Source of the DNA: an uncultured Bacilli bacterium
GTDB lineage: Bacteria; Bacillota_I; Bacilli_A; RF39; UBA660
DNA: 37,656 bases
Direction: 5' to 3'
Assembly (NCBI GenBank): GCA_944332005.1
Contig: CALVJD010000036.1
Span: 1 to 37,656 of the forward strand
Part shown: one piece after another, positions 1 to 37,656 of the stretch
Layout: each line of letters opens with the position of its first letter
How positions within the stretch are numbered: the stretch's first letter is position 1
The notes under the pieces: model-generated
Databases searched by the model: none
The model's input: only the letters and a program-made list of their open reading frames with translations
What the model was told of the DNA's origin: nothing
Position numbers and translations under genes: made by a program

Positions 1-50
1 AAAATTTGATCATTTCATTGCTCGTATTTTCTTAATTAAAGGCATCATAA

Positions 51-72
51 AAGGATGATTTTCATCATCCTT
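51..72 (-). terminator. Possible terminator after the Hint surface-protein gene
   Basis: A perfect 9-bp inverted repeat (AAGGATGAT / ATCATCCTT, 4-nt loop) lies about 40 nt beyond the stop of the large surface-protein gene on the minus strand. Only a short T run follows it, so termination may be weak. Nothing else is recognisable in positions 1-110. Confidence 0.45.
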
Positions 73-110
73 CCATCCACAGTTACTTGTATCAATAATG
101 TCTACCAACA

Positions 111-2504
111 CTATTTGACAAAGAACCACTTTTTATATTGGGCAATAAAATGAATGCCATAAATTACTCCCACTTTATCATTAGGTTGATAAAGTTTATT
201 GTCAGAAGTATTTAACCAACCAACAAAATTTTCTTTCTCTTTTGGTTCTTTTAGAGTGTAATAAGAATCCATAGGAATTAAAAAATCAGTTTTATTTTCT
301 TCCGTTACAACATCGTCACTCGTCGTTACCATCCAAACTACTTTGCCATTTTTTCTCATTAAAGGAACAGTATTATCTTTTCCTAGGATCATTGCTAGAT
401 GTGGAATATCTAAAAGACCATGATTATATACATTTTTTGCTTCTTCCATTCGAAATCCCATAAATAAATGTTTTGGGAATACATCTTTAAACTGCTCATA
501 AGTAAATAAATCATGACTAGCTAGGAAAGCATCCCTTTCCTCTCCCCATACCATATTTTCTTTGAATGGATACATATAAGATGTTACTTTCGTTCCATCT
601 GTAGTTAAAAAATCATTTGCTAATATATTATGATATCTTGTTGACGTTACATGATAATAATAGGTATCTTCATATACGATTTCCATATCTGTAACTTTCA
701 CTGTATAATCATTTCCATCACGATCAAATTTGACAACTTCTGTTCCAATATGAAAATCACTAATTTCATTCACAATCGCATATCGATTAAGATCAGTACT
801 AAAAATTCCATGAGATCCATATGTTTTTAAAATAGTTCCATCACTAAATGTGGTCTTAAGGTAACTATCCGTTTTTTTCTTTTTCTCGATCCATACTGGA
901 TACTCATAGGAAATACGACCATTTTCATGATCATAAACCATAAGAAGATCATCATAATCAATATCTTCAATCGCTTTATAGCTACCATCTGCAAGACGAA
1001 CCATCGTACCTTCTATAAGACAAGAAGGATCACCCGCTTCAGCAGTTATTTGAATATCACCAGTTACGTTTCCAATCACTATTTCTCCACTACTCGAATC
1101 ATAGGTATAATCAGTTCCACTAGTAAGTGTTACCCCATTCATAACAACCGTAATTGCATTAGGCAATGATAATCCCCATCTAGATACTTCTAACGTAGCT
1201 GAATAACTAGAATGAATTAATGCTTGGCTAGATCCTGTTGCCTCTAATCGATCTAAGTTATAAGTAATATTATATATCCATCTTAAATTAGTGGATGATG
1301 TTTTCGATGCATATCCATTCGCAGTCGATGCATCTGCAACATCTTCTTCTCCAGAATTCCCAGCTTCATCCACTCCATAAACAGTAATCGTATAATTACC
1401 AGGAGTTAAATTAGAAAGTGTATAACTAGTAATAGCATTACCAGTGTGGTAAGTTTCCGTAGTTCCATTGGTTTCATTTTGAACGACAATCCCATAGTCA
1501 ACAATAGAAGAACCTCCCGTATCAACACGTGTCCAACTCACAATTGCTTGCCCTTCTACAGGGTTATTTTCACTTATTTGAAGTTTTACAGAACCAACCG
1601 TTGGCTTTTCATGGTCAGTCGCATTGATATCGATATCAACAAGTAATTTAATCTCATCGATACTAGCATCATCAATCATATTAGATGATAAAATTAAATT
1701 TGTTGTTGTCTCATCAGTTAAAAAAATACTTCCTTCTTTTACTTTTAAATAAAACGTATATTCTTCTTCCACATTAGCGGATATATGAAAACTAGTTATT
1801 TCTTTTCCTGTTTGATCCACTAATATGATATTTTCATTACTAGATCTAACATCAAAAATTCTTGCATAACGAAAGGTATTTACAACGGTCATAGTCATGG
1901 GTAAAAGTGTTCCTTCTCCACGTAAATCTCCAGATGTTGGAGTTACACTAGCATATAAATTACCTGTATTATCTTCAGAAGCAGAAGCTGTTCCATTGAC
2001 GATGACAGTGATTCCTCCTTGATTGCGATCAACACTAAAATCCAACGTTACTAAAACAGTAATTTCCTCACCAACGTCGATCAATTCTCCTGTCTCTAAT
2101 TCTTGCATAGTAGCTTCATTTATGATCGTTGAGCTTACATTCGGGACATAACCTTCTGGACCATCGATAATGGCATTCACTGGAAAACCTGTATAAGTAT
2201 AAGCATATAAAGAATTATTTTTAACCGTTACTCGATATGTAGCTGTAAAACTAGTAGATCTGCTAGAAACAGAAAATTCTATATGCATTCCTTCATAAAT
2301 AGGATCCGTATGACCCGTCAAATTTCTACTCTCACTATCGACAAACTGAGCATTGATAATTTCGATTCTTCCCGCTTTATTTAACGTGACATTACCATTC
2401 AAATTTAACGTTTCACCATATAAAGCATAACCGATTGTCATAAACGAGAGAGCAATCACAAAGAAGATAGGAATACTACTTTCCTTGAACAATTTTTTCC
2501 ACAT
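111..2504 (-). CDS. Large surface protein: camelysin-type N-terminus, FnIII, Hint domain, InlB-like B-repeat
   Basis: Numbering is from the Met at 2504. That start is preferred because GGAG lies 9 nt upstream; an in-frame ATG at 2519 adds five residues but has a weaker SD. A basic N-terminus and one hydrophobic segment (about 9-29) end in a TIGYALYGETLNLNGNV motif resembling TasA/camelysin SipW substrates. Beta-rich domains follow, then a fibronectin-III-like module (about 299-395, ending TVYGVDEAGNSG). A Hint (hedgehog/intein) domain runs from Cys495 (CLIEGTMVRLADGSYKAIED) through His565 (YGSHGIF) to HNILANDFLTTDG at about 625-637. The C-terminus (about 748-792, FVGW...YQPNDKV...HFIAQY) resembles an InlB/Listeria-Bacteroides B-repeat. 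The gene overlaps the DUF5305 gene by about 30 nt, so coupling is likely. Domain calls come from motifs only. The function is unknown; surface attachment or self-processing is inference. Confidence 0.8.
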   Translation of the reverse strand: MWKKLFKESSIPIFFVIALSFMTIGYALYGETLNLNGNVTLNKAGRIEIINAQFVDSESRNLTGHTDPIYEGMHIEFSVSSRSTSFTATYRVTVKNNSLYAYTYTGFPVNAIIDGPEGYVPNVSSTIINEATMQELETGELIDVGEEITVLVTLDFSVDRNQGGITVIVNGTASASEDNTGNLYASVTPTSGDLRGEGTLLPMTMTVVNTFRYARIFDVRSSNENIILVDQTGKEITSFHISANVEEEYTFYLKVKEGSIFLTDETTTNLILSSNMIDDASIDEIKLLVDIDINATDHEKPTVGSVKLQISENNPVEGQAIVSWTRVDTGGSSIVDYGIVVQNETNGTTETYHTGNAITSYTLSNLTPGNYTITVYGVDEAGNSGEEDVADASTANGYASKTSSTNLRWIYNITYNLDRLEATGSSQALIHSSYSATLEVSRWGLSLPNAITVVMNGVTLTSGTDYTYDSSSGEIVIGNVTGDIQITAEAGDPSCLIEGTMVRLADGSYKAIEDIDYDDLLMVYDHENGRISYEYPVWIEKKKKTDSYLKTTFSDGTILKTYGSHGIFSTDLNRYAIVNEISDFHIGTEVVKFDRDGNDYTVKVTDMEIVYEDTYYYHVTSTRYHNILANDFLTTDGTKVTSYMYPFKENMVWGEERDAFLASHDLFTYEQFKDVFPKHLFMGFRMEEAKNVYNHGLLDIPHLAMILGKDNTVPLMRKNGKVVWMVTTSDDVVTEENKTDFLIPMDSYYTLKEPKEKENFVGWLNTSDNKLYQPNDKVGVIYGIHFIAQYKKWFFVK

Positions 2505-3567
2505 TTCTATTTGCTCCATTCATCAACGTTTCTCTTTCAAGTTTATAATAGTAAATAAAGTCGTTACTAACCAGTAAAAAGATCGTTCCATCATTTGCCG
2601 TTATACAATTAATAGGATTCCTGATCTCACTATGAGCATCTAGCAATTCTTCAAAACTTGAAACTCCTAATACTTCCTTATTATCAAATTTAGGCATTTT
2701 GTCCAAATTGACCAATATACCATCATAAACCTTAAGAATTTTAGTTAGTTTCTTTTGATATTTTGAATCTACATGTGCGAATTGAAAGACTAAATATAGT
2801 AGATAAATTCCTAATAATCCAGAAATCACACAAAAAGCAATTGATAAAAATCTAGCGGCTTGATAAATAAAACCATTCTTTTCAATTCGATATGTGAGAA
2901 TTTCACCAGTTTCTTCCATCTCTGTCGTTTCGATTGGAACCTCTACTGTTTGACTAGTAAGAGGTATATCTAGTTCCAATTCAACATCTTTGACATTTCC
3001 TTTTCCAACTTGTTGATCAGTCACTAAAAAGCGTATTACCAAAACAACTTTCAAATTGCCTTCCATCGATACACCATATTCGCCTCTAAAATCTAATAAA
3101 ATTTGATTATATGTTCCATAATCAACACGAATACTATCGTTTAATGTCAATTGTGATTGATCCTTTATGGTCTTTCTTTCCATTTCTGATAAAATGAATT
3201 CTTCCGTATAATAATCGCTATTGGTAGTGGGTGAAGAAGCTTCTACTATTCCCTTGATATAATAAACGTATTCTCCACCTACTTCATCATTAAAAGATAT
3301 TTCATAATTATAATCAATCTCAATATCATCGATCAAACTTGTAATGTAAGCCATATTTTCATTTAAATATGGTTCGTCAAAAAAATCATTTGGTTTTAAA
3401 AATACTTTATAGCCAATATTTTTTTTATCCTGAAATGTAATAACCTTCGTATCATAATTATAGTAACCAAATCGAGCCAGCAAAAAAGCAATCACGGCAG
3501 CAAACACACATGACAGTAAAGCAATCAGTATAATAATTCCTCTTTTTGGCTTTCTCATTGTTTTCAT
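2476..3567 (-). CDS. DUF5305-like membrane protein
   Basis: The 363-residue protein has a basic N-terminus, a TM helix at about 11-32, an extracytoplasmic beta-rich domain of roughly 200 residues, a second TM helix at about 236-262 and a roughly 100-residue cytoplasmic tail. This layout, and its place next to a SipW-type signal peptidase, matches the DUF5305 family, which is often found beside SipW and camelysin-like genes. No catalytic motif is visible. It starts 12 nt after the peptidase stop and overlaps the following surface-protein gene, so the three are probably one transcript. A role as accessory factor or scaffold for exporting the camelysin-type proteins is inference. An ATG three codons downstream is an alternative start; the GGGGAG SD lies between good spacings for the two. 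Confidence 0.7.
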   Translation of the reverse strand: MKTMRKPKRGIIILIALLSCVFAAVIAFLLARFGYYNYDTKVITFQDKKNIGYKVFLKPNDFFDEPYLNENMAYITSLIDDIEIDYNYEISFNDEVGGEYVYYIKGIVEASSPTTNSDYYTEEFILSEMERKTIKDQSQLTLNDSIRVDYGTYNQILLDFRGEYGVSMEGNLKVVLVIRFLVTDQQVGKGNVKDVELELDIPLTSQTVEVPIETTEMEETGEILTYRIEKNGFIYQAARFLSIAFCVISGLLGIYLLYLVFQFAHVDSKYQKKLTKILKVYDGILVNLDKMPKFDNKEVLGVSSFEELLDAHSEIRNPINCITANDGTIFLLVSNDFIYYYKLERETLMNGANRNVEKIVQGK

Positions 3568-3579
3568 AGACTCCCCTTT

Positions 3580-4704
3580 TTAAAAAGTTTCATTTAACCA
3601 TACAGTTGGTTTCCCTATATATTTCACAATATATTTGACAACACCTAAAACATCCTTTTCTCTTACTAGAGTATTATCAGGCGTCGGATTATTATCTCCT
3701 TTGGTACGAAAGTAAAGTTCTCCTCGATCTATTTCAATATCGATGACACGATGTGTTACCACATTCATACCTGTATTAAAGACCAGAATATCTCCCTCTT
3801 TTACATCTTTTCCACTCATTTTCTGATATATTACTGCATCCCCCTTGGCATATACAGGATTCATCGAATCCGATCCAATGGCAATCATTTTATAATCAAA
3901 AACCCCAGATACTAAAATGATAATTAAAGTTAAAAACATAATTGATGGAATCGTAATTAACTTCGCTAGATATGGTTTCATCTTCTGTCTAGCTTTTTCC
4001 CTATATGTAACAATTTTTTTCATGACAATATAAACTATGAATGGAAAAATTAAAAGTAAACTCGCCCTAATAAACGAACCTAACGCTGGGAAAATAGGTA
4101 AAATATATGGTGCGATCGAAAATGATAAACTATATAATAAAACAGGTACAAAATCAATATGATAAGTTATGTAACTGTATACAAATTGTTTTGCAATTGT
4201 CGGTATCACCGTTATACATATAAAATCAAATATCAAATAAAAATTATTTAAATTGGAATGAACAGCTATATTGACAATGTCCATAATAATATAAAAAATT
4301 GTCAATAAAATAATCGGTCTTTTATTTATTTTAGATTGATTTGCCACTGAAGAACGAATCAATTCTTGAAATAAAACTACAAATCCGATCGGTATAATGT
4401 TTACAAGAATAGATTTTAAAGAATGACTATATACCGATCTTGTAAATCCTGTAAAACAACCCAATAGATATATAACAATTAGATATATCAATAAAAGCAC
4501 AATCATGTAACGAATGCTTATACGCTTTAAATAATTTTTATTTCTATTCAATCCTAAAAAAGCTAAAATTACAATAAAAAATATTGTGTAAAATATGATA
4601 TCAAAGTATTCCAGTATAAAGACATTGGACGATAGAAAAATTTTAGAAAATACATAGATGAATAACATTAAAATTTCAATAATATAAATATCTGTTCTTT
4701 TCAT
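3580..4704 (-). CDS. sipW: SipW-type (S26B) signal peptidase I with a large N-terminal membrane domain
   Basis: The C-terminal 110 residues form an S26 signal peptidase of the ER/SipW type. Ser280 in IGSDSMNP is the predicted nucleophile, and His318 in VTHRVIDI takes the place of the Lys found in ordinary bacterial enzymes. KGDNNPTPD (335-343) supplies the late conserved Asp box. In B. subtilis SipW matures TasA and TapA. Here the protein is 374 residues against about 190 for SipW, because roughly 270 residues with about seven hydrophobic segments precede the catalytic domain. The gene lies between the camelysin-like gene and the DUF5305 gene, so the neighbours are its likely substrates. A strong hairpin sits just upstream, and no well-placed SD is seen before the ATG (GAGG lies 19 nt away inside the hairpin arm), so translation may be low. 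Confidence 0.85.
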   Translation of the reverse strand: MKRTDIYIIEILMLFIYVFSKIFLSSNVFILEYFDIIFYTIFFIVILAFLGLNRNKNYLKRISIRYMIVLLLIYLIVIYLLGCFTGFTRSVYSHSLKSILVNIIPIGFVVLFQELIRSSVANQSKINKRPIILLTIFYIIMDIVNIAVHSNLNNFYLIFDFICITVIPTIAKQFVYSYITYHIDFVPVLLYSLSFSIAPYILPIFPALGSFIRASLLLIFPFIVYIVMKKIVTYREKARQKMKPYLAKLITIPSIMFLTLIIILVSGVFDYKMIAIGSDSMNPVYAKGDAVIYQKMSGKDVKEGDILVFNTGMNVVTHRVIDIEIDRGELYFRTKGDNNPTPDNTLVREKDVLGVVKYIVKYIGKPTVWLNETF

Positions 4705-4714
4705 AAAATATCTA

Positions 4715-4746
4715 TTTTAACTACCTCTTTTTAGAGGTAGTTAAAA
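4715..4746 (-). terminator. Hairpin between the camelysin-like gene and sipW
   Basis: A perfect 14-bp inverted repeat (TTTTAACTACCTCT / AGAGGTAGTTAAAA, 4-nt loop) fills the gap between the two genes. On the minus strand the AGAGGTAG arm is followed by TTAAAATAGATATTTT, so termination is probably partial. It would give abundant substrate mRNA and little peptidase mRNA; that is inference. Confidence 0.65.
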
Positions 4747-4762
4747 CATAAGAATTGTTATA

Positions 4763-5320
4763 TTATGCTGATGGTTCCGTGTAAACTAATGTTGCTGTCA
4801 ATGTGGCTTGAACATTATTACTTGGTAAATCATCAGGATTTTCTGGCGCAACGTAAGAAACTCTTACAGTAAATTCTTCCGTTTGTGTACTTTGTAATAC
4901 TGTCGCATCTGCCACTGTATTGCTTGCTTGATCATAAGTAGTACCATTATATACAACTTCGAATTTCAAATAATTTTCATGTCCGGTTGTACCTGCCAAC
5001 GTAATTTCTTGTAATTGTGCATCAATAGTACCATTATTAATCACATCAACAGTAAATTCAAAAACATCCCCTGGTTCTGTTAACGTTACTTCATAAGTTA
5101 CGCTCGTTCCATTAATAGATGGAGTTCCAGTTGCAGCAATATCTCCAGTTTGCGTATATGAACCCTCATCGAAAGCTACATCCCAACTTGCTTTTTTGAT
5201 GCTAGCTGTACCGTTGATTGTCAAATTAGCACTGAATGTTGCAAAACCAATTGCCATAATAACAACAGCTACCACAAGTAAAATAATAATAATGCCAGAA
5301 TAACTAATTCTCTTTTCCAT
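4763..5320 (-). CDS. Camelysin/TasA-like SipW-dependent surface protein
   Basis: This 185-residue protein has a basic start and one strong hydrophobic stretch (about 8-30), ending in AIGFATFSANLTINGTASIK. That is the hallmark of SipW-processed TasA/CalY (peptidase M73 family) proteins. The remainder is a Thr/Val/Asn-rich beta-sandwich-like domain containing NNGTIDAQLQ, as seen in these families. A very strong SD (GGGAGGAGGGG) precedes the ATG. It is the first gene of the cluster and lies upstream of its presumed peptidase. By analogy it could form matrix fibres or a surface layer; any protease activity is doubtful because no HExxH motif is present. Confidence 0.8.
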   Translation of the reverse strand: MEKRISYSGIIIILLVVAVVIMAIGFATFSANLTINGTASIKKASWDVAFDEGSYTQTGDIAATGTPSINGTSVTYEVTLTEPGDVFEFTVDVINNGTIDAQLQEITLAGTTGHENYLKFEVVYNGTTYDQASNTVADATVLQSTQTEEFTVRVSYVAPENPDDLPSNNVQATLTATLVYTEPSA

Positions 5321-5402
5321 ATGCCCCTCCTCCCTACTTTGATTGTGTCAGAAATTTCGTTTCCAACAATGAACACGTAATGTTACTTACTGTGTTTATT
5401 TA

Positions 5403-5431
5403 AAATTATCATATTTTTATATGAATTTCAA
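5403..5431 (-). promoter_or_regulatory. Candidate promoter of the camelysin-like cluster
   Basis: On the minus strand TTGAAA (5426-5431) is followed after 17 nt by TAATTT (5403-5408); GATAAT at 5405-5410 is an alternative -10. It is the best sigma-A-like match in the very AT-rich 5321-5587 gap, which holds no ORF. Confidence 0.35.
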
Positions 5432-5587
5432 TATTTTTTTCGACATATTTTTCTTTTTTTATAATACAAAATATCCAAAAAATGAAAATATGCTTCAAAA
5501 AGAAACTAACCTCCATTTTTTATATATATGATTACTTTTTTTAAAATCCCATCGATAAGGAAAGACAAAAGAACATAAAAAATATTA

Positions 5588-6205
5588 TCATTTTTTGATA
5601 ATATACATTTTCTGATTCATATAGAATGCATAAAATACTTCTTCTAAATCAATTTGTTTCTTTTTTAATACATTCATAAGCCACGAAACATCTTTTCTTA
5701 TTTTTTGTATCTTTTCTTGATCGATGCGACCATCTACGATTAGTGGTAATGGCTGATCGTGCGTATTTCGCAAAATCGATAATTTTCCATTGGTTTTTAA
5801 AATCGCACAGGGAACTTCTTCAATGCTATGATACCCTTGTTCATGAAGAGCTGACAATAGCTGATCAAAACGGTAGTGCAAACTTGCCATCTTTTGAAAA
5901 TTCAAAGTTCCATCTTTAATGATCACGGTTGGTTTTCGACCGATCCAATCACGTAGTCTTCGATGATGCTTGATCCTGTAATAAAATAAAAATTGCAATA
6001 TTATTAAAGTGGCGATGGGAATTAGTAGCATCCATAAAAAACGGTCATTTGTAATGAGCATAAAAAAGAATAATTCGACTATTAATAAACTTACTAAAAA
6101 TTCTATCATCGTAAGTTTTCCTACCTCTTTTTTACCAATCATACGATCGATCAGAACAATCAAAACATACAAAAGAATGGTCTTTATAATTATGATCAGA
6201 TACAT
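5588..6205 (-). CDS. DUF421 (YetF/YcaP-type) membrane protein
   Basis: The 205-residue protein has two or three N-terminal hydrophobic segments (about 1-18, 35-53, 58-75) and then a soluble domain containing RDWIGRKPTVIIKDG, the usual junction of YetF-type DUF421 proteins, followed by LPLIVDGRI. Its length is typical of the family. Members occur in many spore formers, some in sporulation-linked loci, but their biochemical role is poorly known. The AGGTGATATTATG start context is convincing. It is transcribed alone and divergently from the small membrane-protein gene at 6394. Confidence 0.8.
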   Translation of the reverse strand: MYLIIIIKTILLYVLIVLIDRMIGKKEVGKLTMIEFLVSLLIVELFFFMLITNDRFLWMLLIPIATLIILQFLFYYRIKHHRRLRDWIGRKPTVIIKDGTLNFQKMASLHYRFDQLLSALHEQGYHSIEEVPCAILKTNGKLSILRNTHDQPLPLIVDGRIDQEKIQKIRKDVSWLMNVLKKKQIDLEEVFYAFYMNQKMYIIKK

Positions 6206-6258
6206 AATATCACCTATTTTATACTGTACAAAGGTAAATCAAAATATCCAAACAAATT

Positions 6259-6287
6259 TTGACATTAACTTACCTCACGATCATACT
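6259..6287 (+). promoter_or_regulatory. Candidate promoter of the TIGR04086-type gene
   Basis: TTGACA (6259-6264), a 17-nt spacer and CATACT (6282-6287) are followed by a leader of about 100 nt before the ATG at 6394. The -35 is perfect and the -10 matches four of six. Confidence 0.4.
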
Positions 6288-6393
6288 ATCTTTGTTATAT
6301 CTTCCACATCATACTCCAATCTTCTTATGAAAATGCACTTTTCGATGGTATAAAAAAAATTTCGCATCATACATTTTATTAGGAGGAATTACG

Positions 6394-6774
6394 ATGCATC
6401 ATATTTTTGAATTAAAGAAATTAGGAAAAGCATTCTTATATTTATTAGGCTTTTTATTTGTTTTAACTTTCTTAATGACAGTCTTACATTATTTTCATAT
6501 TATTCCATATCAATTCGTAACCATTTTAAAACTAGTGATTCCCATTCTTTCTCTTTTCGTTAGTGGTTTTGTTTTAGCAAAGAATTCCAAAGAAAAAGGT
6601 TGGTTAGAAGGAATAAAAATAGGACTTATTTTTCTAGTGATACTAGTGTTATTTGACTATTTAGGACTCCACAAAAGTTTTCAATGGAAAGATCTTATTT
6701 ATTATTTCATTCTACTCGTTGGTAGTCTCTTTGGAGGCATGGTAGGAATCAATTTTACGTCAAAAGAAAAATAA
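6394..6774 (+). CDS. TIGR04086-type small membrane protein
   Basis: This 126-residue protein has four predicted TM helices (about 13-35, 40-61, 74-90, 101-120) with short loops; GWLEGIKIGLIFLVI and LLVGSLFGGMVGINF are typical of the TIGR04086 family. Members usually sit near tgt and yajC in Firmicutes, and here the gene is convergent with tgt, which supports the call. The function is unknown. A textbook SD (AGGAGG, 7-nt spacing) fixes the start. It is one of only two plus-strand genes in the window. Confidence 0.7.
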   Translation: MHHIFELKKLGKAFLYLLGFLFVLTFLMTVLHYFHIIPYQFVTILKLVIPILSLFVSGFVLAKNSKEKGWLEGIKIGLIFLVILVLFDYLGLHKSFQWKDLIYYFILLVGSLFGGMVGINFTSKEK

Positions 6775-6799
6775 ACTAGCTAGCTAGTTTATTTTTTTT
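6769..6799 (+). terminator. Terminator shared by the convergent TIGR04086-type gene and tgt
   Basis: An 11-bp stem (AAATAAACTAG / CTAGTTTATTT, loop CTAG) overlaps the stop codon and is followed by a T run to 6799. An A-rich flank on the left lets it work on the minus strand after tgt as well. Confidence 0.85.
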
Positions 6800-6805
6800 G
6801 TCGAA

Positions 6806-8014
<1,209 letters not shown>

Positions 8015-9361
8015 TCATCGATGATATTTTTCTTCGATCGTACGTGCTACTTCAGAAAGACCTAAAGCATGAGATCCTTTTACTAAAATCATACAATCAT
8101 GCCACTCATTTTCCCATATTTTTTGAATCATTTCTTCTAAAGTTTCAAAATAAGTTCCCATTAATACTTTATGTTTTAAATGTTCGAACTCATGACCGGT
8201 CATCCACACTTCACTATTTTTAATATGATTAATTTGTTTAATAAGTTCAGTATGGATTCGTGTACTATGACGACCCAATTCCAATATATCACCAGCAATA
8301 ATTAACTTGGGACGCTTATCCTCTTTTAATAAATGAAGAGCCGAACGATATGATTCGATACTGGCATTATAACTGTCATCAATTAAAGTAATACGATGAT
8401 TTAATTCTTTAACTTGTAAACGATGGTCAATACTAGCGCTTGTTGCGATGCGATGGATACATTCTTCGATCGGAATATCAAAATTAAGACCAACCATGAT
8501 GGCCATCGAAATCAAATGCGGATAGTGTTCTCCAGGGTAAGGAAATTTCACGAGATATTTCTTTTTACGATAACGAAGCAAGAAAGATGTACCTTTACGA
8601 TCGATTTCGATATCGCCAATACGCATTTCATTTTTGTGTCTTCTACCACATTTAACACAACTGATATGATCGGTATTCCGCAACTTTTTTAAAAAATGAT
8701 CATCTCCATTTACGATTAGTAAGCCATTATTCATACCCTCTATAATTTCCATTTTGGCCTTAAAAATATTTCGTTTGCTTCCTAAATTGCCAATATGAGA
8801 AGTTCCAATATTCGTAATCAAGGCGACATCTGGTTTTGCAATATGGGATAGTTTACGAATTTCACCGACATGATTCATGCCAAGTTCCGTTATAATCACA
8901 TCATACTCTCCATTTAATTTGAGTAGTGTCATAGGTAACCCGATATGATTATTTTGATTCCCTTCATTTTTTAAAATACGATAACTAGGCTCTAACACAC
9001 AAGCAATCAATTCTTTTAACGTTGTCTTTCCTACACTTCCCGTTACCGCAATTAAAGGAATCTTATAACGATCTCGATAAGCAGCACCTAAAGATGCTAA
9101 AGCATCATAAGTATTTTCGACTTGAATCAAATTCCAATCTTTTTTCTTTGGTATTTTTTCTGAAACAATCGCGACACTACAGCCCTTTTGAAATGCCTCT
9201 TCCACATAATCGTGACCATTAAAAGAAAGTCCTTTTAGTGCAATAAAAACATTTCCCTTCTCGATTGTTCTCGTATCCGTACTGTAACCCGTTACTTTCA
9301 CTTTCTTTTTAAAAGCAACTAAAGTTCCATTTGTGATACGTGCTAAAGTTTCTAACGTCAT
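8015..9361 (-). CDS. murF: UDP-N-acetylmuramoyl-tripeptide:D-Ala-D-Ala ligase
   Basis: MurF adds D-Ala-D-Ala to UDP-MurNAc-tripeptide, the last cytoplasmic step of the peptidoglycan stem peptide. Numbering is from Met at 9361 (GGAG SD 7 nt away); 23 upstream in-frame residues look unlike MurF. The ATP loop TGSVGKTT is at about 107-114. EGNQNNHIGLP, ELGMNHVGEI, ITNIGTSHIG, DDSYNAS and the C-terminal GDILELG complete the Mur-ligase fingerprint. Length 448 is typical. The substrate assignment to MurF rather than MurC/D/E rests on EGNxNNxIGxP and GDILELG. It lies downstream of yneF behind a terminator. Confidence 0.95.
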   Translation of the reverse strand: MTLETLARITNGTLVAFKKKVKVTGYSTDTRTIEKGNVFIALKGLSFNGHDYVEEAFQKGCSVAIVSEKIPKKKDWNLIQVENTYDALASLGAAYRDRYKIPLIAVTGSVGKTTLKELIACVLEPSYRILKNEGNQNNHIGLPMTLLKLNGEYDVIITELGMNHVGEIRKLSHIAKPDVALITNIGTSHIGNLGSKRNIFKAKMEIIEGMNNGLLIVNGDDHFLKKLRNTDHISCVKCGRRHKNEMRIGDIEIDRKGTSFLLRYRKKKYLVKFPYPGEHYPHLISMAIMVGLNFDIPIEECIHRIATSASIDHRLQVKELNHRITLIDDSYNASIESYRSALHLLKEDKRPKLIIAGDILELGRHSTRIHTELIKQINHIKNSEVWMTGHEFEHLKHKVLMGTYFETLEEMIQKIWENEWHDCMILVKGSHALGLSEVARTIEEKYHR

Positions 9362-9417
9362 CTTTTCACTCCAAACTATTATTACAATATATGAGTGAAA
9401 AAAGAATTTATGCGTAC

Positions 9418-9449
9418 ATAAAAAATACAATAGCTTAACTATTGTATTT
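9418..9449 (-). terminator. Terminator after yneF
   Basis: An 11-bp stem (AAATACAATAG / CTATTGTATTT, 5-nt loop) overlaps the yneF stop and is followed by T residues on the minus strand. It separates the sirA-yneF unit from murF. Confidence 0.8.
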
Positions 9450-9662
9450 GCTCATCTGTTTCATCATTTGGTTCACCTGTTTTTGACTAGGTGTTCTCCC
9501 CATTTGACTCATCATTGCTTTGATCATTTGTTCATTAATTGGTGGATTTTTTTGCATGTACTTCTGCATATATTTACGAGCTAAAAAGAAACCCGCAATC
9601 GCACCTACGACAAGTCCACCAAAAATTTGTAATAAATCTATAAAAAATGCTCCCCAGTTCAT
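9435..9662 (-). CDS. yneF: YneF family (UPF0154) small membrane protein
   Basis: The 75-residue protein has one N-terminal TM helix (about 5-28, [18 protein letters not shown]) and a cytoplasmic tail with [20 protein letters not shown], the signature of YneF/UPF0154. The function is unknown. An AAGGAGG SD fixes the start. It lies 55 nt after the SirA-like gene with no terminator between them, as yneF follows sirA (yneE) in B. subtilis. Confidence 0.93.
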
Positions 9663-9717
9663 ATTTTTCTATCCTCCTTGTTAACATTGTACTAAATTTT
9701 ACCACTTTTTTCAAGTC

Positions 9718-10146
9718 TTATACCTGATTATATGCATATATTCTCGTTCTAGACGTGATATCATAAAGCCAAAAATAATCTTTATTTTCAAAATCACAAA
9801 CAAATAAATAAGGACTATAAAAAGAAAGATTTAGAAAAACATTCGGTAAATTTTCTTTGGTAAGTAAGACAAGACATGAATAATTCAGTTCTAGTAAATA
9901 AGTTTGATCATATTTATGATCGACAAAATAATAACGTTTCTTTTTTTCCACGTGATACTTTTTACTAAAATATTCTTGTAATTGTGATACATCAAAAGGA
10001 TCACATATTTGATTATAGAGGGATAACCCTTCTGTATATTCCTTTGTCTCTCTTAATTTTTGTAACGATAGAAAAAGGAATGATTCCTTTCCAAGATAAG
10101 CCTCATAGCTAGAACGTCGCAAGTGAAAAACATAATATTTCCGCAT
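9718..10146 (-). CDS. sirA: SirA-like sporulation inhibitor of replication
   Basis: SirA binds DnaA domain I early in sporulation and blocks new rounds of replication. The 142-residue product begins MRKYYVFHLRRSSYEAYLGK, resembling the SirA start (YYxYxI...A..YFG+E), and its C-terminal YSPYLFVCDFENKDYFWLYD resembles the SPCFLAMDF...GWL segment of B. subtilis SirA. The ATG at 10146 has GGGTGAT upstream; a GTG at 10158 is less likely. Context is the best support: tkt-sirA-yneF is the Bacillus order. A perfect Spo0A box lies 42 nt upstream. Sequence similarity is low overall, so identity rests on both ends of the protein plus synteny. Confidence 0.75.
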   Translation of the reverse strand: MRKYYVFHLRRSSYEAYLGKESFLFLSLQKLRETKEYTEGLSLYNQICDPFDVSQLQEYFSKKYHVEKKKRYYFVDHKYDQTYLLELNYSCLVLLTKENLPNVFLNLSFYSPYLFVCDFENKDYFWLYDITSRTRIYAYNQV

Positions 10147-10187
10147 CGTATCACCCACTTTACTATAACAGAAAAAAGGATTACTAT

Positions 10188-10199
10188 TTTGTCGAAAAA
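10188..10199. promoter_or_regulatory. Perfect Spo0A box upstream of sirA
   Basis: TTTGTCGAAAAA matches the B. subtilis Spo0A consensus at all 12 positions. It lies between tkt and sirA, overlapping the tkt terminator, with a TATAGT -10-like element at about 10160-10170 between it and the sirA start. B. subtilis sirA is activated by Spo0A~P. Confidence 0.65.
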
Positions 10200-10223
10200 A
10201 GAAACTACAAAAATAGTTTCTTT
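10192..10223 (-). terminator. Terminator of tkt
   Basis: A 10-bp stem (AAAGAAACTA / TAGTTTCTTT, 6-nt loop) overlaps the tkt stop codon and is followed by TTTTTT on the minus strand. Confidence 0.8.
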
Positions 10224-12169
10224 ACTCTTTCTTCTAATGATTTATAATCGTAGTGATATTTCTTTAAAATTTGATCACGAGAACCACTTGCTCCAAAATG
10301 ATCAATCGTTAGTAAGTAAGAAGAATTATAGACAAACTGATGCCATCCAAATGAAGAACCAGCTTCTATTACGACCGTTCTTATCCCTTTTGGTAATAGC
10401 GTGTCACGATACTCTTTTGGTTGTTCCAAAAACAATTCCATACAAGGCATACTGACGACTCGAAGATCGAGTTTTTCTCTTTCATATAACTTCGTAGCAA
10501 TCCGCAAAGCGGTATGTACTTGATTTCCTGTCGCTATCAAAATACCATGTAAGTATTGCTTCTCTTTACGAACAACATAAGCTCCCTTCGCTACTTCTTC
10601 ACTGCTAGTCGTTGCAAGTTGTTCTACTTCTACTTTCGAAAGAATGAGTGCACTTGGCTTTTCTTTTTCTTTTAAAATATAGTTCCAACACCCTAACAAT
10701 TCTTTTCCATCACAAGGACGATATACATTTAAATTAGGTTCACTACGTAACATAGCAAGTTGTTCTACTGGTTGATGAGTCGGCCCATCACTTCCAATCT
10801 CAATCGAATCATGAGAAAAAAGATAAATTACCGGGAGTTTCATTAAAGATGACATGCGAATCGCCGGTTTCAGATAATCTGAAAAAGTTAAGAAAGTAGA
10901 ACCAAACACCTGAAAATTAGTAAGAGCTAAGCCATTTAAAATAGCTCCCATAGCATGTTCTCTTACTCCAAACCAAATATTCTTCCCTAAGTAATTATCC
11001 TTTGTCAAATCATCGCCTTTATCGATATAACTCTTAACAGAAGTCGATAAATCAGCACTTCCACCAATAAAATAAGGAATTTCTCGAGCAATATGATTTA
11101 GGAAAGTTGCATTCGTCTTTCGGGTTGCTTCCTTCTCCTCTCTCATGAAAGAAAATGGCGTTTTTAATAAATCAATTTCTTTCTTTTTTCCAAAAATAAA
11201 ATCTAAATTAGACAAATCAGAATGTTCATTATGATAATCTTGATATCTTTTTGCCCATTCTTCATAAGCAAGCTTGGTATGTTTTAACATTTCAGCACGG
11301 AACATGTTTTCACTATTCGGCAAGGTTGTAAATGGTTCATGATCGATTCCCCACTTCTCTTTCAACTGATAAATATCTTCATCATCCAAGACTTTGCCGT
11401 GAACTTCGTGACTTCCCGCTAACTTCGAACCATTTCCAATAATCGTTCGTACTTCGATTAAAGTTGGTTTATCATTTTTCTTAGCTTTCGTAATTGTTCG
11501 ATCAATCTCAGCGACATTTTCTCCATCTTTGACCAGTTCAGTATCCCATCCCATCGCTTCAAAACGAGCACGAACATTCTCTGTAAATGCCATATCCGTC
11601 GATCCATCTAAACTTGTTTGATTCGAATCATATAAGACGATTAAATTGTTTAACTTCCAAGTTCCAGCTAAACTTGCCGCTTCATAGCTGATTCCTTCCA
11701 TTAAATCACCATCACCACATAATACATATACATGATAATGAAAAAGTGATTCCCCTTTCGAAGTGACAAAACGATGTTCTAATATTTTTTCTCCTAGTGC
11801 TAGTCCGACAGCTGTTGCAATCCCTTGACCAAGCGGACCTGTAGAAACCTCTACGCCCGGTGTAACCCCTACTTCTGGATGTCCAGGAGTACGAGAATCA
11901 ATTTGACGAAATTGCATCAAATCTTCTTTCGTTAAATAACCAGCCATATAAAGTGTCGCATATAAAATAGCCGAACCATGACCTGCAGACATGACGAAAC
12001 GATCACGGTTTGGCCATTTAGGATCATTTACATTAATATTGATATGATGAGCATACAAACAATATAGCATCGTAGCAGCATCCAACACGATACCCGAATG
12101 TCCATTTCCAGCCTTTTTAATCATATCGATTCCTAATGACTTCATATTATTGATTACTTGTTCTTGCAT
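10205..12169 (-). CDS. tkt: Transketolase
   Basis: Transketolase moves two-carbon ketol units in the non-oxidative pentose phosphate pathway using thiamine diphosphate. N-terminal PP domain: GNGHSG, GPLGQGIA (111-118), and the ThDP/metal motif GDGDLMEG (152-159) with DSNQTSLDG about 30 residues later. PYR domain: FGVREHAM with the conserved catalytic Glu404, then SHDSIEIGSDGPTHQP. Length 654 is normal. AGAGGTGG precedes the ATG. The gene has its own promoter and terminator and sits between the SOS microprotein gene and sirA, as tkt does in Bacillus. Confidence 0.97.
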   Translation of the reverse strand: MQEQVINNMKSLGIDMIKKAGNGHSGIVLDAATMLYCLYAHHININVNDPKWPNRDRFVMSAGHGSAILYATLYMAGYLTKEDLMQFRQIDSRTPGHPEVGVTPGVEVSTGPLGQGIATAVGLALGEKILEHRFVTSKGESLFHYHVYVLCGDGDLMEGISYEAASLAGTWKLNNLIVLYDSNQTSLDGSTDMAFTENVRARFEAMGWDTELVKDGENVAEIDRTITKAKKNDKPTLIEVRTIIGNGSKLAGSHEVHGKVLDDEDIYQLKEKWGIDHEPFTTLPNSENMFRAEMLKHTKLAYEEWAKRYQDYHNEHSDLSNLDFIFGKKKEIDLLKTPFSFMREEKEATRKTNATFLNHIAREIPYFIGGSADLSTSVKSYIDKGDDLTKDNYLGKNIWFGVREHAMGAILNGLALTNFQVFGSTFLTFSDYLKPAIRMSSLMKLPVIYLFSHDSIEIGSDGPTHQPVEQLAMLRSEPNLNVYRPCDGKELLGCWNYILKEKEKPSALILSKVEVEQLATTSSEEVAKGAYVVRKEKQYLHGILIATGNQVHTALRIATKLYEREKLDLRVVSMPCMELFLEQPKEYRDTLLPKGIRTVVIEAGSSFGWHQFVYNSSYLLTIDHFGASGSRDQILKKYHYDYKSLEERVKKLFL

Positions 12170-12195
12170 AAGCCACCTCTTATTATTCTGTAATT

Positions 12196-12224
12196 AGTAT
12201 ACCATATTTTCTGTGGCATGGAAA
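12196..12224 (-). promoter_or_regulatory. Promoter of tkt
   Basis: On the minus strand TTTCCA (12219-12224), 17 nt, then TATACT (12196-12201) with an extended TG at -14/-15. It begins right after the stop codon of the 48-residue ORF. Confidence 0.55.
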
Positions 12225-12227
12225 TAT

Positions 12228-12374
12228 TTATTGCATATTCATGACAATCATTTCTCTATCACTTTCGACTTTATTTTCTTCCATTTTTTTTGATGAACTA
12301 GCATTAAAATAAGCAAACCCAATCACAAAAATGGCAAATCCAATCATAACTTTACTTTTTAAAATTTCTTTCAT
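12228..12374 (-). CDS. 48-residue SOS-controlled membrane microprotein (YneA position)
   Basis: This short ORF encodes a basic MKEILKSKV start, one TM helix (about 8-25, IGFAIFVIGFAYF) and a charged 23-residue tail (SSKKMEENKVESDREM...). GGGAGG lies 7 nt before the ATG. Its promoter is TTGACA-17-TAAGAT with a perfect LexA box filling the spacer, and a second LexA box lies just upstream. It is divergent from lexA and followed by tkt, the place of the SOS division inhibitor yneA in Bacillus. YneA is about 100 residues with a TM helix and a LysM domain; no LysM is present here. SOS-induced division arrest is inference from position and topology. It resembles no family I recognise by sequence. 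Confidence 0.8.
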   Translation of the reverse strand: MKEILKSKVMIGFAIFVIGFAYFNASSSKKMEENKVESDREMIVMNMQ

Positions 12375-12398
12375 ACTATTCCTCCCTTTGTTGATTTC

Positions 12399-12427
12399 AT
12401 CTTATCACGAACGATTGTTCGTGTCAA
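12399..12427 (-). promoter_or_regulatory. LexA-controlled promoter of the SOS microprotein gene
   Basis: On the minus strand a perfect TTGACA (12422-12427), a 17-nt spacer and TAAGAT (12399-12404). The spacer contains the complete LexA box at 12408-12421, so bound LexA would occlude RNA polymerase. Confidence 0.85.
12408..12421. promoter_or_regulatory. LexA (SOS) box 1
   Basis: CGAACGATTGTTCG is a perfect palindrome-type match to the Firmicutes CGAAC-N4-GTTCG operator, sitting between the -35 and -10 of the microprotein gene. Confidence 0.92.
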
Positions 12428-12435
12428 TATCTTTA

Positions 12436-12449
12436 TGAACATTCGTTCG
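12436..12449. promoter_or_regulatory. LexA (SOS) box 2
   Basis: TGAACATTCGTTCG matches the LexA operator with one changed base at the left end. It lies 8 bp upstream of the -35 of the microprotein gene and may give cooperative repression. Confidence 0.8.
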
Positions 12450-12531
12450 TCTTTTGACACTAGCGTTGTCAAAAAATCATTACTATTTCAATCTTTTCCT
12501 TATGATAATTTCCAATTTTTTTACCTTTTTA

Positions 12532-12545
12532 CGAACAATTGTTTG
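12532..12545. promoter_or_regulatory. LexA (SOS) box 3, lexA operator
   Basis: CGAACAATTGTTTG matches the LexA operator with one mismatch and overlaps the -35 of lexA, as expected for autorepression. Confidence 0.87.
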
Positions 12546-12571
12546 ACTTTTCTATTAATATATGGTAAACT
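12543..12571 (+). promoter_or_regulatory. Promoter of lexA
   Basis: TTGACT (12543-12548), 17-nt spacer, TAAACT (12566-12571) with an extended TG at 12563-12564. LexA box 3 overlaps its -35. Confidence 0.8.
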
Positions 12572-12605
12572 GTAAATGTAATGAAATAAAAAGGAGGTTT
12601 TACAT

Positions 12606-13223
12606 TTGGAAAAACTCACAAGAAAACAAGAAGAAATTATGAATTTTATAAAAGAATATGTCGTATCACATGGATATCCACCTACTGTTCGCGAAATAGC
12701 GAAAGGAGTTGGCGTATCAAGTCCAGCTACCATTCAAGCCCATTTAAACAACTTGGAACATAAAGGTGTTATCAAAAAAGATGGAGCCAAAAATCGTGCG
12801 ATTGAATTATTAGTTGAAAATGAATTTGCTATGCAAGATACAAATGTTGTCGAAGTACCACTTTTAGGAAAAATTACTGCTGGTAATCCTATCGAAGCAA
12901 TCGAAAGACCAGATGAATACTTTTCTTTACCAGCATACTTAATCCCGAATAACAAAGAAGTATTTACGTTACTCGTAAGTGGAAACAGCATGATCAATGC
13001 CGGAATCTTCGATGGCGATATCGTAATCGTCGAAAAGCAAAATACAGCACGTAACGGAGAAATCGTCGTAGCCATGACAGATGAAAATGAAGTTACTTTA
13101 AAAACCTTTTACAAAGAGGCAAATTATTTCCGCCTTCAACCAGAAAATGATACGATGGATCCCATCATTTTAAATAATGTAACAATTCTTGGAAAAGCAG
13201 TTGGTTTATATCGTAAATTATAG
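12606..13223 (+). CDS. lexA: LexA, SOS repressor
   Basis: LexA represses SOS genes and cleaves itself when RecA filaments form on damaged DNA. The start is TTG with GGAGG 8 nt upstream. The N-terminal winged-helix domain (1-70) has the family fingerprint LTRKQEEIMNFI, GYPPTVREIA and SSPATIQAHL. The self-cleavage site is Ala92-Gly93 (GKITAGNPIEA), and the Ser128 (VSGNSM) and Lys166 (VTLKTF) dyad is intact. Length 205 equals B. subtilis LexA. The three CGAAC-type boxes in the divergent region are its presumed operators. It ends at a strong terminator. Confidence 0.98.
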   Translation: MEKLTRKQEEIMNFIKEYVVSHGYPPTVREIAKGVGVSSPATIQAHLNNLEHKGVIKKDGAKNRAIELLVENEFAMQDTNVVEVPLLGKITAGNPIEAIERPDEYFSLPAYLIPNNKEVFTLLVSGNSMINAGIFDGDIVIVEKQNTARNGEIVVAMTDENEVTLKTFYKEANYFRLQPENDTMDPIILNNVTILGKAVGLYRKL

Positions 13224-13224
13224 T

Positions 13225-13260
13225 AAAAAGAGTTATCAAGTAAGTTTGATAACTCTTTTT
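13225..13260 (+). terminator. Terminator of lexA (probably bidirectional)
   Basis: A 15-bp perfect stem (from AAAAAGAGTTATCAA, 6-nt loop) is followed by T residues on the plus strand. The A-rich left arm gives a T run on the minus strand too, serving the convergent surface-protein gene. Confidence 0.9.
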
Positions 13261-13279
13261 TATTTAACAACTTCAATAT

Positions 13280-13408
13280 TTACGGAGTAAGAACAAGGCG
13301 AAAAGAACGGGTGCTATAAGACGTCCCAGTGTAGCGACCAAAGTAGAACTGCCCTGTGAGTACACCATCATAGTGAGCAGCACCTCGGTTGAGCCAAGGA
13401 AGAGACGA
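13280..13408 (-). other. Candidate variable region (VR) of a diversity-generating retroelement
   Basis: The last 42 codons stand out by composition: I counted 62 G/C in the 120 nt before the stop (52%), far above the AT-rich body, with codons rare nearby (CTC, GGG, CAG, CGC, ACG). Many codons end in C or T with variable first and second bases (CAC, TAT, GAT, TTC, TAC, CGC, AGC), the pattern left by A-directed mutagenesis of AAC/AAT codons. No template repeat is visible in this window, so the call rests on composition and protein motif. Confidence 0.5.
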
Positions 13409-14680
13409 ATCCACAAATAGGGAATTGTTGGAATACCACTTGTTATGTGGTCTTGATGTTCCATCACCATCCGTAAAGGTCACAAATGGTCCCATCTCTC
13501 CAGTCGCATCTCCTAAAATTCTATTTTGATAACTACTTTCCGTACTATTGCTTAAGTATACATCAAAATACTTACTGTCATAATTCTTTATATTGGTAGC
13601 ATTAAATCCACTCTCTCCATAATTTTCGGATATATAAGACGCCATATATTCATTTGCTCCTCCCGACATATCGTAGGTTCCCGTAATATTCCCAGTCGTA
13701 CTCGCTAGATATCCTATTTCACTATTGTAAGGCATATTATAATTGCTTCCATTTCCATAGGTTCCTGGATAAATACTTTGATTTAATGTTAATAAACTAG
13801 ACATCCCTGTGATATAAGAACTATTATTGTTAATATTTACTTCACCGCTGATTCCATAAATAGAATGACTTAAATAAGCAACGGCTCCCCACTCCGTATT
13901 CTTCATCATATGCGAATCATTCTCTCTTGAATAGTTATAAGCATTTACAAACATGTTATAAACAGTTTGATTTTGAATCGATGATTGATTGGGTTTTACA
14001 GTGATATTAGAGATACTTCCCGTTGGTTCAAACTTCCCTACCCAGAATCCATCTACATCCATACTGATGAATGCTGGATGGGTCATGTATTCGCCATTAT
14101 CACATTCTCCACTCTCTCCGCTTGTCATGGGTGTTGCACATGACTCTCCTTCGATATCGGTTGTATTATTGGTATCGAAGATAATGTCGATCGAATGAGC
14201 GAGTGTTAAAGTATCACTTACATTTACATTCCATAGCTTATATTTATACTTTGGTATCCATACAAAATAACTTCTAATATCACTTTCTAAAATGATATCT
14301 CCTATTTTATATTCTTTACTTGGATTATCGATTAAATGAATCGCATTCGCCCACTCTTTCTTACAATAGTTATACCATTCCTGAGTCGTATCCGCATAGG
14401 TTACTACTCCATCATCCGATAGTGTTACAGGAATTAAATCCGTTCCTAGATTGGGCTTTGCTACATTGTTACAATTACCAGTAATGGTAGTTGCATTCTC
14501 AGATAATTCGTAGAGTTCATCTAATGCTCCTTGGACATCGGTGTTACTGGTTCCACTAATAGCGTTATCATATCCGACTTCTTTTGCTTCATATAACGTC
14601 GTTACCGCATAAACGCTAACTGAAGTCATGAGTAATCCTCCCAATACGAATGACAATAATTGCTTTACTTTACTTTCCAT
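13280..14680 (-). CDS. C-type-lectin/FGE-fold surface protein with DGR-like variable C-terminus
   Basis: The 466-residue protein has an N-terminal signal or anchor helix (about 8-28) and then YDNAISGTSNTDVQGALDEL, a motif common after the anchor of gut Firmicutes surface proteins. The second half carries formylglycine-generating-enzyme/CLec features: DGFWVGKFE, TEWGAVAYL, TYDMSGGANEYM, DATGEMGPF, and a last segment PWLNRGAAHYDG...FRLVLTP. This resembles target proteins of diversity-generating retroelements, whose variable region is the C-terminal CLec segment ending in FRxVL. The FGE catalytic cysteine pair is not evident, so enzymatic activity is unlikely. No reverse transcriptase is in the window. 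GGATGATAGG precedes the ATG. Ligand binding at the surface is inference. Confidence 0.8.
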   Translation of the reverse strand: MESKVKQLLSFVLGGLLMTSVSVYAVTTLYEAKEVGYDNAISGTSNTDVQGALDELYELSENATTITGNCNNVAKPNLGTDLIPVTLSDDGVVTYADTTQEWYNYCKKEWANAIHLIDNPSKEYKIGDIILESDIRSYFVWIPKYKYKLWNVNVSDTLTLAHSIDIIFDTNNTTDIEGESCATPMTSGESGECDNGEYMTHPAFISMDVDGFWVGKFEPTGSISNITVKPNQSSIQNQTVYNMFVNAYNYSRENDSHMMKNTEWGAVAYLSHSIYGISGEVNINNNSSYITGMSSLLTLNQSIYPGTYGNGSNYNMPYNSEIGYLASTTGNITGTYDMSGGANEYMASYISENYGESGFNATNIKNYDSKYFDVYLSNSTESSYQNRILGDATGEMGPFVTFTDGDGTSRPHNKWYSNNSLFVDSSLPWLNRGAAHYDGVLTGQFYFGRYTGTSYSTRSFRLVLTP

Positions 14681-14700
14681 CCTATCATCCTTTCAACACA

Positions 14701-14799
14701 AAAAGAGGGGTATAAATACCCCCCCCCCGTGTGCATATCGCAATCAAGGGCTTTCCTTTACTTTTCATGCCTTCGCACACTATATTACTATTTCTTTAT
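14701..14799 (-). promoter_or_regulatory. Structured 5' leader with poly-G tract and attenuator hairpin
   Basis: The transcript of the CLec-fold gene begins with a leader of about 120 nt. It holds a possible closing stem GTGTGC (14775-14780 side) with GCACAC (14729-14734 side), then a run of exactly ten G on the minus strand (14719-14728). Next comes a terminator-like hairpin using four of those G (GGGGTA / TACCCC, 14707-14722) followed by CTCTTTTT. I could not assign it to a known riboswitch class. The G run could vary in length and shift hairpin strength. Confidence 0.55.
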
Positions 14800-14805
14800 G
14801 AATTC

Positions 14806-14835
14806 ATTATAACAGATTTACTTCTCTTTTTTCAA
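14806..14835 (-). promoter_or_regulatory. Promoter of the CLec-fold surface-protein gene
   Basis: On the minus strand TTGAAA (14830-14835), 18 nt, then a perfect TATAAT (14806-14811) with an extended TG. It starts directly after the stop codon of the upstream PemK-fusion gene. Confidence 0.75.
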
Positions 14836-14840
14836 GTAAT

Positions 14841-16100
14841 CTAATATTTTTTATTTCTTTTTTTACTTTTTTTCTTAGTGAGTTCTATTTGTGCATTCTT
14901 TAAGTAACTTTTTGTAACCGAAAGTTCGCCTCTCGCTCTGTCTATTTCTTTTTTCAATTCTTCTAATTGGATTATTTTTTGAGAAATTGACTTGTTCGTT
15001 TCTTCTTTTTGATCGATCAATTCTTGTAGTTCTAACCATAGTGTTTCTACATCTAAGCCTAAATTTTTTAATATTGCTCTTTGTAATTCTACTACTTCAT
15101 TTTTATCTAATTCATAGTTAGTCGGTGAAAGTTTCACTTGAGGCACACATTCCATTTGATTGGTTAATACAAAACTATTTTTAAACAGATCTACCGCTAC
15201 ACTGGTTTCATATTTTTGTCTTTTTTGATTTGACGTCATTGGAAGAATGATCGCTTCATTTAAACGGCTATTAATTCGTGAATCACTTGATACTACGACA
15301 CATGGGTGTTTTCCAGTAGGATTGTCCTCACTCGCTCTATCAGGAAAATGATACCAATAAATATCATATTGATGAGCTGATTTTGGTGCTAAAGTAGAAC
15401 CTTCTTCCACTTTTTTTGATGATTCATAATGATCTTCACAATACATTTTCTCTTCGATAATATGGTTTTCGTTTTCTTTCATGATAATCCAATTATGAAT
15501 AATAGTTTCATTTTGCATAATTTCTTTATCCGTTAAATTGATAAATTGGTTAAAATAGACATATTGACAATAAACTTTTTTATTAAGTGTTTCAAATATA
15601 GGAGAAAGTTTCTTTAATTTTTTTAAAAGAAGGATTTTCTTCTGATGATCTTCTTGAAAAAACATCCTCGTCTTGCTCATATATTCCATATAATCATGGT
15701 TTAATTTTCTTTCTTTATTCATGAAATAAAAAATTCTTGCATTGTCTTCCACTTCTAAACTTAATTCATAAATTTTAGCTTTGTACTCATCATCAGTCTT
15801 GAATTGATCTAATACATAGTTTTGGCGATCTAATTGATATACGCTAATTTTACGTTTGATGCCGTCGACTTTAAAAGAAGAAACAGCTGTCAATCCTCCT
15901 GGAAAAAGGGGTTCATCATAATGGCTCTTTAAATTTTCTACATCATGTTTGTTCATTTTTATTGTTTTACTTTCCGCTAATTTCATCCAATTATAATAGG
16001 TTGGAATAGAAATTTCTAATTTTTGAGCAATCTCACTTACTTTTTTACCTTCTTTTTTCCATTGCAATAATAGTGCTAGTTTATCTTCTGTAACTTTCAT
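14841..16100 (-). CDS. HTH - PemK/MazF-like - coiled-coil fusion protein
   Basis: This 419-residue protein begins with a helix-turn-helix (about 7-42, KVSEIAQKLEISIPTYYNWM), followed by about 200 residues of unrecognised charged, mostly helical sequence. A PemK/MazF-like domain (about 244-345) follows: YDIYWYHFPD, a GKHPCVVVSSD strand where MazF proteins carry RPxxVis, and AIILPMTSN matching the PLTS strand. The tail (about 350-419) is a coiled coil ending in a Lys-rich stretch. MazF/PemK toxins are ribosome-independent RNases of about 110 residues with a separate antitoxin; here no antitoxin gene is adjacent and the domain is embedded. It might be an RNase, a degenerate binding module or a regulator. 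Start: AAGGAAGA SD behind a consensus promoter. Confidence 0.7.
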   Translation of the reverse strand: MKVTEDKLALLLQWKKEGKKVSEIAQKLEISIPTYYNWMKLAESKTIKMNKHDVENLKSHYDEPLFPGGLTAVSSFKVDGIKRKISVYQLDRQNYVLDQFKTDDEYKAKIYELSLEVEDNARIFYFMNKERKLNHDYMEYMSKTRMFFQEDHQKKILLLKKLKKLSPIFETLNKKVYCQYVYFNQFINLTDKEIMQNETIIHNWIIMKENENHIIEEKMYCEDHYESSKKVEEGSTLAPKSAHQYDIYWYHFPDRASEDNPTGKHPCVVVSSDSRINSRLNEAIILPMTSNQKRQKYETSVAVDLFKNSFVLTNQMECVPQVKLSPTNYELDKNEVVELQRAILKNLGLDVETLWLELQELIDQKEETNKSISQKIIQLEELKKEIDRARGELSVTKSYLKNAQIELTKKKSKKRNKKY

Positions 16101-16123
16101 ATTCTTCCTTCTTCCCCCGACAT

Positions 16124-16151
16124 ATTATAGCAGAAATTATTAAATTGTCAA
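16124..16151 (-). promoter_or_regulatory. Consensus promoter of the HTH-PemK fusion gene
   Basis: On the minus strand perfect TTGACA (16146-16151), 16-nt spacer with an extended TG, and perfect TATAAT (16124-16129). It is one of the strongest sigma-A promoters in the window. Confidence 0.85.
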
Positions 16152-16175
16152 AAAAAAGATAGATTGCTCTATCTT
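16150..16175 (-). terminator. Terminator of the rhomboid gene
   Basis: A 7-bp stem AGATAGA/TCTATCT with a 4-nt loop overlaps the rhomboid stop codon and is followed by TTTTTTT on the minus strand. The next promoter begins inside its T run. Confidence 0.8.
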
Positions 16176-17329
16176 ATAAATCCCATATAGATCATAAATA
16201 CAGTAAAGATAATTGTCATAATAACGCCATTTACTCTATCGAATGTCGTTGACTTATATTTTACTCCTAATGCCATTGAAATTAAAATACCACCAATTAA
16301 TCCCCCAACATGTGCAGCCATATCGATTCCACTTAGGAAAAGGCCCATCATGAGATTCAAAATAATGAGAGGAATAATTTGCGATTTTAAAACATTTCCT
16401 AAGTAAACACGGTAGTGGTAACCAAAATATAATAAAGATCCTAGTAATCCAAAGATAGCTCCACTCGCACCGGCGCTTACCGCATTATGAGTAAACATGA
16501 TCGACATCAAATTACCGGCAATGGCACTAAATAGATAAATGATGAGATATTTCCCTTTGCCATAAAAGCTTTCTAATTGTGGACCGATCACATAAAGTGC
16601 ATACATATTAAATACAAGGTGAATGATACCAATATGTAAGAAAGCACTCGTAAGAAGACGCCAATACTCTCCATCTAAGACATAGGGAGCATAATTCGCT
16701 CCAAACGAAAGTAAGGTACCAACATGAGTACTACCATTTCCGAGTAAATACATGAGTAAAAAGACTACTACATTGATCGCAATTAAAATATAAGTTACAA
16801 TTGGTTTTTTAGGTCTAAAAACATCTTCCGCACGTCTTGCGTCGGTTTCGTTCTTTTTATTGATTGCATCTGTTACTTTCATAAATAGTTCCAATCCTTT
16901 TTCTTTAAAATCAGTCTCTTCCGTAATATTTGGAAACTCTACCATCACTTGTTCATACTTTTTAAAATCATCCATCGTAGCGATATCGAGGCAAAGTAAG
17001 TTTTGATTATGATTGTCATACTTTTCAATATGTACATTATCTCCTAAATTTAAAAAGATACTGATCGCATTCATATGTAAAGAATATGTTTTTTTCTTGA
17101 TTCGTTTCATAATTGCTTTCGTACGATAAATATCATAATTGAATTGTTCATCGTTGTGAATATAATTCGTTACAATGCGAATAATACGATAGTCAGCTTC
17201 TAAGTTTTCTAACCATATTTCATTTTTCGCTCCGTGTAACACAATCGGATTATATCCTTTTTCCGTAATAAAATAATGCAACAGTTTCATTACAATTTCA
17301 TCATCTTTGGTTACGATTACTTCGTTCAT
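16169..17329 (-). CDS. Rhomboid family intramembrane serine protease (GluP/YqgP-like)
   Basis: The first 175 or so residues form a cytoplasmic domain like that of B. subtilis YqgP. The membrane part (about 176-386) carries the rhomboid signature: HLVFNMYAL with His237 and Asn241 of the oxyanion region, GASGAIFG with catalytic Ser289, and AAHVGGLIGG with catalytic His340. Six or seven TM helices are predicted. The enzyme cleaves TM segments of client proteins; in Bacillus it has been linked to membrane-protein quality control. CAGGAGG precedes the ATG. It follows rluD by 51 nt with no terminator seen, so the two may be co-transcribed. Confidence 0.93.
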   Translation of the reverse strand: MNEVIVTKDDEIVMKLLHYFITEKGYNPIVLHGAKNEIWLENLEADYRIIRIVTNYIHNDEQFNYDIYRTKAIMKRIKKKTYSLHMNAISIFLNLGDNVHIEKYDNHNQNLLCLDIATMDDFKKYEQVMVEFPNITEETDFKEKGLELFMKVTDAINKKNETDARRAEDVFRPKKPIVTYILIAINVVVFLLMYLLGNGSTHVGTLLSFGANYAPYVLDGEYWRLLTSAFLHIGIIHLVFNMYALYVIGPQLESFYGKGKYLIIYLFSAIAGNLMSIMFTHNAVSAGASGAIFGLLGSLLYFGYHYRVYLGNVLKSQIIPLIILNLMMGLFLSGIDMAAHVGGLIGGILISMALGVKYKSTTFDRVNGVIMTIIFTVFMIYMGFIR

Positions 17330-17379
17330 AGAAACCTCCTGTCTATTTCTAATGCTTTTTTATTATAACACATTCTACT

Positions 17380-18276
17380 CTATTCTTCAAAATGTTTGAG
17401 AATATTTAAAAATTTATCGGGAAGTGGAGCAGAAAACTCCATATATTTTTTTGTCTTAGGATGAATAAAGCCTAATTCCATCGCATGTAGACATTGTCCT
17501 TCCTCGTTGATCTGTTTTCTCTTGCCATAAACAGGATCATTGACAACAGGATGACCAATATAATTCATATGGACACGAATTTGATGAGTTCTACCTGTTT
17601 CAAGTTCACATTCAATAAGTGTGGCATCGTGATAACGTTTCAAAACGCGAAAATGGGTAATCGCTTTCTTACTATTATGACTCGTTACCGTCATTTTTTT
17701 ACGATCCGTCTGATCTCTTCCAATGGGAGCATCGATCGTTCCGGTATCTTCTTTTATCACACCCCACACGAGCGCGATATATTTACGATGCGTTTTCTTT
17801 TCTTCTAATTCACGAGCAAGAATTTCATGAGCCTTATCGTTTTTTGCCACCATGAGTAATCCCGTTGTATCACGGTCGATTCGATGAACGATACCAGGGC
17901 GAAATTCCCCATTGATATGGCTTAAGTCTTTGGCATGATACAAAAGTCCATTGACCAATGTACCATGAGTATTGCCGGGAGCAGGATGTACCACTACCCC
18001 ATTCGCCTTGTTTACGACTAACACATCATCATCTTCGTAGACAATATCGAGATCCATTTTCTCTGGTATGGCTTTCATTTCTTCCGTTTTGGGTTCTTCA
18101 TAAGTGATGATGTCTCCATCTTTCAAGCGATAGCTATTTTTAACTGACCTCCCATTCACAAATAGTAACTTAGCTTCTCCCAATTTCTGAACTTTACTAC
18201 GACTATAACCCGTCACTTCCATCATATATTGATCAATTCTTTTATCATTACTATTTTGAACGACCATTTGTTCCAT
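17380..18276 (-). CDS. rluD: RluD-type 23S rRNA pseudouridine synthase
   Basis: The N-terminal S4 RNA-binding domain (about 10-60, YSRSKVQKLGEAKLLFVNG) is followed by the RluA/RluD catalytic domain. GIVHRIDRDTTGLLMVAK contains catalytic Asp134, and ELETGRTHQIRVHM and HPVVNDPVYGK are also present. RluD-type enzymes modify helix 69 of 23S rRNA; the nearest Bacillus relative is YlyB, which likewise follows lspA. The ATG and its AGGAG SD lie inside the 3' end of lspA (26-nt overlap), so translation is probably coupled. The exact rRNA target cannot be read from sequence alone. Confidence 0.92.
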   Translation of the reverse strand: MEQMVVQNSNDKRIDQYMMEVTGYSRSKVQKLGEAKLLFVNGRSVKNSYRLKDGDIITYEEPKTEEMKAIPEKMDLDIVYEDDDVLVVNKANGVVVHPAPGNTHGTLVNGLLYHAKDLSHINGEFRPGIVHRIDRDTTGLLMVAKNDKAHEILARELEEKKTHRKYIALVWGVIKEDTGTIDAPIGRDQTDRKKMTVTSHNSKKAITHFRVLKRYHDATLIECELETGRTHQIRVHMNYIGHPVVNDPVYGKRKQINEEGQCLHAMELGFIHPKTKKYMEFSAPLPDKFLNILKHFEE

Positions 18277-18724
18277 GGTTCACGTCTCCTTTCCATATGA
18301 GAATCATTAAGCAAAAAACGGAGATGACAATACAAATATCCGCAAAATTAAAGATTGGATAATGATATTTAAAAAAAGTAAACTCTAAATAGTCAATCAC
18401 ATAACCATAAAAGGTACGATCATATAAGTTTCCTAAAATACCACCAAGTAAACATCCATATATCAAAATTTCCGAACGCTTCAATATGCGATTATGCAAG
18501 AAATAATAAAGGAAAAATAAAGAAGCCAGGGCAACTATAATGAGAAAAAAACGATTCCCGCTGAGCACACTCCAAGCTGCTCCATAATTTCTTACATAAG
18601 TAAGCTTGAAAAAATCACCGATGACAGAAACACTACGATCGAGAGGAATCGTAATCGCAATAATCTGTTTGATGATTTGATCCAACACCAATATGAATAT
18701 TCCTAATATTGTCACCTTTTTCAT
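18251..18724 (-). CDS. lspA: Lipoprotein signal peptidase II
   Basis: LspA removes signal peptides of diacylglyceryl-modified prolipoproteins. The 157-residue protein has four TM helices and all family motifs: DQIIK near the N-terminus, VRNYGAAWSVL, GGILGNLYDR, and the catalytic aspartates Asp111 (YVIDYLEF) and Asp129 (FNFADI). An AGGTGAAAAG start context is present. The gene lies directly downstream of a lipoprotein gene but has its own promoter after that gene's terminator. Confidence 0.96.
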   Translation of the reverse strand: MKKVTILGIFILVLDQIIKQIIAITIPLDRSVSVIGDFFKLTYVRNYGAAWSVLSGNRFFLIIVALASLFFLYYFLHNRILKRSEILIYGCLLGGILGNLYDRTFYGYVIDYLEFTFFKYHYPIFNFADICIVISVFCLMILIWKGDVNHGTNGRSK

Positions 18725-18741
18725 CTTTTCACCTAACTAAC

Positions 18742-18770
18742 ATTATACCGAAGGTAAGAAAAAAACACAA
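18742..18770 (-). promoter_or_regulatory. Candidate promoter of lspA-rluD
   Basis: On the minus strand TTGTGT (18765-18770), 17 nt, perfect TATAAT (18742-18747). The -35 lies in the arm of the preceding terminator and is a weak match. Confidence 0.5.
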
Positions 18771-18787
18771 CTTTTCGAGTTGTGTTT
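18755..18787 (-). terminator. Terminator of the electron-transfer operon
   Basis: A 10-bp stem (AAACACAACT / AGTTGTGTTT, 5-nt loop) is followed by a T run on the minus strand, just past the FMN-binding lipoprotein gene. Confidence 0.85.
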
Positions 18788-18797
18788 GCATTTTATT

Positions 18798-19253
18798 TTA
18801 CTTTGCTTGTTCCAAAGCTGATTGTAAAGCACGATATAAAGCATCGATTTGAATCGTACATCCGCTGACAGCATCCGTTTTTCCATCCTCATTCAAAGTA
18901 ATACCATCTAATCCTTGCTTTTCCACTACGGCTGCTTCTAATTTTTCGACTTGTTCATACCATTCTCCAGCAGCACTTGGATTTGCCATCATATTATAGT
19001 CATCACCCAATGCTTTTTTGGTTGTGACAACACCGTCTTTCGTATAAGTTGCATCGAGATAAACCGATTTTAACACACCATTTTCATCAACATAAATAAC
19101 CGCAATAGCAGTATTGGATCCACCGCCATAAGTATCTGCTACACTCGCATAATAGGTTCCTTCTTTGTAATCTCCTTTCGTTTCGGTAACCTTTTCACAT
19201 CCCGTAAAAAATAACATACTCGATAATAAAACAACCAATAATATCTTCTTCAT
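18798..19253 (-). CDS. PplA-like FMN-binding lipoprotein
   Basis: The 151-residue product has a lipoprotein signal peptide with the lipidated Cys at 19 (LFFTGC) and a single FMN-binding domain. Near its end TDAVSGCT (126-133) corresponds to the ApbE flavinylation motif D-x2-SGAT, with Thr133 as expected FMN acceptor and Cys132 replacing Ala. In Listeria the lipoprotein PplA carries covalent FMN for extracellular electron transfer; it has two such domains, this one has one. It is the last gene after apbE, a NusG-II protein and a Gx-type membrane protein, all consistent with a flavin electron-transfer chain. GGAGG precedes the ATG. Confidence 0.8.
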   Translation of the reverse strand: MKKILLVVLLSSMLFFTGCEKVTETKGDYKEGTYYASVADTYGGGSNTAIAVIYVDENGVLKSVYLDATYTKDGVVTTKKALGDDYNMMANPSAAGEWYEQVEKLEAAVVEKQGLDGITLNEDGKTDAVSGCTIQIDALYRALQSALEQAK

Positions 19254-19289
19254 AATTTCCTCCTATTTTTATGCTTTTATTATACTATA

Positions 19290-19802
19290 TTAAAAATTAA
19301 TTTTCAATCTTTTTTCAAAGTAGTCAATAAAGTATTTACTCATATAACCAACGACAATACCAGTTGGAATGGAAAAAAATAAAAGCCAAGGTAAGTAATA
19401 AATCATAAGACCTTGTTTGATTAACAGAATTGCAACTAGAATTTGCCCAACACTATGAGCAATCGATCCTAAAACACTCGTTCCGATCACTGACAGCTTC
19501 GTATACTTTTTCGATAATGCCATCACAACAAAGCTCAAAAAGGCACCACCTAAACTCAAAAAGAAACGAATACTAAAAAGTCCAGTACTAATGAGTCCCA
19601 TCAAAATAACTCTTAAAATCGATAAGAAAAAAGCATCTTTACTGCTGAATGTGTAGAGGACAAACAAAACGACGATATTGGCAAGGCCCAACTTTAGTCC
19701 AGGAATAATGCCACTGAAAAAAGGAATCATATTTTCTAATAATCCTAGAATAACTGATAAGGCGAGTAACATCGATAAACGGGTTAATTTTTTGATTTCC
19801 AT
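19290..19802 (-). CDS. Gx transporter / HepS-like membrane protein of a flavin electron-transfer operon
   Basis: This 170-residue protein has five or six TM helices. LSMLLALSVILGLLENMIP and GLKLGLANIVVLFVLY are characteristic of the Gx transporter family (often annotated heptaprenyl diphosphate synthase component I, resembling ECF S-components). Members co-occur with ApbE, NusG-II and FMN-binding proteins in extracytosolic electron-transfer loci. A role in quinone or flavin handling at the membrane is inference. AGGTGACAT precedes the ATG, 7 nt after the previous stop. Confidence 0.78.
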   Translation of the reverse strand: MEIKKLTRLSMLLALSVILGLLENMIPFFSGIIPGLKLGLANIVVLFVLYTFSSKDAFFLSILRVILMGLISTGLFSIRFFLSLGGAFLSFVVMALSKKYTKLSVIGTSVLGSIAHSVGQILVAILLIKQGLMIYYLPWLLFFSIPTGIVVGYMSKYFIDYFEKRLKINF

Positions 19803-19809
19803 ATGTCAC

Positions 19810-20175
19810 CTACTTTGCTACTGCATCTAATGAATCATTCGCTTCGATTGCTACCACGATCTTGTTAGGAAGGCAAACGATCGTTTCATAAGAGGAACTA
19901 ATATACCCTTGCTTTGAACATAAATGAAGTGGACTATTCTCACTTACTACTTTTACTTTACCATCCTTACTCTCGATTGTTACCGTTCCATTGAACCCTT
20001 CTACTTGATATGTTTTCTCTTCTTTTTGTGTAAGATCAATTTCTAGCACAACTTGATCTTCATAGTAAACGACAGCCTTTTTGGGTCCGTCTTTTTCCGA
20101 TAAATAGAAGAATGCCATTCCGAAAAGAGAGAGAATGATCAAGATGAAAATTAAAATTCCATCTTGTTTATTCAT
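19810..20175 (-). CDS. NusG domain II membrane-anchored protein
   Basis: The 121-residue protein has one N-terminal TM helix (about 7-25) and an outside NusG-II domain: a strand with AVVYYEDQVVLEIDL, then SPLHLCSKQGYI and IVCLPNKIVVAI, with the two conserved cysteines about 19 residues apart. NusG-II proteins accompany ApbE and Gx-type proteins in flavin electron-transfer loci; their exact job is unclear. The start overlaps the apbE stop by 8 nt, indicating coupling. Confidence 0.82.
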   Translation of the reverse strand: MNKQDGILIFILIILSLFGMAFFYLSEKDGPKKAVVYYEDQVVLEIDLTQKEEKTYQVEGFNGTVTIESKDGKVKVVSENSPLHLCSKQGYISSSYETIVCLPNKIVVAIEANDSLDAVAK

Positions 20176-21160
20176 ACTTTTTCACTCCTTCTGTCATGAT
20201 GATTTCATCATCATTCGAATACCAAATCACTTCGACATTCGGGTACCTTTCAATATATGCTTTCCCCTCTTCGATACTCATCAAAAAGAGTGTTGTCGAT
20301 AATTGATCTGCTAAAGCACTGTCGTCCGTAATAATCGTCACACTTTTCATGTATTCACTCGGATAATTGGTATTCGGATCAATAATGTGATGATACTTAT
20401 GACCTTCATATTCATAAAAACGTTCATAACCACCACTTGTTACCACGGCCTGATTTGTCACTTTTAATACTTTAAAAACACTACCATCGTTTGGATCTTC
20501 AATACCAACCTGATAATAATCCTTATGTTGCGGTGTTCCCACTACTACATTTCCTCCTGCATTGATGATATAACTCGTGATACCGACACTTTCAAAATAT
20601 TCTTTTACTTTTTCTGTCGCATATCCTTTGGCAATCGCGCCAAGATCGATATTCGGATGATTGTTAAGAACTTGATTTTCTCCTAACAATACCAAGCGAT
20701 TCACACTATTACAACTTTCTAGTTCTTCATCCGTTGGAATTCCCTCTTTCCGTTCTCGATAATATTTCCATTTATCGATTACACATCCCATGTTGATGTC
20801 AAGTAACCCATTGCTTTCTTGATACGCCATCTCACCATATGACAATAATTCATATAGCTTAGGATCGACGGTAATCACCTCTTCTTCACTCGTATTATGG
20901 ATCAAATAATAAACATTTTGACCATATTCCGTATATCGATTGGCAAGTTCATGATAATCCTGATAAATCTTAGTTACTTCTTCTTTTATCTTTTTCACGT
21001 CATCTCTACTTTTCTTCGTATCAAATTTGATCTGAATATAAGTATCCATATAAAATAGATTGAGAGAATATTCCTGATAAGGTCTTCGTAACAAGAAATA
21101 TCCTGCTCCCAGAAAAAGGAGAAGAACGATTATCATTCCCATTATTTTTTTTATCTTCAT
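20168..21160 (-). CDS. apbE: FAD:protein FMN transferase
   Basis: ApbE transfers FMN from FAD to a Thr/Ser of secreted flavoproteins. The 330-residue protein has an N-terminal TM anchor (about 7-24; no lipobox Cys) and the family motifs YMDTYIQI, LGAIAKGYA, INAGGNVVVG, VVTSGGYERF, HHIIDPNTNYPS and SALADQLSTTLF (metal-binding Asp). The likely client is the FMN-binding lipoprotein at the end of the same operon. No strong SD is seen before the ATG at 21160, which is unusual here. Confidence 0.95.
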   Translation of the reverse strand: MKIKKIMGMIIVLLLFLGAGYFLLRRPYQEYSLNLFYMDTYIQIKFDTKKSRDDVKKIKEEVTKIYQDYHELANRYTEYGQNVYYLIHNTSEEEVITVDPKLYELLSYGEMAYQESNGLLDINMGCVIDKWKYYRERKEGIPTDEELESCNSVNRLVLLGENQVLNNHPNIDLGAIAKGYATEKVKEYFESVGITSYIINAGGNVVVGTPQHKDYYQVGIEDPNDGSVFKVLKVTNQAVVTSGGYERFYEYEGHKYHHIIDPNTNYPSEYMKSVTIITDDSALADQLSTTLFLMSIEEGKAYIERYPNVEVIWYSNDDEIIMTEGVKKYE

Positions 21161-21227
21161 CTATAACATCTACTTTCTTAACCATTATATCAAAAAAAGC
21201 CAAAAAAAACTATGATTCTTTTCTTTA

Positions 21228-21256
21228 CAAAAAAACGAATACTATTTCGTATTCGT
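21228..21256 (-). terminator. Terminator of the glycosyltransferase gene
   Basis: An 8-bp stem ACGAATAC/GTATTCGT overlaps the stop codon and is followed by seven T on the minus strand. Confidence 0.8.
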
Positions 21257-22261
21257 CTCTTCCATACTCATGACTTCTTCATAAATTGCTTTCAATTCTT
21301 TTCCAATATTTTTGATATCTCTTTCTTCTGCTACTTTATAACCTTCTTCTACTAAGGAAGGAAGGGTTCCTTCTAAAATACCGGTAATTTTCTCTTTGAA
21401 TTCTTCGTTATTTCTTCCTTTATAAACGTTGATACCATTTTGAAACCAACCTTCATAAATCGGAATATCACGGATTAAAACGGGTATTTTGGAAGCAAGT
21501 GCTTCTAAAAGAACGATACCTTCTGTCTCTTCATATGTGGGAAAGAAAAATAGATCAGCACCCGAATAAGCTCCTCTTAAAATCTCTCTTGGCACATAGC
21601 CTGGAAAATGAAGATTTGGTAATTTTGTCTCCACGGCTTCTCTAATTTTAAGGGGAATTAATTTAGGATCCAAATATCCAAACCAAATAAACTGATATTG
21701 AGGTAATTCTTTTGCAAGTTCGACAAAATCTAAAATTCCTTTTCGTTCGATATAAAGTCCTACTGACATTACAACCTTATCCGAATCACGAAAATGAAAT
21801 TCTTCTCGGAACTTACGACCTAATTCCGGATCTTTTTTAAAGAAATCTAATTCAATTCCATTGGATACCGCAATGATCTTTTTGCCTAGATCGTAATTTT
21901 CTAATAATCTTTTCGAATAGGGAGTTGGAGTAATCACCAAATCCGCGCTCGAATAACACTTCTTGAGCCACAATTTAAAAGCTGGTGCGACTTGATTAGA
22001 AAATAAAAAGGAATTACGAAAATCTTCTTCTGTCGAATGGGCATGAAAAATGACTTTTTTACCCATTTTCTTTGCTTTTTTCCCCATTAAATACGACTCC
22101 GGAAAAATCGTATTAATATGAATGATATCATAATCATCATTCGGATCAGTTGTATAAGGTACTCCTACGAGATCGAGTGCCTTTTTCTGATGAACAATTG
22201 CTCTACCAACGCCACTTTTCTCTACTTGTTCCATCTTATCCGTATGTAGCAACACTTTCAT
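21242..22261 (-). CDS. GT4 glycosyltransferase, probably diacylglycerol glucosyltransferase
   Basis: The 339-residue GT-B fold protein has an acceptor-side N-terminal half (VEKSGVGRAIVHQKKAL, YDIIHINT, IFHAHSTEEDFRNSF, ITPTPYSK). The donor half has SVGLYIERKG and the GT4 E-x7-E motif at Glu245/Glu253 (EETEGIVLLEAL). The HAHSTEEDFRNSF segment is typical of Firmicutes enzymes annotated as 1,2-diacylglycerol 3-alpha-glucosyltransferase, which make membrane glycolipids; substrate identity is inference. An extended -10 promoter (TGC-TATAAT at 22279-22284) and an AGGTGATA SD precede it. It is monocistronic. Confidence 0.85.
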   Translation of the reverse strand: MKVLLHTDKMEQVEKSGVGRAIVHQKKALDLVGVPYTTDPNDDYDIIHINTIFPESYLMGKKAKKMGKKVIFHAHSTEEDFRNSFLFSNQVAPAFKLWLKKCYSSADLVITPTPYSKRLLENYDLGKKIIAVSNGIELDFFKKDPELGRKFREEFHFRDSDKVVMSVGLYIERKGILDFVELAKELPQYQFIWFGYLDPKLIPLKIREAVETKLPNLHFPGYVPREILRGAYSGADLFFFPTYEETEGIVLLEALASKIPVLIRDIPIYEGWFQNGINVYKGRNNEEFKEKITGILEGTLPSLVEEGYKVAEERDIKNIGKELKAIYEEVMSMEETNTK

Positions 22262-22278
22262 ATTATCACCTAAAAATC

Positions 22279-22287
22279 ATTATAGCA
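22279..22287 (-). promoter_or_regulatory. Extended -10 promoter of the GT4 gene
   Basis: On the minus strand TGC-TATAAT lies 17 nt before the start codon; no good -35 is seen, as is common with an extended -10. Confidence 0.5.
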
Positions 22288-22337
22288 TACTTCTAATAAA
22301 AATACTACGATTCTATTCTTACAGTTTTGTCATAAAA

Positions 22338-22568
22338 TCAAAAACTTGTTTTGACAAGAATGACATCTTCTCCAATCTTTTCGATTTGATCCCATTTTAT
22401 TTCGACTTCATCTTTACTTGTAAACATCGAAATAAAGAACTTGGTCTTTTCCACGATGAGACCATTCATCTTACCACTCATGTCGATGTTGACATCGATG
22501 ATATTACCAATTTTTTTGCCATCGTTCATATTGATCACATCTTTGTTTTGAAGATCGGATAAACGCAT
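22338..22568 (-). CDS. ylmC: YlmC/YmxH family PRC-barrel protein
   Basis: The 76-residue single PRC-barrel protein begins MRLSDLQNKDVINMNDGKKI and contains NIIDVNIDMSGKMNGLIV and WDQIEKIGEDVILV, the YlmC/YmxH pattern. These small proteins are found near sigG in spore formers, as here (58 nt downstream of sigG). The function is unknown beyond association with sporulation. AGGTGGTAAT precedes the ATG. Confidence 0.88.
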   Translation of the reverse strand: MRLSDLQNKDVINMNDGKKIGNIIDVNIDMSGKMNGLIVEKTKFFISMFTSKDEVEIKWDQIEKIGEDVILVKTSF

Positions 22569-22591
22569 ATTACCACCTATTCCATTTTATG

Positions 22592-22618
22592 AAAAAAGAA
22601 AAGTATTTATACTTTTCT
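22592..22618 (-). terminator. Terminator of sigG
   Basis: A 9-bp stem AGAAAAGTA/TACTTTTCT with a 4-nt loop is followed by T residues on the minus strand, just after the sigG stop. Confidence 0.7.
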
Positions 22619-22625
22619 AACCTTT

Positions 22626-23402
22626 CTATTCCATTAACTTCTTAATATTTTCTAAACCGCTTTTTTCTAACCTGGAAATTTGTGCTTGACTAATTCCAAT
22701 TTCTTCTGCTAGTTCCATCTGGGTCTTTCCTACGATGTAGCGTTCCATCAAAATGTAACGTTCTTTTTCTTTTAATCCTTCTAAAGCAGCTTTTAAAGAA
22801 ATACGAGTATCGATCACTTCTGATCGATTACTTTTATCCTCCAGTTGATCAGCTAGATAGATGGTATCGCCACCATCGTTATAAATGGGTTCGAACATAC
22901 TGATCGTATCACGCATCGAATCAAGTGCATTTTGAATTTCACAAACAGGTATTCCCAATTCTTTCGAAACCTCTTCTAAAGTAGCTTCCCTGCCATGAAG
23001 AGAGGTTAATGCTTCTTTTGTACGTAGAGCTTTATATGCCAGATCTTTAATACTTCTAGCAATTCGAATACTATTATTATCGCGCAAGAAGCGTTTTAAT
23101 TCCCCTACGATCATAGGGACTGCATACGTACTGAACTTCACTTCATGAGACAAATCAAAATTATCGATGGCCTTTATTAGCCCAATACAGCCTACTTGGA
23201 ACAGATCATCCATGTTATCCGTACGATTATTAAATCGTTTTAAAATGCTGAGGACAAGCTTTAAATTTCCATTTACGAGATCATCTTTCGCAAAGGGATC
23301 TCCAGCTTGCATCTTCTTGAACAATGCCATCTGTTCTTCACTACTTAATACTTTAATATTCGCAGTATTCACGCCACATATTTCGACTTTGTGACGTGCC
23401 AT
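22626..23402 (-). CDS. sigG: Forespore sigma factor SigG
   Basis: SigG directs late forespore transcription. The 258-residue protein opens with RHKVEICGVNTANI, nearly identical to the diagnostic SigG N-terminus. Region 2 has VNGNLKLVLSI, DDLFQVGCIGLIKAIDNFD and VKFSTYAVPMIVGE; FEPIYNDGGDTIY is a SigG hallmark; region 4 ends GKTQMELAEEIGISQAQISRLE. The GGAG SD is inside a long hairpin (23403-23446), and a SigG-like promoter overlaps it. In B. subtilis sigG lies next to sigE; here it is separated by about 5.5 kb of other genes. Confidence 0.97.
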   Translation of the reverse strand: MARHKVEICGVNTANIKVLSSEEQMALFKKMQAGDPFAKDDLVNGNLKLVLSILKRFNNRTDNMDDLFQVGCIGLIKAIDNFDLSHEVKFSTYAVPMIVGELKRFLRDNNSIRIARSIKDLAYKALRTKEALTSLHGREATLEEVSKELGIPVCEIQNALDSMRDTISMFEPIYNDGGDTIYLADQLEDKSNRSEVIDTRISLKAALEGLKEKERYILMERYIVGKTQMELAEEIGISQAQISRLEKSGLENIKKLME

Positions 23403-23446
23403 AAAAAACTCCTTTCATACTTTTTATGGTACAAAAGGAGTTTTTT
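23403..23446 (-). terminator. Terminator of the ABC gene that sequesters the sigG ribosome binding site
   Basis: A 13-bp perfect stem (AAAAAACTCCTTT / AAAGGAGTTTTTT) encloses an 18-nt loop with a possible inner CATA/TATG pairing. On the minus strand it follows the ABC-protein stop as a terminator with a T run. Its 3' arm is the sigG SD (AAAGGAG), six T before the ATG. Confidence 0.8.
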
Positions 23447-23451
23447 TATAC
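23422..23451 (-). promoter_or_regulatory. Candidate SigG/SigF-type promoter of sigG
   Basis: On the minus strand GTATA (23447-23451), 18 nt, then CATAAAA (23422-23428), one mismatch from the B. subtilis SigG pattern GHATR-N18-CATWHTA. Initiation near 23415-23418 would remove the 5' arm of the hairpin but leave only a leader of about 14 nt. Confidence 0.45.
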
Positions 23452-23460
23452 AAAAATAAA

Positions 23461-25782
23461 TTATTCAGTGCGAAGTGCGACGACTGGATCTTTCTTCGAT
23501 GCGATTTTAGCTGGTATATATCCTCCAATTAACGTAAGAGAAATACTAATGAGTACTAAAATAAGAGCATGAATAGGATTTAACTGTGCAACATTTGGTA
23601 AATCCGTCAAAGACTTCAATAACATATTCATTGGAAATGTGAGTAACCAAGCAATACCGATTCCCAATATACCAGAACAAAGTCCGATAATAAAGGTTTC
23701 CGCATTGAAGACACGTGTAATATCTTTTTTACGAGCACCTAGGGCACGTAATACCCCAATTTCTTTCGTGCGCTCCAAAACTGAAATATAAGTAATAATA
23801 CCAATCATAATGCTCGATACTACTAACGAAATGGCACTAAAAGCAACTAATACATAGGTAATCGCATCCATGATACTACCCGATAAAGATGATACCGTAG
23901 CAGCTAAATCTGTATAGATAATCTGATCTTCTGACTCTTTATTTTCATTATATCCATCAAGATAGTCTAAAATCTGTTCTTTACTATCAAAATCAACCGG
24001 ATAAATACTGATCATATATGGAAGAGTATCCGCACCTAAATAAGCAAGCAATTGCTGTTTCGTCTTCTCTCCCTCTTCCGTAGAAAGATCAAGTGGTTCT
24101 CCTGTTAAAACATTATAATTTGCTTCTTTTTGCTTCTCTACGATTGCTGAATTTTGATTCTGTTCGATGATATAAGAAACTAATGCTTCCGTATAACCAA
24201 TCATACTACCACTAGTAGCAAGTTTATTATCTTCTTTACCACGAATAATACCAGTAATCGTAAGTGTGATGGTATTTTCGCTTTCATACATTGCTTGATA
24301 GTCATTATTTAACGTAAAATAATCTCCTAAATTACGATAATAATCATCATTTAAGACAAGTTTTAACTCTAATCCAAGCAATTCATCAAAAGCAATTTCT
24401 TCTTTATCAGTATCGATACCAAGTAATTTTAATAGATCCGTATCGACACGATTTTTACTATCTACCAGCAATACTAAATCGGTCATATCCGTAGGAAAAC
24501 TTCCCGCTAAGACATCGTAATTCTTTTCTAAATAAGTTGGCATGTTATTATCCACTTCGATTGGAAGAGAAGCAAAATAAGAAGTACCAGACGAATGGGA
24601 AGTCATAACTGGCTTAATTTCCCCATCTACTTTGTTTAACAAATTTAAACCGGTAACATGAGTATAGGCAATTCCCGTGATTAAATTTTTATCGATTTCA
24701 TTTATATAATCAACATAATCTGATGTAATTTTATTGGTATGAAGCATCGTATTAGCCAAAGTATCATAAGGATATACTTTGTTTTCAGAAGGGTAATCCT
24801 CCCTCGTATTCATTGCTTCATCACGAATTTCCATCATTGTACTAGCATCTAACTCCATAGCCTGTTCGGTGATCATAATTGGAAAACTAGACAATGTTTC
24901 TGTTTCAAATTTATCAATTTGAATATCGAAACCATTCGAAAGTGACAAAATTAAAGCGATACCAATGATACCAATACTACTTGCAAAAGCAGTGAGTAAC
25001 GTTCTTCCTTTTTTGGTCTTAATATTATTGAACGATAACTTTAAAGCCGTTAAAAAACTCATAGCGGTTTTACGAATATTATAACTTTTTTGATCGCTCA
25101 TATCATCGACTGGGTCACTATCACTGATAATTTCTCCATCACGCATACGCACAACACGAGAAGCATACGTTTCCGCCAGTTCATCATTATGGGTAACCAT
25201 GATTACTAGTTTATCTTTCGCAATTTCTTTGATGAGTTCCATAATTTGAACACTTGTAGCAGAATCCAAAGCTCCGGTTGGCTCATCAGCCAAAATAATT
25301 TCTGGATCGTTGGCAAGTGCTCTTGCAATCGCCACTCTCTGCATCTGTCCACCAGAAAGCTGATTTGGCTTTTTATGAGCATGATCTTTTAATCCCACTT
25401 TGTCGAGCACTTCTAGTGCTTTTCTAAAGCGTTCCTTCTTACTTACTCCAGATAATGTCATTCCCATCTCGACATTGTCTAAAACGCTAATATGACTAAT
25501 TAAATTATAACTTTGAAAGATAAAACCAACACAATTGTTACGATAACTATCCCAATCGCGATCTTTAAAATTTTTCGTCGATTTTTGATTGATAATCAAA
25601 TCCCCACTCGTATAACGATCTAATCCACCAATAATATTTAATAATGTCGTCTTACCACTACCACTTGGTCCTAAAACGGCAACAAATTCACTTTTGCGAA
25701 ATTTTAAGCTAAAATCTTTTAATGCATGTTGACTAAATTCACCAGTCACATAAGTCTTTTTTATATGTTTTAACTCTAACAT
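23461..25782 (-). CDS. MacB-type ABC transporter, ATPase fused to FtsX-like permease
   Basis: Residues 1-225 are an ABC ATPase of the LolD/MacB class: Walker A GPSGSGKTT (38-46), signature LSGGQ (142-146), Walker B ILADEP (163-168) and switch His198. The permease part has one TM helix (about 265-285), a roughly 350-residue extracytoplasmic domain, and three C-terminal TM helices with ERTKEIGVLRALGA, the FtsX/MacB C-terminal motif. One polypeptide thus supplies both subunits; a homodimer is expected. Substrates are unknown; such proteins export peptides or sense antimicrobials, or act as mechanotransmitters. Promoter TTTACA-17-TATAAT. It ends just before the sigG hairpin. Confidence 0.92.
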   Translation of the reverse strand: MLELKHIKKTYVTGEFSQHALKDFSLKFRKSEFVAVLGPSGSGKTTLLNIIGGLDRYTSGDLIINQKSTKNFKDRDWDSYRNNCVGFIFQSYNLISHISVLDNVEMGMTLSGVSKKERFRKALEVLDKVGLKDHAHKKPNQLSGGQMQRVAIARALANDPEIILADEPTGALDSATSVQIMELIKEIAKDKLVIMVTHNDELAETYASRVVRMRDGEIISDSDPVDDMSDQKSYNIRKTAMSFLTALKLSFNNIKTKKGRTLLTAFASSIGIIGIALILSLSNGFDIQIDKFETETLSSFPIMITEQAMELDASTMMEIRDEAMNTREDYPSENKVYPYDTLANTMLHTNKITSDYVDYINEIDKNLITGIAYTHVTGLNLLNKVDGEIKPVMTSHSSGTSYFASLPIEVDNNMPTYLEKNYDVLAGSFPTDMTDLVLLVDSKNRVDTDLLKLLGIDTDKEEIAFDELLGLELKLVLNDDYYRNLGDYFTLNNDYQAMYESENTITLTITGIIRGKEDNKLATSGSMIGYTEALVSYIIEQNQNSAIVEKQKEANYNVLTGEPLDLSTEEGEKTKQQLLAYLGADTLPYMISIYPVDFDSKEQILDYLDGYNENKESEDQIIYTDLAATVSSLSGSIMDAITYVLVAFSAISLVVSSIMIGIITYISVLERTKEIGVLRALGARKKDITRVFNAETFIIGLCSGILGIGIAWLLTFPMNMLLKSLTDLPNVAQLNPIHALILVLISISLTLIGGYIPAKIASKKDPVVALRTE

Positions 25783-25815
25783 GGCGTGTTCCTTTCTATT
25801 TTTTAAATCAATTTC

Positions 25816-25844
25816 ATTATACGCAAAATCAAAAACTCTGTAAA
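25816..25844 (-). promoter_or_regulatory. Promoter of the MacB-type ABC gene
   Basis: On the minus strand TTTACA (25839-25844), 17 nt, perfect TATAAT (25816-25821), 33 nt before the ATG. Confidence 0.75.
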
Positions 25845-25894
25845 GTAAAAGAAAAGGAAATCGTTTTATTTACACAATTTCCCACGTTTGTTAC

Positions 25895-26503
25895 CTATTT
25901 TTTCATTGTTCTTAGAAGGCGCTTCACCAAGTCTGGTCTTGCATATTGTTCTTCTAGTTTTAAAACACTATCCTTATAACGTTGATAAGCTTCTACATAT
26001 TCTTGTTTTTCAATCTCTTTCACACAATATCGAATCACATCTTGATAAATTTCTGCATACGCTTTTGACTTTTTATAAGAGTGCTCGATCGCCTCGATAA
26101 TAATAGGAGCAACCGCATAATAGTACTCGATATCTTCTTTTGACACAAATTGATCTCGAAACCATCTCAATACTTCTAATTCATAACAATGATCATCAAA
26201 ATTATTCTTATAGTTATGCATACAAGCTGTCGTTAAAAAACAATCTCCGTTTTCTTGCAGCTCTCCAGTAGTGGGGTTTTTCGATTTCCCACTCTCACTT
26301 CTTCCCCAATCCGGATCTTTCCCGGCAATATAATCCTCTTTGTTGTTCCATTTTTCATGACTATGTCCCCCATCTCCATTATCCGTATATCGATTGACTC
26401 TGCCATCTTTTTCAAAACTTGTATAAGTCAGCCTTTCATCATCGGGATTATCTACATCATAACTTGCATATCCCCAGTCTCTATTTCTTCCACCTTTACC
26501 CAT
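25895..26503 (-). CDS. CFI-box-like domain protein, coupled to tandem paralogs
   Basis: The N-terminal 85 residues are Gly/Asp/Asn-rich, polar and probably flexible (MGKGGRNRDWGYASYDVDN). A cysteine-containing motif follows: CFLTTAC (88-94) and, after about 11 residues, CYELEVLRWFRDQF (106-119). This resembles the CFI-box (CFIATAAYG...LRxFRD) of many secreted or phage-like accessory proteins. The C-terminal 80 residues are helical. No signal peptide or TM helix is seen. The start lies 4 nt after the stop of the preceding paralog, whose coding end provides the SD, so the two are tightly coupled. The molecular role is unknown. Confidence 0.65.
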   Translation of the reverse strand: MGKGGRNRDWGYASYDVDNPDDERLTYTSFEKDGRVNRYTDNGDGGHSHEKWNNKEDYIAGKDPDWGRSESGKSKNPTTGELQENGDCFLTTACMHNYKNNFDDHCYELEVLRWFRDQFVSKEDIEYYYAVAPIIIEAIEHSYKKSKAYAEIYQDVIRYCVKEIEKQEYVEAYQRYKDSVLKLEEQYARPDLVKRLLRTMKK

Positions 26504-26507
26504 ACAA

Positions 26508-26822
26508 TTATTTCTCCTCTTTTCTTCTTCTTGACGTTAAGAACGGGCCCGTATATGCCACGGAGCCACCCTCATAAAAGGTAAAGTTTTCTTTCCCTAA
26601 CTTCTCAACCGTATCTTGAAATACTTGTAAGATTTTCGTTGCTTCCTTGATTTTCTTTTCATCATCCCAGATTTTTCGGTTTTGTCTTAATTCTCCAAGT
26701 CTTTCATGAGTTGGAATCAGATAATCTAAATCTTCCCCTCTCGAATCTTCATAATCCTCTAAAGCAAGTTGATAATCTAAAATTTGAGACATGAGTTCCT
26801 TCACACGTTTATCTTCTTTCAT
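26508..26822 (-). CDS. Tandem small helical protein, copy 1 of 3
   Basis: The 104-residue charged, helical protein begins MKEDKRVKELMSQILDYQL and ends with a conserved FTFYEGGSVAYTGPFLT segment before a basic tail. It is closely related to two neighbouring copies. No family is recognised; no signal peptide or TM helix. The AAGGAAGATCGT SD before the ATG is identical in all copies. It is the most diverged copy upstream of the start and is directly coupled to the CFI-box gene. Confidence 0.75.
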   Translation of the reverse strand: MKEDKRVKELMSQILDYQLALEDYEDSRGEDLDYLIPTHERLGELRQNRKIWDDEKKIKEATKILQVFQDTVEKLGKENFTFYEGGSVAYTGPFLTSRRRKEEK

Positions 26823-26880
26823 ACGATCTTCCTTTCTTACTTTTTATGATAAATCATAAATATCCAATTTGCAACCATTT

Positions 26881-27195
26881 TTATTTATGAGTTTCCTTTT
26901 TTCTTGATGTTAAGAATGGACCTGTATATGCCACGGAGCCATCCTCATAAAAGGTAAAATTCTCTTTCCCTAATTTTTCAACCGTATCTTGAAATACTTG
27001 TAAGATTTTCGTTGCTTCTTTGATTTTCTTTTCATCATCCCAAATTTTTCGGTTTTGTCTTAACTCATGGAGTTTCTCGAATGTTGAATCTAAACAGTCT
27101 AAATCTTCTCCTCTCAAGTCCTCATAATTTTCTAAAGCAAGTTGATAATCCAAGATGTGGGACATGAGTTCCTTCACACGTTTATCTTCTTTCAT
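26881..27195 (-). CDS. Tandem small helical protein, copy 2 of 3
   Basis: This 104-residue paralog (numbered from the ATG at 27195, AAGGAAGATCGT SD) differs from copies 1 and 3 mainly around residues 25-45 (ENYEDLRGEDLDCLDSTFEK against LDYLIPTHER/KRLGEL). The C-terminal SVAYTGPFLTSR is conserved. An ATG 45 nt upstream in the same frame is inside the duplicated leader and has no SD. Function unknown. Confidence 0.75.
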   Translation of the reverse strand: MKEDKRVKELMSHILDYQLALENYEDLRGEDLDCLDSTFEKLHELRQNRKIWDDEKKIKEATKILQVFQDTVEKLGKENFTFYEDGSVAYTGPFLTSRKKETHK

Positions 27196-27253
27196 ACGAT
27201 CTTCCTTTCTTTTATTTTTTGATCCATATAACATATCCAATTTGCAACCATTT

Positions 27254-27571
27254 TTATTTATGAGTTCCCTTTTTTCTTGCTGTTAAGAATGGGCCTGTAT
27301 ATGCCACGGAGCCATCCTCATAAAAGGTAAAGTTTTCTTTTCCTAACTTCTCAACCGTATCTTGAAACACTTGTAAGATTTCCGTTGCTTCCTTGATTTT
27401 CTTTTCATCATTCCAGATTTTTCGGCTTCTTCTCAATTCCCCAAGTCTTTTATGAGTTGGAATCAGATAATCTAAATCTTCCCCTCTCAAGTCCTCATAA
27501 TTTTCTAAAGCAAGTTGATAATCTAAAATTTGAGACATGAGTTCCTTCACACGTTTATCTTCTTCTGTCAT
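27254..27571 (-). CDS. Tandem small helical protein, copy 3 of 3
   Basis: The 105-residue first copy in transcription order (ATG at 27571, MTEEDKRVKELMSQILDYQL). It follows the transglutaminase-like stop by 16 nt, so it is in the same operon. Conserved KIxEATxILQVFQDTVEKLG and SVAYTGPFLT segments. Helical amphipathic composition suggests a protein-binding role; an immunity- or chaperone-like role is speculation. Confidence 0.75.
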   Translation of the reverse strand: MTEEDKRVKELMSQILDYQLALENYEDLRGEDLDYLIPTHKRLGELRRSRKIWNDEKKIKEATEILQVFQDTVEKLGKENFTFYEDGSVAYTGPFLTARKKGTHK

Positions 27572-27587
27572 ACGATCTTCCTTTCTT

Positions 27588-28838
27588 TTATTTTTTGATC
27601 CATATAACATATCCAACCATCAGTAAATCTTGAATTCCGGTTTGTTCTTCGATTTCGTCTTTTGCTAGGCGAAATGCTGGCATATTGGAGATTTCTAATT
27701 CGATATAGTCGGTATCATAAGAATCTAGTTTTTGCTTGAAATCTTCGATTCCGGTATAACGATATATCAAGTTTTCATGAGAGTAATATAAATATTTCGT
27801 TCCGTCCGGTTTTGGAATCATTTTACTTTCTTCGATTTGATAATTTTCATCGTGCTCAAACAAAAATCCATTATATAAAATGCCATCTTCTTTAAAGTGT
27901 TTGATTTCTTCTGAACTAGCGACTGTTGCATCAAAGTTGTAAAAATCGCCATCGATCGAAACGATATTCCATTCGTGCAAAGTATTTCCGATCGCTCCTG
28001 GAACAATTGTCGATGTAAGACCGACATTTTGAAATAAAAGCTGACTTGCTCTAGCAAATCCCGCACAAACAGGAGAACTAATGTCTGAAAATGCACTAAT
28101 GGCACTTTGAGACATTATGTCATCCTTATCTCCATAGTCATTATTTTTTACCAAATACTCATAAATATATTTGGCTTTCTCATACTCAGAAAATGATTTT
28201 GTTGCTTCTTTCACTTGTTCTAATTCTGTTTTTATTAAGTTTTTATCTGCTTCATAAGTTTCTTTATTACTAGCATAACGAATCCAAACATTCACTTCTT
28301 TGGTGGTCTCATTTACTTGATATCGGATTGTTCCATATTGAAAAAGTTCCGGATGATCCATAATGAAAGCATGATTAATCTTTTTTAATGATTGGGTAGC
28401 TTGATATTTGGATTGATATCCATAATCGGAATAACGATAAGAGAAACCTTCTTCGAAATGATCAACGCTATTTAAAAGCATTTCATAAATTTTCTTTTCT
28501 TTCTGATTCAACCAATGTTCATAATTCCTACCATCAGATATATAAAGTTCATTGATGTTATGGATGGAATTCGGATCTCGCTCTAATTCCGATACTGGTA
28601 CTAATTCAAAGGAGTGATGGTGCCAATTAGCATAAGCTTGATAACCTAAAAATAATAAGATCAAAGCAAAAAGACAAAGTAGGAAAAAATATTGGTGAAA
28701 AAAATGCCATAATTTCTGTTTTAATGAGGCTTTTTCCACTACTTCCACATTCACAAGTTCACTGCTATATCCACATCTTGGACACATTTTCGCATCCACT
28801 GGCATTTCTATCTGACAATTTGGACATTTTTTCTTCAT
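27588..28838 (-). CDS. Zinc-ribbon, membrane-anchored transglutaminase-like protein
   Basis: The 416-residue protein has an N-terminal zinc ribbon (CPNCQ...CPRCG, Cys5/8/19/22), a basic linker, one TM helix (about 49-70) and an outside domain. The C-terminal half is a transglutaminase-like fold with a full Cys-His-Asp triad: Cys258 (SSPVCAGFARA), His288 (LHEWN) and Asp303 (FYNFDATV). The FSEYEKAKYIYEYLVKN helix before it is typical. Such domains act as proteases, deamidases or crosslinkers; the target is unknown. GAGGTGTTG precedes the ATG. It heads an operon with three small paralogs and a CFI-box protein. Confidence 0.82.
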   Translation of the reverse strand: MKKKCPNCQIEMPVDAKMCPRCGYSSELVNVEVVEKASLKQKLWHFFHQYFFLLCLFALILLFLGYQAYANWHHHSFELVPVSELERDPNSIHNINELYISDGRNYEHWLNQKEKKIYEMLLNSVDHFEEGFSYRYSDYGYQSKYQATQSLKKINHAFIMDHPELFQYGTIRYQVNETTKEVNVWIRYASNKETYEADKNLIKTELEQVKEATKSFSEYEKAKYIYEYLVKNNDYGDKDDIMSQSAISAFSDISSPVCAGFARASQLLFQNVGLTSTIVPGAIGNTLHEWNIVSIDGDFYNFDATVASSEEIKHFKEDGILYNGFLFEHDENYQIEESKMIPKPDGTKYLYYSHENLIYRYTGIEDFKQKLDSYDTDYIELEISNMPAFRLAKDEIEEQTGIQDLLMVGYVIWIKK

Positions 28839-28858
28839 AACAACACCTCATTATTGTT

Positions 28859-28887
28859 AGTATAGCTTATTTATATTAAAAAGACAA
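28859..28887 (-). promoter_or_regulatory. Promoter of the transglutaminase-like operon
   Basis: On the minus strand TTGTCT (28882-28887), 17 nt, TATACT (28859-28864). It starts in the tail of the sigE terminator. Confidence 0.6.
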
Positions 28888-28917
28888 CAAAAAACATCGA
28901 AGTGTTTACTTGATGTT
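28885..28917 (-). terminator. Terminator of spoIIGA-sigE
   Basis: A 9-bp stem with one bulged base (AACATC-g-AAG / CTTGATGTT) is followed by a TTTTGTTGT stretch on the minus strand, just after the sigE stop. Confidence 0.6.
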
Positions 28918-28924
28918 CAATCAT

Positions 28925-29617
28925 TTATTCACGGACGATATTCTTCAATTTTCGAATCACTTTCTTTTCGATTCTAGAAATATAGGATTGACTGATGTTT
29001 AAAAGATCGGCTACTTCTTTTTGTGTCATCTCCTTATTATTATAAAGTCCGTAGCGCAAGATCATAATTTGTTTGTCACGACCACTTAACTTGTCAATTT
29101 CACGATATAAAAGATACTTTTCGGTCTCTTCTTCCAATCCTTTTGTAACAATATCGGAGTCTGTTCCTAAAATATCTTCTAAGCGTAGTTCATTTCCTTC
29201 TGCATCATAGCTTAAACTATCTTCGAAACTAACTTCTCCTCTTCTCTTTTTATTTTTTCTTAAAAACATCAAAATTTCATTATCGATACATCGAGAGGCA
29301 TAAGTCGCTAGTTTGATGTTTTTTCCTAATTTATAAGTATTGATCCCTTTGATTAAGCCAATCGTTCCAATACTGACTAAATCTTCTAAATCAATTCCTG
29401 TATTTTCATACTTCTTTGACAAAAAAACAACTAATCGCAAATTGTGCTCAATCAGTTTACTTCGCGCACTCATATCCCCTTCCATACTTCGTTCGACATA
29501 ATAGGTTTCTTCTTCTTTCGAAAGTGGTTCTGGTAATTTATCGGCACTTCCCACATAAAAGCATGGATTACTAATACGAAATAAACGAACAATCAACTGC
29601 ATCATTTTTCTAAACAT
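28925..29617 (-). CDS. sigE: Mother-cell sigma factor SigE (pro-sigma-E)
   Basis: SigE drives early mother-cell transcription and is made as an inactive precursor. The 230-residue protein starts with a basic/hydrophobic pro-sequence (MFRKMMQLIVRLFRI...) ahead of FYVGSADKLPEPLSKEEE, which aligns with the processing region of B. subtilis pro-SigE. Region 2: IEHNLRLVVFLSKKYENTG, DLVSIGTIGLIKGINTY, KLATYASRCIDNEILMFLR. Region 4: KEVADLLNISQSYISRIEKK. The start overlaps the end of spoIIGA by 8 nt behind a GGAGGGG SD, indicating coupling to its processing protease. Confidence 0.97.
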   Translation of the reverse strand: MFRKMMQLIVRLFRISNPCFYVGSADKLPEPLSKEEETYYVERSMEGDMSARSKLIEHNLRLVVFLSKKYENTGIDLEDLVSIGTIGLIKGINTYKLGKNIKLATYASRCIDNEILMFLRKNKKRRGEVSFEDSLSYDAEGNELRLEDILGTDSDIVTKGLEEETEKYLLYREIDKLSGRDKQIMILRYGLYNNKEMTQKEVADLLNISQSYISRIEKKVIRKLKNIVRE

Positions 29618-30401
29618 AATTCCCCTCCAATATTTTCTCTTGTAAGATACAATCTACTCCATCAATTGCTATTTTGTCTTTCAAAATTCCTACTAATACA
29701 TGTTTTCGAACTCCAATTCCTTTGATTTCTAGGTGATCGATTTTCATACAGGGCAACATGGCAAATCCACTTGCGGTTTGATACGGAACTAAGATAGGAT
29801 TTTTAAGATGTCGTTCTAGTTTTCGACTATGAATTAAAAGAATCGGTTTCCCAGTATAAGGGTCTTTTAGATGATTTCCAGTATCTAGAAATCCTCTTAA
29901 TTCATACGTACGATGATCAATCGATAGCTTCACTTGATAATAATGAGCATATTGATTTTTTAAAGCAATACCTTGTCTTATATAAATATATAAAATAAGT
30001 GGTGAAAATATGATTAAAACAATCATGTTGATGCTAAGTCCATTATGATAAAACACTAGTCCTTCTTGCTTATAAGAGAACGTCACATTCAAAAAATATA
30101 AAATTCCTCCTAATACAATACTAGTCATATATAAGAATAGAAGATTTTTTCCGGTATACCGGATATCTCGATAACCGAAACTCACTAGTAACATGATCAG
30201 ACTCATTCCTAACTTAAAGAAAAATAATGTGAAGGAATTCATCGGTAGAAATAAAAGAAAAACCGATGCTCCACCGACGATACCACCTAACACTAATCTG
30301 CTTAACTTCGCACCTCTTCTAAGAAGGAAAGAAACGGATAAAAGGAGTAAAAAATCAAAGGCAAAATTTAAAAAGAATAACACATCGATATATACTTTCA
30401 T
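29610..30401 (-). CDS. spoIIGA: SpoIIGA, pro-sigma-E processing aspartic protease
   Basis: SpoIIGA cleaves pro-SigE in the mother cell in response to a forespore signal (SpoIIR). The 263-residue protein has five or six N-terminal TM helices (to about 143) and a C-terminal protease domain with LRGFLDTGNHLKDPYTGKP, the catalytic Asp at about 173. It is about 45 residues shorter than the B. subtilis protein. It begins with an AGGTGAT SD and overlaps sigE. A TATACT -10 lies 17 nt before the start, in the T run of the ftsZ terminator. Confidence 0.95.
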   Translation of the reverse strand: MKVYIDVLFFLNFAFDFLLLLSVSFLLRRGAKLSRLVLGGIVGGASVFLLFLPMNSFTLFFFKLGMSLIMLLVSFGYRDIRYTGKNLLFLYMTSIVLGGILYFLNVTFSYKQEGLVFYHNGLSINMIVLIIFSPLILYIYIRQGIALKNQYAHYYQVKLSIDHRTYELRGFLDTGNHLKDPYTGKPILLIHSRKLERHLKNPILVPYQTASGFAMLPCMKIDHLEIKGIGVRKHVLVGILKDKIAIDGVDCILQEKILEGNYV

Positions 30402-30417
30402 ATCATCACCTAATTCT

Positions 30418-30423
30418 AGTATA
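30418..30423 (-). promoter_or_regulatory. Candidate -10 element of spoIIGA-sigE
   Basis: TATACT on the minus strand, immediately after the ftsZ terminator. No good -35 or Spo0A box is seen at 17 nt; spoIIG of B. subtilis is also atypical (22-nt spacing, Spo0A dependent). Confidence 0.35.
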
Positions 30424-30453
30424 AAAAAACGACACCGTTAATTGTGTCGTTTT
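30420..30453 (-). terminator. Terminator of ftsA-ftsZ
   Basis: A 10-bp stem AAAACGACAC/GTGTCGTTTT with an 8-nt loop is followed by a T run on the minus strand. Confidence 0.85.
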
Positions 30454-30465
30454 ATTGTTCACTAA

Positions 30466-31548
30466 TTAAAATCCTCTTTTTCTTAAGAAAGAAGGAATAT
30501 CGATTTCCGATTTGCCAGAATCGGAATCATCATTAGAGGAATCTTCAATATCTTTGCGTATTTCTTCTCTTCTCGTATAAGAATGATAAAGTGGTTCTGA
30601 CGTTTCTTCAAATCCTGTTGCAATGACCGTAACGATAATTTCATCATTTAAATTCTCATTGATGACAGCTCCAAAGATCGTATTGATATCCGTATTAGCA
30701 GAAGAACGAATGACCTCGGCAGCTTCTTCGACTTCAAAAAGCGTCAAATTAGCACCACCTGTTACATTGATAATAGCATCCGTTGCACCACTGATTGATG
30801 TTTCCAAGAGTGGACTTGATACAGCTTCACGAGCTGCATCAGCAGCACGATTTTCTCCTACTCCCATACCAATTCCAATCAAAGCATTGCCACGTTTCTC
30901 CATAACGGCTTTGACATCGGCAAAATCCAAATTGATAAGTCCAGCAACGGCAATCAAATCGGAAATAGATTGAACACCACGTCTTAAAACATTGTCAACT
31001 TCTTTAAATGATTCTAGTAATGGCGTTGTTTTATCGATAATCTCACGTAAACGGTCATTTGGAATCACGATTAATGTATCGACATGTTTTTTCAGTTCTT
31101 CTAGTCCTGCTAAGGCATTTTCCATTCTCTTTTTTCCTTCAAACGAGAATGGCTTTGTTACAATGCCAACGGTGAGTGCACCCAATTGTTGAGCAATATC
31201 AGCAATAACAGGAGCAGCGCCAGTACCAGTACCTCCCCCCATACCGCAAGTAACAAACACCATATCAGCACCTTGTAATGCTGCCTCAATTTCATTTTTT
31301 GTCTCTAATGCCGCTTCTTTTCCTACATTCGGGTTCGCACCTGCTCCAAGTCCATTGGTAAGTTCTGTCCCGAGTTGAATTTTAACAGGAGCTTTCGAAT
31401 TATTAAGTACTTGCAAATCAGTGTTTGCAACAATAAAGTCGACTCCTTGCACTCCTGATTCAATCATACGATTAACGGCATTGTTTCCTCCTCCGCCAAC
31501 GCCAATAACCTTTATCTTCGCTAATTGATCCATTTCTAATCCAAACAT
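30466..31548 (-). CDS. ftsZ: Cell division GTPase FtsZ
   Basis: FtsZ polymerises into the Z ring at midcell. The 360-residue protein has [13 protein letters not shown], the tubulin signature [18 protein letters not shown], the synergy-loop region [11 protein letters not shown], and a short disordered linker ending in the conserved tail [10 protein letters not shown], which binds FtsA and SepF. AAGGAGG precedes the ATG. It follows ftsA by 11 nt in the same transcript. Confidence 0.98.
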
Positions 31549-31559
31549 AAATTTCCTCC

Positions 31560-32819
31560 TTATTCGCTGAAAAAGTATCCAAATACTTTACCTAACATTG
31601 ATTCGTTTGAAATGTTGATAAAACTTTTATGTACAGAAGATAATTCTTCCTCTTCACTTTTTGTAACCATCGTATATTCTTTTCCTTTCAATTTCAATTT
31701 GTTGATAAAATATACGATATTTCCTACGGCAGAAGAATAACGGTTATTACGTATTCCTACCAATTTCACATTGCCGATGATGACATTTTTGCCAAAAATA
31801 TCTTCGGCGATATATTTAAAGTTTGCCATATTACTCGTTCCACCCGTAATCATGACGTAGTCGATCTTACGATTAGATAAAATACTAATTTCTTTTTTGG
31901 CAAGCGTTAAAATTTCTTCTAAACGTGACATCGCAATCTCGGATGCTTCAAACTGATTTATCTTGATCGTTTCTCCATAAGAAGTTGTCACTTCGTAAAT
32001 ATCGTTTACTTGCGCATACATCTTGTGTGCGAGAGCAAACTTTTCTTTTACTTTCATCGCATCATCCAATCCAATTTTATAAATATAGGCTAAATCATTA
32101 TCGATATTTTTTCCTCCCATTTGTAAAATGGAATTTTTTACGATGATTCCTTTATTATAAAGAGAAACAGAAGTTGTCTCAGCACCAATATTGATAATGG
32201 CTCCAATTTTTTCATCTAATTCCTTATTACGGAACGCATACATATCGCCAATTCCACCAATAGAAATATCTACAACTTCGACGCCTAAATTTTCAATCAA
32301 ACCAATAACTGAATAAATGTTTTTCTTTGGTGTCGTCACCATGATAGCTCGTGTACTGAGTTTTGATCCAACTAGCCCTTTAGGATCTTTAATGCCATCT
32401 TTTTCATCTAATTTAAAATCGATAGGCAATATCGTTACCATTTCTTTATTTGATGTCAACTTCGGTTGCATGGCAATTTGAAATAATTTAATAATGTCAG
32501 CTCCCGTGACGACACCATTTCGTGGATCATCTTCTCCCACGATATCCATTTCTCCTTTGATCATCGTAAAATCCGCAAAATAACTAGGTACCGAAGCAAT
32601 GACCTTTCGAATACGAATTCCCAACATCGATTCAACTTCAGAAAAAGCTTTTTTGAGTGCTAGGGATGCTTCATTTACATCGACGATAAGTCCCTTTTTT
32701 ATTCCTCTTGATTTCATAGAAGATGTGGCTAATAAATTGAGTTTATTTTTATAGAGCTCACAAGTGACCACTTTGATCGTATCGGAACCAATATCAACGC
32801 TAGTATAAATATGCTTCAT
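31560..32819 (-). CDS. ftsA: Cell division protein FtsA
   Basis: FtsA is an actin-like ATPase tethering FtsZ to the membrane. The 419-residue protein has an N-terminal phosphate-1 loop ([14 protein letters not shown]), SHS2-like domain 1C (about 85-165), [26 protein letters not shown] (adenosine motif) and a C-terminal amphipathic helix ([12 protein letters not shown]) for membrane binding. Its own promoter precedes it, after a terminator that ends the murG-murB-divIB unit. AGGAGATGATCGT is the start context. Confidence 0.96.
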
Positions 32820-32846
32820 ACGATCATCTCCTATAATCTACCCATA

Positions 32847-32875
32847 ATTATACTATAGATTTCAAAAAAAGTAAA
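32847..32875 (-). promoter_or_regulatory. Promoter of ftsA-ftsZ
   Basis: On the minus strand TTTACT (32870-32875), 17 nt, perfect TATAAT (32847-32852), about 27 nt before the ftsA start. Confidence 0.6.
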
Positions 32876-32877
32876 AG

Positions 32878-32912
32878 GAAAAAAGAAAAAAGTTCACAAA
32901 ACTTGAACTTTT
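32878..32912 (-). terminator. Terminator of the murG-murB-divIB unit
   Basis: A 9-bp stem AAAAGTTCA/TGAACTTTT with a 7-nt loop is followed by a T-rich run on the minus strand. Confidence 0.75.
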
Positions 32913-32928
32913 CAAACGACAAAATCTT

Positions 32929-33753
32929 TTATTTTTCTAATACTTCAAAGGAATTACCAGCATTTAAATATAAAATTCCTTTTTGTCCTGGAAATTCTCG
33001 AATGATGTTGATGTAACTATTGATCGCATCGAACCTAGAAAGCGTTAAATAGACATAATTACCATCACGCATGGAAAGTAAGAAGCGGCCATCATCGACT
33101 TCATCTGGATCGTACTTGATTTCTGAAATACGTTCTAAAACATCTCGGTCCACTTCTTGCATTGCCTTTAAAAAGGACTCATACTGCGTATCAGGGACAT
33201 AGTTGATCAAAATAGGTGCGGAGTACTGCACGGTTGACTCCGTTCCATCTAACAAAATAGTTCGATTCATACTACTATAATAAAATAGTGGAACATTTTC
33301 TGTAATCGTAATCGAAACACTTCTTCCCCATTTTTTGACTTTGGCCTCTTTAATCAATTCTTCTTTTTCTAAATTCTTCTCGATCAAAGAAGGCATTACG
33401 GTAATATTAGCTGGGTAATTCGCAACCCCAGCCAGTTCTAAAATAGTCTGATCTTTATAGTACGTATTACCATATACATATAAATTGGTAATAGGAGCAT
33501 TACAAACGAGAAAAAAAGAAAGAGCAAAGATCATGAAAATTGCGAACGCAACTAAGACGCGACGATAACGAATTTTAACCTTTTTCTTTTGAACAGGTTT
33601 CTTTTCCACCACTTTTGGAGTCGACCTCTTAGGTTGCTTCTTCACTGGTATTTTCTTAACTTGTTTCTTTACCGTCTTTGCTTTTGGAACGGTTCCCTGT
33701 TTCTTTTTTTTCACATTTTTATCATACCGATTCATACGGGTACGTTCTGCCAT
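32929..33753 (-). CDS. divIB: Cell division protein DivIB/FtsQ
   Basis: The 274-residue bitopic protein has a long Lys-rich cytoplasmic tail (1-67, with repeated KKxVKK/PVKKQP), one TM helix (about 68-86), a POTRA domain beginning APITNLYVYGNTYYKDQTIL, and a beta domain with the conserved VSITITENVPLFYY. DivIB stabilises the DivIC-FtsL complex. It follows murB by 8 nt; GGTGATAGC precedes the ATG. Order murG-murB-divIB is standard in Bacillus. Confidence 0.92.
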   Translation of the reverse strand: MAERTRMNRYDKNVKKKKQGTVPKAKTVKKQVKKIPVKKQPKRSTPKVVEKKPVQKKKVKIRYRRVLVAFAIFMIFALSFFLVCNAPITNLYVYGNTYYKDQTILELAGVANYPANITVMPSLIEKNLEKEELIKEAKVKKWGRSVSITITENVPLFYYSSMNRTILLDGTESTVQYSAPILINYVPDTQYESFLKAMQEVDRDVLERISEIKYDPDEVDDGRFLLSMRDGNYVYLTLSRFDAINSYINIIREFPGQKGILYLNAGNSFEVLEK

Positions 33754-33761
33754 GCTATCAC

Positions 33762-34661
33762 CTATTCTACTATTTCTTGTTCGACCTTTAATTCAATTCC
33801 TTTTTCTTTTTTTACAGTAGCCTGAATTTCTTTTATGAGTGTACAAATATCTTTCGCCGTTGCATTACCAGTGTTGATAATAAAATTGGCATGTTTTTCA
33901 CTCACCATCGCGCCACCCACTTTTTTTCCTTTATAGCCGACCTCTTCAATCAACTTACCAGCAAAATTTCCTTCGGGATTACGAAAAACACTTCCCGCCG
34001 ATGGATATTCCAAAGGCTGAGAAGCCATTCTTCTCATCTTACGATCTTGAATAATATCCATAATCTCTTCTTTATTTCCCGGTTTCAATAGCAAAGTCGC
34101 TTCTAGACAAATATAATCTGGGTGTTCTTTTAAATAAGAGGTTCGATAGTGGAAGTCAAGTTCATGATTATAAAGTCTTTTGATCTTTAAATCAGGAGTC
34201 AAAACTTTCACCGAATCGACAATATATCCCATATCACTATTGTAAGCCCCAGCATTCATAAATACAGATCCTCCGATACTTCCTGGAATTCCGGCAGCAA
34301 ACTCTAAACCGCTATATCCAAGACGTGATACTTTGAGTGCTAAACGTTGAAGAGAATAACCTGCTCCTACAATCACACGGTTCTGTTCCATATAAAAAGT
34401 ATCAAATTCATCTAAATGAATCAAAATACCATCATAAGGTTCATCTTTAAAAATGACATTTGAACCATTTCCTAATACCTTATATTTTACACGATACTTC
34501 CTCAATATGTTGACGAGACGAATCAATTCTTTTTCGTTATATGGACTCACGATCGTCGCAAGTCCCCCTACTTTGTATGTCGTATATTTTTTTAACGACT
34601 GATTCAGATGTACCGTTCCACAATTTGCTTTTTTGATTTCCTCTATTACTTTTATCAACAT
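33762..34661 (-). CDS. murB: UDP-N-acetylenolpyruvoylglucosamine reductase
   Basis: MurB reduces UDP-GlcNAc-enolpyruvate to UDP-MurNAc using FAD and NADPH. The 299-residue protein shows TTYKVGGLATIV, VLGNGSNVIF (FAD binding), FAAGIPGSIGGSVFMNAGAY, YPSAGSVFRNPEG with the catalytic Ser, and GGAMVSEKHANFIIN. It overlaps the end of murG by 7 nt, indicating coupling of two neighbouring steps of peptidoglycan synthesis. Confidence 0.97.
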   Translation of the reverse strand: MLIKVIEEIKKANCGTVHLNQSLKKYTTYKVGGLATIVSPYNEKELIRLVNILRKYRVKYKVLGNGSNVIFKDEPYDGILIHLDEFDTFYMEQNRVIVGAGYSLQRLALKVSRLGYSGLEFAAGIPGSIGGSVFMNAGAYNSDMGYIVDSVKVLTPDLKIKRLYNHELDFHYRTSYLKEHPDYICLEATLLLKPGNKEEIMDIIQDRKMRRMASQPLEYPSAGSVFRNPEGNFAGKLIEEVGYKGKKVGGAMVSEKHANFIINTGNATAKDICTLIKEIQATVKKEKGIELKVEQEIVE

Positions 34662-35743
34662 GATTTTAAATTCACCATTTCTTTTAAAATATTATAAATT
34701 TTTTCCGCACTATTGGGAACACTCAATTCCGTAAGATTTCGTTTCATCTCACTCACTTTTTTCGAATCGTGAAATAGGTTATCGATATTACGAACAATAA
34801 TATCCCCTTTCAAATCCTTTTCCTCAATCAAAATGGCGGCATTCTTTTCTACTAGATCCATCGCATTTTTAAATTGATGATTATTGGGAACATATGGGCT
34901 TGGTATTAAAATCGATGGGATTTTTAACGCGATGATTTCACTTAAGGTCGATGCACCAGCACGAGAAACCATGACATCCGTTACTTTCATGACTCCAGAA
35001 AGTCCATCAATATAAGGAACTAATTTTACATTTTTAGGGAATTTCTTTTGCTTCATCTCTTCCCATGATTCTTTTCCTGTCACATAAAGAATTTCATAAT
35101 CTTTTCCATTAAATAATGACATCGTACGTTCTAGTCTTTCATTTACTTTCGTAGAACCTAATGACCCCATAACAAATAATACAAGTTTTTTATTAGGACT
35201 TAGTCCTAATGTTTTCTTATCGATTGCTTTCGCTTTTAAAGCATTTTCACTACATGGATTCCCTGTAAATATCGTTTTATATTCTGGAAATTCTTTCATC
35301 GACGACTTAAATGATACACCGATTTTCGTCACAAATTTGCTTAGAAATAAATTTGATACTCCAGGAACACTGTTTTGTTCATGAATAAATGTTTTAATTC
35401 CACATTTATGAGCCGCATATAAAACGGGACCGGTCACATAGCCTCCAACCCCAATGACGACATCCGGTTTAAATTGTTTGATCCTTTTTTTACACTTCGA
35501 ATACCCATTCCAAAAGCATTTTAAAGTTTTGAAGTTCTTCCATATTTGTTTTCGATAAAAGCCATAAATTTCAATCGTCTCAAAAGGAATTCCATACTTT
35601 GGGACAATTTCTTTTTCCATGCGGTTATGGGTTCCAATATATAAAAATTCACTATCCGGTTCCCGTTCTTTGATTTTATTGATAATTGCTAAAGCAGGAT
35701 AAATATGTCCGCCCGTTCCGCCTGCACTTATGATCACTCTCAT
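34655..35743 (-). CDS. murG: MurG, lipid II synthase
   Basis: MurG adds GlcNAc to lipid I at the inner membrane face. The ATG at 35743 is chosen (AGGATGTG SD); 19 upstream in-frame residues are not MurG-like. The protein opens RVIISAGGTGGHIYPALAI, followed by GVGGYVTGP, IHEQNSVPGVSN, GSLGSTKVN, and the donor-binding SRAGASTLSEI and SPYVPNNHQFKNA. Length 362 is normal. A TATAAT lies 20 nt upstream with a weak -35. The usual upstream neighbours (mraY, murD, spoVE) are absent; fucO is there instead. Confidence 0.97.
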   Translation of the reverse strand: MRVIISAGGTGGHIYPALAIINKIKEREPDSEFLYIGTHNRMEKEIVPKYGIPFETIEIYGFYRKQIWKNFKTLKCFWNGYSKCKKRIKQFKPDVVIGVGGYVTGPVLYAAHKCGIKTFIHEQNSVPGVSNLFLSKFVTKIGVSFKSSMKEFPEYKTIFTGNPCSENALKAKAIDKKTLGLSPNKKLVLFVMGSLGSTKVNERLERTMSLFNGKDYEILYVTGKESWEEMKQKKFPKNVKLVPYIDGLSGVMKVTDVMVSRAGASTLSEIIALKIPSILIPSPYVPNNHQFKNAMDLVEKNAAILIEEKDLKGDIIVRNIDNLFHDSKKVSEMKRNLTELSVPNSAEKIYNILKEMVNLKSC

Positions 35744-35784
35744 ATTTTCACATCCTATCAGTATTATATCATAATTATATTCAT

Positions 35785-35810
35785 AAGAAAAAGAAAACAA
35801 AACGTTTTCT
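35785..35810 (-). terminator. Terminator of fucO
   Basis: A 7-bp stem AGAAAAC/GTTTTCT with a 5-nt loop is followed by a T-rich run on the minus strand, 46 nt after the fucO stop. Confidence 0.65.
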
Positions 35811-35855
35811 TCTCAATTTATCAAAATAGTGAAATTCCTTATAGCAACCCCTAAT

Positions 35856-37010
35856 TTACATAGCATCTTTATAAATAGCGATCATATCTTCTTTAGTTAC
35901 TTCTCTTGGATTACCTGGTGTACAAGCATCCTTCAAAGCTTTTTCCGCAAGCATTGGAAGATCTTCTTCTTTCACACCTACATCTTTTAAAGTTTGATTG
36001 ATTCCTACTGATTCAGATAATAATTTTAAACGTGAAACGAAGGTGTCGATCACTTCTTCTTTACTCATACGTCGTGCATCAATTCCTAAAGAATTTAAAA
36101 TGCGACGAAAACGCTCATAACATACCTCTCCATTAAAACGCATAACATGTGGCAATAAAATAGCATTTGCAAGACCATGAGGCGTATCGTAGACAGCTCC
36201 TAATTGATGAGCAAGAGAATGAACAATTCCAAGACCAACATTAGAAAATCCCATACCAGCTACATATTGGGCAAGTCCCATCGTTTCGATTGCGACAGTA
36301 CTTCTTTCGTTAATTGCTTTCGGGAGTGATGCAAAAATAAGTTGAATTGCACGTATATGAAACATATCAGATAACTCCCAAGCTCCTTTCGTGATATATC
36401 CTTCGATGGCATGAGTAAGAGCATCCATTCCTGTAGATGCTGCCAAATTAGTTGGCATAGATTCCATCAATTCGGAATCAATGATGGATAATACAGGAAT
36501 ATCATGTGGATCAACACATACCATTTTTGTTTGTGAATCAGGATCCGTAATCACATAATTAATAGTTACTTCTGCCCCTGTTCCAGCTGTTGTTGGAATG
36601 GCAATCAAAGGCATTCCCTTCTTTTTTGTGTTAGCAGTTCCACTTAAAGATACCACATCACTAAATTCAGGATTAGTCATAATAATCGAAATTCCCTTAG
36701 CAGTATCAATAACAGATCCACCACCTATTGCTACAATGACATCCGCCATCATAGTCTGGCATTTTTGTACTCCATCTTTTACATTCTGAACCGTTGGATT
36801 TGCTTTTACATCACTAAATACTTCATAATGAATTCGATTCGCACCTAAGATATCTAAAACCTTATGAATGAGACCTACCTCAATAATATTCTTATCGGTT
36901 ACAACTAGTACTTTTTGATAACCTCGATTGAGAATTTCCGTTCCTAATACTTCTCTAGAACCTCTTCCAAAATAAACTGTTTCATTTAATATAAATCGAT
37001 TAATTGCCAT
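35856..37010 (-). CDS. fucO: Lactaldehyde reductase / 1,2-propanediol oxidoreductase
   Basis: This iron-dependent group III alcohol dehydrogenase interconverts lactaldehyde and 1,2-propanediol in fucose and rhamnose metabolism. The ATG at 37010 (AAAGGAAG SD) gives 384 residues, matching E. coli FucO in length and in RFILNETVYFGRGS, IAIGGGSVIDTAKG, IPTTAGTGAEVTINYVITD, VCVDPHDIP and QYVAGMGFSNVGLGIVHSL. Iron ligands Asp196, His200, His264 and His278 are all present. An eight-residue in-frame extension to 37034 is unlikely. No fucose pathway partner is nearby; general aldehyde reduction is possible. Confidence 0.9.
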   Translation of the reverse strand: MAINRFILNETVYFGRGSREVLGTEILNRGYQKVLVVTDKNIIEVGLIHKVLDILGANRIHYEVFSDVKANPTVQNVKDGVQKCQTMMADVIVAIGGGSVIDTAKGISIIMTNPEFSDVVSLSGTANTKKKGMPLIAIPTTAGTGAEVTINYVITDPDSQTKMVCVDPHDIPVLSIIDSELMESMPTNLAASTGMDALTHAIEGYITKGAWELSDMFHIRAIQLIFASLPKAINERSTVAIETMGLAQYVAGMGFSNVGLGIVHSLAHQLGAVYDTPHGLANAILLPHVMRFNGEVCYERFRRILNSLGIDARRMSKEEVIDTFVSRLKLLSESVGINQTLKDVGVKEEDLPMLAEKALKDACTPGNPREVTKEDMIAIYKDAM

Positions 37011-37034
37011 ATTAACACTTCCTTTACTATACAT

Positions 37035-37063
37035 AGTATCTCATGAAATGTTACAATTTGCAA
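37035..37063 (-). promoter_or_regulatory. Candidate promoter of fucO
   Basis: On the minus strand TTGCAA (37058-37063), 17 nt, GATACT (37035-37040), 24 nt before the ATG. Positions 37064-37128 show nothing else recognisable. Confidence 0.45.
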
Positions 37064-37128
37064 GGGCATTCTATCCATCTTTTACACAATAATTTAATTA
37101 TTTCTATAACTAGTTATTATCGTTTTAT

Positions 37129-37157
37129 CAAAAAACACCATATTTTAATATGGTGTT
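37129..37157 (-). terminator. Terminator of the FtsX-type permease gene
   Basis: An 11-bp arm palindrome AACACCATATT/AATATGGTGTT is followed by a T run on the minus strand. Confidence 0.8.
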
Positions 37158-37193
37158 CTTGCATTTATTTAATTCTTATAACAGTTTTTCTAT

Positions 37194-37656
37194 TTATATA
37201 TTTTCTTCACGAATAGAATCTAAAATATTTTCTTGTTTTACTTTTTTAGTTGCATAAATCATCGTTGCAAATACGATTAGAAATACGCCAATCGTCGCGA
37301 CCAAGAAAGCATTCCATGGCCACATGATAGTCGAATAAGAAACAATATTATCCATGCTCCTATGAATCCATATGATGATAAGGCAAGAGAATGGTAACGC
37401 ATAAAGTAATGATTTCAATCCAAAGAATAAACTTTCAAAACAAATGATTTTATTAAATCCTCCTGGGGTAAGTCCCATACTACGAAGCATCGCAAATTCT
37501 TTTCTGCGAAGAGCAATACTGGTATTGATAGTATTGAAGACACTAGTAACACCAATCAAAGTTACTAAACTAATAAATCCATAAAGGAGTATTTTAATAA
37601 CGAGAATCATGTTACGTTCCAATTGCATCTCTTTTTCAATATTGGTAAAATCAAAA
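37194..37656 (-). CDS. FtsX/MacB-type ABC permease, C-terminal part (cut by window edge)
   Basis: The reading frame stays open from the first internal Met (37628) to the end of the window, so the gene continues beyond it. The visible part of about 154 residues has three TM helices and the MacB/FtsX motif INTSIALRRKEFAMLRSMGL. The C-terminal ATKKVKQENILDSIREENI is typical of antimicrobial-peptide-type (BceB/VraG-like or MacB-like) permeases. The partner ATPase is not in view. Confidence 0.85.
   Translation of the reverse strand, partial: FDFTNIEKEMQLERNMILVIKILLYGFISLVTLIGVTSVFNTINTSIALRRKEFAMLRSMGLTPGGFNKIICFESLFFGLKSLLYALPFSCLIIIWIHRSMDNIVSYSTIMWPWNAFLVATIGVFLIVFATMIYATKKVKQENILDSIREENI

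Follow-up and report, generated by a model that had tools for sequence, protein, structure and literature searches.

A single-TM microprotein gene with a LexA-box promoter in the yneA position of uncultured gut Bacilli, a candidate SOS division inhibitor

Described SOS division inhibitors and the lexA-adjacent locus

The closest described systems are small membrane proteins that stop division after DNA damage. In Bacillus subtilis YneA, the transmembrane (TM) helix binds TM7 of FtsW and the LysM domain is required for inhibition, since YneA without LysM keeps its localisation and loses the inhibition of division (PMC13396833). Residues K5, E6, F10, V11 and F14 are required for toxicity and midcell localisation, and alanine changes at K5 and F10 abolish both (PMC13396833). 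The protein is cleared by CtpA and YlbL/DdcP (PMC6051672). SosA of Staphylococcus aureus is a LysM-less, lexA-divergent, single-TM SOS division inhibitor with no clear homology to YneA, in which a conserved outer segment by the membrane is essential and the loss of at least 30 C-terminal residues inactivates the protein (PMC6851548). Both SosA and YneA stop division at a late stage, and FtsW binding is predicted for several inhibitors of this kind (PMC6851548, PMC13396833). ChiZ of Mycobacterium tuberculosis, which has a LysM domain, and DivS of Corynebacterium glutamicum, which does not, are also single-TM SOS division inhibitors near lexA (PMC6851548); we liken them to the protein studied here by description. 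SidA of Caulobacter is likewise a small, DNA-damage-induced, single-TM division inhibitor that touches the FtsW complex (PMC13396833). However, it is alphaproteobacterial, is predicted to lie on the opposite side of FtsW TM7 and has no known similar arrangement next to lexA.

We analysed a window of 37,656 nucleotides from an uncultured Bacilli bacterium, in which an earlier note had described an unlisted, SOS-controlled ORF. The ORF, with its strong Shine-Dalgarno sequence, one TM helix and a polar tail, was recovered (Table 1), and its placement in the yneA position, divergent from lexA and next to tkt, was confirmed by the identification of both neighbours, after which sirA and yneF follow (lexA / ORF - tkt - sirA - yneF). 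The yneA neighbourhood of B. subtilis has the same order, plus yneB and ynzC, which are absent here between the ORF and tkt. A terminator was looked for between the ORF and tkt and none was found, so that some read-through into tkt is possible.

Table 1. Features of the lexA-microprotein region of the window
Feature	Position	Strand	Remarks
yneF (UPF0154)	9435..9662	-	PF03672, E 1.5e-29
sirA/yneE homologue (sporulation inhibitor of replication)	9718..10158	-	PF10747, 29.9 bits vs cutoff 26
tkt (transketolase)	10205..12169	-	58 nt downstream of microprotein stop, same strand
Microprotein gene	12228..12374	-	48 aa, ATG start, single TM; absent from annotation
Shine-Dalgarno core GGGAGGA	12380..12386	-	5 nt before ATG of microprotein gene
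-10 hexamer TAAGAT, microprotein promoter	12399..12404	-	17-nt spacer to -35
LexA box 1 CGAACAATCGTTCG	12408..12421	-	perfect palindrome; fills promoter spacer, begins right after -35
-35 hexamer TTGACA, microprotein promoter	12422..12427	-	found independently of the earlier note
LexA box 2 CGAACGAATGTTCA	12436..12449	-	one mismatch; 14 bp upstream of box 1
LexA box 3 CGAACAATTGTTTG	12532..12545	+	overlaps lexA promoter (autoregulation)
lexA promoter TTGACT-17-TAAACT	12543..12571	+	
lexA	12606..13223	+	PF01726 + PF00717; divergent from microprotein gene

Several other genes of the window were noted. The SirA homologue is accompanied by sigma-factor and SpoIIGA-like genes (9718-10158, 22626-23402 and 28925-30401 (-); SpoIIGA-like read from translations), and these suggest a sporulation programme in a gut genome of 1.1 Mb. 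A 419-aa protein (14841-16100 (-)) combines an N-terminal HTH with a PemK/MazF-like domain in its second half (PF02452, E 3e-13) and a charged, coiled-coil-looking end; it is unusually long for the MazF type and has no obvious partner. By reading, a secreted protein with an intein/Hint-like segment lies beside a signal-peptidase-like gene and a TasA-like protein (111-2519, 3580-4704 and 4763-5320, all -).

LexA operators and conservation of the gene

The promoter TTGACA-17-TAAGAT was found again independently, with a perfect LexA box in its spacer and a second box, bearing one mismatch, upstream of it, as the earlier note had proposed. The pattern CGAACNNNNGTTYG matched six sites in the 1.14-Mb genome while the reversed control pattern matched none. 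Two of the six lie within the 140-bp microprotein/lexA stretch, and the other four are upstream of recA, recG, an nrdD-type anaerobic ribonucleotide reductase and a GNAT-family gene. We take CGAACNNNNGTTYG to be the SOS box of this organism because its sites precede these four genes, the microprotein ORF and lexA. The same register was found across the relatives, the LexA box lying inside a promoter spacer of 16-18 nt at 137 of 152 distinct loci, directly after the -35 in 132 of these 137 and with a perfect TTGACA in 127. In most loci, 43-53 nt separate the first base of the nearest box from the downstream ATG. The -10 of the microprotein gene is only about 25 nt from its ATG, which leaves room for a very short mRNA leader only. 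At the level of the operator, the support for a predicted SOS control of the microprotein gene is thus very strong, as judged from the six genome sites and the shared register.

Two of the other sites deserve a record of their own. A perfect palindromic LexA box (G000:C4:17641-17654; L213, box at 1042) is located 49 nt upstream of the gene at 1091-1978, whose 295-aa product is weakly GNAT-like (PF00583, 21.3 bits) and would be an unexpected SOS target. At L215 a perfect box is present at 1033, upstream of the NrdD anaerobic ribonucleotide reductase gene that begins at 1129.

The search for similar short ORFs divergent from lexA covered 243 genomes of the GTDB family to which the window belongs (MAGs of gut Bacilli/Mycoplasmatota), 210 of which yielded a lexA gene. 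The divergent side was inspected at 198 lexA loci, some of which are one locus from two collections, and 182 of them showed a single-TM ORF preceded by a ribosome-binding site, its length being 40-56 aa in almost every case. Of these calls, at least two (L051 and L115) look false, leaving about 180 candidates, so that the gene, which the earlier note had described at one locus, is conserved in its relatives. Among named records, the best matches are MAGs of uncultured Bacilli, Tenericutes and Mycoplasmatota; Candidatus Pelethosoma and Candidatus Faecisoma are among them, and many come from gut or rumen. Some lexA-bearing relatives are without the microprotein gene; in one of them, a gene for an Rce1-like CAAX protease (L015:2226-2768) is divergent from lexA in its place.

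We considered whether the ORF could be spurious, or a decayed remnant of yneA, since it is short and had no match in the curated protein libraries searched. A strict requirement for ORF, TM helix and Shine-Dalgarno sequence was passed by 122 of 168 distinct loci, whereas all 1,680 dinucleotide shuffles failed it and the opposite strand gave no case. The dN/dS ratio was below 1 in all 20 independent close pairs (range 0.08-0.61, typically about 0.2), and was 0.08 for the window gene and its closest relative, a congener; the sequence is therefore selected as a protein. The shuffles, the opposite-strand control and the dN/dS values led us to reject a spurious ORF and, with the near-constant length across the large family sample, make either form of this explanation extremely improbable. 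The ORF and a second LexA box occurred together at 146 of the 168 loci and were both absent from 15, the discordant classes numbering 6 and 1 (Fisher p ~1e-15, which is overstated because the loci are related). The microprotein ORF, which occupies the yneA position behind a LexA-box promoter, is a genuine protein-coding gene maintained by selection.

Anatomy of the microprotein and comparison with known inhibitors

The window protein (MKEILKSKVMIGFAIFVIGFAYFNASSSKKMEENKVESDREMIVMNMQ) consists of a short basic N-terminus, a TM helix at about residues 9-26 and a polar tail of about 22 residues. Among 147 distinct microprotein sequences, the TM helix starts on average at residue 8.5, the tail has a mean of 21 residues, and the basic charge of the N-terminus exceeds that of the tail in 128. 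By the positive-inside rule, the basic N-terminus would lie inside and the acidic tail outside. AlphaFold2 models the window protein as one continuous helix (residues 2-47), the confidence being good as far as about residue 30 and lower over the tail. Because AlphaFold tends to draw the helices of short peptides too long, we did not accept the helical tail as shown.

The sequences fall into two groups (A3 and A4). Group A has the consensus MKExLKSKxMIxFxxxVLGxxY...KxE...IxxN and is best conserved in the charged N-terminus and the first turns of the TM helix. Group B carries ...R-x3-L..., with a near-invariant arginine just outside the TM helix. The two groups form one profile (46 columns aligned, hhalign probability 95%, E 2e-8) and share a juxtamembrane motif, basic..[LM][EN]. 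In the K-x4-F of group A, the K and F are among the most conserved positions, F being sometimes L and the conservation of K8 being fixed by the anchor used. This arrangement resembles K5/F10 of YneA, a likeness of two residues that could be chance and is suggestive only. Helical periodicity was not found in the conservation of the TM helix (p 0.93); a single binding face is consequently not demonstrated, and conservation of one helix face was rejected as support for it.

Scans of family members against Pfam and NCBIfam gave nothing above the curated cut-offs, PHROG matches were weak and mostly unnamed, and the PDB returned one chance-level match. Assignment to a known family was rejected, the ammonium-transporter and NAAT matches being generic TM similarity below the cutoffs. 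No LysM match was found in the microprotein, whose mean tail falls short of the 43 positions of a LysM domain. The domain itself does occur in the lineage, since other genes of the genome encode LysM proteins.

The likeness to YneA thus lies in the gene neighbourhood, the predicted SOS control and a TM helix near the N-terminus. YneA, however, has about 100 aa and an essential, peptidoglycan-binding LysM domain, whereas the microprotein is about half that size and without LysM, as the earlier note had said. With SosA it shares the lexA-divergent position, a predicted SOS control, a single TM helix, a tail predicted to be outside and the lack of LysM, but SosA has 77 aa, compared with 48 for the window protein and typically 40-56, down to 28, for the family. 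The juxtamembrane motif differs too, being basic..[LM][EN] here, whereas the important residues of SosA are Y40/E41 and D44/H45 in an outer segment conserved in staphylococci; no segment of the SosA kind is present in A3 or A4 when SosA is compared by its description. The proposal of a new type of inhibitor went too far, because SosA already combines a lack of LysM, a lexA-divergent position and a single TM helix in an SOS division inhibitor (PMC6851548). The novelty lies in the family, which is without a detectable relative in the libraries searched, has 40-56 aa (down to 28) and extends across most of the bacterial family. In the literature library searched, no paper combined SOS and RF39-type bacteria.

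A conserved 57-aa single-TM protein was found in a different taxonomic family of the class. It is divergent from lexA (L205:812-982, L227:170-340 and L228:176-346), with LexA-like boxes upstream and in the yneA position before ynzC, and is a second candidate SOS membrane microprotein. No homology between it and the microprotein was detected (hhalign probability 0.4%). YneA, SosA, the microprotein family and the 57-aa protein fit a lexA-adjacent slot that is conserved while its occupant changes.

A probable role in SOS-induced division arrest

The cell appears to have a wall and a divisome on which an inhibitor could act, since window ORFs were read from their translations, without a family scan, as ftsZ, ftsA, divIB-like, murB and murG. 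Three SEDS proteins are encoded in the genome, and an FtsW that exceeds the TIGR02614 cut-off lies next to mraY and a PBP of the SpoVD type. The genome also encodes a Prc-type S41 (C-terminal processing) protease that passes its cut-off and a Lon-PDZ protease of the YlbL/SepM kind that falls short of its own.

In our analysis, the functional reading with the best support is that the microprotein acts as an SOS division inhibitor. The yneA-type gene order, the LexA box in the promoter spacer, the co-occurrence of ORF and box, the selection on the protein, its anatomy, the division machinery present and the precedents of SosA and YneA argue for it. We infer that the microprotein is probably this lineage's SOS-induced cell-division inhibitor, acting like YneA and SosA at the septal synthase. 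The main evidence against this is the inactivity of LysM-less YneA and of SosA cut by at least 30 residues, from which a short-tailed protein might not inhibit. The lexA-bearing relatives that lack the gene and the absence of helical periodicity in the TM helix also weigh against it.

In the sequence of events that we infer for induction, topology, divisome binding, the FtsW target and proteolysis, DNA damage would lead to cleavage of LexA and the very strong TTGACA-17-TAAGAT promoter would fire. The microprotein would insert in the membrane with its basic N-terminus in and its acidic tail out, and its TM helix would dock on the synthase of septal peptidoglycan, for which FtsW, the target of YneA, is the most likely candidate. 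Septal wall synthesis might then be blocked by the outer segment next to the membrane (a basic residue, then L/M-E), although no LysM domain is present. Once LexA has built up again, its strong operator would stop synthesis of the microprotein, and the Prc-type and YlbL-like proteases would clear it, allowing division to resume.

The target could be another. The microprotein might inhibit division through a partner other than FtsW (FtsL/DivIC, PBP2B or another SEDS protein), or regulate an SOS-induced membrane protease or transporter. The two-hybrid contacts of YneA with FtsL, PBP2B and PBP1 (PMC13396833), the presence of three SEDS proteins in the genome and a very weak match of one microprotein member to the FtsL model (E 0.11) speak for such a partner. 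However, that match is at noise level, and YneA-resistant mutants had changes in FtsW only, with none in FtsL, DivIC or PBP2B (PMC13396833), and we consider these alternatives decidedly improbable.

The microprotein might instead be a membrane-stress peptide of the TisB/DinQ kind, which slows metabolism or depolarises the membrane and does not act on the divisome. TisB is under tight control by a small antisense RNA and is not known as a lexA neighbour. An antisense-RNA antitoxin and a structured mRNA leader mark toxins of this type, and the approximately 25 nt between the -10 and the ATG of the microprotein gene would accommodate a very short leader only. Tail-less microprotein variants as short as 28 aa (L018 and L092) are compatible with such a peptide, as is the precedent of Escherichia coli DinQ, an SOS-controlled, toxic, single-TM inner-membrane peptide of similar size (PMC3567139). 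DinQ, however, is tightly held by a small antisense RNA and is not a lexA neighbour, and no antisense element was noticed at the microprotein locus. The purifying selection, the juxtamembrane motif, the C-terminal pattern and the exact yneA position point to a specific partner rather than to membrane stress, which we regard as unlikely.

The natural short forms bear on the inhibitor reading as well. The 28-aa proteins of L018 and L092 and the 34-aa protein of L097 are tail-less, and the full LexA-box promoter is intact in all three. Such variants allow the tentative proposal that lineage-wide SOS inhibitors act essentially through the TM helix and a few juxtamembrane residues, without an extracellular domain.

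The microprotein family is probably a widespread, minimal variant of the SOS membrane division inhibitors. It is likely to be the effector of the DNA-damage checkpoint in a large, uncultured group of gut bacteria, encoded by a gene small enough to escape annotation. Its natural minimal variants bear on how much beyond the TM helix an inhibitor needs in order to stop FtsW. If the TM helix and its juxtamembrane residues are enough, intramembrane contact with the septal synthase would suffice to stop division, against the indication from the LysM deletions of YneA.
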